Of a stretch of 64,000 bases of DNA, positions 1-64,000 are shown one piece after another (position 1 is the first letter of the stretch; every line of letters starts with the position of its first letter). A model generated the notes under the pieces. The model was given only the letters and a program-made list of their open reading frames with translations, had not been told where the DNA came from and ran no database searches. Origin of the DNA: Anaerocaecibacter muris (GTDB taxonomy: Bacteria > Bacillota > Clostridia > Christensenellales > Pumilibacteraceae). The stretch is taken from assembly GCF_943192945.1 (NCBI RefSeq), contig NZ_CALPCE010000006.1:62001-126000 (forward strand), given 5' to 3'. A program made the position numbers and the translations under genes.

Positions 1-2
1 GC

Positions 3-956
3 CCTTGCTTGTTCAAAAACGGCGCGGTGGTCGGGTACTTAAACCCCGACAATTTCGCACAGTTCGAGAACGGTACGGACGCAGATATTGAAAGCGGCGA
101 CGCGGGCGACGTTATGATCGAGATACCGAAGTTTTATTACAAAATCGAGCGCGTCGGAAATTACGTCGAGGTAAAAATCGCAAACGCGCTTATGGCGGGT
201 TTCACCGATTATGCGTTCAGCTACAAAGGCGAGAGCAAGGACAAGTTCTATATCGGCGCATACTTGGGATATAAGGACAGCAACAACAAACTGCGTTCGT
301 TGACCGGCAAAACCGTAACGGGCAATATCACGATCGGCGCGGCGCGAACGGCAGCGCAAGCGAACGGCGCGGGGTATGAGCAACTTTCTTTCAACAAGCT
401 GACCGCGCTACAAGTTTTGTATGTCGTTATGTTCAAAAACTTAAACAGCCAAGCGGCGCTCGGGCAAGGATATACAAGCGCAAGCAATTTCCGCGATACG
501 GGCGCGACCGATGAAAAAGGAATGACATACGGCACGAACACCGCCGCAAGCGCAGATGATACGGTCAAGTTCTTGGGCATCGAGGACTTTTACGGAAACC
601 TTTATCAATGGGTAGACGGTTACGTTTCGGGCAACAATATCGTGCTTGTAGCCGACGGAAATTTCAACGACACCGGCGACGGGTACGAAAGCCACGCACG
701 GCACGGCTCGGTTAGCTATTCGTATATCAAAGACGTGGAGGGCGACAACATATTGGCGTTTACGCCGAAAACGGGCGGTGCAAGCACAACCACTTATTAC
801 GCCGACTACGGCTATATAACCAATTCCGCTTATGTCCCGGTTTTCGGGGGCGGTTATGGCGGTGGCGCGGGTGCGGGCGCGTTCCGGCTGGATTGCAATT
901 GTTCGGCGTCGTATGCGCTTCCGAGTTTCGGCGCGCGCTTGACTTTTTGTGGCTGA
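3..956 (+). CDS. DGR-diversified phage tail/receptor-binding protein (5' partial)
   Basis: This frame is open to the left edge, so the protein is N-terminally incomplete; TTG at 9 is the first possible internal start. The visible 315 or so residues have a middle part (FYGNLYQWVDGY) that recalls the formylglycine-generating-enzyme / C-type lectin fold of DGR target proteins. The last 37 codons are the variable repeat, very rich in Gly and Ala and bounded by conserved Phe and Cys codons. A near copy, the template repeat, lies just downstream and is followed by a DGR-type reverse transcriptase. From family knowledge, such proteins sit at phage tail tips and bind host surface ligands, and the variable residues line the binding face. 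The tail genes that follow support a phage role. The ligand cannot be told from the sequence. Confidence 0.85.
   Translation, partial: PCLFKNGAVVGYLNPDNFAQFENGTDADIESGDAGDVMIEIPKFYYKIERVGNYVEVKIANALMAGFTDYAFSYKGESKDKFYIGAYLGYKDSNNKLRSLTGKTVTGNITIGAARTAAQANGAGYEQLSFNKLTALQVLYVVMFKNLNSQAALGQGYTSASNFRDTGATDEKGMTYGTNTAASADDTVKFLGIEDFYGNLYQWVDGYVSGNNIVLVADGNFNDTGDGYESHARHGSVSYSYIKDVEGDNILAFTPKTGGASTTTYYADYGYITNSAYVPVFGGGYGGGAGAGAFRLDCNCSASYALPSFGARLTFCG
831..941 (+). repeat. DGR variable repeat (VR)
   Basis: The 3' end of the tail-protein gene aligns without gaps to 1014-1124 over 37 codons. By hand count about 26 of about 40 differences fall on adenines of the template copy, most of them in AAY codons (for example AAT read as GTT, GGT, TGT, CTT or TAT here). 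The remaining 14 or so are at non-adenine positions, so this VR is not a fresh product of the present template. The VR ends 15 bases before the stop codon, the usual location. Confidence 0.88.
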
Positions 957-1013
957 TAGCCCGAAAGCGTAAATGTACAACAAACAAATTTTTTAAGGCG
1001 ATGATTAACCGTC

Positions 1014-1124
1014 TATGTTCCGAATTTCGGGGGCAATCGCTCGAATGACACGAATGCAGGAGCGTTCTATTTCAATTGCAACAATTCGACGTCGAATGCG
1101 AATGCGAATATCGGCACACACCTA
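1014..1124 (+). repeat. DGR template repeat (TR)
   Basis: Non-coding copy of the variable repeat, placed between the target gene and the reverse transcriptase. It contains about ten AAT or AAC codons when read in register with the VR, the usual TR signature, since A-to-N change at AAY codons gives wide diversity without stop codons. It would be transcribed as part of the TR-RNA that the reverse transcriptase copies with errors at adenine. Homology to the VR fades abruptly after 1124, just before the RT leader. Confidence 0.85.
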
Positions 1125-1235
1125 CTTTTGATACAAATATTTGGTAAAAATCGCCTTGCCGCTTGGCAAAATAAAATAATCTCAACATTCGAGTTAGTAG
1201 AGAAATCGAAAGCCCGAAGAGGACACAAAAGCTTT

Positions 1236-2300
1236 ATGAAAAGATACGGCAACCTATTTGAGAAAATAGTGGGCATAAACAACATTGTCCGCGCGCATAC
1301 AAACGCGCGAAAGGGCAAGACACATTATAAAGCGGTCAAAATGGTAGACAGCGACGTTTTAGGTTATTGCGTTAAGATACGACAAATGCTAATCGACAAA
1401 ACGTACACGACGTCAAAATACCACATATTCGAGATAGAGGACAGTGGCAAGCGGCGGTCGATCGCCGAGCTTCCTTATTACCCCGACCGCATAATACAAT
1501 GGGCGGTGATGCAAGTAATCGAAGAAATAATTTGCAAGCACCTAATACCGACAACGTATGCGGCGCTACCGCAAAAAGGTACACACGCCGCGCTCAAGAA
1601 GATGCACCAATATATGACCGACGACCCGCGCGGAACGCGCTATTGCTTAAAGCTCGACGTTAAAAAGTTCTTTCCGAATATCGACAAAACAATACTGAAA
1701 TCGCTATTGCGACGAAAGTTCAAAGACAAAGATTTGCTGTGGCTATTGGACGATATAGTTGACAGCTACGACAAAGGAAACCCGAAAGGCATACCGATAG
1801 GAAGCTACACGAGCCAATATTTCGGCAATTTTTATTTGTCGTATTTCGACCATTGGACGAAAGAGCAAAAGCGCATCAAGTATTATTTGCGGTATATGGA
1901 CGACATCGTTATTTTGAGCGACAGCAAAGAGTATCTACATAATTTGCGGCGCGAAATTTTCGAGTATTTGGCGGTCAACCTAAATCTTACCGTCAAAGAG
2001 AATTGGCAAGTGTTTCCGTCAACCGTGCGCGGCATAGATTTTGTCGGTTATCGCTGTTTCGGCAAATACACGCTTTTGCACACAAGCACGAAAAAGAATT
2101 TGTGCATAAAGACGAAAAAGTTACAGCGAAAGAAAAATCAAGGCAAGCCGCTTACAAAGTCCGAGCAAAGCACGGTCGGATCGTATAGCGGTATCTTGAA
2201 ATGGTGCGACAGCGCACGACTTAAAGACAAAACAATCAATAAATTTTTGGGAGGTCAAAATGGCAATAGTAAGAGGCTCGCAAGAGCAGAGGCCGCTTGA
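1236..2300 (+). CDS. Diversity-generating retroelement reverse transcriptase
   Basis: Predicted 354 residues from ATG 1236, which gives the typical DGR start MKRYGNLFEKI; the frame stays open upstream to a TTG at 1128, inside the repeat tail. A GAGGA lies about 13 bases upstream. The catalytic YMDD is at residues 220-223. Around residues 186-194 is IPIGSYTSQ, the DGR-specific version of RT motif 4, where retroviral and group II enzymes carry a QG-type motif. The enzyme is expected to copy TR RNA into adenine-mutagenised cDNA that replaces the VR. No accessory Avd gene lies between target and RT, and none of the small proteins downstream resembles one. The 3' end overlaps the next gene by 41 bases. 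Confidence 0.93.
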   Translation: MKRYGNLFEKIVGINNIVRAHTNARKGKTHYKAVKMVDSDVLGYCVKIRQMLIDKTYTTSKYHIFEIEDSGKRRSIAELPYYPDRIIQWAVMQVIEEIICKHLIPTTYAALPQKGTHAALKKMHQYMTDDPRGTRYCLKLDVKKFFPNIDKTILKSLLRRKFKDKDLLWLLDDIVDSYDKGNPKGIPIGSYTSQYFGNFYLSYFDHWTKEQKRIKYYLRYMDDIVILSDSKEYLHNLRREIFEYLAVNLNLTVKENWQVFPSTVRGIDFVGYRCFGKYTLLHTSTKKNLCIKTKKLQRKKNQGKPLTKSEQSTVGSYSGILKWCDSARLKDKTINKFLGGQNGNSKRLARAEAA

Positions 2301-2511
2301 TTTGGAATTCGGCAAAACCACCGTCTACGAGCGCAAAAACATTCGGCGCATAGACGAGCCGGACACCGACGAGCGGCGCGGCTTTCACGGTTGGGAGTAC
2401 GACGAAACGCAGTACACCATAGCCGAATGGCACAAGCAAGACAGTATCAACAATAAGCTCGCAATAGCCGAGCTTGCCGCGCTGATAGCGGGAGGGGGCA
2501 ACAATGGTTAA
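2260..2511 (+). CDS. Small phage tail-region protein of unknown function
   Basis: 83 residues, charged and soluble, starting at ATG 2260 behind a clear GGGAGG. It overlaps the end of the RT gene by 41 bases and overlaps the next small gene by 8 bases, so the three are probably translated together. I do not recognise a named domain. Its place directly before an XkdX-like gene is the place where Firmicute tail modules keep small accessory proteins, so a tail or baseplate accessory role is inferred from position only. Confidence 0.6.
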   Translation: MAIVRGSQEQRPLDLEFGKTTVYERKNIRRIDEPDTDERRGFHGWEYDETQYTIAEWHKQDSINNKLAIAELAALIAGGGNNG

Positions 2512-2605
2512 GATATACGTTGACCTTATACGCGCCGAAAAAATGACGCTCGACGAGGTGCCGCAAAAATGGCGCGAGGCCGTAGCCGCCGCATTGGAGG
2601 AATAA
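2504..2605 (+). CDS. XkdX-family short phage protein
   Basis: 33 residues, starting MVKIYVDLIRA with a later VPQKWREAV segment. This is the pattern of the XkdX family, 30-60 residue proteins found next to tail-fibre genes in PBSX-like prophages. GGAGGGGG lies about 6 bases before the ATG. It overlaps the preceding stop by 8 bases and ends 3 bases before the next start, giving tight coupling inside the tail module. The function of the family is unknown. The gene is short enough to be missed by length-based calling. Confidence 0.75.
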   Translation: MVKIYVDLIRAEKMTLDEVPQKWREAVAAALEE

Positions 2606-2608
2606 GCC

Positions 2609-3262
2609 ATGCGATACGAGCTAATAGCCAATTCCGACGTCGGCGTTATAATCGATCCGACACCCATATTACGCGATATAAAAGACACGTTCGCCGTGTC
2701 TTTTGTTTTGCCTGACGCTGGCGTGTACATTGCGCTGTTCCGTGACGAGGTCGGCGTGGAATACCGGGCGACGATAGCGGACGGTGCGGCGAAAGTGCCG
2801 AAGCAGCTACTCGCAAAAGAGCAGCGCATCGGGCTGACGGTTTGCAAGATATACGACGACAAGATACTGCATTCGTGGGTTTGCCAAACGCTCAAGGTCG
2901 GCACGTTCCTATCGCTACGCAAGACCCAATGGCAAATCACGGCGGGCGTGGACGACAAAGAGCTGTACGCGCGGCTCGCGGAAATAGAGAGAGCCAACGC
3001 GAAAGAGCGCGCCGAGTACGAGGCGCTGCTTGCCGCTTTTGAAACGCTACAAGCCGAATTTGACAGCTACAAGGAAGCAAGCGCGCAAGCCGAGCGAGAA
3101 CACGCCGAGCGGCATTCCGAGCTAACAAAGGCGCTTGCAAGCGTTATAGAAGCAAATCAGACGCTCGCAACCAAGTACAACGAAGCAATAGAAACAATCA
3201 ACAGCCACTCCGGGCGAATAACCGCGCTCGAAAAAAACTACGACCCGACGGTTATCGGGTAA
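2609..3262 (+). CDS. Phage tail/baseplate protein with C-terminal coiled coil
   Basis: 217 residues. The first 110 or so are beta-rich and contain two hydrophobic strand-like segments, as in the N-terminal domain of BppU-like upper-baseplate or tail-fibre attachment proteins. Residues from about 115 to 205 are a charged heptad-like stretch rich in Glu, Ala and Lys, strongly suggesting a coiled coil that trimerises. It follows the XkdX-like gene by 3 bases. The structural role is inferred from architecture and neighbours; no enzyme motif is seen. Confidence 0.6.
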   Translation: MRYELIANSDVGVIIDPTPILRDIKDTFAVSFVLPDAGVYIALFRDEVGVEYRATIADGAAKVPKQLLAKEQRIGLTVCKIYDDKILHSWVCQTLKVGTFLSLRKTQWQITAGVDDKELYARLAEIERANAKERAEYEALLAAFETLQAEFDSYKEASAQAEREHAERHSELTKALASVIEANQTLATKYNEAIETINSHSGRITALEKNYDPTVIG

Positions 3263-3280
3263 TCTTTGGAGGTATAAACA

Positions 3281-3820
3281 ATGGACTATGTATGGGAAAT
3301 AATACAGCCGTATGTTGCGGCTATACTCGCCGCGCTCGGAAGCGGCGGCATCATAACGCTAATCGTTCGGGCGTTTACGAACAAGATGCTTAAAAAGAAT
3401 TTTACGTTGCTCGACGGTACATACAACGTAGACACATTCAGTCAACGCGTCGCCGAAAGGTTGGCGGGCAAAACGCTGAATATCGACGTAACGGCGGTTA
3501 CGGAGAAATCGCTCAAAAAGACCGCCCAAGCGTTAGATAAGCGCATCGAAAAAGTAGAGGACGCGGTCGGCGCGGTCGCGCCCATTTTGATAGCGATTGC
3601 AAAAGCGCAAATCAAACTTAAAGCATTGAGCGATGCCGAACGTGGCGAGCTTGCAAGCGCGATAAACCTACTCGAAAAGGGCTACAAGCCGCCCGAAGCC
3701 GAAGAGATAATGACCGTTCAGCTTACGCCGATAGAATTAAACCAAGAGCCGATCGAGATAGGCGAAGAGCCGACCGACACGGACGGCGGCGTGAATTTCG
3801 GAGGGCTTGACGCAAAATGA
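3281..3820 (+). CDS. Phage membrane-anchored protein, possibly lysis/holin-related
   Basis: 179 residues behind GGAGG. One N-terminal membrane segment (about residues 10-30, Ala/Gly/Ile-rich) is followed by a long charged, probably helical soluble part and a Glu/Pro-rich acidic tail. It has a 4-base ATGA overlap with the next membrane-protein gene. The location after the tail genes is where holins and their relatives lie, but a single anchor with a large soluble part is not a classical holin. The function is left open. Confidence 0.5.
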   Translation: MDYVWEIIQPYVAAILAALGSGGIITLIVRAFTNKMLKKNFTLLDGTYNVDTFSQRVAERLAGKTLNIDVTAVTEKSLKKTAQALDKRIEKVEDAVGAVAPILIAIAKAQIKLKALSDAERGELASAINLLEKGYKPPEAEEIMTVQLTPIELNQEPIEIGEEPTDTDGGVNFGGLDAK

Positions 3821-4332
3821 AAATGACGAAGAAACGGCTCGCGTTCTTCCTTTTGCATTTGCTGTTTTCGGCGGTCGTTCCGATCGTGCTTGTAATAGTA
3901 CGATACAGCACGATAACGAACACGAAAGCGGCGATCGGCTTCAAAATATCTATAACCGGCATCTTGCTTCTGATATTCATTTTTTGGGTAATAAAAAAGC
4001 TGTTCATAGATAGAAAGCTAACCGACCTTAAAGCGCAAGGAAATATAATGCTTGCCGATCTAAAAACAAAACAAGACCCTGCCGAGATTGCCGCGATAGA
4101 AAAAGAGCTGAAGAAGATAAAAACAGCCGAAGCGCTGTTCGGCTCGATAATACCGCTGCTGTTTATTGTGGCGGCGGTAATCGCGTTCAAAGCCCTTGAA
4201 GCGCAGCTCGTAACGCTATCGGCGACGCTCGGCTATATCGGCATCAGCTACGGCGTGGGGCTTGTATTCAACGTACTATATTCGCGCGAGATCCACGCGA
4301 AGAACGGAGGGACCGACAATGGCGACAAGTGA
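3817..4332 (+). CDS. Polytopic membrane protein in prophage
   Basis: 171 residues with four hydrophobic segments (around residues 7-30, 36-60, 108-130 and 135-160) and a charged Lys/Glu-rich segment between the second and third. It shares ATGA with the preceding gene and overlaps the following gene by 14 bases, so three membrane proteins are translated as one block. I do not recognise the family. A role in lysis or superinfection immunity would fit the position but is not shown. Confidence 0.5.
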   Translation: MKMTKKRLAFFLLHLLFSAVVPIVLVIVRYSTITNTKAAIGFKISITGILLLIFIFWVIKKLFIDRKLTDLKAQGNIMLADLKTKQDPAEIAAIEKELKKIKTAEALFGSIIPLLFIVAAVIAFKALEAQLVTLSATLGYIGISYGVGLVFNVLYSREIHAKNGGTDNGDK

Positions 4333-5239
4333 AAAAGAGAGTATGGGAAAGCTCCGCGATCTTAAAAACAAATTCAATTATCGGCAATTTTTTATGGTTG
4401 CCGTTTTGCTATTTTCGACCGTTGCCGATATTTTGATAGATTACGTTCATGCGGGCTTCAATCCGGCGATATTCAAAGACCCGTCGTATTGGATTATGCT
4501 CGCGCTAACGGGCTTGTCAATAATTTTGGTAACGCTTTCGGTGCGCGACTTCTTCCGAGAAAAAGAGCTACGCGAGAACACCGAAGTTGTTGAAACGCAA
4601 AAAAAGCTCGATATTGCACACGCCGAGCTTATGCGGCTTGACTTAACAACGAGCTTTGAAGATTACGTGAACACCGAAAACGCCGTGCGCAAACTAAAAG
4701 CATACCGGGCGTACATACAATTCAAGCTCTCCAAAATAACAAAAGACAAGTCGCGAGCCAAGTGGCAAAAGCTACTCGACCAAGCCGAAACCGATATCGA
4801 GTTTTTACCGGTTCGCGGCAACACAATAAAGTTGTCGAGGACGCGCCACATAAAGTACAACCGCATTCGCATAGCGACGATATTCAGCAGAGCGGAGCGG
4901 ACGAACAGCGACGACGAGAATATGGAAACGAACGAACAAGCGCATATCGGCAATCTTGTATTCAGAAAGCTATTTATGCTTTTTTCGTTTTCGATCGCGT
5001 TTAGTACGCTATTCTTTGAGCCGAATGCTTTTGCGGTTGCAATTTTGGTAAACACGTTTACAAAGCTATTCCGTACAGCAATGAGCGTATATCTCGGCGC
5101 GAGCGACGGGCAGTCTTTCGTGCGCGGCACGCTGCTATCGAAAATGAAGCTGCGGCTTGACTTTGTACAAAAATTTCTCGAAAAAGAGAAGAAAGAGCGC
5201 TGCGTCGCAGCGGCGAACACAGCAAAAGCGGTTGAGTAA
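4319..5239 (+). CDS. Membrane protein with central helical domain, prophage
   Basis: 306 residues from ATG 4319, chosen because GGAGGG precedes it; the frame is open from 4262 but has no ribosome site there. Hydrophobic segments lie near residues 20-40, 55-75 and 220-260, separated by a long charged helical domain (about 80-200). This is the last gene of the late prophage block, since a strong terminator overlaps its stop codon. The family is not recognised. Confidence 0.5.
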   Translation: MATSEKESMGKLRDLKNKFNYRQFFMVAVLLFSTVADILIDYVHAGFNPAIFKDPSYWIMLALTGLSIILVTLSVRDFFREKELRENTEVVETQKKLDIAHAELMRLDLTTSFEDYVNTENAVRKLKAYRAYIQFKLSKITKDKSRAKWQKLLDQAETDIEFLPVRGNTIKLSRTRHIKYNRIRIATIFSRAERTNSDDENMETNEQAHIGNLVFRKLFMLFSFSIAFSTLFFEPNAFAVAILVNTFTKLFRTAMSVYLGASDGQSFVRGTLLSKMKLRLDFVQKFLEKEKKERCVAAANTAKAVE

Positions 5240-5256
5240 TCAGCCGCTTTTTTCTT
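5224..5256 (+). terminator. Rho-independent terminator of the late prophage block
   Basis: AAAAGCGG pairs with CCGCTTTT, with a short TGA/TCA inner stem, followed by TTTCTTTTT. The left arm lies inside the last codons of the membrane-protein gene. Confidence 0.8.
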
Positions 5257-5264
5257 TTTGCCTA

Positions 5265-5294
5265 TTGACAAATATCACGGGGGCGTGATATAAT
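5265..5294 (+). promoter_or_regulatory. Sigma-A promoter with a palindromic operator in the spacer
   Basis: TTGACA (5265-5270) and TATAAT (5289-5294) are 18 bases apart. The spacer and -10 carry a perfect inverted repeat, ATATCACG (5272-5279) and CGTGATAT (5284-5291), around GGGG. A protein bound here would block polymerase. The first gene downstream encodes a ribbon-helix-helix protein, so autoregulation is the simplest reading. Confidence 0.85.
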
Positions 5295-5318
5295 TGCGAC
5301 ACGGAGGAAAGACAACCA

Positions 5319-5504
5319 ATGAGAACCGAAGCACAAAAAGCCGCCGACCGCAAATACCGCGAAACGCACAAGCACGACAGCGTGAAGTGGGGTACGCGAC
5401 TAAAACCGGAAGAAGCCGCCGCCTACGACGCGATACTGCAACAGCATAATATGAGCCGCGCGGACTTCATACGGCGAGCGTTTGAAGAATTGCAAGGGCG
5501 GTGA
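5319..5504 (+). CDS. Ribbon-helix-helix (Arc/CopG-like) DNA-binding protein
   Basis: 61 residues, behind CGGAGGAAAG. A basic N-terminal segment is followed by a short strand with alternating residues (SVKWGTRLK) and two helices, the second containing MSRADFIRRAFEE. This is the ribbon-helix-helix layout in which the strand inserts into the DNA major groove as a dimer. It is the first gene after a promoter with a perfect palindromic operator, and the transposase gene starts 4 bases after its stop. It probably represses itself and the recombinase; that regulatory link is inference. Confidence 0.75.
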   Translation: MRTEAQKAADRKYRETHKHDSVKWGTRLKPEEAAAYDAILQQHNMSRADFIRRAFEELQGR

Positions 5505-5508
5505 AGAT

Positions 5509-6522
5509 ATGAAGGGGGTCAAGTTCACAGCAAGAGAGAAGAAGCGCATACTTGATATGTGGCTCGTAGAGCATAAGCATTGGCTATACGTTTGCCGCAA
5601 AGAAAAGTGTACGCGCGTTAGCCTTTGGCGGTGGAAAAAGCTATATGACGGTACGCTCGAAAGTTTGGAGAACAAATCGAGCCGACCGAAAACGCCACAC
5701 CCGAACAGCCAAACGGAAGAAGAAAAGCGCGAGATACAGCAAGTAATGGACGATAACCCGACAATGGGTTATACCGAGCTGTACGGAGAGTTGCGGGCAA
5801 AGTACGCATATTCGCGGCACTATATGACTATGTACAAATACATACGCAAGCAATGCTTACGCCCGGCAGAAGTATACGAACAGTATCAGCCGCAGCCCTA
5901 CGACACGCCGGAGATGCTCGGGCAAAAATGGCAGCTCGACGTGAAGTTCGTGCCGCTTGAATGCGGACGGGGAATATTCCGGACGGAGCGGTGCTTCCAA
6001 TACACAATGATAGACGAGGCGACGCGCGAGCGGTTTATATACGCATACAAAGAGCATAGCGGCTTCTCAACCGTTGACTTTATAAAGCGGGCGGTCGTAT
6101 ATTTCGGCTACGCGCCGATTGAAATTCAAACCGACAACGGAACAGAGTTCACGAACCCGAAAGGAACGGGCGAGGGAAAGGTTCACGTTGCCGACCAAAT
6201 TATGAACCGGCTCGGCATAAAGCATCAGCTTATAAGACCGTACACGCCGCGACACAACGGCAAGGTGGAACGATCGCACCGAACCGACCAAGAGCGATTT
6301 TATAATTACTTGACGTTCTCGACCTTTGAAGAGCTGCAAGACAAAATGCGCGAATGGCTAAACCGCTATAATCGCAAGCCGCATACGGCGCTCCGCGACC
6401 GCAACGGCAAAATGGCGATGCAAAGCCCGCTCGATAAACGCGCCGAGCTTTTGCAAATGCTCAAAGAGGGTGCGATTAGCGGCAAAGTGCGATTTGTAAA
6501 GAATTCCGATCGCGCGGCTTAA
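5509..6522 (+). CDS. DDE integrase/transposase (rve core)
   Basis: 337 residues from ATG 5509, which follows a GGGCGGTGAAG site. The N-terminal 60 residues form a helix-turn-helix with YVCRKEKCTRVSLWRWKK. The catalytic core shows the three acidic residues in order: Asp in WQLDVKF, Asp in IQTDNGTEF, and Glu in HNGKVERSH. This is the IS481/IS3-like integrase core architecture. No flanking insertion-sequence ends were found by eye, and it shares a promoter with a phage-style repressor. It may therefore be the prophage's own transposition enzyme rather than a passenger IS, though either is possible. Confidence 0.85.
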   Translation: MKGVKFTAREKKRILDMWLVEHKHWLYVCRKEKCTRVSLWRWKKLYDGTLESLENKSSRPKTPHPNSQTEEEKREIQQVMDDNPTMGYTELYGELRAKYAYSRHYMTMYKYIRKQCLRPAEVYEQYQPQPYDTPEMLGQKWQLDVKFVPLECGRGIFRTERCFQYTMIDEATRERFIYAYKEHSGFSTVDFIKRAVVYFGYAPIEIQTDNGTEFTNPKGTGEGKVHVADQIMNRLGIKHQLIRPYTPRHNGKVERSHRTDQERFYNYLTFSTFEELQDKMREWLNRYNRKPHTALRDRNGKMAMQSPLDKRAELLQMLKEGAISGKVRFVKNSDRAA

Positions 6523-6546
6523 CAACAGCAACCGGCGGCGCGCGCC

Positions 6547-6575
6547 GCCCTTGCTTGCAAGCAAGGGCGCTTTTG
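6547..6575 (+). terminator. Terminator after the recombinase gene
   Basis: A perfect 22-base palindrome (6547-6568, arms GCCCTTGCTTG and CAAGCAAGGGC) is followed by GCTTTTG. It closes the repressor-recombinase transcript and lies near the probable right edge of the prophage. Confidence 0.65.
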
Positions 6576-6600
6576 CCACGTCCGAAAACAGCGGAAACGG

Positions 6601-6629
6601 TTGACCGATACACCGAAATATGGTATGAT
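6601..6629 (+). promoter_or_regulatory. Promoter far upstream of ftsH
   Basis: TTGACC (6601-6606), a 17-base spacer and TATGAT (6624-6629). It would give a roughly 175-base ftsH leader, or read a short RNA that includes the GGCGG/CCGCC hairpin at 6650-6666. Confidence 0.5.
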
Positions 6630-6667
6630 AGGCGAGAACAACGGCAAAAGGCGGGGCAAAACCGCCA

Positions 6668-6760
6668 TTCTAAAATATTTCTAAAAATTTTCTAAAAAAA
6701 TATGAAAAAGTATGCTAAAAACGCTTGACTAATTTGCAGGTACGGTGCAAAAAACGCTTG
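6668..6760 (+). repeat. Helically phased short repeats in the ftsH upstream region
   Basis: TTCTAAAA occurs at 6668, 6679 and 6690, exactly 11 bases apart. AAAAACGCTTG occurs at 6717-6727 and again at 6750-6760, 33 bases apart, the second overlapping the ftsH -35. Such phasing suggests a protein-binding or bent-DNA element. Confidence 0.5.
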
Positions 6761-6786
6761 TACAATTCCCGCAAACGTGTTATACT
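6758..6786 (+). promoter_or_regulatory. ftsH proximal promoter
   Basis: TTGTAC (6758-6763), a 17-base spacer and TATACT (6781-6786), 24 bases before the ftsH start. Confidence 0.75.
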
Positions 6787-6810
6787 ATTCAATAATGCGG
6801 AGGAATCCAG

Positions 6811-8943
6811 TTGAAAACAAGCACTAAAGTTTTAATTGCCGTTATCAGCGTTATTCTTATCGGGGTTATCGTTTGGGTAATCGTTTACGCCTCGACGGGT
6901 TATAAAGAAAAGACTTATACCGAGCTCGTTAAGGATATTAACAACGAGAGCGTCGTTGAGATTTACCTTGAAAACGATACGGCATACGTCAAGACCGACA
7001 GTAGCGGCAACAAAGTCGCGTACAAAGTATTTGCGCGCGACACGCTTATTATCGAAGTTGTAACTAATTATAACGACAACAACGGCGAGAACAAAGACAT
7101 AGTTCTGTCGTTTAACGATCGTTACGCCACGTCCATAACCGACTATATCATACCCGTACTCGGTTTGTTGATGCTTGTCGTGCTTATGATCTTCATGTTC
7201 CGCGCGATGAGCAATTCCACCAAGTCCACAATGGACTTCGGCAAGACCAAAGCCAACATGCAGAACCAACTTAAAGTGCGGTTCTCGGACGTTGCGGGCG
7301 CGGAGGAAGAAAAAGAGGAACTTAAAGAAATTGTCGAGTTCCTTAAAAACCCGCAGAAGTTTACCGCGGTCGGCGCGCGCGTGCCGCACGGCGTGCTTTT
7401 GGTCGGACCTCCCGGAACGGGCAAGACCTTGTTTGCCAAAGCCGTTGCGGGCGAAGCGAACGTGCCGTTTTTCAGCAAGTCCGGCTCGGACTTTGTGGAA
7501 ATGTTTGTCGGCGTGGGCGCGTCGCGAGTGCGCGATTTGTTTGACCAAGCCAAAAAGAACATGCCCTGTATCGTGTTTATCGACGAGATCGACGCGGTCG
7601 GTCGTCAGCGCGGCGCGGGCATGGGCGGCGGCAACGACGAACGCGAGCAAACGCTCAACCAGTTGCTTGTCGCAATGGACGGTTTCGAGTCCAACGAGCA
7701 TATTATCGTCATGGCGGCGACCAACCGCAGCGACGTTCTCGACCCCGCGCTCATGCGTCCCGGTCGGTTCGACCGTCAGATTTATGTCAATCTTCCCGAC
7801 GTTCGCGGCAGGGAAGCAATATTAAAGGTGCACGCGCGCAATAAACCGCTCGCGTCGGACGTCGATTTCCAAGCGATAGCGCGCATTACGAGCGGCTTTT
7901 CGGGCGCGGACATAGAAAACCTTTTGAACGAAGCGGCAATCCTCGCCGCGCGCGACAACCGCACGCGCATAACCATGGAGGATATGTTCGAGGGTATTGA
8001 TAAGGTCGTCATGGGACCGCAAAAGAAATCGCGGCTTGTCACGCCCGTCGATCAGCGCATTACCGCCTATCACGAAGCGGGTCACGCCATCGTCGCGCGC
8101 CGCACAAAGGGTTGCGATCCCGTGCAAGAGGTGTCTATAATCCCGCGCGGTCAGGCTGCGGGCTACACCATGTACCGACCCGACAACGACAACAATCACA
8201 TTTCGCACAGCAAGGTGCTCGGCATGCTCGCGCAAGCCATGGGCGGCAGAGCGGCGGAAGAACTTGTCATCGAGGACTACACGGCAGGCGCGGTCGGCGA
8301 CCTGCAACAGGCTACCAACGTTGCGCGCAAAATGGTCACCGAGTGGGGCATGTCGGACAAAGTCGGTCCCGTGTATTACGGCGGCAGTCAAGAGGTGTTC
8401 CTCGGCAGGGATTATCAGACCCAGCATTCTTACTCGGAAGCGGTCGCGTCGCAGATAGACGCGGAGGTCAAGCGGTTGTTAGACGAGGCGCACGCCAAGG
8501 CGGTCAAGATTTTGACCGAGAACCGCAAGATTATGGAGAACATGGCGCGCGTGCTGTTGGAGTGCGAAACCATTTATTCCGAAGAAGTCGATATGCTAAT
8601 GGACGGCGCGTCGCCCGACGAAGTCAAAAAAGCGCTTGCCGAGCGATTGAGCTACAAAGCCGCGCACAAGAACGACATGGAAAAAGCGCCTATCAAAAAG
8701 CTGTCTGACTTTCAGCCTATAACCGAGCCGGAAAAGCCGAGCTTCGATTATAAGTCGGACGCGCCCGCAAAAACTGCGGATAACGGCTTGCAAAACGACG
8801 GCGCAGTCGAGCCTGAAACGGACAAACCGACAGCGGAACGCGCGCCCGCCAAAAAGCCCATCAAGCGCACGCCCAAACCCAAGGCGAGCGACGCGGATAA
8901 ACCCGCGAACACCGAGGACGGCGACAACGCGCCGCGCGAATAG
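6811..8943 (+). CDS. ftsH: ATP-dependent zinc metalloprotease FtsH
   Basis: 710 residues starting with TTG at 6811, placed 6 bases after GCGGAGGAATCC; the nearby ATG at 6795 is out of frame. Two membrane segments (about 7-28 and 112-132) flank an extracytoplasmic domain. The AAA module has Walker A GPPGTGKT near residue 199, Walker B VFIDEID and the second region of homology MRPGRFDRQ. The peptidase has the zinc motif HEAGH near residue 421. The C-terminal 90 residues are an unusually long Lys/Pro/Asp-rich tail. FtsH degrades damaged membrane proteins and regulators and, in spore formers, helps start sporulation. This is the first clear host gene after the prophage. Confidence 0.97.
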
Positions 8944-8994
8944 TCGGCGTGACAAAATCAACGATAAGAATAATTGTTTCGGACGGAAAACTAT

Positions 8995-9723
8995 ATGTCG
9001 AAGAACAAGAACAAAACAAATAAATCGGGAAGCGTGACCGTTGTAGGCTCGCACAAAAAGGCGAATATAATCGTCGCTGTCGTGGTCGGCATAGCCGCGC
9101 TTATCCTTATCGCGGTTGCGGTGCTTTGCTCCGTGCGCGTCGACCCGCTCGACGGGCTTAAAAAGCCCGAGCGTTACGACCTGTATAAGGTCGGCACGTC
9201 CGCGCCTATGTCCACCAACGACGGCGAGCAGAGCAAAATTCGCAACGCTTTGAACGATATGGATTTCAGCGTTATGAACGCTATTCTCCAATGGAATTGG
9301 GACTATTCGTATAACTTTAAGCGCGACGGCGACGGCAAAAAAATTCAAATGACGGCGGAAGCTATAGGCAATATCGGCGCGACTAACAGCGAGTACATGG
9401 TCGAGTATGTCTATAAACCCGCGCAATACAAATACGACCCGACGGAAAATAAGAGCGTTTTGGAATACTCGACGGCGCAGTCGTTAAAGGTTGACGGCGA
9501 AACGATTTACTTCGATCGCGTAAAAGTGCTTATCGGCAACACTGCGGGCAGCGTGGGCGAAATAACGCTGTATCCGTACTTGTACGATCGAGTGAACAAC
9601 AAAGTAGCGGACGGAGGCGAGGCTTACGATTCGTATCGCGTTACGCCCATAAAAGTGCGCGCGAACACGACCGCGGCATACGCCGCGCTTGCGGAAATTG
9701 TACGACTTAACGAAATAGGCTAA
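8995..9723 (+). CDS. Membrane-anchored protein of unknown function
   Basis: 242 residues from ATG 8995, preceded by GGACGGAAA; an in-frame TTG at 8974 has no ribosome site. There is a short Lys/Asn-rich cytoplasmic N-terminus, one membrane segment (about residues 25-47), then an extracellular domain of about 190 residues with few cysteines. It lies 51 bases after ftsH with no terminator between and is closed by its own terminator, so it is probably co-transcribed with ftsH. The family is not recognised. Confidence 0.7.
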   Translation: MSKNKNKTNKSGSVTVVGSHKKANIIVAVVVGIAALILIAVAVLCSVRVDPLDGLKKPERYDLYKVGTSAPMSTNDGEQSKIRNALNDMDFSVMNAILQWNWDYSYNFKRDGDGKKIQMTAEAIGNIGATNSEYMVEYVYKPAQYKYDPTENKSVLEYSTAQSLKVDGETIYFDRVKVLIGNTAGSVGEITLYPYLYDRVNNKVADGGEAYDSYRVTPIKVRANTTAAYAALAEIVRLNEIG

Positions 9724-9730
9724 ACGCATT

Positions 9731-9760
9731 AACCCGACATAAAACGTCGGGTTTTGTTTT
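9731..9760 (+). terminator. Terminator after the ftsH operon
   Basis: ACCCGAC pairs with GTCGGGT over a 7-base loop, followed by TTTGTTTT. Confidence 0.85.
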
Positions 9761-9821
9761 GCCGTTTTAGTAGGCATTAACTCTGTCGGATATATACCGT
9801 CTAACTGTGCATGCTATATAT

Positions 9822-10949
9822 ATGTTTAACGGCAGGCAACGGAATATAAGTGTTTTACGGCGTATAGCGGCTGTGTGTGCGGCTGTCGCGGTGATTATCG
9901 GCGCGGCGTTTGCGGCGAATTTTGCGGCAGAGCAAAACGCGCGTAAAGCGGTCGTCGCGCCTCGGACGGCGACGTGCGGCACGCAAGATCGCGTGCTGTA
10001 CGACGGAAAAATAGATCACATTTTCACGCACGAATTGGTGTTCGATACAGAAAAAGCGTTTTCGCCTAAAAATTCTTTGCGCGACTGTTTCGATAAAGAT
10101 CATCTTACGGCAAAGGAGTTTGCCGCATTGCTCGATCAGCTTTACGACAACGGTTATGCGCTAATCGGCTTGGACAGAGCGTTGCGCGCAGAACCGCTGT
10201 ACATGCCGCGCGGCAAGCGGCCGCTTGTCATGTCGTTCGACGATATGACTTACGACACCGTCGGGCGCGGGTGCATAGACAAACTTGTGCTGTACGACGG
10301 GCGGGTGTGCGACTATACCGCAAACGCTTCGCCGCATACGACGCGCGAGCGCGAGAACGTTACTATACTCGAAAGTTTTATCGAAAAACACCCTGATTTT
10401 TCGGTGGACGGCGCGCGCGCAACGCTGTGCGTAAACGGATATAACGGCATACTCGGTTACAGGATTACGCCCGACTGTCGGGTGAGCGAGGCGCGTATGG
10501 AGAGCGACACAGTAGAGTGTAAAGCGCTTGTCAAACATCTCAAAGAACTCGGCTACGCTTTCGCGTCGCACACGTACTATCATAAGTACTTTAATTCGAT
10601 GAACGCGCGGCAGATAGAAAAAGACTGCGCGGCGTGGGCGCGTTATATCGCGCCCATAGCGGGCGAAACGCGCGTTTTGTGTTTTCCGTCGGGCGAGCAT
10701 AAGGCGCGAAGCTCAAAAATGGACGTTTACAAAAAACACGGTTACAATGTGTTTTTGTGCGTGGGGGATTACGACGGCACGGATTACGAAAAAACGGCGC
10801 GTGACGCGCGGTTTGTGTATCGCTTGCCGTTCGACGGCACGGCGTTAAGACTGTACGAAAAAAGTTACGCGCGGCTTGCCGACACTAAAAAAATTTACGA
10901 CAATACGCGGTTCCGACCGTTCGATTATAAGGGGTCGTATTATTATTAA
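9822..10949 (+). CDS. Polysaccharide-deacetylase-like secreted or membrane-anchored protein
   Basis: 375 residues from ATG 9822 (a GTG at 9807 is also in frame; neither has a clear ribosome site). There is an N-terminal membrane/signal segment (about residues 12-32). LVMSFDDMTYD is the NodB-type motif 1, SHTYYH is close to the zinc-binding HxxxH motif 2, and CFPSGE resembles motif 3. These suggest carbohydrate esterase family 4 or a close relative acting outside the membrane on peptidoglycan or another glycan. The spacing between motifs is longer than in classical family members, so activity should not be taken as proven. Confidence 0.7.
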   Translation: MFNGRQRNISVLRRIAAVCAAVAVIIGAAFAANFAAEQNARKAVVAPRTATCGTQDRVLYDGKIDHIFTHELVFDTEKAFSPKNSLRDCFDKDHLTAKEFAALLDQLYDNGYALIGLDRALRAEPLYMPRGKRPLVMSFDDMTYDTVGRGCIDKLVLYDGRVCDYTANASPHTTRERENVTILESFIEKHPDFSVDGARATLCVNGYNGILGYRITPDCRVSEARMESDTVECKALVKHLKELGYAFASHTYYHKYFNSMNARQIEKDCAAWARYIAPIAGETRVLCFPSGEHKARSSKMDVYKKHGYNVFLCVGDYDGTDYEKTARDARFVYRLPFDGTALRLYEKSYARLADTKKIYDNTRFRPFDYKGSYYY

Positions 10950-11001
10950 AACAGCCGTGTTGTCGGCAAATCGGCGCGAGCGGCGCGGGGCGGATAAAGG
11001 C

Positions 11002-11030
11002 TTGCTTTCGGCGGTGAAAAATGTTACAAT
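11002..11030 (+). promoter_or_regulatory. Promoter of the nucleoside phosphorylase gene
   Basis: TTGCTT (11002-11007), a 17-base spacer and TACAAT (11025-11030). Confidence 0.6.
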
Positions 11031-11124
11031 GTATAAGTAAGCGTATTGCGAAACGTCTGTGCTTTTTTACGGTGTTTCGCAAAATGACGCGCTTGCGGCA
11101 AGCACGCCGCGACGAGGTGAATAT

Positions 11125-11856
11125 ATGATTAAATTTATCGACGAGCAAGCTATTATTACTCCGTTTTGCGAAAACGTCCAAGCGAACGTTGCAATTACGG
11201 CGTTCAGCGATCATACATACGGCGAGCTTTTGCGCGTTACGGGCGCAAAGCCGCGCGCGGTTATAAAAGGCGGTTGCGACGTGGATGTTTTTACGTTCGA
11301 GCGCAACGGCAAGCGCATAGCCGTGTATAAAAGTCCCGTCGGCGCGCCCGCGGCGGTTGCGACCATGGAAGAGATAATTGCGGCGGGCGTCGAACACGTC
11401 GTGGCGTTCGGTATTTGCGGCGCGCTTGTGCACACTCCGCCGCAAACTTTTATCGTGCCCGACAAGGCGTATCGCGACGAGGGCACGAGCTATCACTATA
11501 TGCCGCCCACGGAATACATCGATTTGACCAACAGTGCGCGCGTAAAAAAACTGCTCGACGGCAGCGGTATAAACACGCTTGTCGGCGGCACGTGGACGAC
11601 GGACGGGTTTTACCGCGAAACGCGCACTCGTGCGGACGAATTGAAAGCAAAAGGCTGTATCGCCGTTGAAATGGAGAGCTCGGCGTTACAGGCGGCGGCA
11701 AACTTCCGCAATAAACAGTTTTACACGTTTTTCATAACGGCGGACAGCCTTGCGGGCGAGCAGTGGCAACCGAACGACATTTTGGATCTTAAAGCGACCG
11801 ACTCGACGACAGTCGCCGTCGCCGCGGCAATAAAGCTGGCGGAAGAGTTGGCGTAA
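11125..11856 (+). CDS. Nucleoside phosphorylase (uridine phosphorylase-like)
   Basis: 243 residues from ATG 11125, directly after GAGGTGAAT; the frame is open from 11059 but has no other good start. The fold signature is visible: a glycine-rich phosphate/ribose segment (FGICGALV), a purine/pyrimidine-site region with GTSYHYMPP, and VEMESSALQAAANF, the ribose-binding Met-Glu typical of the PNP/UDP family. The enzyme would split nucleosides with phosphate for salvage. Substrate choice (uridine or purine nucleosides) cannot be fixed by eye. It is transcribed alone from its own promoter. Confidence 0.85.
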   Translation: MIKFIDEQAIITPFCENVQANVAITAFSDHTYGELLRVTGAKPRAVIKGGCDVDVFTFERNGKRIAVYKSPVGAPAAVATMEEIIAAGVEHVVAFGICGALVHTPPQTFIVPDKAYRDEGTSYHYMPPTEYIDLTNSARVKKLLDGSGINTLVGGTWTTDGFYRETRTRADELKAKGCIAVEMESSALQAAANFRNKQFYTFFITADSLAGEQWQPNDILDLKATDSTTVAVAAAIKLAEELA

Positions 11857-11957
11857 ATAAACGCATTGCGGCGATCGCTGACAAAACGAGCGGTTTTCGC
11901 ATATTCGACGACGGCGGAATAAAAACCAAATAAATGGCAAAAACATATTGAAAACGT

Positions 11958-11986
11958 TTGATTTTTTCCCCGCTGTTTAGTATAAT
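11958..11986 (+). promoter_or_regulatory. Promoter of the foldase gene
   Basis: TTGATT (11958-11963), a 17-base spacer and TATAAT (11981-11986). The start codon at 12024 lies 38 bases downstream. Confidence 0.75.
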
Positions 11987-12023
11987 AGCAGGACAAGGTT
12001 TAATTGGTATAGGTGTCACAAAA

Positions 12024-13820
12024 GTGTTTAAACGCATTGTTATAGGAATATTGACTTTCGTGCTGGCGGCTTTGGGGCTGTGCGGCTGTTCTTTCTTTAC
12101 GCACGATACGGAGCGCGACTTACAACAAAAAGTTGCTTATGTAAAGCCATACACCATCACCAATTCGGTCATGGAAGGCGAGGGCGACGACCAGCAGATA
12201 AAGGTTGTCGAATATGCCACGTCGGGCAAAACCGTATACAAACGCGATCTTGTAGAGTACGTAAACAACAATGCGAGCAACCTTTCCCAGTCGTTCACCG
12301 ACCCGAAAGCAATGTACAATTACGCGTTGAGCATGCTCGTAAACGTAGAGCTTGTCACCAACGAAGTGGATGCGCTTATAGACTGCGGCAAGGTGGAGTG
12401 GACGCAAGCCGAATCCAATACCGTCAAAAAGAGCATTTATTCCATTATCGACAATACGCTTACTTCCATTAAAAACGAAATACTGTCCAACCGCGGGCAG
12501 GAAGAAATAAACACCGATAACGACAGCGTAAATTCGGAAACTACCTATCCCGTAAAGCCCGACGCCGATGAGGACGACGATTTTTCGGATATAGAGGATA
12601 TTCCCGCAGTCAAGCCTTGGAACCCGAGCGAATCCAAATACCCCGGCATACACGGCGACGACGATACGCGGTCGCTCGAACGCGAGGCAATGCGGCGTTT
12701 CGTCGCGTTGGTCAAAGACCGCGTCAACGACGATTTCCGTTTAAACCAGCCCGAGCGCAAGTGGCTCAAATCCAAAATCGACAACGAAATAAAGGCGCTC
12801 GACCGCCTTATCAATACCGAAGGTATCGTCGCGGTATATCCCAAAATCGGCGATTACAGCTATCCCATGACGGAGAGCGAAAGCGAATTTGGTTATATAA
12901 TGTATTATATAAGCGGCGAATCGCTCGAACGCTCGCAAAAGATCACTTCGTTGCAGTCCTATCTTACCGAGGGCGTGACGGTGGACGATGCGGAAATTAC
13001 GCGCGACTTTGAATCCAAGCTCAACGAGCAACGCAGTCTGTACAGCACGGACGTAGCGGCTTATAACTCCGCAATGTCGGACGACTCGACCACTGTGTTG
13101 TATCACCCCAACAACAATTATTTCTATGTTAAGCATATCTTGTTGCCGTTCTCGGACGAACAAAAAGACGCGCTTGCACAGTATAAAAAACGTCCCGAGG
13201 TCGCGGGCGCGCAGGAAGACGACCAAAAACAGCTTATAGCGGAATACAGAGCGCGCCTTGCCGAGGCTATAACGTGCTATCCTCACGAGAACGGCGAAGA
13301 CGATCTTTCCCGTCCCATGACGGTGGAACAGGTCATGTCGCATGTTCAGTCGGTCATGCGCCCGCTCGAAGCCAACGTTGCGCGCGCGGACGTCACGTTC
13401 GACGACTTGATTTATCTTTACAATACCGACCCCGGCGCGTTCGGAAACAACAAGGGCTATGTCGTTAAGTACGAGCTCGACGAGGGCGAGGATGAAACGT
13501 ATATGCAGGAGTTCGCGGACGCGGCGCGCGACATGCGCGACAATATTTCCGTCGGGCAGGTTTACGGCGAGCCTGTTATAACGGATTACGGCGTACACAT
13601 TATGTATCTTGCATCCGTCACCAAAATAGGCGCGGTGTCCATCAACGACTACACCACCCCCGGCAGACTGGAAACTTATTTCGACGTGTTTGAAAAACCC
13701 GTGCGCGCCAAGCGCGAGGAGAACGCATATAATATTTGGGAACGCAATGTTTTGTCGTATAATTATAACAAGTATACCGAAACGTACACCGACAACTTCT
13801 CCGATCTTTGGGAAGACTAA
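12024..13820 (+). CDS. PrsA-like peptidyl-prolyl isomerase lipoprotein
   Basis: 598 residues from GTG 12024; the frame is open from 11958, but that lies in the promoter. The signal sequence ends in LCGC, with Cys22 as the lipidated residue. A long helical N-terminal region follows (about 25-340), with an acidic Asp/Glu insert around residues 170-215. The parvulin domain runs from about residue 363 to 535, beginning YFYVKHILLPF and ending with VITDYGVHIMYL, interrupted by a helical insertion. It should assist folding of secreted proteins outside the membrane. It is about twice the length of Bacillus PrsA. It stands just upstream of ybaB-recR. Confidence 0.85.
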   Translation: MFKRIVIGILTFVLAALGLCGCSFFTHDTERDLQQKVAYVKPYTITNSVMEGEGDDQQIKVVEYATSGKTVYKRDLVEYVNNNASNLSQSFTDPKAMYNYALSMLVNVELVTNEVDALIDCGKVEWTQAESNTVKKSIYSIIDNTLTSIKNEILSNRGQEEINTDNDSVNSETTYPVKPDADEDDDFSDIEDIPAVKPWNPSESKYPGIHGDDDTRSLEREAMRRFVALVKDRVNDDFRLNQPERKWLKSKIDNEIKALDRLINTEGIVAVYPKIGDYSYPMTESESEFGYIMYYISGESLERSQKITSLQSYLTEGVTVDDAEITRDFESKLNEQRSLYSTDVAAYNSAMSDDSTTVLYHPNNNYFYVKHILLPFSDEQKDALAQYKKRPEVAGAQEDDQKQLIAEYRARLAEAITCYPHENGEDDLSRPMTVEQVMSHVQSVMRPLEANVARADVTFDDLIYLYNTDPGAFGNNKGYVVKYELDEGEDETYMQEFADAARDMRDNISVGQVYGEPVITDYGVHIMYLASVTKIGAVSINDYTTPGRLETYFDVFEKPVRAKREENAYNIWERNVLSYNYNKYTETYTDNFSDLWED

Positions 13821-13849
13821 TCGGCGCGTAAACAGACAAGGAGTTTATT

Positions 13850-14182
13850 ATGGCAAGGTTCGGCGGATATAACCGCGGCGGTGGCGGCGGTATGAACATG
13901 CAACAAATGATGCAACAGGCGCAAAAGTTGCAAGAGCAAATGGCGCAGGCTAAAGAGGAGCTCGAAGACGCGCGCGTAACGGGCACTGCGGGCGGCGGCG
14001 CGGTAACGGTAACCATTTCCGGCAGTAAGCGGTTTATTTCCGTACAGATCAAACCCGAAGTAGTCGATCCCGACGACGTGGAAATGCTGGAAGACCTTAT
14101 CACGGCGGCGGCTAACGAGGCTTATGCCGAAGCGGACGAACTTGTCAAAAACAGCCCGCTATCGCAACTCGGCGCGTTTTAA
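13850..14182 (+). CDS. ybaB: YbaB/EbfC family nucleoid-associated protein
   Basis: 110 residues behind AAGGAG. A Gly/Arg-rich start leads into MNMQQMMQQAQKLQEQM, the helical YbaB signature, then a glycine-rich strand pair (TAGGGAVTVTISG) and a C-terminal helix. Proteins of this family bind DNA as dimers and almost always precede recR, as here, where the stop codon overlaps the recR start by one base. Confidence 0.93.
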   Translation: MARFGGYNRGGGGGMNMQQMMQQAQKLQEQMAQAKEELEDARVTGTAGGGAVTVTISGSKRFISVQIKPEVVDPDDVEMLEDLITAAANEAYAEADELVKNSPLSQLGAF

Positions 14183-14766
14183 TGAAAGAAATAAAGAGTA
14201 TAGCGGCGTTGGCAAGTCGTTTCGGCATGCTCCCCGGCGTCGGCAGAAAGACCGCGTTGCGTTATGCGCACGCGGTTATAGATTTTACGGAACAGGACGT
14301 CGAAGCGTTTTGCGCCGCGCTTAAAGAAGTAAAAAACAGCGTAAGGCTGTGTAAGGTGTGCGGGAATTACACCGACGACGAGGTGTGCGACTTGTGCGCG
14401 TCGCGGCAGACCAAGCAAATTTGCGTGGTGTCCTATCCCAAGGACGTGACGGCGATAGAACGAACGGGCGCGTTCGACGGGGTGTATCACGTACTCCACG
14501 GCACGCTTTCGCCCATGAATAACCGCACGCCCGACGACCTCAATATTAAGTCGCTGTTGCCGCGCTTAAGCGACGCGGAAGAAGTTATTATTGCGACCAA
14601 TCCCGACGTCGAGGGCGAAGCTACGGCGGTATACCTTGCTCGACTTTTAAAGCCGCTCGGCGTAAAAGTCACGAGAATAGCGCAAGGCATATCTATGGGA
14701 TCGGAACTCGAATACGCCGACGCGGTCACGCTCTCGCAAGCGTTGGGGCGGCGTACGGCTTTATAA
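14182..14766 (+). CDS. recR: Recombination protein RecR
   Basis: 194 residues. The order is a helix-hairpin-helix (LPGVGRKTALRYA), a four-cysteine zinc finger (CKVCGNYTDDEVCDLC) and a Toprim domain ending with a Walker-B-like region. Length and order are as in standard RecR. It acts with RecF and RecO to load RecA on gapped DNA. It is translationally coupled to ybaB and followed by a terminator. Confidence 0.96.
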   Translation: MKEIKSIAALASRFGMLPGVGRKTALRYAHAVIDFTEQDVEAFCAALKEVKNSVRLCKVCGNYTDDEVCDLCASRQTKQICVVSYPKDVTAIERTGAFDGVYHVLHGTLSPMNNRTPDDLNIKSLLPRLSDAEEVIIATNPDVEGEATAVYLARLLKPLGVKVTRIAQGISMGSELEYADAVTLSQALGRRTAL

Positions 14767-14774
14767 TACATAAT

Positions 14775-14800
14775 ATACGACGTCAAACGTCGTATTTTTA
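14775..14800 (+). terminator. Terminator after recR
   Basis: ATACGACGT and ACGTCGTAT form a 9-bp stem with a CAA loop, followed by TTTTT. Confidence 0.9.
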
Positions 14801-14844
14801 TGCGCGTAAACGACGCAGGTGCGCGCAAGGATACGGGAGAAAAA

Positions 14845-16017
14845 TTGACAGAGATCACAAAAGAACAGTTGCGCGATTTTTATATCAATTATCACGGGTT
14901 CGTCGAGTTTTTCGAGCTTGACGGGCAGTCTGCGATTTCGCATATTTTCGAGCGTATTAAATCCGTGCAGTACGATCCGCTCAACATAATCGGCAGAAAC
15001 GCCGAGCTCGCAATGTTTTCGCGCAATAAAAACGTGACGCGCGAGGATTTATTTGCGGCATTGTATGACAGACGCGAGCTTGTTGACGGCTGGGATAAGA
15101 TGATGTGTATATTTCAGTCGGCGGAGTTTGAAAAGTTTAAGTATGTGCGCGACGAATCCGCACGGCAGTATAGGACGGTTATGAGCCGGCGCGGACAGGA
15201 CGATTGTCACGCCGCAACGGAAGATATTTACGGGTATTTGGCGCGCAACGGCGAATCGTCGGTCACGGATATACCGTCGCCTAAAACAAATAACGGTGGG
15301 TGGGGTCCGTCAAAGGTCGCGGGCGTATGTTGCGAATATCTGTGGAACAGCGGGCGAATAACGGTTGCGCGTAAAAAGGGTGTAGTCAAATCGTTCGACA
15401 CGACGGAGCGGTTGTTGGGCAAGGACTGGCAGGCAAACGAGTTTTCGGACTTCGACGAATTTTTGCGCTGGTATGTAAAACGTCGCGTCCAATCGGTGGG
15501 CGCGGCATGCGGCAAAAACGGCGGCGCATGGCTGGGCATATACGTTGACGACAAAGAGTTGCGCGAACGCGCTATCGCACAGCTTGTAGAGCTTGGCGAA
15601 TTGTTGCCGATAGCGGTCGAGGGTGTAAAGAATACATATTATATCCCGCGCGGCGCGGAGCGGTTTTTATCTCCGTCAAAAAACGAGCGCGCGGTGTTTG
15701 TCGCGCCGCTCGATAATCTGATATGGGATAGGGCGAGCATAAAAAGCGTGTTCGACTTCGATTACAGTTGGGAGGTGTACGCGCCCAAAGTCAAGCGTAA
15801 GTACGGCTATTACGTATTGCCTATAATAATAGGCAATCGCTTTGTCGGCAGAATAGAGCCTGTGCTCAACAAGGCAAAAACGGAATTGCATGTGCAAAAC
15901 ATTTGGTTTGAAGACGGGTATACCGCGAGTGCGGATGACTTGCAAAAGATAACAGATGAAGCAAAACGCTTGGCATCGTTCCTAAACGTCGAAGCCGATA
16001 TAAATATCCGCGTGTAG
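14845..16017 (+). CDS. AlkZ/YcaQ-type winged-helix DNA glycosylase
   Basis: 390 residues from TTG 14845, which has GGGAG 6 bases upstream; the ATG at 14800 sits on the recR terminator and is less likely. The protein shows the HTH_42 family pattern: VQYDPLN carries the Q-x-D catalytic motif of AlkZ-type enzymes (YcaQ types have Q-x-Q), and the C-terminal half has VAPLDNLIWDR and KRKYGYYVLPII, the family's best conserved blocks. Members unhook interstrand crosslinks or remove alkylated bases. It stands alone between a terminator and the rearranged rtcB region. Confidence 0.85.
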   Translation: MTEITKEQLRDFYINYHGFVEFFELDGQSAISHIFERIKSVQYDPLNIIGRNAELAMFSRNKNVTREDLFAALYDRRELVDGWDKMMCIFQSAEFEKFKYVRDESARQYRTVMSRRGQDDCHAATEDIYGYLARNGESSVTDIPSPKTNNGGWGPSKVAGVCCEYLWNSGRITVARKKGVVKSFDTTERLLGKDWQANEFSDFDEFLRWYVKRRVQSVGAACGKNGGAWLGIYVDDKELRERAIAQLVELGELLPIAVEGVKNTYYIPRGAERFLSPSKNERAVFVAPLDNLIWDRASIKSVFDFDYSWEVYAPKVKRKYGYYVLPIIIGNRFVGRIEPVLNKAKTELHVQNIWFEDGYTASADDLQKITDEAKRLASFLNVEADINIRV

Positions 16018-16025
16018 AAATAAAA

Positions 16026-16091
16026 TCACCTTTTAAATTTGCAGCCCTCGCTGTGTTTGCGGTATCCGCGCCACGGACTCCAACTTGTCAT
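16026..16091 (-). pseudogene. Truncated N-terminus of a DUF5131 (phage Gp37/Gp68)-like gene
   Basis: A 21-codon frame on the minus strand starts at ATG 16091 with AAAGGAGGCGCAA in front. It reads MTSWSPWRGYRKHSEGCKFK and then meets a stop at the 3' end of the glycosylase gene. W-x-PW-x-G followed by SEGCK is how DUF5131 proteins begin, but their next residues (the second cysteine and the remaining 200 or so residues) are missing. It looks like the surviving 5' end of a deleted gene, though a real tiny peptide cannot be excluded. Confidence 0.4.
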
Positions 16092-16341
16092 TTGCGCCTC
16101 CTTTTTTGCGGTTGTAATTATCTGTTAGATAAACTGTCGATATACAGTCCGTCTATTTACCTGTGAAAATCGGTCTAAAAGCAATGACGCTTTTAGACCG
16201 ATACGCTTGTGTGTGTTTTACGAAATCTCGCGTTTTTATAGATGTGTGCTACAAAATCTCGTTTTTCTGTATTTTGAATCGCTTTACCTTAATATGGTCT
16301 GCAGGCGTTTTATATGCTGCGCAACATCTATATCCGTTTTT
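16092..16341. other. Intergenic stretch downstream of rtcB
   Basis: Apart from copy A of the 47-nt hairpin repeat, I see no convincing gene or RNA here. The segment next to rtcB is rich in pyrimidine on the plus strand. Confidence 0.5.
16163..16209. repeat. 47-nt hairpin repeat, copy A
   Basis: Identical over 47 bases to 18168-18214. The core ATCGGTCTAAAAGC and GCTTTTAGACCGAT forms a perfect 14-bp stem around AATGAC. On the minus strand it is followed by TTTTC, so it may end the rtcB transcript. Confidence 0.9.
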
Positions 16342-17574
16342 TTATTTCCCCGACGCCTTTTTGCCGAACGATACTTCTTCGCTCGCCTTAAAGTTATATA
16401 TCGGTTTGATGCGCTTGACTATCTCAACTGTCGGATCGACGTTATCCACGATGTCGTCAATCGTTTTATACGCCATAGGGCTTTCATCCAATGTGTTAGG
16501 GTTTACCGACGTCGTGTAAATGCCCGACATCTCTTTTTTGAACTCTTCCATGGTAAGCGTTGCTCGCGCTTTGCCGCGGCTCAATATCCTGCCCGCGCCG
16601 TGCGGTGCGCTTTGATTCCAATCGTTGTTCCCTTTGCCTACGCAGATAAGCGAGCCGTCGCGCATGTTTATAGGTATAAGCAGTTTCTCGCCCTTACGCG
16701 CCGACACCGCTCCTTTGCGCAGTATCATATTGTCCGTATCGATATAATTGTGTATGGTGGTGAATTGCTCAACCACGGTCAACCCCAAGCCGCGCACGAT
16801 TTCATCTACCATTGCTTGTCTGTTCAGTACGGCAAAGCGTTGCGTTATCTTCATATCGTGAATATAATCGTCAAACAGTTCGTCTTCGACGTATGCCATA
16901 TCTTGCGGCACTTCCGACTGCTTATTCTTTGCCGCTTGTATCTCTTTTTCTATTTCTTGCGCGCGACCTTCCGCTTTAAGCTTCTTTATTATTTCTTGCA
17001 GTTGCGATTGCGAGTTGCCGCATAATCTGCGGTAACCTTCGTTTTGATAGAGTTCGGCTATCTCTTTACCCAAGTGACGACTTCCCGAATGGACGACGAT
17101 ATAAATATTTCCGTCATCGTCTCTGTCTGCCTCTATAAAGTGATTGCCGCCGCCGAGCGTACCGAGACTGACATAAGCCAAGTCCGTATTTACCTGTTTC
17201 GCGCAACAAAGCTCGGAAAGGTCTATCTGCTGTGTGTATCCGTGAGGTTTATCACGGTAGTTGAATCCCGACGGTATTCTCGTGTATATCAATTTATCCA
17301 GCGCGGCAAGATCGATATTCTTTTCTGCAATGCGCACAAGCTCCATTCCACACCCTATATCCACGCCGACCATATTCGGCACGATCTTGTCCGTTATCGT
17401 CATTGTCGTGCCTATCGTACAGCCTGCGCCTGCGTGTACGTCGGGCATTATACGGATTTTCGATTGCTTAAACACGGGCGAATCGCACATCGCTTGTATC
17501 TGCGCAACCGCTCCGTCGTCTACCACGTCGGTGTATATTTTCGCTTCGTTATATTTGCCATGAATGATTTTCAT
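16342..17574 (-). CDS. rtcB: RtcB family RNA ligase
   Basis: 410 residues, minus strand, with GGGAGAG before the ATG. The conserved blocks appear in order: PDVHAGAGCTIGTT, GVDIGCGM (Asp and Cys metal ligands), LGTLGGGNHFIE, HSGSRHLG, and near the C-terminus PHGAGR with the histidine that is guanylylated. RtcB joins 2',3'-cyclic phosphate or 3'-phosphate RNA ends to 5'-OH ends using GTP and Mn, for RNA repair or for undoing toxin cleavage of tRNA. It has its own promoter. It lies between the two 47-nt repeats, 640 bases from tRNA-Thr. Confidence 0.93.
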   Translation of the reverse strand: MKIIHGKYNEAKIYTDVVDDGAVAQIQAMCDSPVFKQSKIRIMPDVHAGAGCTIGTTMTITDKIVPNMVGVDIGCGMELVRIAEKNIDLAALDKLIYTRIPSGFNYRDKPHGYTQQIDLSELCCAKQVNTDLAYVSLGTLGGGNHFIEADRDDDGNIYIVVHSGSRHLGKEIAELYQNEGYRRLCGNSQSQLQEIIKKLKAEGRAQEIEKEIQAAKNKQSEVPQDMAYVEDELFDDYIHDMKITQRFAVLNRQAMVDEIVRGLGLTVVEQFTTIHNYIDTDNMILRKGAVSARKGEKLLIPINMRDGSLICVGKGNNDWNQSAPHGAGRILSRGKARATLTMEEFKKEMSGIYTTSVNPNTLDESPMAYKTIDDIVDNVDPTVEIVKRIKPIYNFKASEEVSFGKKASGK

Positions 17575-17600
17575 TGCTTATGCGCTCTCCCTTTTATGCC

Positions 17601-17629
17601 ATTATACCATTTCGTAACGATTTTAGCAA
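17601..17629 (-). promoter_or_regulatory. rtcB promoter
   Basis: On the minus strand, TTGCTA (17629-17624), a 17-base spacer and TATAAT (17606-17601). Confidence 0.8.
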
Positions 17630-17642
17630 GACAAACAACGGC

Positions 17643-17877
17643 TTACTTTACCTTTTTCATTGCTTTCCGCGCAATGAAAAACAGTACCGTCACAATTACG
17701 GCCGGTACACCGAAATATAACGCAACTATTCCCGGCGGCGTGAAATAACTTGCCAATTTTCTCAGTTGCATTGCGGCTGGCAATATACCCGTCGCTTCGC
17801 GCTTCGGGACTGTTCGGCTTGTATACTTGCTTATAGCCTTCTTTCGTGTAGTATGACCTGTGTCTTTTGGCAAACAT
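17643..17877 (-). CDS. Small gene readable in two frames; possible frameshifted membrane protein
   Basis: A clear promoter and AAAGGAGGT lead to ATG 17877. That frame begins MFAKRHRSYYTKEGYKQVYK and has normal codon use for about 40 codons, then becomes cysteine-rich and implausible, ending near 17623. The neighbouring frame (TTG 17873 to 17643, 76 residues) has a poor start but a convincing hydrophobic C-terminal segment (about residues 50-68) and a basic tail. The simplest reading is one protein of about 78 residues broken by a single-base shift near the middle, either true decay or a sequencing error. The N-terminal KPNSPEARSDGY segment recalls the start of some phage HNH proteins, but only weakly. 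Confidence 0.45.
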
Positions 17878-17913
17878 ATCGAGAGTACCTCCTTTATAGA
17901 TTTTTACTCTTTC

Positions 17914-17942
17914 AGTATAGCATTTTGCGGCGCGTTTGTAAA
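17914..17942 (-). promoter_or_regulatory. Promoter of the small minus-strand gene
   Basis: On the minus strand, TTTACA (17942-17937), a 17-base spacer and TATACT (17919-17914). Confidence 0.7.
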
Positions 17943-18066
17943 GAACAAGGTGGGTTTATTTCGTTACACCTTTGTTTTGTATTCTTTGTTCAAATCTTGT
18001 CGGGGGATACTTTTAGTAGTGGCAAGCAAGAGTGTGTTTGACGAAAAATTTTCACTGTTTTCCAAA

Positions 18067-18117
18067 TAAAAAATGACCGCGAACGGCATATTTTCCGTAC
18101 TCGGTCATTCGTTTTTT
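18067..18117. terminator. Bidirectional hairpin terminator
   Basis: AATGACCG (18072-18079) pairs with CGGTCATT (18102-18109), with an inner ACGG/CCGT pairing, and has A and T runs on the two sides. Between it and 17942 I see no supported gene. Confidence 0.55.
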
Positions 18118-18167
18118 GTTCGTCAGCTGTATTTCGGGCAAAAATTCCCCAAAAACGCCCCAAAAAC

Positions 18168-18214
18168 GTGAAAATCGGTCTAAAAGCAATGACGCTTTTA
18201 GACCGATACGCTTG
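18168..18214. repeat. 47-nt hairpin repeat, copy B, at the 3' end of tRNA-Thr
   Basis: Perfect copy of 16163-16209. It begins within the encoded CCA of tRNA-Thr (shared last two bases) and forms the 14-bp hairpin right behind the tRNA, followed on the minus strand by TTTTCACGTTTTT. It therefore works as the tRNA terminator. Confidence 0.9.
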
Positions 18215-18288
18215 GAGCTACTGGGCGGACTCGAACCGCCGACCTGCTGATTACGAATCAGCTGCTCTACCAACTGAGCCACAGTAGC
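18213..18288 (-). tRNA. tRNA-Thr (anticodon CGU)
   Basis: The minus strand folds as a full cloverleaf. The acceptor stem is GCTACTG/CAGTAGC, the D arm GCTC..GAGC, the anticodon stem GCTGA/TCAGC with loop TTCGTAA (anticodon CGT, reading ACG), and the T arm GGCGG/CCGCC with TTCGAGT. The discriminator is T, and CCA is encoded at 18215-18213. Confidence 0.95.
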
Positions 18289-18296
18289 ATAAGTAA

Positions 18297-18407
18297 TGAT
18301 ATTAAATTGTGTGTCGGCGGTGAGGAACCGCCGCAGTCCGCTACTGTAAATAACAAGTAGCGTCTTTATAATTTGCGCTATATTAAATGAAATAACACAG
18401 CTTGAAT
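18297..18407 (-). other. Structured leader of the tRNA-Thr transcript
   Basis: Between promoter and tRNA the transcript has two hairpins: CGCTACT/AGTAGCG (18362-18339) and CGGCGG/CCGCCG (18333-18315). They repeat the acceptor-stem and T-arm sequences of the tRNA itself. This could be a degenerate tRNA copy or a processing signal. Confidence 0.45.
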
Positions 18408-18436
18408 AATATATCACAATTAAATTATATTGTCAA
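18408..18436 (-). promoter_or_regulatory. Promoter of tRNA-Thr
   Basis: On the minus strand, TTGACA (18436-18431), a 17-base spacer and TATATT (18413-18408). Confidence 0.8.
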
Positions 18437-18494
18437 GGGATTTAATCGGATTTATTTTGCGTCGATTAAATAGGCGGTAAGCGCGGTGTGTGAT

Positions 18495-18523
18495 TTTACA
18501 AATTTGATAAGATGTGATATAAT
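18495..18523 (+). promoter_or_regulatory. Promoter of the exonuclease gene
   Basis: TTTACA (18495-18500), a 17-base spacer and TATAAT (18518-18523). Transcription would begin near 18530, which argues for the start codon at 18569. Confidence 0.75.
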
Positions 18524-18568
18524 TACGTTATGGTTAAAGTCGGTTATGCGGCTTTACGGGAGAAGCGT

Positions 18569-19564
18569 ATGGATTATTTGTATTTCGACATAGAGTGTTG
18601 CGACGGGAATCATATTTGTTCGTTCGGGTACGTGCTTGCGGACGAGAAATTTTGCATTGCCCGAAAGGACGATATTCTCATGGATCCGCAAATGCCGTTC
18701 AAGCTGGGTCGGGACAACTTTGACCCGTCCGTAAAGCTCGCGTACACGGAGGACGAGTTTCGCCGTCACGCGCCGTTTAAAGAAGTTTATCCGAAAATAC
18801 ACGAGCTGTTGTCTGCGCCCGAGCGGCGGCTATTCGGTCATAGCGTAGCGTCCGATATAAAATATCTTAACACCGCATGCGAGCGATACGGGTTGCCCAA
18901 GATCGACATTATCGCTTACGACACGCAAAAGATTTACAAGCAGGTCGCTCGCGATAAAGACATGAGCAAGCTCGAAAGCATTATGGAAAAGCTGTCCGTC
19001 GATATTTCGCATTTGGCGGAGCACAAGAGTTGCGACGACGCGGAAATGACCATGCTTGCGGTCAAGGCTATGTGCGACCGCAATTCGTGTTCCGTCGAAC
19101 AACTGTTATCGGCGCATGTCAACTGTGTTGTCGATAGGGAAAAGATGGCGATCGCCGAACTCGATTCAAAGGTGAACAAGGCTATAAAAAATCTTAAACG
19201 GTATTACAAAGAAAGCCGCGATTGGGAACGGTTCAGACTGTCGGACGGGTTTAAACTTTTGTATGCGGACAAACTGGAACGGCTGACGGAATACATATTT
19301 CGCGCGGGCTATGCGCTTACCGTCAACGGCACGCGGTTCGATTATTACGTTGCCGATAATAAAACCGCAGACGACGAAATCCCCGAGGAAGTCAAAATAA
19401 TCGGGACGTCCGAATTCCTTAAAATGATAGACGTGCAAATCACCGACGACGGCGAACTTAAAGTCGGCGATGACGACGGTAGCGCAAACGCGTTTAAACG
19501 GTTTTTCGAGCAAGCCGCAACCTGTTCGGACAAAAAAATCGCGCACTGCAAAAACAGACGATAG
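18569..19564 (+). CDS. DEDDh 3'-5' exonuclease (DnaQ/RNase T-like) with C-terminal extension
   Basis: 331 residues from ATG 18569, preceded by GGGAG; an ATG at 18530 falls at the expected transcription start and has no ribosome site. The N-terminal 170 residues are an RNase-T type exonuclease: YFDIE (first two acids), LFGHSVASDIKYL, and HKSCDDAEMT with the His and Asp of the DEDDh type. The C-terminal 160 residues are charged, without a known domain. It should trim DNA or RNA 3' ends. It is a single gene ending at a large terminator hairpin. Confidence 0.8.
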   Translation: MDYLYFDIECCDGNHICSFGYVLADEKFCIARKDDILMDPQMPFKLGRDNFDPSVKLAYTEDEFRRHAPFKEVYPKIHELLSAPERRLFGHSVASDIKYLNTACERYGLPKIDIIAYDTQKIYKQVARDKDMSKLESIMEKLSVDISHLAEHKSCDDAEMTMLAVKAMCDRNSCSVEQLLSAHVNCVVDREKMAIAELDSKVNKAIKNLKRYYKESRDWERFRLSDGFKLLYADKLERLTEYIFRAGYALTVNGTRFDYYVADNKTADDEIPEEVKIIGTSEFLKMIDVQITDDGELKVGDDDGSANAFKRFFEQAATCSDKKIAHCKNRR

Positions 19565-19586
19565 GCTTATTATATTTTACAACATA

Positions 19587-19662
19587 AAAAGCCGCCCGCA
19601 ATGAAAATCCCCCCAAAAGTTAGACAAAACTTTTGGGGGGATTTTCACAAAGGACGGCTTTT
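19587..19662. terminator. Very strong bidirectional terminator between convergent genes
   Basis: A perfect 20-bp stem (19602-19621 with 19628-19647, containing CCCCCC/GGGGGG) around the loop AGACAA sits inside an outer AAAAGCCG/CGGCTTTT stem. A and T runs on the two sides serve both directions. Confidence 0.9.
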
Positions 19663-19698
19663 AACATATAAATATTTTGCCGTTTTGTTTGCGCGGCG

Positions 19699-20268
19699 TT
19701 ATTCTGTTTCGCCGTCGGGCGCGAGTTCGATTTTTGCCGAGTACGCGCGTTGCAAGATAAGACATTGCGATTTTAGTGCGGGGCGACGCAAAAAGAGGCT
19801 GTCCACGGCTTCCCAAATGAATACCCATGCGGCAATTTCCAAAACCGTCTTTACATATGCGTTATCGAACACGTAATGCACGGCGAACAGTATGGACAGC
19901 GTGATAATTCCGAACGTAGTCATAATAAGCGAGAACAGAGTGTTGCGCGTCACCTTTTTTCGCGCCGCGACATATTCGGTGCGATAGTTGCTTTTGAACA
20001 ATGCGGAAATTTGTTCGGCGGACAAATCGCAATCGCCGTGGACGACTATCGTCGGAACTTCGCCGAACGGCACGGTTTTGCACTTGTCGCAAACGTATTC
20101 GCTCAATCCGACGTTAAGTTCTCCGTCCGAAAACGCGTACTCCAAAAACAGTTGATCGCGCGAAGTGAGTTTTATATGGATTTTGTTTGTTGCCCGCGCG
20201 TTTTCCGCTTCGGCTTCGTCGTGTATTATTTTTTTATCGAGCTCGCGCAAATTTTTGGATATAAACAT
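19699..20268 (-). CDS. Membrane protein, third gene of the zinc-ribbon/SPFH operon
   Basis: 189 residues from ATG 20268, which has AGAGGA 6 bases upstream; the open frame continues further upstream only as shadow of the SPFH gene. The N-terminal half is soluble and has one CxxC (VCDKCKTVPFGE). Two membrane segments follow (about 115-135 and 140-160). It lies 44 bases after the SPFH gene. In Bacillus subtilis an SPFH protein (YdjI), a membrane protein (YdjH) and a zinc-ribbon protein (YdjG) share an operon. This gene could be the YdjH counterpart by position, but I cannot show homology. Confidence 0.65.
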   Translation of the reverse strand: MFISKNLRELDKKIIHDEAEAENARATNKIHIKLTSRDQLFLEYAFSDGELNVGLSEYVCDKCKTVPFGEVPTIVVHGDCDLSAEQISALFKSNYRTEYVAARKKVTRNTLFSLIMTTFGIITLSILFAVHYVFDNAYVKTVLEIAAWVFIWEAVDSLFLRRPALKSQCLILQRAYSAKIELAPDGETE

Positions 20269-20311
20269 GTATCGTCCTCTTTTACGGTTTGGGTTGTGCG
20301 GCGTTGCGTCG

Positions 20312-21304
20312 TTACGACAGTTTATGCCCGCACTCGGCGCAAAACTTTGTTTCGGGCGGGACTTGCGCACCGCATTCGGGGCAGTATTTTTTGACGGGCG
20401 CGCCACATTCCGGACAAAACTTTGCGCCTGCGTCAATCTGTTTTTTGCACGCCGCGCACAGCTTTGTTTCGGGCGCGGTTCCGGTTGTGTTTTGCGGCAT
20501 GTCCTTGCCGAGCGACATGCCCACGCCCATGCCGAACACCGTTCCCGCCGCGCCGTGTTTTGCGGCTTCTTTCAGCGCGTCGGCTTGCGCGAGCTTTGCG
20601 TACACGTCTGTGTTGTCGCGCATGATGCCGAGCCGCGCGTTTTGGTCGATTGCCTTTTCGAGTTCGGGCGGCACGGACAGGTTTTCTATATCGAACGCGG
20701 TCACGGTAATGCCCAGTTCCGCGCAACGCTGTGCGGCGGACGACAGAACGCGCTCGCTCAATGCTTTATAGCTCGCCGTCAAGTTTTTCAACGTAACTCC
20801 GCATTCCGCGAAAGCCGACGATATTCCGCCGACGAGCAGGGCGCGAAGCGCGTCGGTTGCGGTGCGCGCCGAGCAATAGTCGGAGAAACCTGCGATTGTT
20901 TTCAGAAACAGCGCGGGGTCGGTTATTTTAAACGAATACGACCCGTTGCCGCGCAGACGCACAATGCCGAGTTCGGTATTGACGGGCACGGGATTGGACG
21001 TGCCCCAGCGCACCGCCGAAAATTCTTTTGTGTTTACAAAGTAGACTTCGGACTTGAACGGCGTTTCAAACCCGTACTTCCACGCCAGCAGTTTTGTAAT
21101 TACGGGCAGACTGTCGGTATCCAGTTTGTACATACCCGCGCCGAAAACATCCGCCGCTCTGCCTTTGTCGCAAAACACAGCCGCTTGCGTTTCGCGCACG
21201 GTCAGCGTAGAACCCTTTTTAATTACATTGCCCTTTGTATCGTATTTTAATGCGATACAGTCGTCGTACATGACAGGCACGTCTATGTTTTTGAGAATTC
21301 CCAT
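20312..21304 (-). CDS. SPFH-domain protein with C-terminal zinc ribbons (YdjI-like)
   Basis: 330 residues. Residues about 1-230 form an SPFH/band-7 type domain of the virion-core/YdjI class, without a membrane anchor; the stretch AFDIENLSVPPELEKAI is a family landmark. A Gly/Met-rich linker leads to three CxxC pairs (LCAACKK, FCPECGAP, YCPECGAQ, FCAECGHK) that make two zinc ribbons. Such proteins assemble into membrane-associated scaffolds under envelope stress. It lies between a large zinc-ribbon protein and a membrane protein on the same strand, 80 and 44 bases apart. Confidence 0.85.
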   Translation of the reverse strand: MGILKNIDVPVMYDDCIALKYDTKGNVIKKGSTLTVRETQAAVFCDKGRAADVFGAGMYKLDTDSLPVITKLLAWKYGFETPFKSEVYFVNTKEFSAVRWGTSNPVPVNTELGIVRLRGNGSYSFKITDPALFLKTIAGFSDYCSARTATDALRALLVGGISSAFAECGVTLKNLTASYKALSERVLSSAAQRCAELGITVTAFDIENLSVPPELEKAIDQNARLGIMRDNTDVYAKLAQADALKEAAKHGAAGTVFGMGVGMSLGKDMPQNTTGTAPETKLCAACKKQIDAGAKFCPECGAPVKKYCPECGAQVPPETKFCAECGHKLS

Positions 21305-21384
21305 AACAACCTCCGTTGTGTGTTTGTTGATTCGGTTTAATCTATGCGCAAGATTTTGCCGTCGAAATAATCTCGGCGCGCATA

Positions 21385-23013
21385 TCAGTTAAACTGCATG
21401 GTGCGCACGGCGTGCTCGAACACGGGCGCCCAGAACCATCTGTCCTTGCTCAAACAGTTCCACGAGCCTATGCCTTGTTGTCCGTTATGCGAAAAGAAGA
21501 ACATTGCGTTATATATGCCTTGATCGATAGCGGCGGTAATGAAGTTTATAAAGAATATATTTTGCGGGTCGGTTATTTTAATCGCTTCGTCGAAGCGCGC
21601 GCCGACAAAGCTGTTTTTCAGTATGCCGAGCATTTGTTGTCCAAACGCGAACACGTCTTTTTCTTCCAGTCTGCCGATTATGTTTAACGTGAGATTTACT
21701 TTCGAGTCGGGCGTGGTGTAAATGAACTTGGGCGCGTTGGTCGGATATTTTATGCGCCTTACTTCGTCCGACATTACGATAAAGTTTTTGGGCATGACCG
21801 CGGTAATCGCGCCGTCCGCAATGCTCGCTCGCACAAACTTGACGTCGGGCAACGTTTCGCCCTCGGGCATATCCGCGCGGATCGATTCGTAGTTAAGCCC
21901 GTATACGCCGTCCGACAGCGCGTTGCCGTTTACGGCGAACGTCGTGCCGCAAGCCGTGCAATAAGCGGTTTTGCCGTCTGCGTCGAGCTTGACGGGCGAG
22001 CCGCACTGCGTGCAAATAAGCGCTTCCGTATCCCTGCCGCGACGTATTATTATTTTGCCGTTCGATTCGTGCGTTTGCGCGTTGCCGCATGACGGGCATA
22101 TGCCGTCCGCGTTAAGCGCTCCGCCGCACAGGTCGCAAACATTGCCTTTTAGTCTGCCGCTTTCGTCTACGTCTATGTCGAGCGATACGTCCGATATAAT
22201 TTTAACACGGTCGTCTTTTGGCGCGACGGGTTTGTTTTGCGCATTGCCGTAACGGTAGACGCGCGATCCGTTTGAAATGACTTCGCCGTTTTGTATGCCT
22301 TGTTTTTGCGCTATTTCCGTCATAAGTTCCGCAACGTTGTTTTCGACGGCTTTGAGCGCGGCGGCGGCGTTTTTGCCGCGCAGATACGCGATGTAAACCG
22401 ATTCGGGATCGGTTTCGCGCCCGTTGAGTTCGGTATAATGCAAAAGCACTTCGTAAGCCGATTTGTAATCGCAAAAGCCTTTGCCTGCGGGTTTGAGTTC
22501 CGCCGTAAACGAAAACAGCCGCTCTTTTACGGGCGCGACGGCGAGGTCGAGTAGGTCGGACAAAACTTTGCGGTCTATGTCGTCAATCAGTTCGGAATTG
22601 CGCTTGTACGCTTTATTGAGGCTGTTGTGCGCGGACTTGCTGTTTTTCTGTTCCATGACGGCATAGGAAAAGTATTCTTTTTCTTCGTCTTTGTAAATGC
22701 TTTTTTTGTAGCCGAACAGGAACGCCCCGACAATCGCCGCTTCGTAACAGTGATTGTAAACCGCGCGTTCGAGATACTTTATGTCGTTTGCGTCGAGAAC
22801 GTTGTCGTTAAGGCGTTTGCTTATGTAATGCGCGCACGCCGCGTCGTCGCCGTTTTCCGTAAGCGTCAACAGTTGTTCCGCGCTCGCGTTCATATAAAAA
22901 TCCAAACGGGCGTCCGCGGCTTGAACTTCGTCGCGCAGCTGTTGCACAAACTCTTCCGCAACGTCTTCGCGACCGTTTTCGATCATGTCTTTTATTTGTT
23001 TATTGCCGAACAT
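21385..23013 (-). CDS. Large protein with central double zinc ribbon, first gene of the SPFH operon
   Basis: 542 residues. The N-terminal 270 are helical without a known domain. Residues about 290-355 hold two zinc ribbons (CDLCGGALNADGICPSCG and a second CTQCG...CTACG). The C-terminal 170 residues form a mixed domain beginning with INTAVM-like strands and ending with aromatic residues, resembling neither a kinase nor a protease by eye. It is transcribed from a near-consensus promoter. A functional link with the SPFH protein is inferred from the operon and from the shared zinc-ribbon style. Confidence 0.7.
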   Translation of the reverse strand: MFGNKQIKDMIENGREDVAEEFVQQLRDEVQAADARLDFYMNASAEQLLTLTENGDDAACAHYISKRLNDNVLDANDIKYLERAVYNHCYEAAIVGAFLFGYKKSIYKDEEKEYFSYAVMEQKNSKSAHNSLNKAYKRNSELIDDIDRKVLSDLLDLAVAPVKERLFSFTAELKPAGKGFCDYKSAYEVLLHYTELNGRETDPESVYIAYLRGKNAAAALKAVENNVAELMTEIAQKQGIQNGEVISNGSRVYRYGNAQNKPVAPKDDRVKIISDVSLDIDVDESGRLKGNVCDLCGGALNADGICPSCGNAQTHESNGKIIIRRGRDTEALICTQCGSPVKLDADGKTAYCTACGTTFAVNGNALSDGVYGLNYESIRADMPEGETLPDVKFVRASIADGAITAVMPKNFIVMSDEVRRIKYPTNAPKFIYTTPDSKVNLTLNIIGRLEEKDVFAFGQQMLGILKNSFVGARFDEAIKITDPQNIFFINFITAAIDQGIYNAMFFFSHNGQQGIGSWNCLSKDRWFWAPVFEHAVRTMQFN

Positions 23014-23040
23014 AAAACGCTCCTATAAACGGATATTCGT

Positions 23041-23069
23041 ATTATACTACCGCGCTTGCCGTTTGTCAA
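23041..23069 (-). promoter_or_regulatory. Strong promoter of the zinc-ribbon/SPFH operon
   Basis: On the minus strand, TTGACA (23069-23064), a 17-base spacer and TATAAT (23046-23041): a full consensus sigma-A promoter. Confidence 0.88.
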
Positions 23070-23167
23070 TGCCGCGGCAATCTGTCAATCGCACAAAAAT
23101 TCGCAAGCGCAACCGCGCATAAAAACGCGCTCGTTGAAAGATAAAATATAAAGGAGGATTAACCGTT

Positions 23168-23866
23168 ATGTTCGGAATACAACCTATTTTCTGGGTGCTG
23201 ATAGATTCTGCGGTTGCGTTTTTGTACCTGTTTATAATTTCCAAAATTTTGGGCAAAAAGCAAATCGCGCAGCTGGAATTTATAGACTACACGGTCGGTA
23301 TATCGCTTGGATCGATTGCGGCGGAAATGGCGACCAACACGGAAGTGCCGTTTTACTTCTTTTTGATCGCAATGACGATATTCTTTGCGCTCGCGCTACT
23401 CGTCGCGATAATCGGGCGCAAAAACACGTTTTTAAAACGCTTGCTTAAAGGCAAGCCCGCGACGCTCGTTTACGACGGCAAGATAAACTACAAAGAACTT
23501 AAAAAGAACAAAATCGATGTGAACGATTTGCTTTCCATGTTGCGCGAAAAAAATTACTTCGATATTGCAGACGTTGCGTATGCCGTATTCGAGCCGAGCG
23601 GCGAGCTGTCCGTTCTGCCCGTCGGCGCGCAAAAGCCCGTCGTCATGGAGGACGTGGACAAAAGCAAAGTCGAAAAAGCCGAGCTTACGGATGTTCTTAT
23701 CGTTGACGGCGCGGTGTCGTATTCGGGTTTGTCGGAAATAAACAAGGACGTCGATTGGCTGTTTTCGCGGTTGAAAATCAAGCAAAAAAAGGACTTGCAA
23801 AACATTATACTCGCTGTGTATGACGACAAGCAGGATAAGTTTAACGTGCATTATAAAAATCAATAG
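23168..23866 (+). CDS. DUF421 (YetF/YcaP-type) membrane protein
   Basis: 232 residues behind AAAGGAGG. Three membrane segments in the first 85 residues include the family landmark LEFIDYTVGISLGSIAAE. A cytoplasmic domain of two small alpha/beta units follows, with the LLSMLREKNYFDIADV block. YetF proteins are sporulation-associated or general membrane proteins; some take part in germinant receptor function as the 2Duf family. It is divergent from the SPFH operon, and the intergenic region of about 150 bases is shared. Confidence 0.88.
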   Translation: MFGIQPIFWVLIDSAVAFLYLFIISKILGKKQIAQLEFIDYTVGISLGSIAAEMATNTEVPFYFFLIAMTIFFALALLVAIIGRKNTFLKRLLKGKPATLVYDGKINYKELKKNKIDVNDLLSMLREKNYFDIADVAYAVFEPSGELSVLPVGAQKPVVMEDVDKSKVEKAELTDVLIVDGAVSYSGLSEINKDVDWLFSRLKIKQKKDLQNIILAVYDDKQDKFNVHYKNQ

Positions 23867-23900
23867 CCTTTTGCGCAACGCCTTGCGCGCGGCAATTACC

Positions 23901-23929
23901 TTGACAAAAACGGGGATATGCGGTAAAAT
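23901..23929 (+). promoter_or_regulatory. Promoter of the phosphatase-trxB-HAD operon
   Basis: TTGACA (23901-23906), a 17-base spacer and TAAAAT (23924-23929). A CGCCCCG/CGGGGCG hairpin in the leader touches the ribosome site of the first gene. Confidence 0.8.
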
Positions 23930-23971
23930 ACCGATACGCCCCGTTTTAATTTTGTCGGGGCGCGGAGCGAC

Positions 23972-24688
23972 ATGAAACTTATTTTTATCAGGCACGGCGA
24001 TCCCGATTACGTTCACGACACCGTTACGGCGCGCGGCGTAAAGGAAGCGCAAGCTCTTAACAAACGCGTTGCGCAATGGAATGTTGATAGATTCTACTGT
24101 TCGCCGCTCGGCAGGGCGCGCGATACCGCAGCGCTCGCGCTTGAAGGATCGGGCAACGACGTTACCGTCGAGCAATTTTTGCGGGAATTTTACGTGCAAA
24201 TTACCGACCCGCTTACGGGCAAAAATCGCATACCTTGGGACTTGTTGCCGTCGTATCGGACGACGGTTGCCGAGCTGTGCGACAAGGACGGATGGCAGGA
24301 CGCGCCGCTGTACCGCACGGGCGACGTCGCGGCGCAACGCGAACTCGTTGTTTCGGGGATAGACGGAATACTTGCCGAATACGGCTACAAGCGCGACGGC
24401 GAGTTGTATCGCACCGACAAGGGCAACGACAAAACGCTGGTTTTCTTTTGTCACTTGGGCGTGCAGTTCGTCATACTGTCGCACCTTTTGGGCGTGTCCG
24501 CGCCCGCGCTTTGGCACGGCTTTTTCGTCGCGCCGACGTCGGTGACTACGGTGGCGACCGAGGAGCGCGAGGCGGGAACGGTTGCGTTTCGCTGTAAGGG
24601 AGTGGGCGACGTTTCGCATTTGTACGCGGCGGGCATAACCCCGTCCGATTCGGGATTTTTCGATGAAGTTTACCGCGCGGATAATTAG
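23972..24688 (+). CDS. Histidine phosphatase (phosphoglycerate mutase-like) family protein
   Basis: 238 residues. The catalytic RHG motif is at the very start (LIFIRHGDPDY); SPLGRARDTA supplies the second arginine, and a later CHLGVQ may supply the second histidine region. The members dephosphorylate sugar phosphates, nucleotides or proteins, and the exact substrate is not readable. It is first in an operon with a thioredoxin-reductase-like enzyme (27 bases on) and a HAD phosphatase. Confidence 0.82.
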   Translation: MKLIFIRHGDPDYVHDTVTARGVKEAQALNKRVAQWNVDRFYCSPLGRARDTAALALEGSGNDVTVEQFLREFYVQITDPLTGKNRIPWDLLPSYRTTVAELCDKDGWQDAPLYRTGDVAAQRELVVSGIDGILAEYGYKRDGELYRTDKGNDKTLVFFCHLGVQFVILSHLLGVSAPALWHGFFVAPTSVTTVATEEREAGTVAFRCKGVGDVSHLYAAGITPSDSGFFDEVYRADN

Positions 24689-24715
24689 CGCGGCGCACGC
24701 AGACGGGGCGGAATT

Positions 24716-25588
24716 ATGGAAAACATTTACGACGTTATTATAATAGGCGGCGGACCTGCGGGCGTTTCCGCGGCGTTGTACGCTATGCGCGGCGGGCTTG
24801 CTACCGCCATTATACACAGCGGCGCGTCCGCATTGCACCGCGCCGAGCGCATAGAAAACTATTACGGTTCGGGTGCGCTGTCGGGCGCGGATCTTTACGA
24901 TCGCGGCATAGAGCAAGCGCGGGCGTTGGGCGTTGCCGTTATCGACGGACAGGCGACGTTTGCGCAGACCGACGGCGAAGTTTTTACGGTAAGCGCGACC
25001 GTCGGAGAGTACAAAGCCAAGCGGCTCGTCGTGGCGACGGGCGCGGCGCGCAAGACCGTGGATATAGCGGGGCTTAAAGATTACGAAGGCAAGGGCGTGA
25101 GTTATTGCGCCGTGTGCGACGCGTTTTTCTACCGCAAAAAGCGAGTGGGCGTGATCGGCGCGGGCGAGTTTGCCGAGCATGAATATTCGGCGATTAAAAA
25201 CGTCGCGGGCGCGACGTATTTGTTGACCGACGGCGAAACGCCGAGCTTTACTGCGGACAACGTCGCGACCGACAGGATAGCGCGCGTGATCGGGCGCGAC
25301 GGCAGAGTGGGCGGCGTGGCGTTCGAGGACGGAACGGAACTCGAACTCGACGGATTGTTTGTCGCCGTCGGGGTTTTGGGCAGCGGTGCGATAGCAAAGA
25401 GCATAGGTGCGTTTACCGACGTCAACGGCGCGATAATAACGGACGAAAAAGGCATGACCAACGTTGCGGGGCTGTACGCCGCGGGCGATTGTACGGTTGG
25501 GGTCAAGCAGGTGGGTAAGGCTGTCGCCGACGGCATGACGGTGGGCATTGCGCTTATAAACGATTTAAAACGCGGCGGCAAAAAGTGA
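24716..25588 (+). CDS. Thioredoxin reductase-like FAD/NAD(P) oxidoreductase
   Basis: 290 residues. The FAD-binding GGGPAG is near residue 11, the redox-active CAVC is in SYCAVCDAF, the second dinucleotide site is GVIGAGEFAEHE, and the closing FAD motif is GLYAAGDCTV. This is the low-molecular-weight TrxR order, about 20 residues shorter than usual. In the second nucleotide site the usual GGGNSA is changed to GAGEFAEHE, so NADPH preference or even the reductant could differ (ferredoxin-type reductases exist in anaerobes). Its stop overlaps the GTG start of the HAD gene. Confidence 0.82.
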   Translation: MENIYDVIIIGGGPAGVSAALYAMRGGLATAIIHSGASALHRAERIENYYGSGALSGADLYDRGIEQARALGVAVIDGQATFAQTDGEVFTVSATVGEYKAKRLVVATGAARKTVDIAGLKDYEGKGVSYCAVCDAFFYRKKRVGVIGAGEFAEHEYSAIKNVAGATYLLTDGETPSFTADNVATDRIARVIGRDGRVGGVAFEDGTELELDGLFVAVGVLGSGAIAKSIGAFTDVNGAIITDEKGMTNVAGLYAAGDCTVGVKQVGKAVADGMTVGIALINDLKRGGKK

Positions 25589-26247
25589 GCGCGTTGCCCG
25601 CAAATATCCGCGCGGCAATATTCGACCTCGACGGCACGCTGTTCGATTCGGTCGGGTTGTGGCACGAAATAGACGATATATTTTTGAGCAAGCGCGGGCT
25701 TGTTCCGACTGCCGAATACAGGCGCGCGATAGCGGCGATAGGGTTTCGCGCAACGGCGGAGTTTACGGTAGAATATTACAAGCTCGACGACACTCCCGAA
25801 ACGCTTATGAACGAGTGGACGGAGCTTGCGCGCGAAGCATATGCGACCACCGTAAAGACGTTCGACGGCGTGCGCGAATACTTGACGGCGTGCGCGGCGG
25901 CGGGAATTAAGATAGCCGCGGTCACAAGCCTGCACAGCGAGTTCGCCCGAGCGTGTTTGAAAAACAACGGCATATCCGAATATTTTTCGCACATATTCAC
26001 AACCGACGAAATAGGATTTAAAAAATCGTCGCCCCTGATTTACGAACACGCGGCGCGCGTTTTGGGTGTTAGTCCGCGCGACTGCGTCGCTTACGACGAC
26101 GTGCCGATTGCCGTAAAAGCGGCAAAGGCGGCGGGCATGACGACTGTCGCCGTCGAGGGCGTTTTGTTCGACAAAGCGGAGTGCGTCGGCGCGGCGGATT
26201 ATATAATAGTGTCAATCAAAGACGCGCCTGCGTTCGCGCGCAAGTAA
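25585..26247 (+). CDS. HAD-family hydrolase (beta-phosphoglucomutase/phosphatase subfamily)
   Basis: 220 residues from GTG 25585, overlapping the previous stop in GTGA. The nucleophile motif FDLDGTLFDS lies at residues 11-20, the second motif is VTSLHS, the lysine is in FKKSSP, and VAYDDVPIAVKAAKAAG closes the active site. This is the common subfamily IA fold with a helical cap. Substrates are small phosphorylated metabolites, not definable here. It is followed by a terminator. Confidence 0.85.
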   Translation: MSALPANIRAAIFDLDGTLFDSVGLWHEIDDIFLSKRGLVPTAEYRRAIAAIGFRATAEFTVEYYKLDDTPETLMNEWTELAREAYATTVKTFDGVREYLTACAAAGIKIAAVTSLHSEFARACLKNNGISEYFSHIFTTDEIGFKKSSPLIYEHAARVLGVSPRDCVAYDDVPIAVKAAKAAGMTTVAVEGVLFDKAECVGAADYIIVSIKDAPAFARK

Positions 26248-26266
26248 TTTTACATTGGCTTATAAC

Positions 26267-26306
26267 AACTCCTGTGCCGAATAGACGTGTGGCGCGGGAG
26301 TTTTTT
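26267..26306 (+). terminator. Terminator after the HAD gene
   Basis: AACTCC pairs with GGAGTT, with a partial inner GCC/GGC pairing, followed by TTTTTT. Confidence 0.7.
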
Positions 26307-26320
26307 GTATTGTCGCATAT

Positions 26321-26827
26321 CTATTTTCTGTAACCCAAAATATGCAAAGCTCGGTATTGGCGCGCGTTATACGACGACAGCGTGCGATCGAGCGCGTCGT
26401 AAGTGTGCGCAGCGATAAGTATGTCGTCCTCGGTAATTTTGCCGCGCGAGCGCGGTCGGATAGCGACGGCGACGGGCGAGTGGAAAAAGTCGCCGCGCCC
26501 GTCGCCCAGTTGAATAACGTCGCCGACTTCCGCCTGTTCGAGCGGAACGACTTGGGCGAACGGTCCGACCCCGTCGTTGCCGACGAGAAAGTTGTGCAAA
26601 AACTGAACGCCCGTCCACGACGGCGTGCGGTCGCTCGCGGAGCGGTAAAACCAGCCGTACAGCGGCAAATAGTTCATAACGCCGCAACCCGCATAAATGC
26701 ACTGCGACGCGAAGTTTGTACAGTCGCCGCCTATGTCGTTAAAATCGTAAAACGCGGGGTTTCTGCCGAGCGCCCATTTGCGAGCGTAAGCAGCGGCGGC
26801 GGCGCGATCGTAAGCGTAAACGTTCAT
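26321..26827 (-). CDS. Putative amidase-domain (NlpC-like, Amidase_6) protein
   Basis: 168 residues, minus strand. GGDCTNFASQCIYAG carries the presumed catalytic cysteine of the amidase_6 family, and HSPVAVAI plus AAHTYDAL supply the histidine regions. Tandem Tyr/Ala residues at the start are typical too. There is no signal peptide, so it may act inside the cell or mother cell, or be released by lysis. Relatives in Clostridia are often sporulation- or cortex-associated, and spoIIE lies next door on the other strand. The link is by position only. Confidence 0.75.
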   Translation of the reverse strand: MNVYAYDRAAAAAYARKWALGRNPAFYDFNDIGGDCTNFASQCIYAGCGVMNYLPLYGWFYRSASDRTPSWTGVQFLHNFLVGNDGVGPFAQVVPLEQAEVGDVIQLGDGRGDFFHSPVAVAIRPRSRGKITEDDILIAAHTYDALDRTLSSYNARQYRALHILGYRK

Positions 26828-26945
26828 GCTATCGGTATATGACGCGACAGCGTGCGGCGTGCGATCGAGCGGTTATCTTTTTTTCGCCGTTATTTACCAA
26901 AGCCCGACATAATAACCGTTCGCGCGTATGGTATTGTTTGTATAT

Positions 26946-29192
26946 ATGAAAAAGTCCGTGAAGCCCGTCGAGTTACTGTCCGCGGCGGTTTTGCTTATCG
27001 TATGTTGCGGCGGCAAGGTTTACGCCGTCACGCCGTTCGGCACGCCCATGTTCTGCGCGCTGTCGGGCGCGTTCTTTATAGGTTTTGTCGCGCCGGTTTA
27101 TTTATTGTGCGCGTTCCTTTTTACGTTTGAAGTATGGCGATTGTACACTGCGGGCGCGGTAATCTTTATTATGGCGGTTAGGTGGTTTGCGGGGCTTAAA
27201 CTCCCGCGTTGCGACAGATACGTCGCAAAAACGCTGTTCTCGATAGCGGCGATAGTCACCGAAACCGCGCTGTCGGGTTTGTTCATGCACATAACGACGG
27301 CGGTAATAACGGGCGTTATCTCGGTCATGTTTTATTACTTTGCGGCAAAGGCGGCGGAGTGCGCGCGCACGCGGTTTGCGCGGAAGTTCGACCCGACCGA
27401 AGCCGCGGCTATGTGCGTGACGCTTATTGTCGCGGGGCTTGCGTTCGGCAGAGCGCAAGCGGACGTGTTTTTGATAGGGCTTGCGCCCGCGACGTTGCTC
27501 GTGTTGTTGCTTGCGGTTATGAACGTCAAGTTCGCGCTGTGCGGCGGCGCGGCTGTCGCTCTTGGGTTGGGGCTTAACGCCGACGTCGCGCTCGCGCCTG
27601 CGTTCATGGCGTTCGTACTGACGGCGGTCGCGTTTTCGCGGTTGCCGCGCGCCGTGTATGCCGTTACCGCGATAGGCGTGTACGCCGCAGTCGCAGTGCT
27701 GTTTTTTACCGAGCCGATAATTATCGGCTGGAACGCGCTTATGATGACGGCGGGCGCACTGCCGTTTTTCATACTGCCGCGGCGCGCCGTCAGAAAGGTG
27801 GGCGCGTATTTCGATTTCGACGGGTCGGCGCGGCTTGCCGTGCGGCATTACATAAATCGCACAAAGGCGGACGCGGGGAATCGCATGCTCGCCGTATCGT
27901 CGGTATTCGACGAAACGGCTCGACTGATGAACGCGTTTTCCGCGCCGGTGCCCGACTATTGCGCCGTGGGCGCGGCGCTCGCGGACAGGGTGTGTCCGTA
28001 CTGTCAAAAGTACGGCGACTGCGATCGCGAAAAAGCAACGGCGGCGTTTACGGCGCTGGCGGAACGCGCGCACGCGGGCAGGGCGATACTGTCCGACCTG
28101 CCGCAATTCTTTACCGAAAGTTGCGCGCGCACGGTGGACGTGATTAACGCCGCGGACGCGGTTACGGACGGCGCGCGCGAGCGCGCGCGGGAACGCGAGA
28201 GCGAGGACAAAGCCAAAGCCATAGTGACCGAGAGGCTTACCGCCATAAAAGACGTGCTCGAAGAATTGGGCAAAAGTCAGGCGTTGCCCGTCGGGTTCGA
28301 CGGCATTGCGGAGGACAAGATAGTCGCGGAGCTTAACGGCAACGGCGTGGAGTGCGCGGAGGCGTTTTGCACGCGCGAGGGCGTTACGGCGGTTGTGCGC
28401 ACGCAGTCCGCATCGCGCGAAAAAATACGCAGAGCGGTCAGCGCGTGTTTGAAACGCGATTACGAAGTGACGGCGGTGGACAAAACGCAGGCGGCGGGTT
28501 GGAGCGTCGCAACGCTCAAAAAACGCCCCGCTTACGAAGCCGTTTACGCACGGGCGGGGCTGGGCAAAAACGGTATATCGGGCGACAGCTATACGTTCGA
28601 GCGCATAGGCGATAAGTTTTTGGCGGCGTTGCTGGACGGCATGGGATCGGGCGCGCAGGCGAGCGAAAGCAGCGGCGCGGCGGTGGAACTGATTAGCTGT
28701 TTTTACCGCGCGGGGTTCGATTCGCAGTCCGTGCTCGCGGGCGTCAACAGGTTTTTAAAACTGCCTGCAACCGAAAACTATTCCGCCGCGGACGTAGTGG
28801 TGTGCGACCTCGACAACGCGACGACGGACATAATAAAAATAGGTTCGCCGCCGTGCTATATAAAGACGACGGACACAGTTCTAAAAATAGAAGGCAGTTC
28901 TCTGCCGATAGGCGTGCTCGACGAAATGCGTCCTTTCGTCACTACAAAAAGAATGTACCCCAATCAAATGCTTATAATGGTCACGGACGGAGTGAGCGAT
29001 TGCTTTGCGGGCGACGAGTTGCCCGAGTTCATAAACGGGCTGTCGGCGTTTAATCCCGAAAAAACGGTAAACGCAATACTCACCCGCGCGCTCGCGCTGT
29101 CGGGCGGCACGCCCAAAGACGATATGACCGCGATAGCTTTTCGCCTGTTCGACGCGCCCAAAAAGAAAAAACAAACGGAATTAAATATATAA
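26946..29192 (+). CDS. spoIIE: Stage II sporulation protein E
   Basis: 748 residues from ATG 26946 (the frame is open from 26928; no strong ribosome site before either). About ten hydrophobic segments fill residues 10-290. A helical linker follows, and a PP2C-type phosphatase domain fills the last 220 residues, with GISGDSYTFE, LLDGMGSGAQAS, MVTDGVSD and GTPKDDMTAI as metal-binding blocks. SpoIIE sits at the polar septum and dephosphorylates SpoIIAA to free sigma-F in the forespore. Its presence is the main evidence that the organism makes spores. Confidence 0.95.
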   Translation: MKKSVKPVELLSAAVLLIVCCGGKVYAVTPFGTPMFCALSGAFFIGFVAPVYLLCAFLFTFEVWRLYTAGAVIFIMAVRWFAGLKLPRCDRYVAKTLFSIAAIVTETALSGLFMHITTAVITGVISVMFYYFAAKAAECARTRFARKFDPTEAAAMCVTLIVAGLAFGRAQADVFLIGLAPATLLVLLLAVMNVKFALCGGAAVALGLGLNADVALAPAFMAFVLTAVAFSRLPRAVYAVTAIGVYAAVAVLFFTEPIIIGWNALMMTAGALPFFILPRRAVRKVGAYFDFDGSARLAVRHYINRTKADAGNRMLAVSSVFDETARLMNAFSAPVPDYCAVGAALADRVCPYCQKYGDCDREKATAAFTALAERAHAGRAILSDLPQFFTESCARTVDVINAADAVTDGARERARERESEDKAKAIVTERLTAIKDVLEELGKSQALPVGFDGIAEDKIVAELNGNGVECAEAFCTREGVTAVVRTQSASREKIRRAVSACLKRDYEVTAVDKTQAAGWSVATLKKRPAYEAVYARAGLGKNGISGDSYTFERIGDKFLAALLDGMGSGAQASESSGAAVELISCFYRAGFDSQSVLAGVNRFLKLPATENYSAADVVVCDLDNATTDIIKIGSPPCYIKTTDTVLKIEGSSLPIGVLDEMRPFVTTKRMYPNQMLIMVTDGVSDCFAGDELPEFINGLSAFNPEKTVNAILTRALALSGGTPKDDMTAIAFRLFDAPKKKKQTELNI

Positions 29193-29201
29193 AGACAAAT
29201 C

Positions 29202-29240
29202 CCGCCCCGTGCATGAGTTTATGCGCGGAGCGGTTTTTAT
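29202..29240 (+). terminator. Terminator after spoIIE
   Basis: A 13-base stem (29202-29214 with 29221-29233, one mismatch, one G-U pair) around GAGTTT is followed by TTTTTATT. The rest of the gap to 29369 shows nothing else I can support. Confidence 0.85.
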
Positions 29241-29368
29241 TGCACGGTTTTGTTTTGTATTACTGTTATTACGTTGAACATTACCCATAACGGCGCGCGG
29301 CGAGACGCGGTTTTTTTGCGCGAGAAGGGCGCGGAACAAATATAAATTTCGTCCGCATTATCAATCGT

Positions 29369-29397
29369 TTGACTTTTTGCGCCGAATGTAATAAAAT
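29369..29397 (+). promoter_or_regulatory. typA promoter
   Basis: TTGACT (29369-29374), a 17-base spacer and TAAAAT (29392-29397). Confidence 0.75.
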
Positions 29398-29441
29398 TTA
29401 AGCAGAATATAACATCTTTTCCATCGGGTCGTTTACTTTAT

Positions 29442-31286
29442 ATGAACAAAGAGAAAATTCGCAATGTAGCAATAATCGCGCACGTCGATCACGGTAAAAC
29501 GTCGCTCGTCAACGAACTGTTGAAGCAAGGCAACGTGTTCCGCGATAACCAGTCCGTAGCGGACAGAGTTATGGACAGCAACGCGCTCGAACGCGAACGC
29601 GGCATCACCATACTGTCCAAAAACGCGTCGTGCATGTACGACGGGTTCAAGATAAATATAGTCGATACCCCCGGGCACGCCGACTTCGGCGGCGAGGTGG
29701 AGCGCGTGCTCAAAATGGTGGACGGCGCGTTGCTTGTTGTTGACGCGTTCGAGGGACCCATGCCGCAGACGCGGTTCGTTCTGGAACGCGCGCTCGCGCT
29801 CGGGCTTAAAATTATAGTCGTCGTCAACAAGACCGACAGACCGGACGCGCGGCTTAAAGAGGTTGTGGACGAAATTTTGGAGTTGTTTCTCGACCTCGAC
29901 GCGAGCGAAGAACAGCTCAACAGTCCGTTTGTGTTCGCTTCGGCGCGCAACGGCGTGGCGTCGCGCAGTATTACGGAAAGCGGCAGAAGCATGCAACCGC
30001 TGTTCCAAACTATTATAGAGCATATTCCCGCGCCGTCGGGTGATGAGAACGCGCCGTTCAAAATGCTTGTGTCGTCGGCGGAGCATAACGAATACGTGGG
30101 CAAGCTCGCCGTCGGCAAGATAGGCAACGGCGTTGTGTCGGTCGGCAATCAGATTGTGCTTACCAACTATCACGACGCGGACAAGTCGGTAAAAAGCAAG
30201 GTTGTCAGCCTTTTCACTTACGACGGGTTAAAACGCGTGCCCGCCGAAAGCGCGACGGTCGGCGACATAGTGTGCATTTCGGGTATAGAGGGCGTTATGA
30301 TAGGCGACACCGTTTGTTCGGAAGCGGACACCGCGCCTATCGAATTTGTCAAGATTGCCGAGCCGAGCGTCGAAATGACGTTCATGGTAAACGATTCGCC
30401 GCTCGCGGGCAAAGAGGGCAAGTACGTTACGAGCCGTCATTTGCGCGACAGGCTGTATAAAGAGGCGGTCAAGGATTTGTCGCTACGCGTCGCGGACGGC
30501 GCGACGGCGGACAGTTTCGTTGTGTGCGGCAGGGGCGAAATGCACCTGTCCATACTGATAGAAACCATGCGGCGCGACGGTTACGAGTTTGCGGTCAGCA
30601 TGCCCAAGGTTCTTATAAAGACTATCGACGGCGTCAAGTGCGAGCCTGTCGATCGAGTGTTTATAGACGTGCCCGAAGCGTGCGTCGGCACTATAATGAG
30701 CAAGATGGGCACGCGCAAGGGCGAACTGATTGACATGACCCCGCACGGCAGTCGCATTAAAATGAATTTCAAAGTGCCCGCGCGCGGCATGTTCGGATAC
30801 CAAAGCGAACTGATGACCGACACCAAGGGCGAGGGCGTTATGTCGAGCGTGTTCGACGGTTACGAGCCGTTTAAGGGCGAGATAAACCGCCGCGAGTTCG
30901 GCTCGCTTGTAGCGCACGAGGACGGCGAGTCCATAGTTTACGGGCTGTTCAATGCGCAGGAGCGCGGCACGCTGTTTATCGGCGCGGGCGTGCCCGTGTA
31001 CGGCGGTATGGTCGTCGGGCTGAATCCGCGCGGCGACGATATAGTTGTCAACGTGTGCAAGCGCAAACATCTTACCAACACGCGCAGTAGCGGAAGCGAC
31101 GACGCGCTCAAACTGATTACGCCCATGCGCATGACGCTCGAAGACTGTATCGAGTTTTTGGCGGACGACGAAATTTTGGAAGTCACGCCCAAGAGCCTGC
31201 GCATACGCAAACGCTTGCTCGACGCGACGGCGCGCATGCGCGAACGCGCAAAGATGTTGGGGCTGGGCAAGCACGCCAATGAGTAG
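29442..31286 (+). CDS. typA: Ribosome-associated GTPase TypA/BipA
   Basis: 614 residues. G1 is AHVDHGKT, the switch I block is RERGITI, G3 is DTPGHADFGGE and G4 is NKTD. Beta-barrel and EF-G-like domains follow, and the C-terminal BipA-specific domain is intact (for example RGMFGYQSELMTDTKGEG). Length matches the family. BipA helps 50S assembly and translation under stress and cold. The ribosome-binding site before the ATG is weak. Confidence 0.96.
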   Translation: MNKEKIRNVAIIAHVDHGKTSLVNELLKQGNVFRDNQSVADRVMDSNALERERGITILSKNASCMYDGFKINIVDTPGHADFGGEVERVLKMVDGALLVVDAFEGPMPQTRFVLERALALGLKIIVVVNKTDRPDARLKEVVDEILELFLDLDASEEQLNSPFVFASARNGVASRSITESGRSMQPLFQTIIEHIPAPSGDENAPFKMLVSSAEHNEYVGKLAVGKIGNGVVSVGNQIVLTNYHDADKSVKSKVVSLFTYDGLKRVPAESATVGDIVCISGIEGVMIGDTVCSEADTAPIEFVKIAEPSVEMTFMVNDSPLAGKEGKYVTSRHLRDRLYKEAVKDLSLRVADGATADSFVVCGRGEMHLSILIETMRRDGYEFAVSMPKVLIKTIDGVKCEPVDRVFIDVPEACVGTIMSKMGTRKGELIDMTPHGSRIKMNFKVPARGMFGYQSELMTDTKGEGVMSSVFDGYEPFKGEINRREFGSLVAHEDGESIVYGLFNAQERGTLFIGAGVPVYGGMVVGLNPRGDDIVVNVCKRKHLTNTRSSGSDDALKLITPMRMTLEDCIEFLADDEILEVTPKSLRIRKRLLDATARMRERAKMLGLGKHANE

Positions 31287-31336
31287 GCGGCGAAATCGGT
31301 TTTGATTTTGTCGCGTCCCGTTAATCAAGGAGAAAC

Positions 31337-31942
31337 ATGGCACTGGAAAACAAACTCGGAATAAAAAATTCCGCCGAGCTTGCCGAAGCCGAAGAGCGCA
31401 TAGGCAAGCTGAAAGCGCGCGAATTGTTTGACAGCGGTCTTATAAACGACGTAGAGGTCGGAACTTTTGCGGGACTTGCCGCAGTGCATAAACACCTATT
31501 CGGCGAAATTTACGATTTTGCGGGCGAACTGCGGACGGTCAATATAAGTAAGGGTAATTTTCGGTTTGCCTCGGCTATGTATCTTCGCGCCGCTATCGAC
31601 GGCATTGACAAAATGCCTATGACGACGCTCGACGAAATTGTCGAAAAATACGTGGAAATGAATATAGCGCACCCGTTCCGCGAGGGCAACGGCAGGGCGA
31701 CGCGTATATGGCTCGACATGATGTTAAAACGCGCGCTCGGCGCGGCGGTCGATTGGAGCAGGGTTGACAAGAGCGATTATCTTGCCGCAATGGAGCGCAG
31801 TCCCGTCAAGGATTTGGAATTAAAAACGTTGCTTAAAAGCGCGTTGACGCACGACGTATCTAACCGAGAAATTTATATGAAAGGCATAGACGCGAGCTAT
31901 GCTTACGAAGGTTACGAAACGTATATCACAGAACGGTTATAA
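31337..31942 (+). CDS. Fic-domain AMP-transferase with C-terminal autoinhibitory motif
   Basis: 201 residues behind AAGGAGAAAC. The catalytic loop [12 protein letters not shown] begins at residue 112 and matches the full HxFx(D/E)GNGRxxR motif. Near the C-terminus SYAYEG (residues 187-192) fits the inhibitory [S/T]xxxE[G/N] pattern, which makes this a class III Fic whose Glu191 would push into the ATP site. Such enzymes AMPylate targets such as gyrase and topoisomerase IV when derepressed. There is no antitoxin gene beside it, as expected for class III. It sits between typA and guaA, 50 and 46 bases away. Confidence 0.88.
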
Positions 31943-31988
31943 ACGGTGCGCGCAAGGCGGCGCGCACAACACAGATAAGGAGTTAAAC

Positions 31989-33518
31989 ATGGCACAAACA
32001 GTTCTCGTCGTCGATTTCGGCGGACAGTACAATCAGTTGATAGCAAGACGGGTGCGCGAAGCCAACGTGTATTGCGAGTTGATTTCGTTTCAGAAGTTGC
32101 GCGAAAAGATTGCCGAAACCAATCCGATAGGGCTTGTGTTTACGGGCGGCCCCGCGTCGTTTAACGACGAAGGCGCGCCGCGCATCGACGCGGATATTTT
32201 CGATATGGGCATACCCGTGCTCGGAATATGTTACGGCTGTCAGTTGCTTGCGGGCACGCTGGGCGGCGCGGTCGGCAACGGTCCGCGCGAATACGGCAGG
32301 CGTATTCTCGAAGTCGCGGATAAAAAGTCCAAGCTGTTCGCGGACGTCAAGGCTAAATCGACGTGCTGGATGAGCCATACAAGCTATATAGAAAAACTGC
32401 CCGCGGGCTTTGCGGCTACCGCCACAACCGAAACGTGCCCCGTCGCGGCTATGGAAAACGCTAATAAAAAGCTGTACGGCGTGCAGTTCCACCCCGAAGT
32501 CATGCACACCGAAGAGGGCTTTAAATTACTCAAAAACTTCCTTTACAACGTGTGCGGCGCGACGGGCGAGTGGACGATGTCCGGTTACGTCGAGCGCACC
32601 GTTGCCGAGCTCAAAGCCAAAATCGGCGAGAAAAAAGTGCTGTGCGCGCTGTCGGGCGGCGTGGATTCCGCCGTCGCCGCCGCGCTTATACATAAGGCTT
32701 GCCCCAATCTTACTTGCATATTCGTCGATCACGGATTGTTGCGCAAGGGCGAGGCGGAAGAGGTTGTGCGCGTGTTCCGCGACGAACAGGGCATGAACCT
32801 TGTCGCGGTGGACGCGAGCAAGCTGTTTTTGGACAAGCTCGCGGGCGTGACCGAACCCGAGCGTAAGCGCAAAATCATAGGCGAGGAGTTTATCCGTGTG
32901 TTCGAGCGCGAGGCGAAAAAGCTGGGCGCGGTCGATTATCTTGTGCAGGGCACGATTTATCCCGACGTCATCGAGAGCGGACTCAACCACTCGGCAAAGA
33001 TAAAAAGCCATCACAACGTGGGCGGACTGCCCGACGTAGTCGATTTTAAAGAGCTTGTCGAGCCGCTTCGGTTGCTGTTTAAGGACGAAGTGCGTCGGCT
33101 CGGTTTTGAAATAGGTTTGCCCGAAAATATCGTTATGCGTCAGCCGTTCCCCGGTCCGGGGCTTGCAATCCGCGTAATAGGCGACGTCACGGAGGACAAA
33201 CTGGAAATTTTGCGCGAGGCGGACTTTATCTTGCGCGACGAAATAGCCAAGAACAAGCTCGACCGAGAAATTTGGCAATATTTTGCGGCGCTCACCAACA
33301 TTCGCACGGTCGGGGTCATGGGCGACGAACGTACTTACGATTATACCGTTATCCTGCGCGCCGTCACGAGCGTGGACGGCATGACCGCGGACTGGGCGCG
33401 TATTCCGTTCGATGTTTTGCAGACCATATCCGAACGCATAGTAAACGAGGTCAAACACGTCAACCGCGTGGCTTACGACATAACGAGCAAGCCGCCCGCA
33501 ACAATCGAACTGGAATAA
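31989..33518 (+). CDS. guaA: GMP synthase (glutamine-hydrolysing)
   Basis: 509 residues from ATG 31989 behind AAGGAG; the upstream open frame overlaps fic and has no start signal. The class I glutamine amidotransferase domain has Cys81 in GICYGCQ and His168 and Glu in HPE. The ATP-pyrophosphatase loop LSGGVDSAV and the dimerisation domain ending in KPPATIELE are complete. It converts XMP to GMP. It is likely co-transcribed with the Fic gene. Confidence 0.97.
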
Positions 33519-33528
33519 CGACGGCGCA

Positions 33529-33858
33529 ATGAATCAAAAAGAACTCAAAGCAAAAGTATTTCCGCGCATTTGGGCTAAAACAATGCTCGGCGACAAGATT
33601 ACGCGCGATTATATGTACGAGCTGGGCGAGGCGTTCGACGAAGATAAGCTGTTTGAATATCTTTGCGACATTACGCGCGCCATGGATATTCCCACGCCTG
33701 TCATACTAAAAAGCCATACGTATAACTTTGTGCATTTTAATATCGCCAAGTTTTTGCGGCGGGAGTTTGTAGAGGAAGTGGACTTCGATTATTTGGTGCT
33801 CGAAAATTCGTCGGGCACTATAAAACCGCTCCCGCGCTATTTCCGCGAGGATATGTAA
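33529..33858 (+). CDS. Small conserved-looking protein of unknown function
   Basis: 109 residues starting 10 bases after guaA, so probably in its operon. It is soluble, with alternating helix-forming segments and an aromatic-rich middle (HTYNFVHFNIAKFL). Codon use matches its neighbours. I recognise no domain. Confidence 0.6.
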   Translation: MNQKELKAKVFPRIWAKTMLGDKITRDYMYELGEAFDEDKLFEYLCDITRAMDIPTPVILKSHTYNFVHFNIAKFLRREFVEEVDFDYLVLENSSGTIKPLPRYFREDM

Positions 33859-33921
33859 CGGTTTCGAGCCGCGCTCGCGGTTAAAATTGCATTAGAAAAT
33901 ATCGGAATAAGATAAAACGTC

Positions 33922-33970
33922 TTGACAACGGTTCGGTTCGCGCAGTATACTGTATACGGTACGAACCGAA
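33922..33970 (+). promoter_or_regulatory. Promoter spanned by a long inverted repeat
   Basis: TTGACA (33922-33927), an 18-base spacer and TATACT (33946-33951). TTCGGTTCG (33932-33940) and CGAACCGAA (33962-33970) form a perfect 9-base inverted repeat on either side of the -10, a likely operator. Confidence 0.75.
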
Positions 33971-33994
33971 TTTTTTATGTCGGAGGAGTGAATA

Positions 33995-35668
33995 ATGAAA
34001 AAGAAACTGACTGCGATAATATCGCTTTTAATCGCTGTTGTAATGAGTTTCGCGCTGATCGCGTGCGACAACGGCGATAACGGGGATAACGGCAATTCCG
34101 CGCCGCCCGTTCTGTCATCGGCAATCGCCAAACTTAAATCCGCCGACGGCTACAAAGGCGGGATTAAATTTTTAGCGTCAACCGAAAAGCACACAAACGC
34201 AGTTGACTTCGAGGGCGCGATAGAAAAACGCGGCTCGAAGTTTAAAGCGACCGCGGGCGAGGGCGAAACGGCTAAACGCTATATTGTAGATATGGCGACG
34301 GGCTACATGTACACCCAAGGCGTTGACGGCTATTATTTTAATCAATTTACGCCTGCGGGAACTTTCGATTACGCGCAGTATATGTTGGGCGTACTCCTCG
34401 AAAACGCCGACGGCAAGACGCTCGACGACTTGTTCGAGTACGACGGCGACACGCGCACCGCGACGTATGCGTTCGACGGCGCGGCGCAGGTTAACGCGTA
34501 TCTCGCGCCCATAATTTCGGCGTACAAAAACAACTCCAACGCCGTTACTCTTATTAACAATTATTTAAAGCTGGCGTCGCCCGACTCGACGCGCCCGTAT
34601 ACTCTGGACGGCGTGCTCGACATGGCAGTCACGTTTGTCGCGTCCCAGCCCGAAGTGACGTTAGGCGCAATGATACAGGCGGCGTCTGCATACGGCATAG
34701 ACGTGTACGGACTTTTGGAAAAGAGCGGCGTGCTCGCGAAGTTCGGCATTACGCTCGACGCGGCGACCAAACAAAAGATAGAAGCGCGCAAGGTCGCGGA
34801 GTTTGTGACCGCGCTCAACGAAGTCGCGGCGGAAATCAAAGACAACCCGCCGTCAGTGCAGGACGTGCCCGCGCTGTTCGACAGGCTATTCATTGACGAA
34901 GTGACCGTGACGGATTTGCGCGCGTCGCTCAACTCCATTAAAAATATGATAGTTGCGGTCTTGACTTTGCAGGAAGTCAAACCGTTGGTAGATAAGTACT
35001 TGGGCGACGGCATGGTCCCCGCGTACTTGCGCGAGCTGTACGCCGTAATAACGAACGGCGTGGAAATCGACAAGCTCGACTTGACGGTATCCGTTAAGTT
35101 CGACGGCAATAACGACATTGTCGGCATTGCGGCAAGCGGCAATTTTGCGCACGACTACAAAGGCGATGCGACGGGCTTCACCGTGCTGTCCGACAACAAT
35201 TACAAGTTCGATTTTGCGCTCGACATTGCCGAATACCTAACCGCTCCGCCCGCGTTCGAAATCGATTTCTCGACCACCGCGTGGGATAACGGCAACAAAA
35301 TTGTTACGGCTGTAATATACGGCGAACTCGATAAAGATGTGGAAATTTATTTGGAAACGGGCGGCAAGGAAGTTGCGATAACCGTTCCGTCGGAAGTGCA
35401 AATAATGACTTACGATTCGGCGACGCACGTATTTAAGTTCGATATTCAAGCCGTAAAGACGATGTACGCCGATCAAATTCAAGCGGGCACGTTCGACGGG
35501 TTTAGCGCCGTCGCGGTTATCGCGGGCGAAGAAACGCAACTTGCGGTTGCCGTGCAAATCATGCCCGAAACGCCGCAAGAACTTATTAAAATGTTGGGCG
35601 GGCTGTTGGATCGCATACCGTCCGCACCCGAACAGGGCGGCAATATTCCCGATAATATTCAGCCGTAA
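33995..35668 (+). CDS. Large lipoprotein of unknown function
   Basis: 557 residues behind GGAGGAG. The signal sequence ends LIAC with Cys24, followed by a DNGDNGDNGN linker. The mature part is mixed helix and strand, with repeated aromatic-acid motifs resembling LolA/LppX-like or DUF6612-like lipoproteins (FEGAIEKRGSKFKATAG, then YIVDMATGYMYTQ). It is anchored outside the membrane. Expression is probably controlled through the inverted repeat over its promoter. Function is not recognised. The next gene begins 3 bases after its stop. Confidence 0.7.
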   Translation: MKKKLTAIISLLIAVVMSFALIACDNGDNGDNGNSAPPVLSSAIAKLKSADGYKGGIKFLASTEKHTNAVDFEGAIEKRGSKFKATAGEGETAKRYIVDMATGYMYTQGVDGYYFNQFTPAGTFDYAQYMLGVLLENADGKTLDDLFEYDGDTRTATYAFDGAAQVNAYLAPIISAYKNNSNAVTLINNYLKLASPDSTRPYTLDGVLDMAVTFVASQPEVTLGAMIQAASAYGIDVYGLLEKSGVLAKFGITLDAATKQKIEARKVAEFVTALNEVAAEIKDNPPSVQDVPALFDRLFIDEVTVTDLRASLNSIKNMIVAVLTLQEVKPLVDKYLGDGMVPAYLRELYAVITNGVEIDKLDLTVSVKFDGNNDIVGIAASGNFAHDYKGDATGFTVLSDNNYKFDFALDIAEYLTAPPAFEIDFSTTAWDNGNKIVTAVIYGELDKDVEIYLETGGKEVAITVPSEVQIMTYDSATHVFKFDIQAVKTMYADQIQAGTFDGFSAVAVIAGEETQLAVAVQIMPETPQELIKMLGGLLDRIPSAPEQGGNIPDNIQP

Positions 35669-35671
35669 TCG

Positions 35672-36091
35672 GTGCGACGCGTGCTTGACGAATACAAAAA
35701 ATTCACCGCCGAGCTTGCAGAGCTTTGCGAGCGCGGCGTTATAAAAAAGAGCAATAAAAAGCGGTTTTCGCATTACGAAAACTCCGACAATCCGTGCGAA
35801 CTGATATACTCGGTTTGCACGGATTTGTCGTTGACGTTCGGCGAGAGCGGACGGGCGAGCGCCGAATACGCGGCGCTGTGCGCGGCGGCGGAAAAATTTA
35901 TATCGTCGCTCAAACATTTGTTTGTCAATTTCGACAGGCACTTTGCCGTCGTGTGCGCGTATATCCGCGTTACCGCAAAAGCGAACGCCACGGGCGACCC
36001 GATCGCGTTTAAAATTATGGGCGACCGCCTCGAAGAATACAATAAAAGTTTGCACAATATAAAGTACGGCGCGGAACTCTTTAAGGAATAG
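35672..36091 (+). CDS. Small protein of unknown function after the lipoprotein
   Basis: 139 residues from GTG 35672 (a GTG at 35681 is also possible; no clear ribosome site, so coupling to the upstream stop is likely). It is all-helical and charged, with two cysteines, without signal or membrane segment. Its domain is not recognised. A terminator follows 13 bases downstream. Confidence 0.55.
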   Translation: MRRVLDEYKKFTAELAELCERGVIKKSNKKRFSHYENSDNPCELIYSVCTDLSLTFGESGRASAEYAALCAAAEKFISSLKHLFVNFDRHFAVVCAYIRVTAKANATGDPIAFKIMGDRLEEYNKSLHNIKYGAELFKE

Positions 36092-36094
36092 CGG

Positions 36095-36125
36095 AATAAA
36101 AAACCGTCGCTTGTACGAGCGACGG
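36095..36125. terminator. Terminator between convergent genes
   Basis: CCGTCGCT (36104-36111) pairs with AGCGACGG (36118-36125). The A-run on the left gives a T tract for the AraC gene on the minus strand. Confidence 0.8.
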
Positions 36126-36151
36126 CGCGCATGTTTTTTGCGCGTGTTTTT

Positions 36152-36943
36152 TTATTCCGATTTTTGCGATTGGCTTAAATATTCCTTGGGCGAAACGCCG
36201 TAATATTTGGTGAAACAACGATAGAAGGTTTGTTGCGAATTGAACCCGCAGTTGAGCGCGGTGCCCACAATGTCTGCGGTCGGGTCGGCGCGCATTGCCG
36301 CGATAAAGTTTTTTATGCGCACACGCGCAAGATATTCGTTAAGGTTAAACTGGAAAAATTCGTTGAACAGTCGGGAAAAGTAATACTTATTGTATCCGAA
36401 GCGACGGGAAAGCGATTCGAGGTTTATATCCTCGTTCGAGTTTTCCTCCAAATAATCGAGCACGGCTTGCATTACGGAAATATCGGCGTTCGCGCTGTCG
36501 GACAGTCCGCAGGTTTCGCAGACAAGCCCCATAATTGTGTTTACGTAACCCAATAGAGTAAGCGGTGATGGCTTGTCGTTTATAATCGCTTCTATGCACG
36601 CAATAATCTTTTCGCACGTTTCGAGGTCGTCAATGAACGGTGTTGAGAGGTGCTTTTTTCGTTTTACCGCCAAATAGTCGGACAGGAGTTCTTTGGGTAT
36701 TACCATTATATACACGTCGTCGCCGTGCGAGTCCGACATGTGAATATCGAAGCAGTCAGCTACGCAAATTTGCCGCGCCGACAGCGTGCGGTCGCTATTG
36801 TTGACGCGCGTATACACGCCGTCTGTCAACGCGACTACTATCTCCACCGCCTGATGATAATGCGGGGAGCAGTTTGTCTTGCCGCGCCATGCCTGTATGT
36901 GGTTGATGCGCGCTCTGTATGCTTCGTAACTTGCCGAGTCCAT
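36152..36943 (-). CDS. AraC-family transcriptional regulator
   Basis: 263 residues. A cupin-like N-terminal sensing domain contains HYHQAVEIVVAL. The C-terminal hundred residues hold two helix-turn-helix units: LESLSRRFGYNKYYFSRLFNE and then IVGTALNCGFNSQQTFYRCFTKYYGVSPKEYL. It is divergent from a five-gene carbohydrate operon, so it most likely activates it in response to the sugar substrate. No ribosome site is seen before the ATG, which lies close to its own expected transcript start. Confidence 0.88.
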   Translation of the reverse strand: MDSASYEAYRARINHIQAWRGKTNCSPHYHQAVEIVVALTDGVYTRVNNSDRTLSARQICVADCFDIHMSDSHGDDVYIMVIPKELLSDYLAVKRKKHLSTPFIDDLETCEKIIACIEAIINDKPSPLTLLGYVNTIMGLVCETCGLSDSANADISVMQAVLDYLEENSNEDINLESLSRRFGYNKYYFSRLFNEFFQFNLNEYLARVRIKNFIAAMRADPTADIVGTALNCGFNSQQTFYRCFTKYYGVSPKEYLSQSQKSE

Positions 36944-36987
36944 TAATGTAAATGTTAATATTTGAGAATAAGATGTTTAGATTTTGG

Positions 36988-37016
36988 TTGAAATGCGGTG
37001 TTCGCCGTGCTATATT
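36988..37016 (+). promoter_or_regulatory. Promoter of the carbohydrate operon
   Basis: TTGAAA (36988-36993), a 17-base spacer and TATATT (37011-37016). Downstream lie a GGTTTA/TAAACC inverted repeat (37047-37062) and two ATACCGAC copies (37038 and 37063), 25 bases apart, which are possible regulator sites. Confidence 0.65.
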
Positions 37017-37098
37017 ATAGCTAACAAAGCCGAGGGAATACCGACCGGTTTAATTATAAACCATACCGACGCAGAGTTCAAGCGTTTTAGGGAGAATT

Positions 37099-38175
37099 AT
37101 GAGAAAATTGAGAATCGCAATAGTTGGTTACGGCGGAATGGGCGGTTATCACGCGCAAGGTTTAGTCGAAACGGATAGCTTCGAGTTGAGCGGCATTTAC
37201 GATATTGACGAAAGCCGTTACGACGTAGCGCGGCAAAACGGCATCGCGACTTGCGACGCGTTTCGCAGTAAAGAGGACATAGCGTCCGACCCGAATACCG
37301 ACGCTGTGCTTATCGCCACGCCCAACGACTCGCACGGCGAATACGTCAAGTATTTTGCGGCGGCGGGCAAACACATTATTTGCGAAAAGCCGATCGCGCC
37401 GACGAGCGCGGAGTACGCGGAGATGACAGCCTGCGCCGACAAGTACGGTATAGTTTTTGCCGTCCACCAAAACAGGCGTTGGGACGCGGACTTTTTGACT
37501 GTCAAAAACATATACGACAGCGGCGACATAGGCAAGATTTTGCGCATAGAATCGCGCGTGCAGGGCGGCAACGGCGTGCCGGGGGATTGGCGAAAGTTCA
37601 AAGAAAAGGGCGGCGGCATGATGCTCGACTGGGGCGTGCATTTGATAGACCAAGCCGTCGTCATGTTCGGCGGCGCGCCCGACAGCATATATTGTTCGTA
37701 TTCGTTCGCGCAAGGTTTTGACGTGGACGACGGGTTTAAAATTATACTCGAATATCCGAACACTGTCATGGAAATAGTCGTCGATACCGACTGTTACATA
37801 AAAACGCCGCGCTGGATAGTTTACGGCGAAAACGGCACGGCGATCATAGAGGACTGGGATCTCACGGGCAAAGTCGTTAAGCCGATATTCTCGCCCGAGC
37901 GCAAGATCGCGGGAATAAAGGCGGGCAACGGCTTTACAAAGACCATGGCGTATCGCACCGCCGACTCGCTTAATATCGAGGACTTAAACCGTATTCACCC
38001 CGCGCCGCACGCTTTTTATAAAGAGTTTTACGACGCGGTCGTCGGCGGCGTGCCCATGTCGATAAAGCACGAACAGGTCATGACGGTTTTGAAAATCATG
38101 GAAGCGGCGGAGCAGTCCGCGCTGTCGCACAAGTCCGTCGATTTAAAATCGCTTAAAGTCAAAACAACAAAATAA
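37099..38175 (+). CDS. Gfo/Idh/MocA-family oxidoreductase (first of two)
   Basis: 358 residues, with GGGAG before the ATG. The Rossmann motif VGYGGMGGYHAQG is at the start, the family EKP block is in HIICEKPIAPT, and the catalytic region is MMLDWGVHLIDQAVVMFG, with Asp and His in the usual DxGxHxxD spacing. The enzyme oxidises or reduces a sugar or cyclitol hydroxyl with NAD(P). It is the first gene of an operon with a ThuA protein, two TIM-barrel enzymes and a second Gfo/Idh protein. Confidence 0.88.
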   Translation: MRKLRIAIVGYGGMGGYHAQGLVETDSFELSGIYDIDESRYDVARQNGIATCDAFRSKEDIASDPNTDAVLIATPNDSHGEYVKYFAAAGKHIICEKPIAPTSAEYAEMTACADKYGIVFAVHQNRRWDADFLTVKNIYDSGDIGKILRIESRVQGGNGVPGDWRKFKEKGGGMMLDWGVHLIDQAVVMFGGAPDSIYCSYSFAQGFDVDDGFKIILEYPNTVMEIVVDTDCYIKTPRWIVYGENGTAIIEDWDLTGKVVKPIFSPERKIAGIKAGNGFTKTMAYRTADSLNIEDLNRIHPAPHAFYKEFYDAVVGGVPMSIKHEQVMTVLKIMEAAEQSALSHKSVDLKSLKVKTTK

Positions 38176-38213
38176 CGTAAGTTTACATTGTGATTCAGGA
38201 GGTCATAACTATT

Positions 38214-38942
38214 ATGAAAGTTACCGTTTTTTCCGAACACGGAAAAGGGCACAGAGAAAATCCCGAGGTTGTGAAACAACACCCGCACGGCATACAGCAG
38301 ACGTTAAAGGAGTTGTTTGACGGCGCAGGCATGCACACTACTGCGGTATGGCAGGACGACGGCGACGACGGCAGTATGCTCACCGACGAGATACTTAACG
38401 GCACGGACGTGCTTGTATGGTGGGGACACGCCATGCACGAAAACGTGTCGGACGCGCTCGTCGAAAAAATAGTCAAGCGCGTACAGTGCGGCATGGGCGT
38501 GCTGTTCTTGCACTCGGCGCATATGTCCAAACCGTTCCGCAGACTGCTCGGCACGGGCTGCACGCTCAAATGGCGCGACAACGACCGCGAGCGGCTGTGG
38601 GTGAGCGCGCCCGCGCACCCCATTGCGGCGGGTTTGCCCGAACATATCGAGCTTGCCGAAGAAGAAATGTACGGCGAACACTTTGATATTCCCACGCCCG
38701 ACGAGTTGGTGTTTATAGGTTGGTTTGCGGGCGGAGAGGTGTTTAGGAGCGGCGTTACTTACACGCGCGGCAAGGGTAAAATTTTCTACTTCCAGCCGGG
38801 GCACGAAAGCAATCCGTCCTATCACAATCCCGACGTGCGCAAAATTCTTGTCAACGCCGTTAATTGGCTCGCGCCCGCTTTTCCGATAGGCGCGCCCGTC
38901 GAGTGTCCGCATGTCGCGCCGCTCGAAAATACAGGCAAATAA
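38214..38942 (+). CDS. ThuA-like protein
   Basis: 242 residues from ATG 38214, behind CAGGAGGTC. The ThuA fold, related to class I glutamine amidotransferases, is shown by DVLVWWGHAMHENV, GVLFLHSAHMSKPF and, near the end, GRGKIFYFQPGHESNPSYHNP. ThuA in Sinorhizobium acts with a Gfo/Idh protein in trehalose and sucrose use through 3-keto sugars. Here it lies between a Gfo/Idh gene and a TIM-barrel isomerase, which fits a similar use. Confidence 0.85.
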   Translation: MKVTVFSEHGKGHRENPEVVKQHPHGIQQTLKELFDGAGMHTTAVWQDDGDDGSMLTDEILNGTDVLVWWGHAMHENVSDALVEKIVKRVQCGMGVLFLHSAHMSKPFRRLLGTGCTLKWRDNDRERLWVSAPAHPIAAGLPEHIELAEEEMYGEHFDIPTPDELVFIGWFAGGEVFRSGVTYTRGKGKIFYFQPGHESNPSYHNPDVRKILVNAVNWLAPAFPIGAPVECPHVAPLENTGK

Positions 38943-38956
38943 GGATAGGCGATATT

Positions 38957-39670
38957 ATGAAAACAGGCGTTCAACTGTATTCTTTGCGCAATTACATAAA
39001 AGATAACGGGCTTGAAAGCGCGTTGAAAATAATTGCCGACGCGGGGTTCGACGGCGTGGAGTTTGCCGGGTTTTACGACAAGACCGCGGACGAAATAAAA
39101 AGCCTGCTCGACAAATACTCGCTGACTGCGTTCTCGGCGCATATAGGCACGGAAAAAATGCAAGCGGAGCTTCCGACGGCGTTGCAACTCGGCATTAGTA
39201 ATATAGTCGTGCCGTGGAAAGCGCTCGACAACGCTGCGGAGTTCGATAAAGCCGTCGCCGAATTGCCGCGCATAGCGGCGGAACTGCGCGAGCAAGGCGT
39301 TGCGCTCGGCTATCACAACCACGCGCACGAGTTTAAAGACGGCGCGGACAAAGTTACGGAGCTTGCGGCGCGCGTGGACGGCTTGATGTTGGAACCCGAC
39401 GTGTTCTGGCTGGCGGTCGCGGGCGTGGACGCGTGCGAGTTCATACAAAAGCACAGCGACAAAATAACGCTTGTGCACATAAAAGAACTGGGCGAAAATT
39501 TCGAGGCGGTCAATCCCGTCGCGGGCGAAGGACGGGCGCGGCTTAAAGACGTGCTCGAAAAGTGCAAACAAATCGGCGCGGAGTGGGCGGTTTTGGAAAT
39601 AGAAAAAACCGACCTGCCGATCGCCGACTACTTAAAGCGGTGTTGCGCGTTCATGCGCGAGTACGCGTAA
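38957..39670 (+). CDS. Sugar phosphate isomerase/epimerase family (TIM barrel), first of two
   Basis: 237 residues from ATG 38957; the upstream open frame only shadows thuA. The xylose-isomerase-like TIM barrel shows GVQLYSLRNYI, FDGVEFAGF, LGYHNHAHEF with the metal-binding His, and VHIKELGE. In 3-keto-glycoside pathways such proteins isomerise or cleave the oxidised sugar. It has no N-terminal signal, so it works in the cytoplasm. Confidence 0.83.
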   Translation: MKTGVQLYSLRNYIKDNGLESALKIIADAGFDGVEFAGFYDKTADEIKSLLDKYSLTAFSAHIGTEKMQAELPTALQLGISNIVVPWKALDNAAEFDKAVAELPRIAAELREQGVALGYHNHAHEFKDGADKVTELAARVDGLMLEPDVFWLAVAGVDACEFIQKHSDKITLVHIKELGENFEAVNPVAGEGRARLKDVLEKCKQIGAEWAVLEIEKTDLPIADYLKRCCAFMREYA

Positions 39671-39692
39671 ATAAAATTCGGAGGACATAAAA

Positions 39693-40784
39693 ATGAAAAA
39701 ACTCAAATTCGGTATAATCGGTTGCGGCGGAATAGCCAACGGCAAGCACATGCCCGCTTATAAGGCGTTGGGCGACGAAGTGGAACTGTGCGCGTTCTGC
39801 GACATTATAGAGGAGCGCGCCGTAAAAGCCAATGCCGACTACGCAGGCGGCAAGGGCAAAGTTTTCGTCGATTACCGCGATCTTTTGAAAGAACCGTTGG
39901 ACGCGGTGTGCGTGTGCACGCCCAACTGCTCGCACAGCGAAATCACGGTCGCCGCGCTCGACGCGGGCAAGAACGTCATTTGCGAAAAGCCCATGGCAAT
40001 GGATTATAAAGAAGCCGTGGCTATGCTGGATGCGCAAAAGCGAAGCGGCAAACTTCTCACGATAGGCTATCAAAACCGCTACCGTCCCGAAGTGCAGTAC
40101 ATGAAAGCGGAGGCGGACAAAGGCGTGTTCGGCGATATTTACTTCGCGCGCGCAAAGGCTATTCGTCGCCGCGCGGTGCCGACGTGGGGCGTGTTCCTCG
40201 ACGAGGAAAAGCAGGGCGGCGGACCGCTTATCGATATAGGCACGCACGCACTCGATCTCACGCTGTACGCTATGAATAATTACAAGCCCAAATACGCAGT
40301 CGGCACGACCTATCACAAACTCAACAATCAGCGCGAAACGGGCAACGCTTGGGGCGATTGGGATCCCGACAAGTTCACCGTCGAGGACAGCGCGTTCGGC
40401 TTTGTGGTAATGGAGGACGGCGCGACCATTTCCCTCGACGCGAGCTGGGCGCTCAACCACGACACCCCCGGGGAAGCGCAGACCATGCTTTGCGGCACCA
40501 AGGCGGGCGCCAACATCTACAAGGACGGCAAGTTGCGCATTAACGGCGTAAACAACGGCAGACAGTACATAACCGAACCCGACTTCGGCGTGGGCGGCGT
40601 GGCGTTCTTCGACGGCGCGGCGGCTTCTCCCGCCGACACCGAGGCGCGAACCTTTGTCAACGCAATTCGCGGCAAAGGCAAGCTCACTGTGTTGCCCGAG
40701 CAGGCGGCTGTCGTCACGCGCATACTCGAAGCCATTTACGAGTCGGCAAAAACGGGCAAGCCCGTGTATTTCGAGGAGAAGTAA
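39693..40784 (+). CDS. Gfo/Idh/MocA-family oxidoreductase (second)
   Basis: 363 residues, after GGAGGAC. The Rossmann start GIIGCGGIANGKHMPAY, the block NVICEKPMAMDYKEA and the active-site stretch PLIDIGTHALDLTLYAM have the family D-x-G-x-H-x-x-D spacing. It is only distantly similar to the first Gfo/Idh protein in the operon, so the two probably catalyse opposite or successive steps, as in the DgpA-type and 3-keto-glucose systems. It ends 3 bases before the last gene. Confidence 0.88.
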   Translation: MKKLKFGIIGCGGIANGKHMPAYKALGDEVELCAFCDIIEERAVKANADYAGGKGKVFVDYRDLLKEPLDAVCVCTPNCSHSEITVAALDAGKNVICEKPMAMDYKEAVAMLDAQKRSGKLLTIGYQNRYRPEVQYMKAEADKGVFGDIYFARAKAIRRRAVPTWGVFLDEEKQGGGPLIDIGTHALDLTLYAMNNYKPKYAVGTTYHKLNNQRETGNAWGDWDPDKFTVEDSAFGFVVMEDGATISLDASWALNHDTPGEAQTMLCGTKAGANIYKDGKLRINGVNNGRQYITEPDFGVGGVAFFDGAAASPADTEARTFVNAIRGKGKLTVLPEQAAVVTRILEAIYESAKTGKPVYFEEK

Positions 40785-40787
40785 ACT

Positions 40788-41750
40788 ATGAAATTATCTG
40801 TTTTTTCGCCGGTGTTCGGCGATATGCCGCTTGACGCCGCGCTTAAATATCTTGCGGATCGCGGCGTGGACGGAATGGAACTGGGCGCGGGCGGTTACCC
40901 CGGTAAGGCGCATGCCGATATTATCGAGCTTAAAAATAACGTGAAAAAACGCGACGAGCTTAAAGCGTTGTTCGATAAACACGGTATCGAGATTGCGGCG
41001 TTGTCCGTGCATGGCAACCCCGTGCACCCGCAAAAGAATATAGCAAAAACGGCGGACGAGGAACTTGACGCGGCAATCGAGGTCGCGCCCAAGCTCGGCG
41101 TTAAAAACATAATCACATTTTCGGGTTGCCCCGGCGACGGCAAAGGCGATATGCCCAACTGGGTGACGTGCGCGTGGCCCAACGAGTTTGCGGACGTGCT
41201 TAAATATCAGTGGAACGACGTGCTTGTCCCGTACTGGACTAAAAAAGCGAAACACGCCGCAGATAACGGCGTGCGTATATGCTTTGAAATGCACCCCGGT
41301 TTTTGCGTGTACAATCCCGAAACGCTGTTAAAACTGCGCGCGGCGGCGGGCGACAGCCTCGGCGCAAACTTCGATCCGTCGCACCTGTTGTGGCAGGGCA
41401 TAGACCCCGTTGCGGCTATTAAAAAGCTGGGCAATGCGTTGTATTGGTTTCACGCCAAGGACACCGCTATCGATAAATACAACACCGCGGTCAACGGCGT
41501 GCTCGACGTCAAACCCTATTCCGACGAGGCGGGGCGCAGTTGGATATTCCGCACGGTCGGTTACGGATCGGACGAAAAACTGTGGAAAGACATGGTGTCG
41601 GCTTTGCGCACCGTCGGTTATGACGGATACTTGTCAATCGAGCACGAGGACAGCTTGATGACCCAAACGGAAGGGCTGGACAAAGCAATCGAGTTCATGA
41701 AAAACGTGATAATCCGCGCGCCGCGCACTAACGCGCTGTGGTGGGTGTAG
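40788..41750 (+). CDS. Sugar phosphate isomerase/epimerase family (TIM barrel), second
   Basis: 320 residues. It has an IolE/xylose-isomerase-like barrel with SVFSPVFGDM, DGMELGAGGYPG, ICFEMHPGF (metal-binding Glu and His), GANFDPSHLLWQ and, at the end, YDGYLSIEHED. It belongs to a different subgroup from the earlier barrel in the operon. The combination of two dehydrogenases, two barrels and ThuA suggests oxidation of a glycoside, cleavage and re-reduction. The substrate is unknown; inositol, glucosides and C-glycosides are all possible. Confidence 0.85.
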   Translation: MKLSVFSPVFGDMPLDAALKYLADRGVDGMELGAGGYPGKAHADIIELKNNVKKRDELKALFDKHGIEIAALSVHGNPVHPQKNIAKTADEELDAAIEVAPKLGVKNIITFSGCPGDGKGDMPNWVTCAWPNEFADVLKYQWNDVLVPYWTKKAKHAADNGVRICFEMHPGFCVYNPETLLKLRAAAGDSLGANFDPSHLLWQGIDPVAAIKKLGNALYWFHAKDTAIDKYNTAVNGVLDVKPYSDEAGRSWIFRTVGYGSDEKLWKDMVSALRTVGYDGYLSIEHEDSLMTQTEGLDKAIEFMKNVIIRAPRTNALWWV

Positions 41751-41779
41751 AACAAACCAACTTAATAAAGTATACGCAA

Positions 41780-41816
41780 AAAACCGCGACGAACAAACAA
41801 TCGTCGCGGTTTTTTG
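41780..41816 (+). terminator. Terminator of the carbohydrate operon
   Basis: CCGCGACGA and TCGTCGCGG form a 9-bp stem, followed by TTTTTT. Confidence 0.9.
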
Positions 41817-41967
41817 TTTATCGGTCGTTATTGGGAAAAATCGAACATTACGCTAATACAATTATACGAAGTAGGGAGCCAAAGCGCAGGTATTGCGGAC
41901 GGGCTACATAAAAATAATTTTATGGGAATTATAATAATAGTAAGCTAAACCGCAGTAGGAGGACTTT

Positions 41968-42207
41968 ATGACTATTGCAGAAGCCCTCTCGGCAAGGGTG
42001 AAAGAACTTTTGGAAATAAATCAAATCACCGCATACAGACTGTTTAAGTTGAGCGGCGTACCGTCGTCATCAATAGGCGATATAATTCACATGCGCAATA
42101 AGACCGTAAACATTAAATTGATTTACGAGATAGCGCAGGGTTTTGGCATGGATTTGCAGAAATTTTTTGACAGTCCGTTGTTTACAGACGGAAATATCAT
42201 TGACTGA
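41968..42207 (+). CDS. Small XRE-type HTH protein, copy 1 of 3
   Basis: 79 residues, behind GTAGGAGGAC. Nearly the whole chain is one Cro/C1 helix-turn-helix domain: an N-terminal helix with ARVKELLEINQIT, the recognition region SGVPSSSIGDII, and the shared C-terminal IAQGFGMDLQKFFDSPLF. Two paralogues follow within 700 bases, and its terminator is repeated after the third. Single-domain XRE proteins of this size usually act as dimeric repressors. Confidence 0.85.
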   Translation: MTIAEALSARVKELLEINQITAYRLFKLSGVPSSSIGDIIHMRNKTVNIKLIYEIAQGFGMDLQKFFDSPLFTDGNIID

Positions 42208-42233
42208 TAACGATCGCAATAGCGGTCGTTTTT
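42202..42233 (+). terminator. Terminator after HTH copy 1 (repeated unit)
   Basis: AACGATCGC and GCGGTCGTT pair around AATA, followed by TTTT. A 32-base identical copy stands at 42899-42930. Confidence 0.85.
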
Positions 42234-42281
42234 ATTTATAGTGTTTTTATGCAATGCTGATAATGTCATAGTTTTGCGACT

Positions 42282-42345
42282 ATTTCGTAATAACGAAATG
42301 AATATTTTTGAGCAAGATATATAATTTATTTAGTAATGACGAAAT
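42282..42345 (+). promoter_or_regulatory. Paired operators upstream of HTH copy 2
   Basis: ATTTCGT-AATA-ACGAAAT (42282-42299) is a perfect inverted repeat. ATTTAGT-AATG-ACGAAAT (42328-42345) repeats it with one mismatch and the same 4-base spacing, 46 bases on. A TATAAT (42320-42325) lies between them. Confidence 0.75.
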
Positions 42346-42359
42346 AAGGCGGCAATTCT

Positions 42360-42593
42360 ATGACATTAACGGAAGCTCTTGCGGCGCGTATCGACGAGCT
42401 GTTGGCGCAAAAAAATATGACTCAATACAGGCTGTCAATGGAGAGCGGGGCGACGAACTCGATGATTAGCGAGATTAGGCATTGTAAAAATAAGTCAACC
42501 GCGTTGGGCGTTGTGTATAATATAGCGCAGGGGTTTGGCATGGATTTGTCGGATTTCTTCGACAGTCCGTTGTTTAAAGAAATTATCGATTAA
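42360..42593 (+). CDS. Small XRE-type HTH protein, copy 2 of 3
   Basis: 77 residues. It shares the whole plan of copy 1, including ARIDELLAQKNMTQYRL, a changed recognition region (SGATNSMISEIRH), and IAQGFGMDLSDFFDSPLF. The paired operators just upstream, with the second ending 14 bases before the ATG, make it the best candidate for autoregulation among the three. The ribosome site (AAGGCGG) is moderate. Confidence 0.82.
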   Translation: MTLTEALAARIDELLAQKNMTQYRLSMESGATNSMISEIRHCKNKSTALGVVYNIAQGFGMDLSDFFDSPLFKEIID

Positions 42594-42664
42594 AAATATC
42601 GCGGCATTGCGGTTTTGACCGTATTTTATTGCGGTCGGCGGCGATTGATTTTGGAGAGTGAAAC

Positions 42665-42904
42665 ATGACGTTTAATCAAGCCCTCGCGGAGCGAATAAAC
42701 GAGTTGCTTGCGGAAAAGGGAATAACGCAGTATCGTTTGGCAATGAATAGTGGCGTTGCCGCGCAGAATATCGATCATATTCGTAGGCAACGCAATCAAA
42801 CTAACGCAGTAAATATTGTATTTCAAATAGCGCAAGGATTCGGAATGACTTTAAAGGAATTTTTTGACAGTCCGCTGTTTGACATCGAGAATATAACCGA
42901 CTGA
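42665..42904 (+). CDS. Small XRE-type HTH protein, copy 3 of 3
   Basis: 79 residues, behind TTGGAGAG. It is closer to copy 2 in its first helix (AERINELLAEKGITQYRLAM) but has its own recognition region (SGVAAQNIDHIRR), and ends IAQGFGMTLKEFFDSPLF. Divergence concentrated in the recognition helix, with the frame conserved, suggests the three bind different sites. It is followed by the duplicated terminator. Confidence 0.82.
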   Translation: MTFNQALAERINELLAEKGITQYRLAMNSGVAAQNIDHIRRQRNQTNAVNIVFQIAQGFGMTLKEFFDSPLFDIENITD

Positions 42905-42930
42905 TAACGATCGCAATAGCGGTCGTTTTT
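42899..42930 (+). terminator. Terminator after HTH copy 3 (repeated unit)
   Basis: Identical over 32 bases to 42202-42233, including the stem and T tract. Confidence 0.85.
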
Positions 42931-42964
42931 TTGCGCAAACGCGGGCGATATGCGTTTAGTGCAG

Positions 42965-42994
42965 TTGACAGCGGACGGCAAAAAGTGTTAAAAT
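42965..42994 (+). promoter_or_regulatory. Promoter of the ecf operon, adjacent to the start codon
   Basis: TTGACA (42965-42970), an 18-base spacer and TAAAAT (42989-42994). The ecfA1 ATG is at 43001, so the transcript may begin at or next to the start codon. Confidence 0.7.
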
Positions 42995-43000
42995 AAACGC

Positions 43001-43855
43001 ATGCCATTTCTGGAATTTTCAAACGTCGATTATTCGTACCCCAGCGGCGATGACGGTTATATTCAGGCGTTAAAGTCGGTCAGCCTCGCGGTGGAGCGCG
43101 GCGAGTTTGTCGCGCTTGTCGGCTGTAACGGGTCGGGAAAATCGACGCTCGCTCGGCTTGCCAACGGGCTTATTTTGCCCGATTACGGCGTTGTGTCGGT
43201 GGACGGCAAATCGACCGCCGAAAAATCCAACCTTTACGAAATTCGCAAAAAGATAGGCGTTGTTTTTCAAAACCCCGATAACCAAATGGTGACGACCATA
43301 GTCGAGGACGATGTGGCGTTCGGACCCGAAAACCTCGGACTTCCGCCCGCGGAAATACGCGAGCGCGTCGATTGGGCGCTCGACTGCGTGGGCATGCGCG
43401 ATTACGCGACGAGCGGGCCCACTCGGCTGTCGGGCGGGCAAAAACAGCGCGTCGCGATAGCGGGCGTGCTTGCAATCAAGCCCGAACTCATGATACTCGA
43501 CGAGGCGACGGGCATGCTCGACCCCGACGGGCGCAAAGAGGTGCTGGACGTCGTGACGCGGCTAAACCGCAAAGAGAATATGGCGGTCGTCATGATTACG
43601 CATTTTATGGAAGAAGCCGCGCAAGCGGACAGAATAATTATTCTCGATCGCGGCGGCGTTACGGCGGACGGCGGGCGGGAGCTTTTTCAAACGCCCGAAG
43701 TATTTACGCGCGCGGGGCTGGACTTGCCCGTGTACGTGCGCGTCGCGCAACGGCTTAAATCCGCAGGCGCGGACATAGGCTGTCCGCTGTCCGTGCAAGA
43801 CTTCGTCGCGCAAGCGGCGCGAGCCGTAAAAGGCGGAGGTGAACGCCGTGATTGA
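43001..43855 (+). CDS. ecfA1: ECF transporter ATPase A1
   Basis: 284 residues. Walker A is GCNGSGKSTL, the signature is LSGGQKQRVA and Walker B is MILDEATGML, with the Q-loop in VFQNPDNQMV. It pairs with EcfA2 and EcfT to energise uptake through interchangeable S-components for vitamins and metals. The first of three ecf genes. No ribosome site is seen, and the promoter ends 6 bases before the ATG, so leaderless translation is possible. Confidence 0.93.
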   Translation: MPFLEFSNVDYSYPSGDDGYIQALKSVSLAVERGEFVALVGCNGSGKSTLARLANGLILPDYGVVSVDGKSTAEKSNLYEIRKKIGVVFQNPDNQMVTTIVEDDVAFGPENLGLPPAEIRERVDWALDCVGMRDYATSGPTRLSGGQKQRVAIAGVLAIKPELMILDEATGMLDPDGRKEVLDVVTRLNRKENMAVVMITHFMEEAAQADRIIILDRGGVTADGGRELFQTPEVFTRAGLDLPVYVRVAQRLKSAGADIGCPLSVQDFVAQAARAVKGGGERRD

Positions 43856-44714
43856 CGTCCGCAATCTGTCATACGTGTACAATCCCAAAACGCCGTTCAC
43901 GTCGCAGGCTCTGTTCGACGTAAATCTTAAAATCGAGGACGGCGATTTTTTCGGCATAATCGGCGGCACGGGCGCGGGCAAGTCCACGCTTATCAGTCAT
44001 TTCAACGCGCTTACGCGCGTGCAAAAAAAGAGCGGAACCGTGCTTGTTGACGACATGGACTTGTCCGTCAAAAAGCTCGATCTTAAAAAATTGCGCGCCA
44101 AGGTCGGCATGGTGTTTCAATATCCCGAACATCAGTTGTTCGACGACACCGTCGAAAAGGACGTAATGTTCGGACCGAAAAACCTAAAACTTCCCGCCGA
44201 GGAGCAAAAGGCGCGCGCCAAAGAGGCGATAGAGCTTGTGGGGCTGGACTATGCCGAGTTTGCGCAACGTTCGCCGTTCGAGCTGTCTGGCGGGCAGAAA
44301 CGCAGAGTTGCGCTTGCGGGCGTGCTTGCCATGCGCCCCGAAATTTTGGTGCTTGACGAACCGACGGCGGGGCTGGACCCCGTGGGCAAACGCGACATTA
44401 TGAACCTTGTCATGCGCGTTAAGCAGTCTTGCCCGACGGTCGTAATGATCTCGCACAATATGGACGAGATAGCCGAATACTGCAACAAAATAGCAGTGCT
44501 CAATCGCGGACGCGTGGAGGGCGTGTTTTCGCCGCGCGAGCTGTTTGGGTCGAAAGCGTTGCTCGAAAAGTGCGGCGTGGAGCTTCCGCTTGTTACAGAA
44601 ATCGCGGTGGAACTTTGTCGGGCGGGCGTAAACGTCAACGAGGCGATACTCACCGAAAACGAGCTTGTGGACGAGCTGTTAAAGGTAATGCCGAGGGCGG
44701 TGGAAAATGCGTGA
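43848..44714 (+). CDS. ecfA2: ECF transporter ATPase A2
   Basis: 288 residues from GTG 43848, which has GGAGG 8 bases upstream; a GTG at 43839 lies inside the ribosome site. Walker A is GGTGAGKSTL, the Q-loop VFQYPEHQLF is typical of A2 subunits, the signature is LSGGQKRRVA, and Walker B is LVLDEPTAGLD. It overlaps ecfA1 by 8 bases and ecfT by 8 bases. Confidence 0.94.
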   Translation: MIDVRNLSYVYNPKTPFTSQALFDVNLKIEDGDFFGIIGGTGAGKSTLISHFNALTRVQKKSGTVLVDDMDLSVKKLDLKKLRAKVGMVFQYPEHQLFDDTVEKDVMFGPKNLKLPAEEQKARAKEAIELVGLDYAEFAQRSPFELSGGQKRRVALAGVLAMRPEILVLDEPTAGLDPVGKRDIMNLVMRVKQSCPTVVMISHNMDEIAEYCNKIAVLNRGRVEGVFSPRELFGSKALLEKCGVELPLVTEIAVELCRAGVNVNEAILTENELVDELLKVMPRAVENA

Positions 44715-45546
44715 TATGACAATAGGGCAATACTACCCGTCCAATTCCGTCGTACACCGCGCCGACCCGCGGTTCAAACTGCTGATACTGATTTTGTTTA
44801 TAGTCACGGTGTTTTTTTGCGAGAGCTTTTTTTCGTTCGGGTTTATGACGTTTTTCGTGATTGTAACCATACTGTTGGCGCGCGTGCCCATACTCAAAGT
44901 GCTTAAAGGCTTAAAGATGATTATTATAATCGTCCTTATAACTACGCTGTTGATGACCGTGTTTTACACAGACCCCAACAGCAAGCCGCTTGCCGAGTGG
45001 GGGATTTTCCATATCTACCTAAACGGAATTTACGCGGCGATTAAACTTGCTTGGCGGTTGCTGTTGCTTGTGCTCATGCCGACGGTGCTGACGCTCACGT
45101 CCACGCCGACGGAGCTGTGCGACGGACTGGAAAGTCTGCTGTCGCCGCTCAAAAAAATCAAATTTCCCGTGCATGAGCTTGCGCTCATAATGAGCATAGC
45201 GTTGCGGCTTATCCCCACGCTCATAGAGGAAACGGACAAAATAATGAACGCGCAAAAAGCGCGCGGCGCGGCGTTCGAGTCGCGCAACCCGTTTAAAAAA
45301 ATAAAAGCGATGTTGCCCGTGCTTATTCCGCTGTTCGTTTCCAGTTTTCGCAGAGCCGACGACCTCGCCGACGCAATGGACAGCCGTTGCTACCGCGGCG
45401 CAAAGGGCAGAACGCGCATGAAAAAACTGCACTGCCGCGTAAGCGACGTGGTCGCGCTGTTGTTTTGGTGCGCCGTCACGGTGTGCGTGCTGTTCCTCAA
45501 TTATAATTGGTTCGGCTGGGGTTTTATAGCCGTGCTGGGGTTGTGA
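44707..45546 (+). CDS. ecfT: ECF transporter transmembrane subunit T
   Basis: 279 residues with about six membrane segments. The two Ala-Arg-Gly type coupling motifs are present: QKARGAAFE and MDSRCYRGAKGRT. These contact the two ATPases. No S-component gene lies in the window, as expected for a shared group II energising module. Confidence 0.94.
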   Translation: MRDMTIGQYYPSNSVVHRADPRFKLLILILFIVTVFFCESFFSFGFMTFFVIVTILLARVPILKVLKGLKMIIIIVLITTLLMTVFYTDPNSKPLAEWGIFHIYLNGIYAAIKLAWRLLLLVLMPTVLTLTSTPTELCDGLESLLSPLKKIKFPVHELALIMSIALRLIPTLIEETDKIMNAQKARGAAFESRNPFKKIKAMLPVLIPLFVSSFRRADDLADAMDSRCYRGAKGRTRMKKLHCRVSDVVALLFWCAVTVCVLFLNYNWFGWGFIAVLGL

Positions 45547-45547
45547 T

Positions 45548-46285
45548 ATGCGCTATAAAATAGTGTTGAGTTACGACGGCACGCCGTTCTGCGGTTGGCA
45601 ACGCCAGCCCAACGGCAATAGCGTGCAAGCGGAAGTGGAAAACGCCGTGTTCAAACTTTTCGGCGAGCGCGCCTCGGTCACGGGTTCGGGGCGGACGGAC
45701 GCGGGCGTGCATGCCGTCGGACAGGTTGCGCACTTCGACTGTGAAAAACAGCTCGACGATAGGAACGTCGTGGGCGGGCTTAACGCGTATCTTCCGCGCG
45801 AAATTCGTGTGTTGGACGGCGGGCGCACAAGCCCCGATTTCCACGCGCGTATGGGCGCGATAGATAAAACCTATATGTACCTCATGTACACGGGCAAGCC
45901 CCTTCCGCCGCTTAACGATCGTGCGCTGTGCTTGGGCTTCGAGCCGAACACGGAACGCATGGCGGACGCGGCGCGGGCGTTGTTGGGCACGCACGACTTT
46001 TCTACTTTCGTCGCGGCGGGCGGCGGCGCAAAAACCTTTACCCGCACGGTCAAGCGCGCGGACATAGAGCGCGACGGGCGGTTCGTAATGTTTTATATCA
46101 ACGCCGACGGTTTTTTGTATAACATGGTTCGCATAATAACCGCACAGCTCATAAAGGCGGGGCGGGGCGAGCAAGTGGACATGCCCGCGCTCATAGAAAA
46201 GCGCGACAGAGCGTTCGCAAAGGAGCTTGCGCCCGCGCACGGACTGTATTTGTATCAGGTAAATTACGGGGAGTACGAGCGGTGA
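45548..46285 (+). CDS. truA: tRNA pseudouridine synthase A
   Basis: 245 residues starting 1 base after the ecfT stop. The catalytic aspartate lies in GSGRTDAGVHAVGQ. The opening YDGTPFCGWQRQPN and the block ADGFLYNMVRI complete the TruA pattern. It makes pseudouridine at positions 38-40 of tRNA anticodon stems. The order ecfA1-ecfA2-ecfT-truA is common in Firmicutes. Its stop overlaps the next GTG. Confidence 0.95.
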   Translation: MRYKIVLSYDGTPFCGWQRQPNGNSVQAEVENAVFKLFGERASVTGSGRTDAGVHAVGQVAHFDCEKQLDDRNVVGGLNAYLPREIRVLDGGRTSPDFHARMGAIDKTYMYLMYTGKPLPPLNDRALCLGFEPNTERMADAARALLGTHDFSTFVAAGGGAKTFTRTVKRADIERDGRFVMFYINADGFLYNMVRIITAQLIKAGRGEQVDMPALIEKRDRAFAKELAPAHGLYLYQVNYGEYER

Positions 46286-47565
46286 GTAGCGGTAACGAGT
46301 ATTACTTCGAGTACATGCGCGAACTGTTGGGCGAGCGTTATTCCGACTTTGTCGCGGCGTACAACGATAAGCCGAGGTACAAGGCGTTGCGCGTGAACAC
46401 GCGCAAGATTACAGTCGAGCAGTTTAAACGGCTGTTCGGCACGCCGCTTAAACAGAACGCGCTTTGCGGCAATTCCTTTTATTGCGACGTAAAGCCGTCG
46501 CTCGACCCGCTGTACCACGCGGGGTTATATTACATGCAAGAGCCGAGCGCGGCGGCGGCGGTTGCGGCATTTGCGCCGTACATAGGCGAGCGCGTGCTTG
46601 ATTTGTGCGCCGCGCCCGGGGGCAAAGCGACGCAAGCCGCGGAATATATGTCGGGCGGGGTGTTGTTTTGCAACGACCCCGAATACAAGCGGACGAAAGC
46701 GCTTGCGGAAAACATAGAGCGCTTGGGCGTTAGCAACGCGGTCGTCACTTGCAACACTGCGGGCGATTATCGGCGCGCGGGGTTCGACGGATATTTCGAT
46801 ACGCTAATAGTGGACGCGCCGTGTAGCGGCGGCGGCATTACGCGATACGAGGACGTTCCGTATTCGGCGGAAATAGTCGCGGGTTGCGCCGCGCGCCAGC
46901 GCGCCGTCATAGACGACGCGACCGAACTGCTGTGCCGCGGCGGATATATGCTGTACAGTACTTGCACGTTCGCGCGCGAGGAGAACGAGGACGTTGTAAG
47001 GTACATAAGTTCAAAGGGCTTCCGCACCGTGGATATACCGCTTGCGGACGGCGCGGAACGCGGCATTGCCGAGCCGAACGCGCGGCGAATATACCCCATG
47101 AATTTCGACGGCGAAGGGCATTTTTACTGTGTTCTGCAAAAGACGGCGGGCGGGGAAGCCGAGCGGGCGAGCGCGCGCAAAAAGCGCGCAACGGCGACAT
47201 TCGGCAGGCTTAAACTCGACATTGCGGAAATCAACGGCAGGTTTGTTTTGCCGTTCGACTTGCCGTCGCTCGACGGGCTTAACGCCGTTAAAATCGGAAC
47301 GGCGGTGTTTGACGGCGGCAAGGACGCGGCGCACGCGCTCACGCACGCGTTGACGGACGAACAGGTTGAGGCGTTCGGCACGGTTGAATTGGGCGAGCTT
47401 GCGGGCGAATATATTCGCGGCAGGCAGTTGGAAGTTTGCGCGCCGCAACGCGGCATGCTTATAGCGACAGTCGGCGGTCACGCGCTGGGGCTTGTCAAGT
47501 CCGCGCCGACGGGCGACGGAACGTCCGCGCTTAAAAATCACTATCCAAAATATTTGAGAGTTTAA
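46282..47565 (+). CDS. RsmF/NOL1-NOP2-Sun type RNA (cytosine-5) methyltransferase
   Basis: 427 residues from GTG 46282, overlapping truA in GTGA. The SAM-binding motif is VLDLCAAPGGKATQAAEYM. The two catalytic cysteines are in DAPCSGGGI and STCTFAREENE. A C-terminal domain of about 130 residues resembles the RsmF RNA-binding region, ending with a short PUA-like part. The likely substrate is 16S rRNA C1407 or nearby positions, but tRNA cannot be ruled out. Confidence 0.88.
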   Translation: MSSGNEYYFEYMRELLGERYSDFVAAYNDKPRYKALRVNTRKITVEQFKRLFGTPLKQNALCGNSFYCDVKPSLDPLYHAGLYYMQEPSAAAAVAAFAPYIGERVLDLCAAPGGKATQAAEYMSGGVLFCNDPEYKRTKALAENIERLGVSNAVVTCNTAGDYRRAGFDGYFDTLIVDAPCSGGGITRYEDVPYSAEIVAGCAARQRAVIDDATELLCRGGYMLYSTCTFAREENEDVVRYISSKGFRTVDIPLADGAERGIAEPNARRIYPMNFDGEGHFYCVLQKTAGGEAERASARKKRATATFGRLKLDIAEINGRFVLPFDLPSLDGLNAVKIGTAVFDGGKDAAHALTHALTDEQVEAFGTVELGELAGEYIRGRQLEVCAPQRGMLIATVGGHALGLVKSAPTGDGTSALKNHYPKYLRV

Positions 47566-47642
47566 AAGTTGTCGGGCGCAGGGGATTTTGCGCGGCGACA
47601 ATATAAATATATCGAAAAATATAAACCATAACGGAGGTTGAT

Positions 47643-48230
47643 ATGGAACGTAAGTTTATTACAGTGACAAAGACGGTGACGGAACAGGTCGCGGCGAACC
47701 GCGTGCGCATTACGCTCACCGCTTACGGCGAGGCAAAAAAGTACGCGGCGGCTGTGGAGAGCGCGAGCGAAGCGGCGAGCGCGGCGACGCAAGCGTTTTC
47801 GGGCATGGACGGCGTGTCGCTCAAAAGCCGCGGCATAAACGTTACTACCCTGCGCGACGATAAAAAAACGGTGGGATACCGCGCAGCGCATGCGTTTGCG
47901 GCGGAGTTCGATTTTTCGCCCGAACTGTTTGGCAAGGCGACCGAAGCGTTGAGCGCGCTCAATGTCGAGTGGCGCGTGTCGTTCACTTTCAAGGACAACG
48001 GCGAGGGTAAGGCGTTGTTAAAACGCGCCGTCGAGGAAGCCAAAACGGACGCGCAAAATATTGCGGCGGCGGCGGGCGTAAAGTTCGGCGCGCTGATAAA
48101 GGCGGAATACGCGGCGACGGAGGGCGCGCGCCCCATGATGTTGCGTGCGGCGGCTTATTCGGACAACGCGGTCGAACCGGAGGAAATAACATTGTCCGAA
48201 ACGGTTGTGTGTTCGTGGGAGATAGCGTAA
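47643..48230 (+). CDS. SIMPL-domain (DUF541) protein
   Basis: 195 residues behind CGGAGG. A strand-rich start (ITVTKTVTEQVAANRVRITLT) is followed by alternating helices and the conserved SLKSRGINVTTLRDD segment of the family. Unlike most SIMPL proteins it lacks a signal peptide and membrane anchor, so it is probably cytoplasmic. The function of the domain is not well defined; oxidative stress links exist for relatives. Confidence 0.75.
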   Translation: MERKFITVTKTVTEQVAANRVRITLTAYGEAKKYAAAVESASEAASAATQAFSGMDGVSLKSRGINVTTLRDDKKTVGYRAAHAFAAEFDFSPELFGKATEALSALNVEWRVSFTFKDNGEGKALLKRAVEEAKTDAQNIAAAAGVKFGALIKAEYAATEGARPMMLRAAAYSDNAVEPEEITLSETVVCSWEIA

Positions 48231-48433
48231 CGCGTTACTGAAACAGAATTGACGAAGATGGCGCGGGCGGTTTTTCGTATGTGAAAAACGACCGCGAACG
48301 TCGCGCGCGGCGGTAAAAATCGGCGCGGCAAAATTCTTGTATTCGTCATAGCGTTTTCACACTATCAACAAGTATATATAATATAATCAAGCACGTAAAG
48401 AGTTACTCTTTGCAATCTTTTTCTTCCTTTGGT

Positions 48434-48480
48434 AAATGATTGTATTGTTTCCCCCCTTTCAATACAATCATTTATTTTTT
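48434..48480 (+). terminator. Strong terminator hairpin without an adjacent gene
   Basis: AAATGATTGTATTG (48434-48447) and CAATACAATCATTT (48460-48473) form a perfect 14-bp stem, followed by ATTTTTT. Confidence 0.8.
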
Positions 48481-48558
48481 GCCGATTTTCGGCGCGGGGC
48501 GGAGGGCGTTGTGCCGTAAATCTATGATTGCGGGTTGCGGATAAAATACGTAAAAGTA

Positions 48559-48588
48559 TTGACAAACGTCGTTCGACGGGTGTATAAT
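48559..48588 (+). promoter_or_regulatory. Promoter of the amylase gene
   Basis: TTGACA (48559-48564), an 18-base spacer containing the inverted repeat CGTCG-TT-CGACG, and TATAAT (48583-48588). Confidence 0.82.
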
Positions 48589-48622
48589 GTATACAATACA
48601 CGGCTTTAATCGGAGGGAAATG

Positions 48623-51352
48623 ATGAAACTGAAAAAAGCGATAGTATTTGTGCTGTGCGCGGTTTTGGCTTTGCCAATGTTCGCATGCGGCAAGGCGGCG
48701 CGCCCCGGCGGCGGCGGAGTAGCAGGCGACGGAAAAACTTATACCGTTACTTTCTACGTCGGCGCGGAGGCGGAAGCCGCGGGCGCGTTGGTATATCCTG
48801 ATGCTATAGAAGTTAAATCGGGCGGCACTTGCGGAGAGTTGCCCGTGCCTCACGGCTATAAAGGTTATTCTTTTATAGGTTGGAAAACTGCCGACGGCGC
48901 GGAATTTCTTGCAACGACTGTCGTGCGGTCGGACATTACCGTTACTGCGCAATGGCGGTCGCAGTCCGAACAGGATGATATTGCCAAAAAGTACGAAGAA
49001 AGTCTTGCCACGGCGGAGTGGAATAAGGCGGGGCATATCTATATTCATTATAAGCGTAGCGGACACGCGGAAAGCGAAAACGGCACGGTCAAAAACTTGC
49101 CGAACGCCGCGCCGGAATACTCGACGCAGATTGAATCCTCGGTCTATAAAGATTGGGGGCTTTGGGTATGGCCTATCGGCAACGCGAACGGTCGTTTGTT
49201 CAACGCAATGCACATAGACGAAAGCGGCGCGGTGTATGACGTCGATCTTACTAATACTTATACCGATTGCGGTTGGGATCCCGACGCAAACGGCGGACAT
49301 GGCGCGTCGCAGGACGTTGTTATCAACTATGACGACTACAATACCGAAGACGGCACTTTCGGAATTTTGTTGTTTCAAATTTCGTCACGCAGCAACGATA
49401 AACATTGGATAAGCGATGTTGGCAATACAAACATAAGTCTGTCGAAAGCTCGGCGTAAAGATAAGGGGATGCACTGGTTTGTCACCCAAGGCAATATCGG
49501 ATTCGGCACGCCGCAATTTACGGGCGAGGATGTTTCCAGTAATTACGACGGTATTCCTGAAGGTTCAGCTATCACTCGCGCCGACGGTGACGACATGATT
49601 AACAGCGCGCTTGACAATTCGAGCAAATATCCAGTATGGCCAAACCGCGTGCAAAACTTCGATGCGAGCACGGGCTATCAAATATTTATAGCGTCGTTTG
49701 CGGACAGCAACGGCGACGGCATGGGCGACTTGCGCGGAATTATACAGAAGTTGCCTTACCTTGCAAGCCTAAATGTTGAAGTGTTATGGCTAACGCCTTT
49801 CCAAAACTCGACTAACTATCACGGCTACGACATTTACGATTATTTCTCGGTCGATCCCAAATTCGGCACCCTTGCCGACTACCGCGAACTTGTTTACAGA
49901 GCGCATAACGAATACGGCATGAAAATAGTTATGGACTTTGTTCTCAACCATACGGGCAAGAGCAACCCTTGGTTTGTCAAATCGCAAAATCTGGAAAAAG
50001 AAAAGATACAAACCGCCGACGGCAAGACGCGCGAAATAGACTATCGTCAGTTCTATAACTGGATAAACAAGGAAACTTACGACAGTCTTGACGCGGAAAC
50101 TCAAAAACAGTGGTACGGCGATTCGTACGGCTACTACTTCTATTCGTCGTTCTCGTCCGACATGCCCGAGCTTAATTACGACTATCAGCCCGTGCGCGAC
50201 GCGATACTCGAAGTTTGCGATTACTGGATGTCGTTCGGACTGGACGGGTTCCGTCTTGATGCGGTCAAACACATCTACATGAAAAACGAAATTCTGCCCG
50301 TCGGCAAAACTCTTTCCGGCACGGCGGATAAAAACAATCCCGCGGCGCCCGTAGTCGAGGACGGTTTATATTCGCACGATAAAAAGCGTAATATCAACTT
50401 CTATCGCGAGTTTAACTACCGTCTTAAATCGGCGCACCCCAATGCGTTTGTAGTCGGCGAAAACCTCGACGGTTGGAACGAGAGAACAAAAGAATACTAT
50501 CAAGGCATTGATTCGCAGTTCGATTTTAATACGTATTATGCGGGCAGAGCATTTGCCGAAGTTCGCGGCATACCGCATTTAAGCGCAGGCGCGCCCGCCA
50601 AGAGCGAAGCTGATTTACATTCCGCGTTCAGAACGTATTTGCAGGGTTACACTTCGTTCAAAGGTCAAAATCCCAACTTCGTTGCGGGTCAGTTCACGTC
50701 TAACCATGACTTGCCGCGCGCGCGCAACCGCATGGCGTTAAAAGCGTCCAACGGCGTGGACACAGACCACTATACCAAGGTCGAGGGTAGCCTTATAAGC
50801 GATTCCGAAAACGCGTTGTATATGTATTACGGCATGCTCATGACTTTGCCGGGGGTTACGTGGATTTATTACGGCGACGAACTCGGCATGGAGGGTATAA
50901 TGGATTACACCCTCGAAACGCAAAGCACCGATTCGTTGACGAGCTCGCCGCACGAGGATAGAATTTACCGTCAACCCATGAAGTGGGAGGCGACGGGGAA
51001 TGCGTCCTATAAAATAGGTTTCGGCGAACTTACTTGCGAGCTTACGGGACTTAACGCAAGCACGGTCAAGAGTGTTGCCGAACAGGAACAGGACGCGTCG
51101 TCGCTGTTGTCTTGGGTCAAGACTTTGACGGCTATTCGCACCGAATATAAACTCGGCAATGCAACCGCTATAACCGACGGCGGAACAAACGGCAATAAAA
51201 TTTCTTACACCGTTCGCGGCGGCAACGGCAATATCAGCGTCAGCATAATAGCCGGTAGCGGCGCGCTCACTTCCGCGCCTGCGGGAGCCAAAGCGTTCTG
51301 GACGGGCAGCATTGCCGGCAAGACTTGCAGCGTGCTTGTGACGGCGGCATAA
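48623..51352 (+). CDS. GH13 alpha-amylase/pullulanase-type surface lipoprotein
   Basis: 909 residues from ATG 48623, six bases after GGAGGG (an ATG at 48620 overlaps). The signal sequence ends MFAC with Cys22. In order there is a Listeria-Bacteroides (InlB-type) repeat around residues 35-115, a CBM41/pullulanase-associated domain around 145-300, and the GH13 barrel from about 350 to 780. Catalytic residues are visible: Asp546 in FRLDAVKH, Glu613 in VVGENLDGW and the transition-state Asp696 in TSNHDLPR. It should split starch or related alpha-glucans at the cell surface. A second lipoprotein follows 14 bases on. Confidence 0.92.
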   Translation: MKLKKAIVFVLCAVLALPMFACGKAARPGGGGVAGDGKTYTVTFYVGAEAEAAGALVYPDAIEVKSGGTCGELPVPHGYKGYSFIGWKTADGAEFLATTVVRSDITVTAQWRSQSEQDDIAKKYEESLATAEWNKAGHIYIHYKRSGHAESENGTVKNLPNAAPEYSTQIESSVYKDWGLWVWPIGNANGRLFNAMHIDESGAVYDVDLTNTYTDCGWDPDANGGHGASQDVVINYDDYNTEDGTFGILLFQISSRSNDKHWISDVGNTNISLSKARRKDKGMHWFVTQGNIGFGTPQFTGEDVSSNYDGIPEGSAITRADGDDMINSALDNSSKYPVWPNRVQNFDASTGYQIFIASFADSNGDGMGDLRGIIQKLPYLASLNVEVLWLTPFQNSTNYHGYDIYDYFSVDPKFGTLADYRELVYRAHNEYGMKIVMDFVLNHTGKSNPWFVKSQNLEKEKIQTADGKTREIDYRQFYNWINKETYDSLDAETQKQWYGDSYGYYFYSSFSSDMPELNYDYQPVRDAILEVCDYWMSFGLDGFRLDAVKHIYMKNEILPVGKTLSGTADKNNPAAPVVEDGLYSHDKKRNINFYREFNYRLKSAHPNAFVVGENLDGWNERTKEYYQGIDSQFDFNTYYAGRAFAEVRGIPHLSAGAPAKSEADLHSAFRTYLQGYTSFKGQNPNFVAGQFTSNHDLPRARNRMALKASNGVDTDHYTKVEGSLISDSENALYMYYGMLMTLPGVTWIYYGDELGMEGIMDYTLETQSTDSLTSSPHEDRIYRQPMKWEATGNASYKIGFGELTCELTGLNASTVKSVAEQEQDASSLLSWVKTLTAIRTEYKLGNATAITDGGTNGNKISYTVRGGNGNISVSIIAGSGALTSAPAGAKAFWTGSIAGKTCSVLVTAA

Positions 51353-51366
51353 GGAGGTAGAGAACT

Positions 51367-52533
51367 ATGAAAAAGATAACGTCAATAGCGACCGCGCTGT
51401 GCATGGCGACCGCATTCTGCGGGTTCTGCACGGGCTGCGCGGCGGAAATAAAAGACAACGGCGTCGCGGGCGGAACGCACTCGGCAATGACAAGCGCCGA
51501 TTCGCAGTATAAGGTAATACTTTCGCCCGGGTATCAGCAGGGCTTCGGCTCGACCGAAAACACGGTGTCGTCGGGCGCGACCAAACTTACCGAAGCGCAA
51601 GAGGGCGAATACTTTGTGTCTAACGCGTACTTCGCGACAGTAGCCGCAGGCGAGGATTTGCCCGCCGCGGAAACGACACGCGCAAAAACGACGTTTGTCG
51701 GCTGGACTTATGCCAAAGACGGAATTGTGGAAACGGTGGAAAAAATGCCCGCTTCGCTCGGCGAGGACTTGTATCTGTACGCGCAGTGGCAAACGGAGGG
51801 CGGCGGCGCGGTAATCGACCCCACGCCCGAACCCGAACCCGAACCCGAACCGCAACCGGGTAAAGATACGGGCTTGGTTGTAAACGGCACGTTGCATAAA
51901 CTCGTTGTGAACGCGGGCAATACGACGACGACAGAATATTGGCTGGGCGTGGACGCGACGGTTAAACTGACAAAAGGCGACGTCGTCACATTGCAAGTCA
52001 ACGGAACTAAAATAAGCGCGTTTATCGATCCGAGCAGTATCGGCGTAGACAAGTCGAATACGTCTACAGCGCAATCATCGTTCAAAGTGACGACGACGGG
52101 CGCGTTCAGTCTGTATCTGCGCGCGAACAAGGACGGCACTTACACCGTCGAATTTACGGGACCGTCCGACATCGGCGAGGAAACGGAATTGCCGCAAGGC
52201 ACGGCGAGCACGCTCACTTTCTCGGACGGCGTTACTCTCACCATTTACCTAAAAGATTCGGTCGGCAATGACGTAACCGATTTGAGCAAGTACAAAATTT
52301 GGATGTGGAATAGCGGCGGCAACTACTTTGCGGGCGAATGGAATTCCCGTCCCGTCTTGACGAGCAAGATAACGTTGAACAATGCGTTCGCCGCGTCGCT
52401 CGGCATGAAGTTCACTTGGGGCGCGAACTCCGCGATCGAGTCTGGCAACTTCAACGGCTTCGAGGCAAACGGCACATATCTTATAACGCTTGCGAAGAAC
52501 GGCGGCACGATTGCCAAAATAAAAGTATCGTAA
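51367..52533 (+). CDS. Lipoprotein partner of the amylase, probably glycan-binding
   Basis: 388 residues behind AAGGAGG. The lipobox ends CTGC with Cys24. One Listeria-Bacteroides repeat (FVGWTYAKDG to LYLYAQW) is followed by a Pro-Glu linker made of tandem PE units. Two strand-rich domains then resemble starch-binding modules such as CBM25/26 (for example KYKIWMWNSGGNYFAGEW). It has no catalytic motif. Position and build suggest it captures starch for the neighbouring amylase. Confidence 0.72.
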   Translation: MKKITSIATALCMATAFCGFCTGCAAEIKDNGVAGGTHSAMTSADSQYKVILSPGYQQGFGSTENTVSSGATKLTEAQEGEYFVSNAYFATVAAGEDLPAAETTRAKTTFVGWTYAKDGIVETVEKMPASLGEDLYLYAQWQTEGGGAVIDPTPEPEPEPEPQPGKDTGLVVNGTLHKLVVNAGNTTTTEYWLGVDATVKLTKGDVVTLQVNGTKISAFIDPSSIGVDKSNTSTAQSSFKVTTTGAFSLYLRANKDGTYTVEFTGPSDIGEETELPQGTASTLTFSDGVTLTIYLKDSVGNDVTDLSKYKIWMWNSGGNYFAGEWNSRPVLTSKITLNNAFAASLGMKFTWGANSAIESGNFNGFEANGTYLITLAKNGGTIAKIKVS

Positions 52534-52561
52534 CCGCAAAACGCTCGAGATGAGTAAAAGC

Positions 52562-52598
52562 AAAACTCCCGACGGGATGATTCCGACGGGAGTTTTTT
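52562..52598 (+). terminator. Terminator of the amylase operon
   Basis: AACTCCCG pairs with CGGGAGTT, with inner CGG/CCG, followed by TTTTTT. Confidence 0.9.
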
Positions 52599-52641
52599 GA
52601 TGTGTTTAATTAAGTTAAAGTGTTGTAATCGTAATAGCTTG

Positions 52642-53697
52642 TTATTCTTCGGACGCAGTCGCGCTTGCCGCGGGATAGCCTGCGTCTTGCGCAAGGTCGT
52701 GGTATTTTTTTGCAAGTTCCGCGTCGGGTTTGGTGCCGATACCTTGTTCATAGCACGCCGCAAGATCGGCATATGCGACGGGGAATTGCTGTTCGGCGGA
52801 GCGTTTGAACAGCGAGAACGCGCGCTCGGGATCGGCTTTTACGCCGTTGCCGTCGCGCAACGCTTTTGCGAGATTGTATTGCCCGGGCGCGCTGTCCGCG
52901 TCGGCGGAAATGGTGTATAACTGAACGGCTTTTTCGGCGTTCTTTTCCACGCCTCTGCCCGACTCGTAACAAAACCCGAGGTTGGCGACCGCGACGGGAT
53001 TGCCGAGCTTGCCCGCCTCCTCGAACCAGCGCACGGCTTGCTCGAAGTCGGCTTTTACGCCTCTGCCGTTAAGATAGCACATACCGACGTTGTTTTGCGC
53101 AATGGCGTAGCCGTTCTGCGCGGCGCGGTAGTAGTAAAGGTACGCTTTTTCGCCGTCCGCCTTTACGCCTCTGCCAAAGTTGTAGCAATCGCCGACGTTG
53201 TTTTGCGCGGCGGCAAAATCGCTTTCGGCGGCGCGGGAAAAACACTCGAACGCTTTTTCCAAATCCTTCTCCACGCCCAGTCCGCGCTGATAGCAAAAGC
53301 CGAGGTCGTTAAGTCCGCCGGGGTGATCCTTGTCGGCGGCGGCTTGGAAAATCTTTGCCGCTTTGTCGTAATCGCGTTCGACGACCGAGCCGTCGAAGTA
53401 GAAATGTCCGAGCGTGAATTGCGCGTCGAGGTTGCCCATGTCCGCGGCTTGCTTTATAAGTTCGTATGCGCGGTGCTCGTCGTGCTTGACGCCCATGCCG
53501 CGAATATAGCACACGCCCAGCGAGAATATTGCGGGGGCATAGCCGAGCTTTGCGCTTTGCGCATAGCCAGACGCGGCTTTTGCAAAGTCAACCGCGACGC
53601 CGTCGCCCGTGAAATACTTTTCCGCTTGGTCGAAGTACTTTTTTGCCAAAAAGTCGGTAGGCGAAAGGCTTTCGCCGTTTTGTTTGTCTTTGTGCAT
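52642..53697 (-). CDS. Sel1-repeat (TPR-like) protein
   Basis: 351 residues, minus strand, with AGTGAGGAACG before the ATG. About eight Sel1 repeats of 36 residues run from residue 40 to the end, each with the GxCYxxGxGVxxDxxKAxxxxxxAA pattern in part. There is no signal peptide. Such solenoids hold protein partners together. An 8-base inverted repeat lies 20 bases upstream of the start. Confidence 0.88.
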   Translation of the reverse strand: MHKDKQNGESLSPTDFLAKKYFDQAEKYFTGDGVAVDFAKAASGYAQSAKLGYAPAIFSLGVCYIRGMGVKHDEHRAYELIKQAADMGNLDAQFTLGHFYFDGSVVERDYDKAAKIFQAAADKDHPGGLNDLGFCYQRGLGVEKDLEKAFECFSRAAESDFAAAQNNVGDCYNFGRGVKADGEKAYLYYYRAAQNGYAIAQNNVGMCYLNGRGVKADFEQAVRWFEEAGKLGNPVAVANLGFCYESGRGVEKNAEKAVQLYTISADADSAPGQYNLAKALRDGNGVKADPERAFSLFKRSAEQQFPVAYADLAACYEQGIGTKPDAELAKKYHDLAQDAGYPAASATASEE

Positions 53698-53713
53698 TGT
53701 CGTTCCTCACTAT

Positions 53714-53733
53714 ATTACAATTTATATTGTAAT
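53714..53733 (-). promoter_or_regulatory. Inverted repeat upstream of the Sel1 gene
   Basis: ATTACAAT and ATTGTAAT are separated by TTAT, a perfect 8-base inverted repeat, a possible operator or mRNA hairpin. TACAAT-like -10 elements overlap it on the minus strand. Confidence 0.5.
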
Positions 53734-53874
53734 TACGGTAATATTGTACCACAACAGCGTGAATTGCGCAAGCATTATTCAAAGCAAATGCCGCCGCGCC
53801 GCTGTGTTGCGATATTTTCTAATGTAATTTTAATGACGGAAAGGTGAAATTAGGCGGGCATTTATCTTGCTTTG

Positions 53875-53904
53875 TTTGACACCTGTCAAAGCATATGTTA
53901 TAAT
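53875..53904 (+). promoter_or_regulatory. Promoter of the lipid operon with a palindrome over the -35
   Basis: TTGACA (53876-53881), a 17-base spacer and TATAAT (53899-53904). TTTGACA-CC-TGTCAAA (53875-53890) is a perfect inverted repeat covering the -35. Confidence 0.82.
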
Positions 53905-54012
53905 AGGCGTAATACGGTTTGCCGCAAGACGGGTTGTCGCCACGCGGGTCGAGCCGTAAAGAAATACAATTTTGATAAGTTCGGCACGCGCCGAATCGAG
54001 AGCGTATTTTTA

Positions 54013-55443
54013 ATGGCTAAAAAGCTGTCCAAACGGGCAAAAAAGCAAATTCTCAATATAACTTTCCTTGTCGTGCTAATCGGCGTCACTTTGACCGTCG
54101 TGTTTGTCAGTCAAGACATAAACCTGCACGACATAGGTGTGTTTCTCTCCGGCTGTAATCCGTACTACATAGCGGGCGCGTTCGGGGGACTTTTGGGTTA
54201 TATAATTTTCGAGGCGATAAGCCTGCACGTAATAGCGCATAAGCTCGGACATAAAAGCAAATTCGTTTCGTCGGTTGCGTACTCGACGAGCGACCTTTAC
54301 TATTCGGCAATAACCCCGTCGGCGAGCGGCGGTCAGCCCGCTTCGGCGTATTACATGATGCGCGACGGCATGAGTGGCGGCACGGCGGGATTTACGGTGC
54401 TGTTCAACATAATAGGCTACACCGTTGCAACTATACTTGTCGGGCTGTTCGGCGTTATTGCTTGCCCCGCAATGTTCGGACAGATAGGACATTGGTTTGC
54501 GAAAACGCTTATAATACTCGGGTTTGTAATCCAGTTGCTGTTGCTTGCGCTGTTGTTGCTGTGTCTGTTCCGCGCGCGCGTTATCCTTAAAATAGGCGGG
54601 TGGGGAATATCCCTGCTCACAAAAATCCATATTATAAAAAAGCCCGACAAATGGCGCGGCAAACTGGACAACGTCGTCACCAAATACCGTTCGTGCCGCA
54701 AAGTGCTCAAACAGCACCCTATGTTGTTTGTCAACGTTTTGCTGTTGAACATTGCGCAACGCGTGTCGCAAACGCTTATTCCGTGCTTTGTCATGATGGC
54801 GGCGCGCCCCGAAGCGTGCAATTTTTTGGAACTGTTTTGCATGCAGGCTTATGTGCTTACCGGCTACAACTCCATACCGCTCCCCGGCGGCACGGGCGCT
54901 TACGAATATTTGTACCCCAACGTGTTCGGCATAGGCGGTGCGTTCGACATGAAATTCATACTCGCCGCAATGATGGTGTCGCGTTCCATTTCGTACTATA
55001 TCTGCATGATAGTGACGGGGCTGTACACTCTGGTTTATCACGCGGCGGGGCTTAAAAACAACAAAAAAGAGCCGGAGGACGTGGATATGTTCACCGCGCT
55101 CAACAGCGAAAAAGTGCTTAAAGAGCTTGCGGACGGCGACGACTTAACCGTAAATAAAAAGTCCGCGCCCGTTCCGAGCCCGTCGGCAGACGACACGCAT
55201 AACGGCGGACAAGCCGACGCGGACTGTAAGCTCGCGCCCGACGGCGATACCGAACAAATCGAACTTACGGAGCAAACACAAGACAAAACCGAACAGCACG
55301 CCGACGAGCCGAGCGAAACGACGCAAGCGGACGACGGCGGCGAGCCGAGCGAAACGACGCAAGCGGACGACGGCGAAGTTACCGATGTCGTATCGTTAAA
55401 CGAGGAAATACAGGAGAATGACGATGGAAACCGAAAAGATTGA
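54013..55443 (+). CDS. Lysylphosphatidylglycerol-synthase-TM / flippase-like membrane protein with acidic tail
   Basis: 476 residues from ATG 54013; the frame is open from 53872, but that part lies in the promoter and leader. About eight membrane segments fill residues 15-345, with the family block TPSASGGQPASAYYMMRDG and, later, YNSIPLPGGTGAYEYLY. This is the UPF0104/MprF membrane domain without the lysyl-transferase part, usually a lipid flippase. The last 120 residues are a disordered Glu/Asp/Thr tail with a 12-residue tandem duplication. The gene overlaps pssA, so it probably handles the lipids made by the next two genes. Confidence 0.8.
   Translation: MAKKLSKRAKKQILNITFLVVLIGVTLTVVFVSQDINLHDIGVFLSGCNPYYIAGAFGGLLGYIIFEAISLHVIAHKLGHKSKFVSSVAYSTSDLYYSAITPSASGGQPASAYYMMRDGMSGGTAGFTVLFNIIGYTVATILVGLFGVIACPAMFGQIGHWFAKTLIILGFVIQLLLLALLLLCLFRARVILKIGGWGISLLTKIHIIKKPDKWRGKLDNVVTKYRSCRKVLKQHPMLFVNVLLLNIAQRVSQTLIPCFVMMAARPEACNFLELFCMQAYVLTGYNSIPLPGGTGAYEYLYPNVFGIGGAFDMKFILAAMMVSRSISYYICMIVTGLYTLVYHAAGLKNNKKEPEDVDMFTALNSEKVLKELADGDDLTVNKKSAPVPSPSADDTHNGGQADADCKLAPDGDTEQIELTEQTQDKTEQHADEPSETTQADDGGEPSETTQADDGEVTDVVSLNEEIQENDDGNRKD
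55306..55375 (+). repeat. 36-base tandem duplication in the acidic tail
   Basis: Two adjacent copies with a 36-base period (55306-55341 and 55342-55375) encode EPSETTQADDGG and EPSETTQADDGE. The reading frame is kept. Confidence 0.9.
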
Positions 55444-56284
55444 CAACGTGATGGGGGGGGGCGAAAGCATCGACCCTGCCCAAACGGAAAGCGCCGCGAC
55501 CGTCGCGGTAGCCGATGACGTTGCCGTGCCCGCAAAAAAACGCAGACTTAAACCGACGAGCAAGTATATCGTCGGATATTGGCATTACGGCGTAATACTT
55601 ACATATCTGTCGCTCGCCTTATCCATTTGCGGGATATGTTTTGCCGCGGCATACGGCGGACCGCGTCGCGACGACATAGCCGCGTTTTTCGTGCTGCTCG
55701 CGGGCTTATGCGACGGGTTTGACGGCATGGTCGCCTCCACGCGCAAACACCGCACCGCCGACGACAGAATGTTCGGCATGCAAATAGATTCGCTGTGCGA
55801 TATAGTGTCGTTCGGCATTGCGCCCATAATGGTGGGCGTGGCTATGGGCATGACGCGTTGGTACTATTGCATAGTGTACGTGTTCTTTGTTCTGTGCGGA
55901 CTTGTTCGGCTCGCGTACTTTAATGTTGACGAAATAAACAGAGTAAACGAACCCAACGCGGGACGGCGCGAATCCTATACGGGTTTGCCCATAACCAACG
56001 TTTCGCTCGCTTTGCCCGTTTTCTATCTGGTAGCGACCATGTTCGATAACGGCGCGTGCGGCGTGACGACCGAACAGGCGCAAATTATCCGCAGCGTGCT
56101 CATGATGACTTGTTATATACTTTGCGGACTGTTGTTCGTTATCAAGTTCAAAATGTTCAAAGCGCACGCGCGCGGACTGATAATAACGGTTATAACCATA
56201 ACTGTGCTTGTAATAGGACTTGCGCTAATCCGTTATTATGTGTGCGGCGTGGTGCTGTTCCAACCGCTCACCAAGTTTAACTGA
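55418..56284 (+). CDS. pssA: CDP-diacylglycerol-serine O-phosphatidyltransferase
   Basis: 288 residues, with GGAG before ATG 55418 and a 26-base overlap with the previous gene. The N-terminal 45 residues are polar and contain a run of nine G (55453-55461). The CDP-alcohol phosphotransferase motif is in CDGFDGMVAS through MQIDSLCD, with the expected acids. About seven membrane segments follow. It makes phosphatidylserine; psd starts 5 bases after its stop, so the pair makes phosphatidylethanolamine. Confidence 0.9.
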   Translation: MTMETEKIDNVMGGGESIDPAQTESAATVAVADDVAVPAKKRRLKPTSKYIVGYWHYGVILTYLSLALSICGICFAAAYGGPRRDDIAAFFVLLAGLCDGFDGMVASTRKHRTADDRMFGMQIDSLCDIVSFGIAPIMVGVAMGMTRWYYCIVYVFFVLCGLVRLAYFNVDEINRVNEPNAGRRESYTGLPITNVSLALPVFYLVATMFDNGACGVTTEQAQIIRSVLMMTCYILCGLLFVIKFKMFKAHARGLIITVITITVLVIGLALIRYYVCGVVLFQPLTKFN

Positions 56285-56289
56285 TTGCC

Positions 56290-57138
56290 ATGCGAGAAAT
56301 TTTGAAAAAACCGCCCGTACCCAAATCGTTGCGGTTTTTATACTACAATAGATTGGGCGCGACCGCGCTGTGGCTTATAACGCGCAGGTGGGTGAGCAAG
56401 CTCGTCGGGCGTTACCTCGACGGCAGACTGTCGCGCCGCAAAATAAAAAAGTACGTAAAAAAGCACGGCATAGATATGTCGGCTTTTATCGATCAAGATT
56501 ACAAATCGTTTAACGAATTCTTTACGCGCAAGGTAAAGCCCGAATTGCGTCCGTTCGATTTCGACCCCAACGCGCTGTGCGCGCCGTGCGACGGCAAGCT
56601 GTCCGCGTACAATATAACGGACGGGCTTACTTTTAACGTGAAAGGTTTTGACTACACAACCGAAACGCTGTTAAAGGACAAAGAACTTGCGGCGCGGTAC
56701 GCCGGCGGGCTGTGTCTTGTTTTTCGGCTTTGCGTAACCGATTATCACCGCTATCACTTTTTCGACGGAGGAACGGCGGAGCGTAACGCATTTATAAAAG
56801 GCAAACTGCACACCGTTCAGCCCGCCGCGCTCGAAAAGCGGCGCGTATTCACCGAAAACTGTCGGGAATACACCGTGCTCGATACGGACAACTTCGGCAC
56901 GGCAGTGCAGGTCGAAGTGGGTGCAATGATGGTAGGGCGCATAGTAAACGACGTTAAGTCGGGTCGGTTCGAGCGCGGACAGGAAAAAGGTCGGTTCGAG
57001 TTCGGCGGATCTACAATAATCCTGTTGCTCGAAAAAGACCGCGCGCGTATAGACGACGAGTTTTTTATCAATACGCAGAACGATTGCGAAACGGTAGTTA
57101 AATGCGGCGAAAAAATAGGAGAACGTTTCTTCCGATAA
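56290..57138 (+). CDS. psd: Phosphatidylserine decarboxylase proenzyme
   Basis: 282 residues. The self-cleavage site is FEFGGSTII near the C-terminus (GGST in place of the common LGST), where the Ser becomes the pyruvoyl group. DYHRYHFFDGG supplies the conserved histidines, and VEVGAMMVGRI is a further family block. It is of the size of the class found next to pssA in Clostridia. It completes phosphatidylethanolamine synthesis. Confidence 0.93.
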   Translation: MREILKKPPVPKSLRFLYYNRLGATALWLITRRWVSKLVGRYLDGRLSRRKIKKYVKKHGIDMSAFIDQDYKSFNEFFTRKVKPELRPFDFDPNALCAPCDGKLSAYNITDGLTFNVKGFDYTTETLLKDKELAARYAGGLCLVFRLCVTDYHRYHFFDGGTAERNAFIKGKLHTVQPAALEKRRVFTENCREYTVLDTDNFGTAVQVEVGAMMVGRIVNDVKSGRFERGQEKGRFEFGGSTIILLLEKDRARIDDEFFINTQNDCETVVKCGEKIGERFFR

Positions 57139-57216
57139 GCGTCGCAATAGTTCGTCAACCGTCGCGGCGTCTTGGGTCAATATAATTTATCCCAGTTGTG
57201 ATTTTCATTAAAACGC

Positions 57217-57245
57217 TTGATTATTTTTATGTCGTTTGATATAAT
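57217..57245 (+). promoter_or_regulatory. Promoter of the YitT-like gene
   Basis: TTGATT (57217-57222), a 17-base spacer and TATAAT (57240-57245). Confidence 0.75.
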
Positions 57246-57270
57246 ACAACTCGGCAAAAGAGGTCGTTAT

Positions 57271-58170
57271 ATGGCAATGGATCCCAAAACTAAAAAACGC
57301 GTAAATAACTTTGTTGTGGTGCCCGTAGTGGTGCTTATATCGGGCTTGATACGCGCGGTTGTGGTCAACATGTTCGTATTGCCGTTCGAATTTGCGACGA
57401 GCGGCGTTACGGGTATTGGCGTACTCATAGAAAAAGCCGTGCCGTGGTTTTCGGCGGGCTACACTACGCTTATACTCAACTTCCCGTTGTTGGTTTTGTC
57501 GTTCCTGTTCATAGGCAAGCGGTTCACCGTAATTTCGGGCGTGGCGATAGTTTTCTCCGCGGTCGGCATGGTGGTAATGGAATATTTTGACGTGCCGACT
57601 TATGCGGGCGGCGAGCCTATTTTTGCGGCTATAACTGCGGGCGTGCTCGGCGGCGTGGGTTTTGCCATGATGATTCGCATAGGCGGCTCGACGGGCGGAA
57701 GCGATATTATCGCAATGCTCATACATAAAAAATATCAGGCGACCAACATATCGTGGTACGTGTACGGCGTGGACGCGCTTATAATCTTTGCGTCGATTTT
57801 TGTGTTTAACAGAAACGGCAATGCGACGGTCGCGTCGGTCATGACGCCCGTGCTCATGGCGCTTACCGAGGAATTCAGTCACGCCATGATAGGCGACGTA
57901 ATACTTACCGGCTTTAAGACCGCGCTCAAATACGAAATCGTCACCGACGAGCCGGAAGAGATAAGTCAAGAGATAATGACCAAGCTGGGGCGCGGCGTTA
58001 CGTGCACCGACGTGACGGGCATGTATTCGCATAACAAGCGCGCCATGCTTGTTTGCGTAATACGAAAACGCCAGCTCGCGGAATTTAACAAAATACTCAA
58101 AAAGTACCCTAACACTTTCGCATACGTGATAAACGCGCGCGAGGTTATAGGCAAGGGGTTCGGCAATTAA
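57271..58170 (+). CDS. YitT-family membrane protein (DUF161 + DUF2179)
   Basis: 299 residues from ATG 57271, preceded by AGAGGTCG; the frame is open from 57217, inside the promoter. Six membrane segments fill the first 200 residues and include the family stretch GIGVLIEKAVPWFSAGYTTL and GGSTGGSDIIAMLI. The C-terminal 80 residues are the soluble DUF2179 domain. The family is common in Firmicutes with unclear transport or signalling function. It is a single gene between its own promoter and terminator. Confidence 0.88.
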   Translation: MAMDPKTKKRVNNFVVVPVVVLISGLIRAVVVNMFVLPFEFATSGVTGIGVLIEKAVPWFSAGYTTLILNFPLLVLSFLFIGKRFTVISGVAIVFSAVGMVVMEYFDVPTYAGGEPIFAAITAGVLGGVGFAMMIRIGGSTGGSDIIAMLIHKKYQATNISWYVYGVDALIIFASIFVFNRNGNATVASVMTPVLMALTEEFSHAMIGDVILTGFKTALKYEIVTDEPEEISQEIMTKLGRGVTCTDVTGMYSHNKRAMLVCVIRKRQLAEFNKILKKYPNTFAYVINAREVIGKGFGN

Positions 58171-58176
58171 AAAGTC

Positions 58177-58231
58177 AAAACGCGGAAGTTCGCCCGCATT
58201 CGGTTGCGCGGTGCGGCGGTCCGCGTTTTTG
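58177..58231 (+). terminator. Terminator after the YitT-like gene
   Basis: AAACGCGGA (58178-58186) pairs with TCCGCGTTT (58220-58228), followed by further T. The loop itself contains GC-rich pairing. Confidence 0.75.
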
Positions 58232-58267
58232 TTTGAAAAATTATAATCGTTAAGGAGTGAAATTACG

Positions 58268-60208
58268 GTGAAAGAATTTAAAGCGCAGTCCAAAAAACTA
58301 CTCGATCTTGTGGTCAATTCCATTTACGTCAATCGCGAAATATTTTTGCGCGAGCTTATTTCCAACGCGTCCGACGCGATCGACAAGCGCAGATTTATGT
58401 CGCTCACGGACGCGTCGCTCGACGCGGACTTCGGCATAGAGCTTAAAGCGGACAAGGCGGCGCGCACGCTCACCGTCAGCGACAACGGCATAGGCATGAA
58501 CGAAAAAGAACTCGAAGACTGCTTGGGCGTTATCGCCGCGAGCGGCACCGAGGCGTTTAAAAAAGAGCGCGGCAAGACGGACGGCGAACAGCTTATAGGA
58601 CAGTTCGGCGTCGGGTTTTACGCGGCGTTCATGGTCGCCGACAACATTACCGTCATCAGCCGCAAGGCGGGCGAACAGTCTGCCTACAAGTGGGAATCGG
58701 ACGGCGTCGAGGGGTTTGACATTTCGCCCGCCGAGCGCGCGGACGCGGGCACGGACGTTATTATACGGCTCAAAGCGGACGGCGACGACGAAAGCTATTC
58801 GGAGTTTTTGGAAAGCTACCGCCTGTCGCAACTCGTTAAAAAGTACTCCGATTATATCCGTTATCCCATACGCATGCTCACCGAAAAACCGATAGAGGGC
58901 GGCGCGAAAGCGGAGGAAACCACCGTGCTCAATTCCATGACGCCCGTGTGGAAAAAGCCCAAGTCGGAGCTCGGCGAAACGGAGCTTGACGATTTTTATA
59001 AAAGCGCGTTCCGCGATTATCGCGCGCCGCTTATCAACATAAGCACGCGCGTCGAGGGCGCGGTGGACTATACGGCGTTGCTGTTTGTGCCGAGCGAGCC
59101 GTCGTTCGATTACTACACCAAGGACTATAAGCGCGGCTTGTCGCTGTACTGCAACGGCGTTTTGATAATGGACAAGTGCGCCGAGCTTGTGCCCGAATAT
59201 CTGGGCTTTGTGCGCGGCGTTGTGGACACGCCCGACCTTGCGTTAAACATTTCGCGCGAAACGTTACAGCACGATCGCAGGCTTGTCGCCATAGCCAACG
59301 GACTGGAAAAGAAGATACTCGCCGAGTTCGACAAGCTGTTAAAGAACGACAGGGAAAAATACGAAAAGGTGTTTGCGCAGTTTGGCAAAGCGTTGAAGTT
59401 CGGCGCATACGACAATTTCGGCGCGAACAAAGACAAGCTCAAAGACCTGTTGTTGTACTATTCGGACGCGGACAAAAAACTCGTAACAATAAAAGAATAC
59501 GTCGCCAAGCTGGACGAAAAAGCGCCCATACTCTATGCGTGCGGCGAAACTACCGAAAAGATAGCCATGCTTCCGCAGATAGAGGGCGCGCGCGAAAACG
59601 GCAAGGACGTGTTACACTTTACCGATCCCGTGGACGAATTTATAGCGCGCATGATCGAGGATTACGACGGGCATAAATTCGAGAACATTGCGTCTGGCGC
59701 GGACAATGGCAAAACCAAGTCCGCCGAGCATAAAGAACTGCTCAAACGTATGGAAGCGCGACTGAAAGGCAAGGCGGCTGTCACCGCTACCGACAAGCTC
59801 AAATCTTATCCCGTTTGCCTCGCCGCCAAAGGCGACGTGTCGCTCGAAATGGAGCGCATTATGGAAGCCATGGGCGGCGGCGTAAAAGCCGAGCGCGTGT
59901 TGCAGGTCAATCTCGATCACCCGATCGTCAAGAGCATGGACGGCATGGACGACGACAAGTTCGCCGACTGCGTGACCGTGCTGTACAACGAGGCGTTGAT
60001 AGCCGAGGGCTATAAAACCGAGCCCGAATTTTTATCGGCGTTAAACCGCTTGATAGGCGGCGCGAGCTGTCAAACCGAAAACGCAAAAGTTTGCGGCGGC
60101 GATAAAAAACAGCCCCGGAAAAAGCCTGCGGCGAAAAAAGCGGCGCAGTCGGCAACGACCGATAAGCCCGAAAGCGGCGAAGCCCCGACCGAGGGCGTCG
60201 ATAAATGA
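58268..60208 (+). CDS. htpG: Molecular chaperone HtpG (Hsp90)
   Basis: 646 residues from GTG 58268, after AAGGAGTG. The GHKL ATPase part shows ELISNASDAIDK, DNGIGM and GQFGVGFYAAF. The middle domain has NISRETLQHDR, and the C-terminal dimerisation domain ends near residue 600. A Lys/Ala-rich tail of about 40 residues follows, longer than in Escherichia coli. No -35 of good quality was found upstream. Confidence 0.96.
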   Translation: MKEFKAQSKKLLDLVVNSIYVNREIFLRELISNASDAIDKRRFMSLTDASLDADFGIELKADKAARTLTVSDNGIGMNEKELEDCLGVIAASGTEAFKKERGKTDGEQLIGQFGVGFYAAFMVADNITVISRKAGEQSAYKWESDGVEGFDISPAERADAGTDVIIRLKADGDDESYSEFLESYRLSQLVKKYSDYIRYPIRMLTEKPIEGGAKAEETTVLNSMTPVWKKPKSELGETELDDFYKSAFRDYRAPLINISTRVEGAVDYTALLFVPSEPSFDYYTKDYKRGLSLYCNGVLIMDKCAELVPEYLGFVRGVVDTPDLALNISRETLQHDRRLVAIANGLEKKILAEFDKLLKNDREKYEKVFAQFGKALKFGAYDNFGANKDKLKDLLLYYSDADKKLVTIKEYVAKLDEKAPILYACGETTEKIAMLPQIEGARENGKDVLHFTDPVDEFIARMIEDYDGHKFENIASGADNGKTKSAEHKELLKRMEARLKGKAAVTATDKLKSYPVCLAAKGDVSLEMERIMEAMGGGVKAERVLQVNLDHPIVKSMDGMDDDKFADCVTVLYNEALIAEGYKTEPEFLSALNRLIGGASCQTENAKVCGGDKKQPRKKPAAKKAAQSATTDKPESGEAPTEGVDK

Positions 60209-60984
60209 AAAGCAAAAAACCGCGCATAGTAATCGTTTCGGGTTCGTCGAGCGGCATAGGAAAGGAGCTTTGCGCGCTGTACCGCGCGGCGGGCGACACC
60301 GTTATAGGCTTGTCGCGGCGCGGCGGCGACAACGGCGATATTGCCGTTGACGTTACCGATTACGCGGCGGTCGAGAACGCGGTCAACGAGATTGCGACCC
60401 GTTACGGCGGGATAGATACCGTTATCGCCAATGCGGGCGGCGGACTGTCGGGCGCGACCGAGCTGTTGCCGCTGGACGAGGTGCAGGCGCAAATGTCGCT
60501 CAACTTTACGGGCGCGCTCAACCTTGTGCGATGCGCATTGAAGCACATGCAGGCGGGCGGGCGCGCGGTGTTTGTTTCGTCGGCATGCGCGCTTTTCGCA
60601 TTGCCGTACCGCGCGATCTACTGCGCGAGCAAAGCGGCGGTCAATATGGCGGCGTTCGGGTTGTACATGGAACTCAAAAAACACGGCATTAAAGTTACGT
60701 CGGTGTGCGCGGGCGATATTAAAACCAATTTTACAGCCAATCGCGTCAAGTACGCGGAGGGCGGCGAACGTTACGGCGACGCGCCCAAAATTTCGGCGCA
60801 GAAAATCGACTCGCGCGAGCACAAACGCATGCGGCTCCAACCCGCGGCGAAAAAGATTTACAAGTGTTGCAACAAGTGCAAAAAGCCGATGTATATAATC
60901 GGGTTTAAGTACAAAGTATTGAATTTTTTGCGGCATATCTTGCCACAGAAGCTGTTTCTCGATATAACGGCGAAGCTGTTTTAA
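60205..60984 (+). CDS. Short-chain dehydrogenase/reductase
   Basis: 259 residues, ATG overlapping the htpG stop in ATGA. The NAD(P) motif is SGSSSGIGKE, the structural NAGGG block is at about residue 78, and the catalytic pair is in YCASK, with Ser about 13 residues before. The C-terminal 60 residues are basic and include a CKCCNKCKKPM-like cysteine cluster, unusual for the family. The substrate is unknown; sugar, fatty-acyl or steroid substrates are all possible. Confidence 0.88.
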   Translation: MKSKKPRIVIVSGSSSGIGKELCALYRAAGDTVIGLSRRGGDNGDIAVDVTDYAAVENAVNEIATRYGGIDTVIANAGGGLSGATELLPLDEVQAQMSLNFTGALNLVRCALKHMQAGGRAVFVSSACALFALPYRAIYCASKAAVNMAAFGLYMELKKHGIKVTSVCAGDIKTNFTANRVKYAEGGERYGDAPKISAQKIDSREHKRMRLQPAAKKIYKCCNKCKKPMYIIGFKYKVLNFLRHILPQKLFLDITAKLF

Positions 60985-60993
60985 AGGAGCATT

Positions 60994-62757
60994 ATGATAA
61001 AGACGGACGGCGGTACGTTCTATCTGACCGCGGGCGAGGCGTGCTATATTTTCAAGATCGACGGCGGCGCGTTGCGGCACGTGCATTTCGGCAAGCGCGT
61101 CGAGCCGGAGGACGATTTGACTGCGCTTGGTTTCGGCTCGGAAAACTGGTCGGAGCTGGGCGGCGCGACGTTCGCGCGCGACGGCAAGCCGATTGCGGTC
61201 AAACTCGAATACGGCGGCGCGCAAGTCTTGGCGGACAAGCCCGCGCCCGATCGTCCCGCGCTTGGCGGCGGTAAAACATTAGTTATCGACATGCGCGACT
61301 ACAAAGCCGCGTTGCGCGTCAAGCTGTACTACACGCCCTATCCGCGCGGCGGGTTTTCTCGGCGCGTCGAGATTTACAACGACGGGAGCAAGTCGGTGAC
61401 ATTGACTGCGCCGCCGCAAACGGTAACGCTCGCGCGCGAGTACGATATAATATCGGTAGGCGACAACGGCGAAAAGCGTCGCACGCCCGTCGGTAAATAC
61501 TCGGACGGCGGGAACGCTTTGACCAACTTTATCGCTGCGGCAAAGCCGACGGCGAGCGAGTCGCACGGCGATGTTTACGGGTTTTTGTGTGCTTACGGCG
61601 ACGGCGCGGTGCATGCGACGACGGACGGCGCGGCGACGGTTATAACCTGTGACGACGGCGCGAACGGTACGGAAATAGCGGCGGGCGGCGTGTACACTCT
61701 GCCCGAAGCGCTTGCGGTGTATTCGGACAGCGGCGTGGGCGGCATGTCGCGCATACTTCACGATGTGTTGCGCGAAAATTCGGGCGAGCGCATAGACGGC
61801 AAACGCCGCCCGACGGTGCTGTACAGCCCGATTATGTCGGTGGACAAAATGTGCGAAGCCGCGGGCACTGCGTGCGAGCTCGGTTGCGACGTGTTTGCCG
61901 TTGATTGCGGCGAGGCGAGCGCGGACGCGATAAAGGCGGTTGCCGAGGCGTGCAAGGCGGCGGGCATTAAGTTCGGCGTGCGTGTTTCGCCCGTTGCGCT
62001 CGGCAAGTCGAGTGCGGCTTATATTAAAGAAAGCGTCAAGGCAAAGAACGGCAAGTTTGCGGTCGATATGAGCGACGACCGTTCCGTCGAGGCGTTTATC
62101 GCCGCATTGCAAAACGTGATTGCCGATTGCGACGCCGAATATTTGATGATAGATATTGAGCGAGGCGGAGTAAAGCCGTTCGCTGTGGGCATGTGGCGCG
62201 TTCGCGGCGCGCTGGCGGCGCGGTTCCCCGAGCTTGTTATAGAGTGGGGCGCGGTCCCGACGGAAATGCTAATCGGTCAGTCGCTGTGCTATCCGCCGTG
62301 CCTCATGCGCAACGCCGTTGCCGCGACCCCGTCGGATTCGTTGAAAACGCGTTTCGACATCGCGACGTTCGGGTGCTTGGGTTACGAACTCGACCCGACG
62401 GAAGCGACGGACGAACTGAAACGCGCAATCCGCGCGCAGATTTTTTCGTATCAGGACGACGCGCCCGCAACGCTCAACGGCGACTTGTACAGACTGTCGG
62501 CGGCGGACGGCGATGTGTGTCTTATGTCGGTGGCAAAGGACAAGTCGCGCGCTTACGCAGTGTGCATACGCACGCACGCGAGCAAAACGTCGGTGCGACT
62601 GTTGGGTCTGGACGAACACAACATTTATCATATACGCGAACTCAATAAAACGTTTTCGGGCGCGGCGCTCATGTATTGCGGCGTGTCCGTTCCGCCCGCG
62701 TGCGGCGAAAAAACGACGTTCGTCCTGCATTTGCGGCAGGTCGCGGACTATGAGTAA
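60994..62757 (+). CDS. GH36-like (alpha-galactosidase fold) protein, divergent active site
   Basis: 587 residues behind AAAGGAG. A strand-rich N-terminal domain (1-270) is followed by a barrel. FGVRVSPVAL stands where GH36 enzymes have FGLWVEPEM, YLMIDIE where they have KWDMN, and FGCLGYELDPTEAT with IFSYQDDA and GDLYRL matches the well conserved C-terminal part. The nucleophile aspartate may survive in MIDIE, but the acid-base block around SCSGGG is not seen. It could be an altered hydrolase or a non-catalytic relative. No signal peptide. Confidence 0.6.
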   Translation: MIKTDGGTFYLTAGEACYIFKIDGGALRHVHFGKRVEPEDDLTALGFGSENWSELGGATFARDGKPIAVKLEYGGAQVLADKPAPDRPALGGGKTLVIDMRDYKAALRVKLYYTPYPRGGFSRRVEIYNDGSKSVTLTAPPQTVTLAREYDIISVGDNGEKRRTPVGKYSDGGNALTNFIAAAKPTASESHGDVYGFLCAYGDGAVHATTDGAATVITCDDGANGTEIAAGGVYTLPEALAVYSDSGVGGMSRILHDVLRENSGERIDGKRRPTVLYSPIMSVDKMCEAAGTACELGCDVFAVDCGEASADAIKAVAEACKAAGIKFGVRVSPVALGKSSAAYIKESVKAKNGKFAVDMSDDRSVEAFIAALQNVIADCDAEYLMIDIERGGVKPFAVGMWRVRGALAARFPELVIEWGAVPTEMLIGQSLCYPPCLMRNAVAATPSDSLKTRFDIATFGCLGYELDPTEATDELKRAIRAQIFSYQDDAPATLNGDLYRLSAADGDVCLMSVAKDKSRAYAVCIRTHASKTSVRLLGLDEHNIYHIRELNKTFSGAALMYCGVSVPPACGEKTTFVLHLRQVADYE

Positions 62758-62771
62758 ATGAAAAATTACGG

Positions 62772-62803
62772 AAGGCTTGCGCTATGCGCAAGCCTTGATT
62801 TTT
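62772..62803 (+). terminator. Terminator of the htpG-SDR-GH36-like operon
   Basis: AAGGCTTGCGC and GCGCAAGCCTT form a perfect 11-bp stem with a TAT loop, followed by GATTTTTAT. Confidence 0.92.
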
Positions 62804-62979
62804 ATATATGGAAAAGATATGCTTATACCCCCATCATTCCGAGCTTGCCGAGGAATCAAGGCGAACCGCCGCAGTGTGGTGCGGTATAATGATAAGTTTT
62901 TATTGTTCTGTCGAAATGATTGGGAAATGTTATTTGTACTCGCAGTTTAGTCACGGTGTTTATTATTATCATAATTATG
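62804..62979 (+). other. AT-rich gap before nrdD
   Basis: Holds a fragment of a dispersed-repeat type sequence (62834-62857, with CATTCCGAG and GAGGAATC as its inverted ends). Otherwise I see no gene. Confidence 0.4.
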
Positions 62980-62995
62980 TTTCTAAATATTGTGG
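62980..62995. promoter_or_regulatory. Distal NrdR box
   Basis: TTTCTAAATATTGTGG matches the consensus acaCwAtATaTwGtgt at most core positions. Its centre is 42 bases upstream of the proximal box, a whole number of helix turns. Confidence 0.6.
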
Positions 62996-63021
62996 TTTTT
63001 TGGCAAAAAAATTTTTAAAAA

Positions 63022-63037
63022 ACACAATATATAGTGG
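63022..63037. promoter_or_regulatory. Proximal NrdR box
   Basis: ACACAATATATAGTGG fits the NrdR consensus at all but the last base. It ends 8 bases before the nrdD -35. Confidence 0.85.
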
Positions 63038-63045
63038 TAAAAGGC

Positions 63046-63074
63046 TTGACACGGGGGTTGTTCGGTGTTATAAT
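63046..63074 (+). promoter_or_regulatory. nrdD promoter
   Basis: TTGACA (63046-63051), a 17-base spacer and TATAAT (63069-63074): full consensus, so strong repression would be needed. Confidence 0.88.
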
Positions 63075-63135
63075 GAGCAAGCCTTGACCGTAGGGCGCGG
63101 TTTATCGCGGTTTGCGGCGGGCGTGGAGGTAAAAC

Positions 63136-64000
63136 ATGTATCAAGTAGTCAAGAGAGACGGCAAACAAACTTCGTTTGATATTTCCAAGATAAGTCAAGC
63201 GATTCGCAAGGCGTTCGACGCGCAGGAAAAGCAGTATAACGACGATATTATCGATCTTATCGCGTTGCGCGTTACGGCGGACTTTGCGGGCAAGGTCAAA
63301 AGCGGGTTAGTCGCCGTCGAGGATATTCAGGACAGTGTGGAGCACGTGCTTATTCAGGCGGGCTATGCCGATGTTGCCAAGGCGTATATTTTGTACCGCA
63401 AACAGCGCGAAAAAATCCGCAATATGAAATCCACGATTCTCGACTACAAGGAGCTTGTAGACAGTTACGTCAAGGCTTCGGACTGGCGCGTCAAGGAGAA
63501 CTCGACCGTTACGTATTCGGTCGGCGGGCTTATTCTGTCCAACTCGGGCGCGATAACCGCCAATTACTGGCTGTCCGAAATTTACGACGAGGAAATAGCG
63601 GCGGCGCACCGCAGTGCGGATATTCATATCCACGACATGTCCATGCTTACGGGATATTGCGCGGGCTGGTCGTTGCGTCAACTCATACAAGAGGGCTTGG
63701 GCGGTATCCCCGGCAAGATCAGCAGTTCGCCCGCGAGCCATTTGGCGACGCTGTGCAATCAGATGGTCAACTTCCTCGGCATTATGCAAAACGAATGGGC
63801 GGGCGCGCAGGCGTTTTCGTCGTTCGACACGTACCTCGCTCCGTTCGTCAAGGTGGACAACCTTTCGTACAACGAGGTTAAAAAGTGCATCGAGTCGTTT
63901 ATTTACGGTGTGAACACGCCGTCGCGCTGGGGCACGCAAGCGCCGTTCTCCAATATTACGCTCGACTGGACATGCCCGCCCGACCTCGCGGAACAGCCCG
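63136..64000 (+). CDS. nrdD: Anaerobic ribonucleoside-triphosphate reductase (3' partial)
   Basis: The first 288 residues are in the window, from ATG 63136 behind GGAGG; the frame is open at the right edge. The N-terminal ATP-cone is clear (VVKRDGKQTSFDISKISQAI, then ILYRKQREKI), followed by the start of the catalytic barrel with HIHDMSMLTGYCAGWSL and FSNITLDWT. It makes deoxyribonucleotides without oxygen with a glycyl radical placed by NrdG, which should follow beyond the window. Two NrdR boxes upstream suggest dATP/ATP-sensitive repression. Confidence 0.95.
   Translation, partial: MYQVVKRDGKQTSFDISKISQAIRKAFDAQEKQYNDDIIDLIALRVTADFAGKVKSGLVAVEDIQDSVEHVLIQAGYADVAKAYILYRKQREKIRNMKSTILDYKELVDSYVKASDWRVKENSTVTYSVGGLILSNSGAITANYWLSEIYDEEIAAAHRSADIHIHDMSMLTGYCAGWSLRQLIQEGLGGIPGKISSSPASHLATLCNQMVNFLGIMQNEWAGAQAFSSFDTYLAPFVKVDNLSYNEVKKCIESFIYGVNTPSRWGTQAPFSNITLDWTCPPDLAEQP

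What the first reader, a model, noticed from the sequence alone, without database searches (positions are those of the whole stretch)
3..2300. Complete diversity-generating retroelement in a prophage tail module
Seen: a variable repeat at the end of a tail-type gene, an adenine-rich template repeat 70 bases on, and a reverse transcriptase with YMDD and IPIGSYTSQ. About 26 of the 32 template adenines in the aligned 111 bases differ in the VR, against about 14 of 79 other bases (hand counts). Known: such cassettes hypermutate receptor-binding proteins. Here it would let the phage follow changes in its host's surface.
Basis: partly seen in the sequence, partly recalled or inferred. Interest (0 to 1): 0.88.

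Follow-up and report, generated by a model that had tools for sequence, protein, structure and literature searches.

The report
Out-of-step diversity-generating retroelement in damaged prophage
A bacterial virus lying dormant in this genome carries a known kind of gene-rewriting cassette for its tail protein, but the rewritten stretch no longer matches its own template and the virus itself looks damaged, so the cassette is real but has probably not worked here for some time.

Summary
VR 831-941 and TR 1014-1124 differ at 26 of 32 template adenines and 14 of 79 other bases (Fisher p = 5e-10). The RT (1236-2300) is intact, has YMDD, and its best solved relative is 8ub7 (E 2e-35). The target is a collagen-like tail protein related to the DGR variable protein TaqVP (profile E 2e-14). 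Between TR and RT lies an Rfam RT-17 RNA, 1.1 bits under its cut-off, with strong covariation in relatives. No Avd gene was detected. So it is a genuine DGR.

The picture of a working device is only partly supported. Of 69 loci with a detectable pair, 67 have 0-2 non-adenine mismatches; this one has 13 of 77, while two other DGRs of the same genome have none. The mismatches fall in codon blocks (P = 3e-4) and the VR fits the template of a sister phage better than its own (8/78 against 14/79). The prophage (C6:38488-68738) lacks the portal gene and part of a neighbouring gene that its sister has. Best reading: a dormant or relict DGR whose VR records an older template.

The parts
1..956 (+). 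target gene, 3' part (gene starts 286 bp left of the window, C6:61715): collagen-like N-terminus, probable CLec/FGE-type C-terminal domain
   Evidence: 413-aa ORF in L006; phrog_5302 tail protein E 9.6e-74; collagen repeat E 5e-5, under Pfam cut-off; profile match to 5vf4 = TaqVP, E 1.7e-14
831..941 (+). variable repeat (VR), in frame, 12 bases before the stop codon
930..941 (+). possible IMH (VR GCGCGCTTG where TR has ACACACCTA); the A-to-G differences are shared with G014 and nearly so with G020
   Evidence: name IMH by analogy (PMC3240598 passages)
1014..1124 (+). template repeat (TR), 32 adenines, same frame as VR, no stop in that frame
1152..1228 (+). spacer RNA between TR and RT, Rfam RT-17 (39.3 bits, cut-off 40.4); RT-18 32.7 bits on 1157-1231
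   Evidence: covariation in an alignment of 15
1236..2300 (+). reverse transcriptase (354 aa from ATG 1236), intact, YMDD and IPIGSYTSQ
   Evidence: (phrog_1423 E 9e-115)
2260..2511 (+). 83-aa phage ORF overlapping the RT's end, conserved in G014 (82%) and partly in G020 (54%); no family match
5482..6522 (+). IS481-like DDE transposase/integrase at the prophage's right end (NCBIfam 177 bits, under its cut-off of 224), 90% identical in G014
6739..6753 (+). right copy of the 15-bp direct repeat that bounds the prophage (left copy C6:38473-38487, outside the window)

Best explanation
A genuine diversity-generating retroelement of an apparently Avd-less class with an RT-17-type spacer RNA, which targets a tail protein of a temperate phage. 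Shown: the parts, the adenine bias, the conserved RNA structure in relatives, the mismatch between VR and present TR, the missing block. Inferred: the TR transcript with its folded spacer is copied by the RT, with errors opposite adenines, and the cDNA replaces the VR. In this prophage the last such rewriting used an older (or another) template; since then the TR and the VR have each changed in small codon-sized blocks and no rewriting has brought them back into step. The element therefore is dormant or relict here, in a prophage that has lost its portal gene.
For: Adenine bias p = 5e-10. RT nearest solved RT is 8ub7, E 2.3e-35, far ahead of the next, 1.3e-13. Target matches 5vf4, the accession that PMC6328139 gives for TaqVP. 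RT-17, RT-18 or RT-4 RNA lies between TR and RT in 17 of 18 relatives searched. Covariation: 94.2% of cells paired against 74.2% in shuffles, 9 of 11 pairs changed on both sides; 0 of 500 shuffles reach four of the five measures, 3 of 500 the fifth. Desynchrony: 13 of 77 non-adenine mismatches against 0-2 in 67 of 69 loci and 0 of 78 in each of the two other DGRs of this genome with the same trimming; at 16 sites where the two templates differ the VR fits the sister's TR alone at 8, its own TR alone at 2, both at 5, neither at 1. The sister phage in G014, in step (VR1 1/78, VR2 0/78 non-adenine mismatches), shows its two ends joined, and its right end also adjoins non-phage sequence with a tRNA-Arg gene. 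Missing block: G014 24.65-29.84 kb with portal protein phrog_533; no portal match in the own genome.
Against: The RT is intact and under purifying selection against G014 (dN/dS 0.13, dS about 1), and TR and target are in frame, so decay cannot be old. The window's spacer folds no better than shuffled sequence on its own (z 0.03) and scores 1.1 bits under the Rfam cut-off. Dormancy is inferred from one assembled sequence; no reads were examined. The gap and the 433-bp inversion in the prophage could be assembly errors, and the absence of the portal had no positive control. The survey's pair finder favours clean pairs.
Confidence: 0.7

Rival explanations
1. Active DGR. TR and VR differ only because a new TR was acquired recently and the next homing event has not yet happened or been fixed.
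For: RT, TR frame and tail gene are intact and the spacer RNA is recognisable; RT dN/dS 0.13; the 6-base block 25-30 is changed in the TR alone, relative to G014.
Against: Both TR and VR carry private blocks relative to G014 (VR 55-60, TR 25-30), so more than one change happened without homing; 67 of 69 loci are in step; the prophage lacks the portal gene.
Confidence: 0.17
2. Assembly chimera: the contig joins the VR side of one phage variant to the TR side of another, and the inversion and gap are assembly errors too.
For: The genome is assembled in 12 contigs and its origin is not told; related phages share flanks around VR and TR, where an assembler could switch.
Against: Contig runs through VR, TR and RT without breaks; VR-TR spacing agrees with G014 (183 and 184 bases); the other two DGRs of the same assembly are in step; VR fits neither of the two templates fully (8/78 at best).
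Confidence: 0.12
3. The VR was written in trans by the template of a co-resident relative of the G014 type; such trans writing is described for Thiohalocapsa (PMC10907252, passages), and one TR serving a distant second target is seen here in G014.
For: VR fits the G014 TR better than its own (8/78 against 14/79); the G014 TR also matches a second VR 13.5 kb away with 0/78 non-adenine mismatches.
Against: 8 mismatches remain against the G014 TR; no other template with that block in the own genome at up to 3 mismatches (genome 95.7% complete).
Confidence: 0.1
4. Not a DGR: an RT of another class beside a chance or ordinary duplication.
For: NCBIfam's nearest model is group II intron RT/maturase, 113.6 bits, far under its cut-off of 300; only 65% of mismatches face adenines.
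Against: Adenine bias p = 5e-10; orthologous locus in G014 and related locus in G020 with 1 and 0 non-adenine mismatches; RT nearest to 8ub7.
Confidence: 0.01

Closest known systems
Bordetella phage BPP-1 DGR (avd-TR-brt, target mtd)
   Same: RT family (that 8ub7 is the BPP-1 RT complex is recall; one search says only 'Reverse transcriptase'), adenine bias, TR then spacer RNA then RT, target at a tail protein's C-terminus (PMC12875486, passages)
   Different: no Avd detected here; spacer is RT-17 type; no clear hairpin after the VR (4-bp stem, not above chance); TR and VR out of step
DGRs of crAss-like and Psychrobacillus phages
   Same: RT 36-57% identical over 92-97% of the query in the listed rows of these phages (that the 'crNN_1' phages are crAss-like is recall); of Zeta crAss-like phages only two carry Avd (PMC12386605, passages, section 11)
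   Different: host group; in the pair read there as working only adenines change
Lera phage TR2-VR2 and TR3-VR3 (Zeta crAss-like)
   Same: same anomaly: 3 other substitutions beside 12 adenine changes and 10 beside 18, read there as pairs that possibly worked some time ago (PMC12386605, section 11)
   Different: there another pair of the same phage is clean; here it is the only pair found in the prophage, and a sister's template explains part of the mismatches
Thermus aquaticus TaqVP (5vf4)
   Same: target protein profile match E 1.7e-14; CLec fold of FGE subtype per PMC6328139 (passages)
   Different: here a collagen-like N-terminal part; fold itself not modelled with confidence (pLDDT 52)

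Membership tests
Diversity-generating retroelement | reverse transcriptase of the DGR type (YxDD, GxxxSQ) | tested here: met
   YMDD and IPIGSYTSQ; GxxxSQ as usual motif in PMC12386605 section 11; 8ub7 best at E 2.3e-35. No tree was built.
Diversity-generating retroelement | TR/VR pair with mismatches biased to TR adenines | tested here: met
   26/32 against 14/79, p = 4.7e-10; but 65% on A, under the 75% usual in Roux 2021 (passages)
Diversity-generating retroelement | VR agrees with its own TR at non-adenine bases (sign of recent homing) | tested here: not met
   14/79 mismatches; 0-2 in 67 of 69 loci. This speaks against present activity, not against descent.
[quoted passage not shown]
   position met; sequence profile hits TaqVP E 1.7e-14 but mainly its part before the VR; model poor, Foldseek top hit 5vf4 only E 0.013
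Diversity-generating retroelement | structured spacer RNA between TR and RT | tested here: met
   RT-17, covariation; window's score 1.1 bits below cut-off, single-sequence z 0.03
Diversity-generating retroelement | accessory protein (Avd or analogue) | tested here: not met
   bAvd PF22296 found in 1 of 14 genomes or records, namely at the other DGR on C3 of the own genome; 11 of the 14 are viral records that may be fragments; the model may miss distant Avds; HRDC and MSL were not sought. DGRs without Avd are in print
Diversity-generating retroelement | hairpin after the VR | tested here: inconclusive
   4-bp stem GGCT/AGCC, p about 0.67; of 22 loci only L030 and L031 are at p 0.02 or less. 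In BPP-1 the stem-loop is not strictly required (PMC12875486, passage)
Diversity-generating retroelement | population diversity at the VR with constant TR | not testable with these tools
   no reads; no strain closer than G014 (RT 80%) was found, and some tools leave out records very near the window
Retron, group II intron, DRT or other RT systems | best profile match above that family's cut-off | tested here: not met
   all 6 NCBIfam models that match are far under cut-off; PADLOC was not searched

The most novel reading that the evidence does not exclude
Templates of DGRs are not fixed: they turn over in codon-sized blocks, and can even be hypermutated by their own machinery, so that a VR can be a fossil of a template that the element no longer has. 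The window shows the first (its VR fits a sister's template better than its own); the viral contig L026 shows the second: its TR differs from that of L025 at 17 of 117 bases, every one an adenine in L025, while in the neighbouring RT gene, about 12% different, only 27 of 115 changes fall on adenines.
Probability: 0.35. Interest if true: 0.6.

Novelty: new member of a known kind. Interest (0 to 1): 0.37.

Why it matters
DGRs are a known device, and one more in a prophage is ordinary. What could matter is the record it holds: a VR out of step with its TR, next to an in-step sister, lets one see that templates change and ask how. [quoted passage not shown] The place of Rfam RT-17/RT-18/RT-4 RNAs in the TR-RT spacer suggests a role for them as the RNA that recruits and primes the RT in Avd-less DGRs; the Weinberg 2017 paper that named them (recall) could not be read here, so this may be known.

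Tried and rejected
Rejected: a second, matching template elsewhere in the own genome (pattern search, up to 3 mismatches, only the VR itself). Rejected: TR of the window hypermutated at adenines (it differs from the G014 TR at 4/33 adenines and 12/78 others). Rejected: simple old decay of a dead prophage (RT intact, dN/dS 0.13, mismatches clustered). Rejected: post-VR hairpin as evidence (not above chance in the window). Rejected as an argument: minimum-free-energy fold of the spacer alone (z 0.03).

Led nowhere: viral-contig scan with the target protein (0 loci); two DNA-pattern scans for close strains (0 hits); AlphaFold model of the target domain (pLDDT 52) and its Foldseek search; paper searches on RT-18/RT-2 RNA names (0 papers; 'RT-17' as one term occurs in none of the 30 listed of 289), on mutations in the TR (0), on mutated TR (2 papers, neither reports it in the passages seen), on DGR with covariance models (2 papers, listing only). 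Weinberg et al. 2017 is not held.

Corrected on the way: my notes call the G014 contig circle-like with identical 9.2-kb ends or give counts that later calls refined; one search shows that the ends agree over the first 8,583 bases and then part. A first count on untrimmed coordinates of the C3 and C10 pairs gave 8/75 and 7/85 non-adenine mismatches; with the trimming used for all loci they are 0/78 and 0/78.

Rows dropped: I gave 73 loci: 31 of the 32 (L037 left out, RT cut by the contig end), 39 of the 64 (23 are contigs already; L067 and L071 start inside or at the RT), plus G014, G020 and the window. Four of 73 gave no pair (L035, L040, L074, L115, all with the RT within 350 bases of the locus start). 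Some loci are near-identical (L014-L016, L064-L066, L093/L095), so 69 is not the number of independent cases. Where a locus has several VRs the best pair was taken. For the RNA alignment I chose 15 sequences (window and 14 of the 17 relatives with an RNA match; L026, L030 and L039 left out, as well as L023, where Rfam found nothing).

Full report
What is there. The window is C6:62001-126000 of a 1.97-Mb genome in 12 contigs. At its left edge lies the 3' part of a 413-residue gene (start C6:61715), with the VR near its end; then come a 72-base gap, a template repeat, a spacer and a reverse transcriptase. Fisher's p is 4.7e-10, and 3e-8 without the last 12 bases. No other place in the window, either strand, matches the TR's non-adenine bases at more than 40 of 79; the VR matches 65. 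The VR is in frame and ends 12 bases before the stop codon; many TR adenines sit in AAT/AAC codons.

The reverse transcriptase. From ATG 1236 it has 354 residues with IPIGSYTSQ and YMDD. It matches PF00078 (E 8e-18) and PHROG 1423 (E 9e-115). Against solved structures the best match is 8ub7 (nine entries, E 2.3e-35); that these are the BPP-1 RT complexes is my recall, since the table says only 'Reverse transcriptase'; the next is a group II RT at 1.3e-13. The six NCBIfam models that match score far under their cut-offs, group II RT/maturase highest with 113.6 bits against 300. In the phage collection 146 records match, 100 over at least 80% of the query, all under 60% identity.

The target. 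It begins with a collagen-like repeat (PF01391, E 5e-5, under cut-off) and matches a PHROG tail protein over residues 44-412 (phrog_5302, E 1e-73). A profile of 12 target domains hits 5vf4 at E 1.7e-14; PMC6328139 gives 5VF4 as TaqVP, a CLec-fold DGR variable protein of the FGE subtype (passages). The single-sequence hit (E 0.003) lies mainly before the VR. The AlphaFold model is poor (pLDDT 52); its top Foldseek hits are 5vf4 chains but only at E 0.013. The fold is thus likely, not shown.

The spacer RNA. Rfam RT-17 matches 1152-1228 at 39.3 bits (cut-off 40.4, E 6e-5 in 8 kb). Of 18 relatives searched, 17 have RT-17 (15), RT-18 (1) or RT-4 (1) between TR and RT, 11 of them above the cut-off of their family; L023 has none at E 0.1. 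On 15 aligned spacers a two-helix structure that I derived from the RT-17/RT-18 models and the alignment itself holds 94.2% standard pairs (shuffled 74.2%, slid partners at most 45.5%), with changes on both sides at 9 of 11 pairs; 0 of 500 shuffles reach four of the five measures, 3 of 500 the fifth. Because the structure was fitted to these sequences, the slid control leans in its favour. The window's spacer alone is no more stable than shuffles (z 0.03). In BPP-1 the spacer between TR and brt folds, recruits bRT-Avd and primes the cDNA (PMC12875486, passages), so the same role is inferred here. A bAvd profile finds no Avd in 13 of 14 genomes or records; the one match is at the other DGR on C3 of the own genome, which shows that the model can find an Avd here, though only at 28 bits. 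Of the Zeta crAss-like phages only two are reported to carry Avd (PMC12386605, passages, section 11), so lack of Avd is not new.

The prophage. Alignment with a sister phage in G014 (same genus, RT 80% identical) and a 15-bp direct repeat place the element at C6:38488-68738, window position 6738 at the right. The joined flanks match an uninterrupted site in 6 of 19 other genomes of the genus, and in two nearby pieces in 2 more, though only about 19-33 bases left of the repeat are conserved; in the other 11 only the right flank matches. The right end carries an IS481-like transposase, 90% identical between the two phages. In G014 the same right end adjoins non-phage sequence with a tRNA-Arg gene, and elsewhere on the same contig the element's two ends are joined, as expected for circular or concatenated phage DNA, if not an assembly effect. 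Compared with G014 the window's prophage lacks about 5.2 kb (G014 24.65-29.84 kb), carries an inverted 433-bp piece there, and of the sister's 472-residue gene before the gap only the first 269 residues match in place. The missing block holds the portal protein (phrog_533, E 4e-26); no portal match was found elsewhere in the own genome, without a positive control in that call. The cut gene is likely the terminase, by position only; PHROGs gives it no name.

Out of step. In a working DGR the VR equals its TR outside adenines. The G014 template obeys this with two targets: 1 of 78 and 0 of 78 mismatches, the second VR lying 13.5 kb away in a second tail-like gene. G020 has 0 of 114. The two other DGRs of the window's own genome, on C3 and C10, have 0 of 78 each. 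Of 73 loci given, 69 have a pair; non-adenine mismatches are 0 in 43, 1 in 19, 2 in 5, 11 in L026 and 13 of 77 in the window (108-base trimmed pair). The finder prefers clean pairs, and several loci are near-identical, so these are not independent odds. In the window the 14 mismatches hit 8 codons (12.4 expected, P 3e-4). At the 16 sites where the window's TR and the G014 TR differ, the VR is compatible only with the G014 TR at 8, only with its own at 2, with both at 5, with neither at 1. Relative to G014, at repeat positions 25-30 the TR alone is changed and at 55-60 the VR alone. So both halves have changed since they last met. The same kind of anomaly is in print for Lera phage (PMC12386605, section 11).

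Why dormant. The mismatch shows that no homing from the present TR has reached this VR. The missing portal gene suggests that the prophage cannot make particles by itself. Against long death: RT intact, dN/dS 0.13 with dS near saturation, TR still in frame. The likely order is: TR and VR drifted or were exchanged in blocks while the phage lived, and the prophage was damaged later; this order is inference. A chimeric assembly remains possible.

A side finding that bears on mechanism. L025 and L026 are 90% identical over 3 kb. Their TRs differ at 17 of 117 bases, all adenines in L025 (31 adenines against 14), p = 2e-12; in the RT only 27 of 115 differences fall on adenines. At 13 of the 17 sites four further relatives also have adenine; at four sites one or more of them differ. 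The flanks are those of a TR, and the L026 VR agrees with the L025 TR outside adenines. The simplest reading is that the L026 template was itself rewritten by mutagenised cDNA. PMC10907252 states that the TR remains unaltered (passage). My searches for such a report found none, but they are narrow.

Verdict. Genuine DGR, known kind, with a better defined RNA part, in a damaged prophage and probably not working at present.

Noticed in passing
L026:2948-3064 against L025:2465-2581: Template repeat of a viral contig with 17 changes, all at adenines of the related template: a TR that seems to have been hypermutated itself.
   Followed up: partly
G000 C3 (L007:13209-16708, - strand) and C10 (L008:11075-13727): Two more DGRs in the same genome, both with adenine-only TR/VR pairs (12/25 and 11/23 adenines, 0/78 others each); C3 has a bAvd-like gene (under cut-off) and an RT-2 match (under cut-off) and its VR lies inside the gene (DUF6273 protein), C10 has RT-18 RNA and a 7-bp hairpin after the VR (read by eye).
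   Followed up: partly
G014 contig C5 (L051, L056): Sister phage with one template and two targets, the second in a gene 13.5 kb away, both in step with the TR.
   Followed up: yes
window 5482-6522 and 6739-6753; C6:38473-38487: The recombinase at the phage's end is an IS481-like DDE transposase; insertion sites differ between G000 (before an ftsH-like gene) and G014 (beside a tRNA-Arg gene), with a 15-bp direct repeat at the G000 site.
   Followed up: partly
C6:51588-52149 (L004:9588-10149): 433-bp inversion and a 5.2-kb gap relative to G014, removing the portal gene.
   Followed up: partly
L010-L043 (18 loci searched) and L001, L003: Rfam RT-17, RT-18 and RT-4 RNAs lie in the TR-RT spacer of DGRs; RT-2 and RT-18 match at the C3 and C10 DGRs.
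   Followed up: yes
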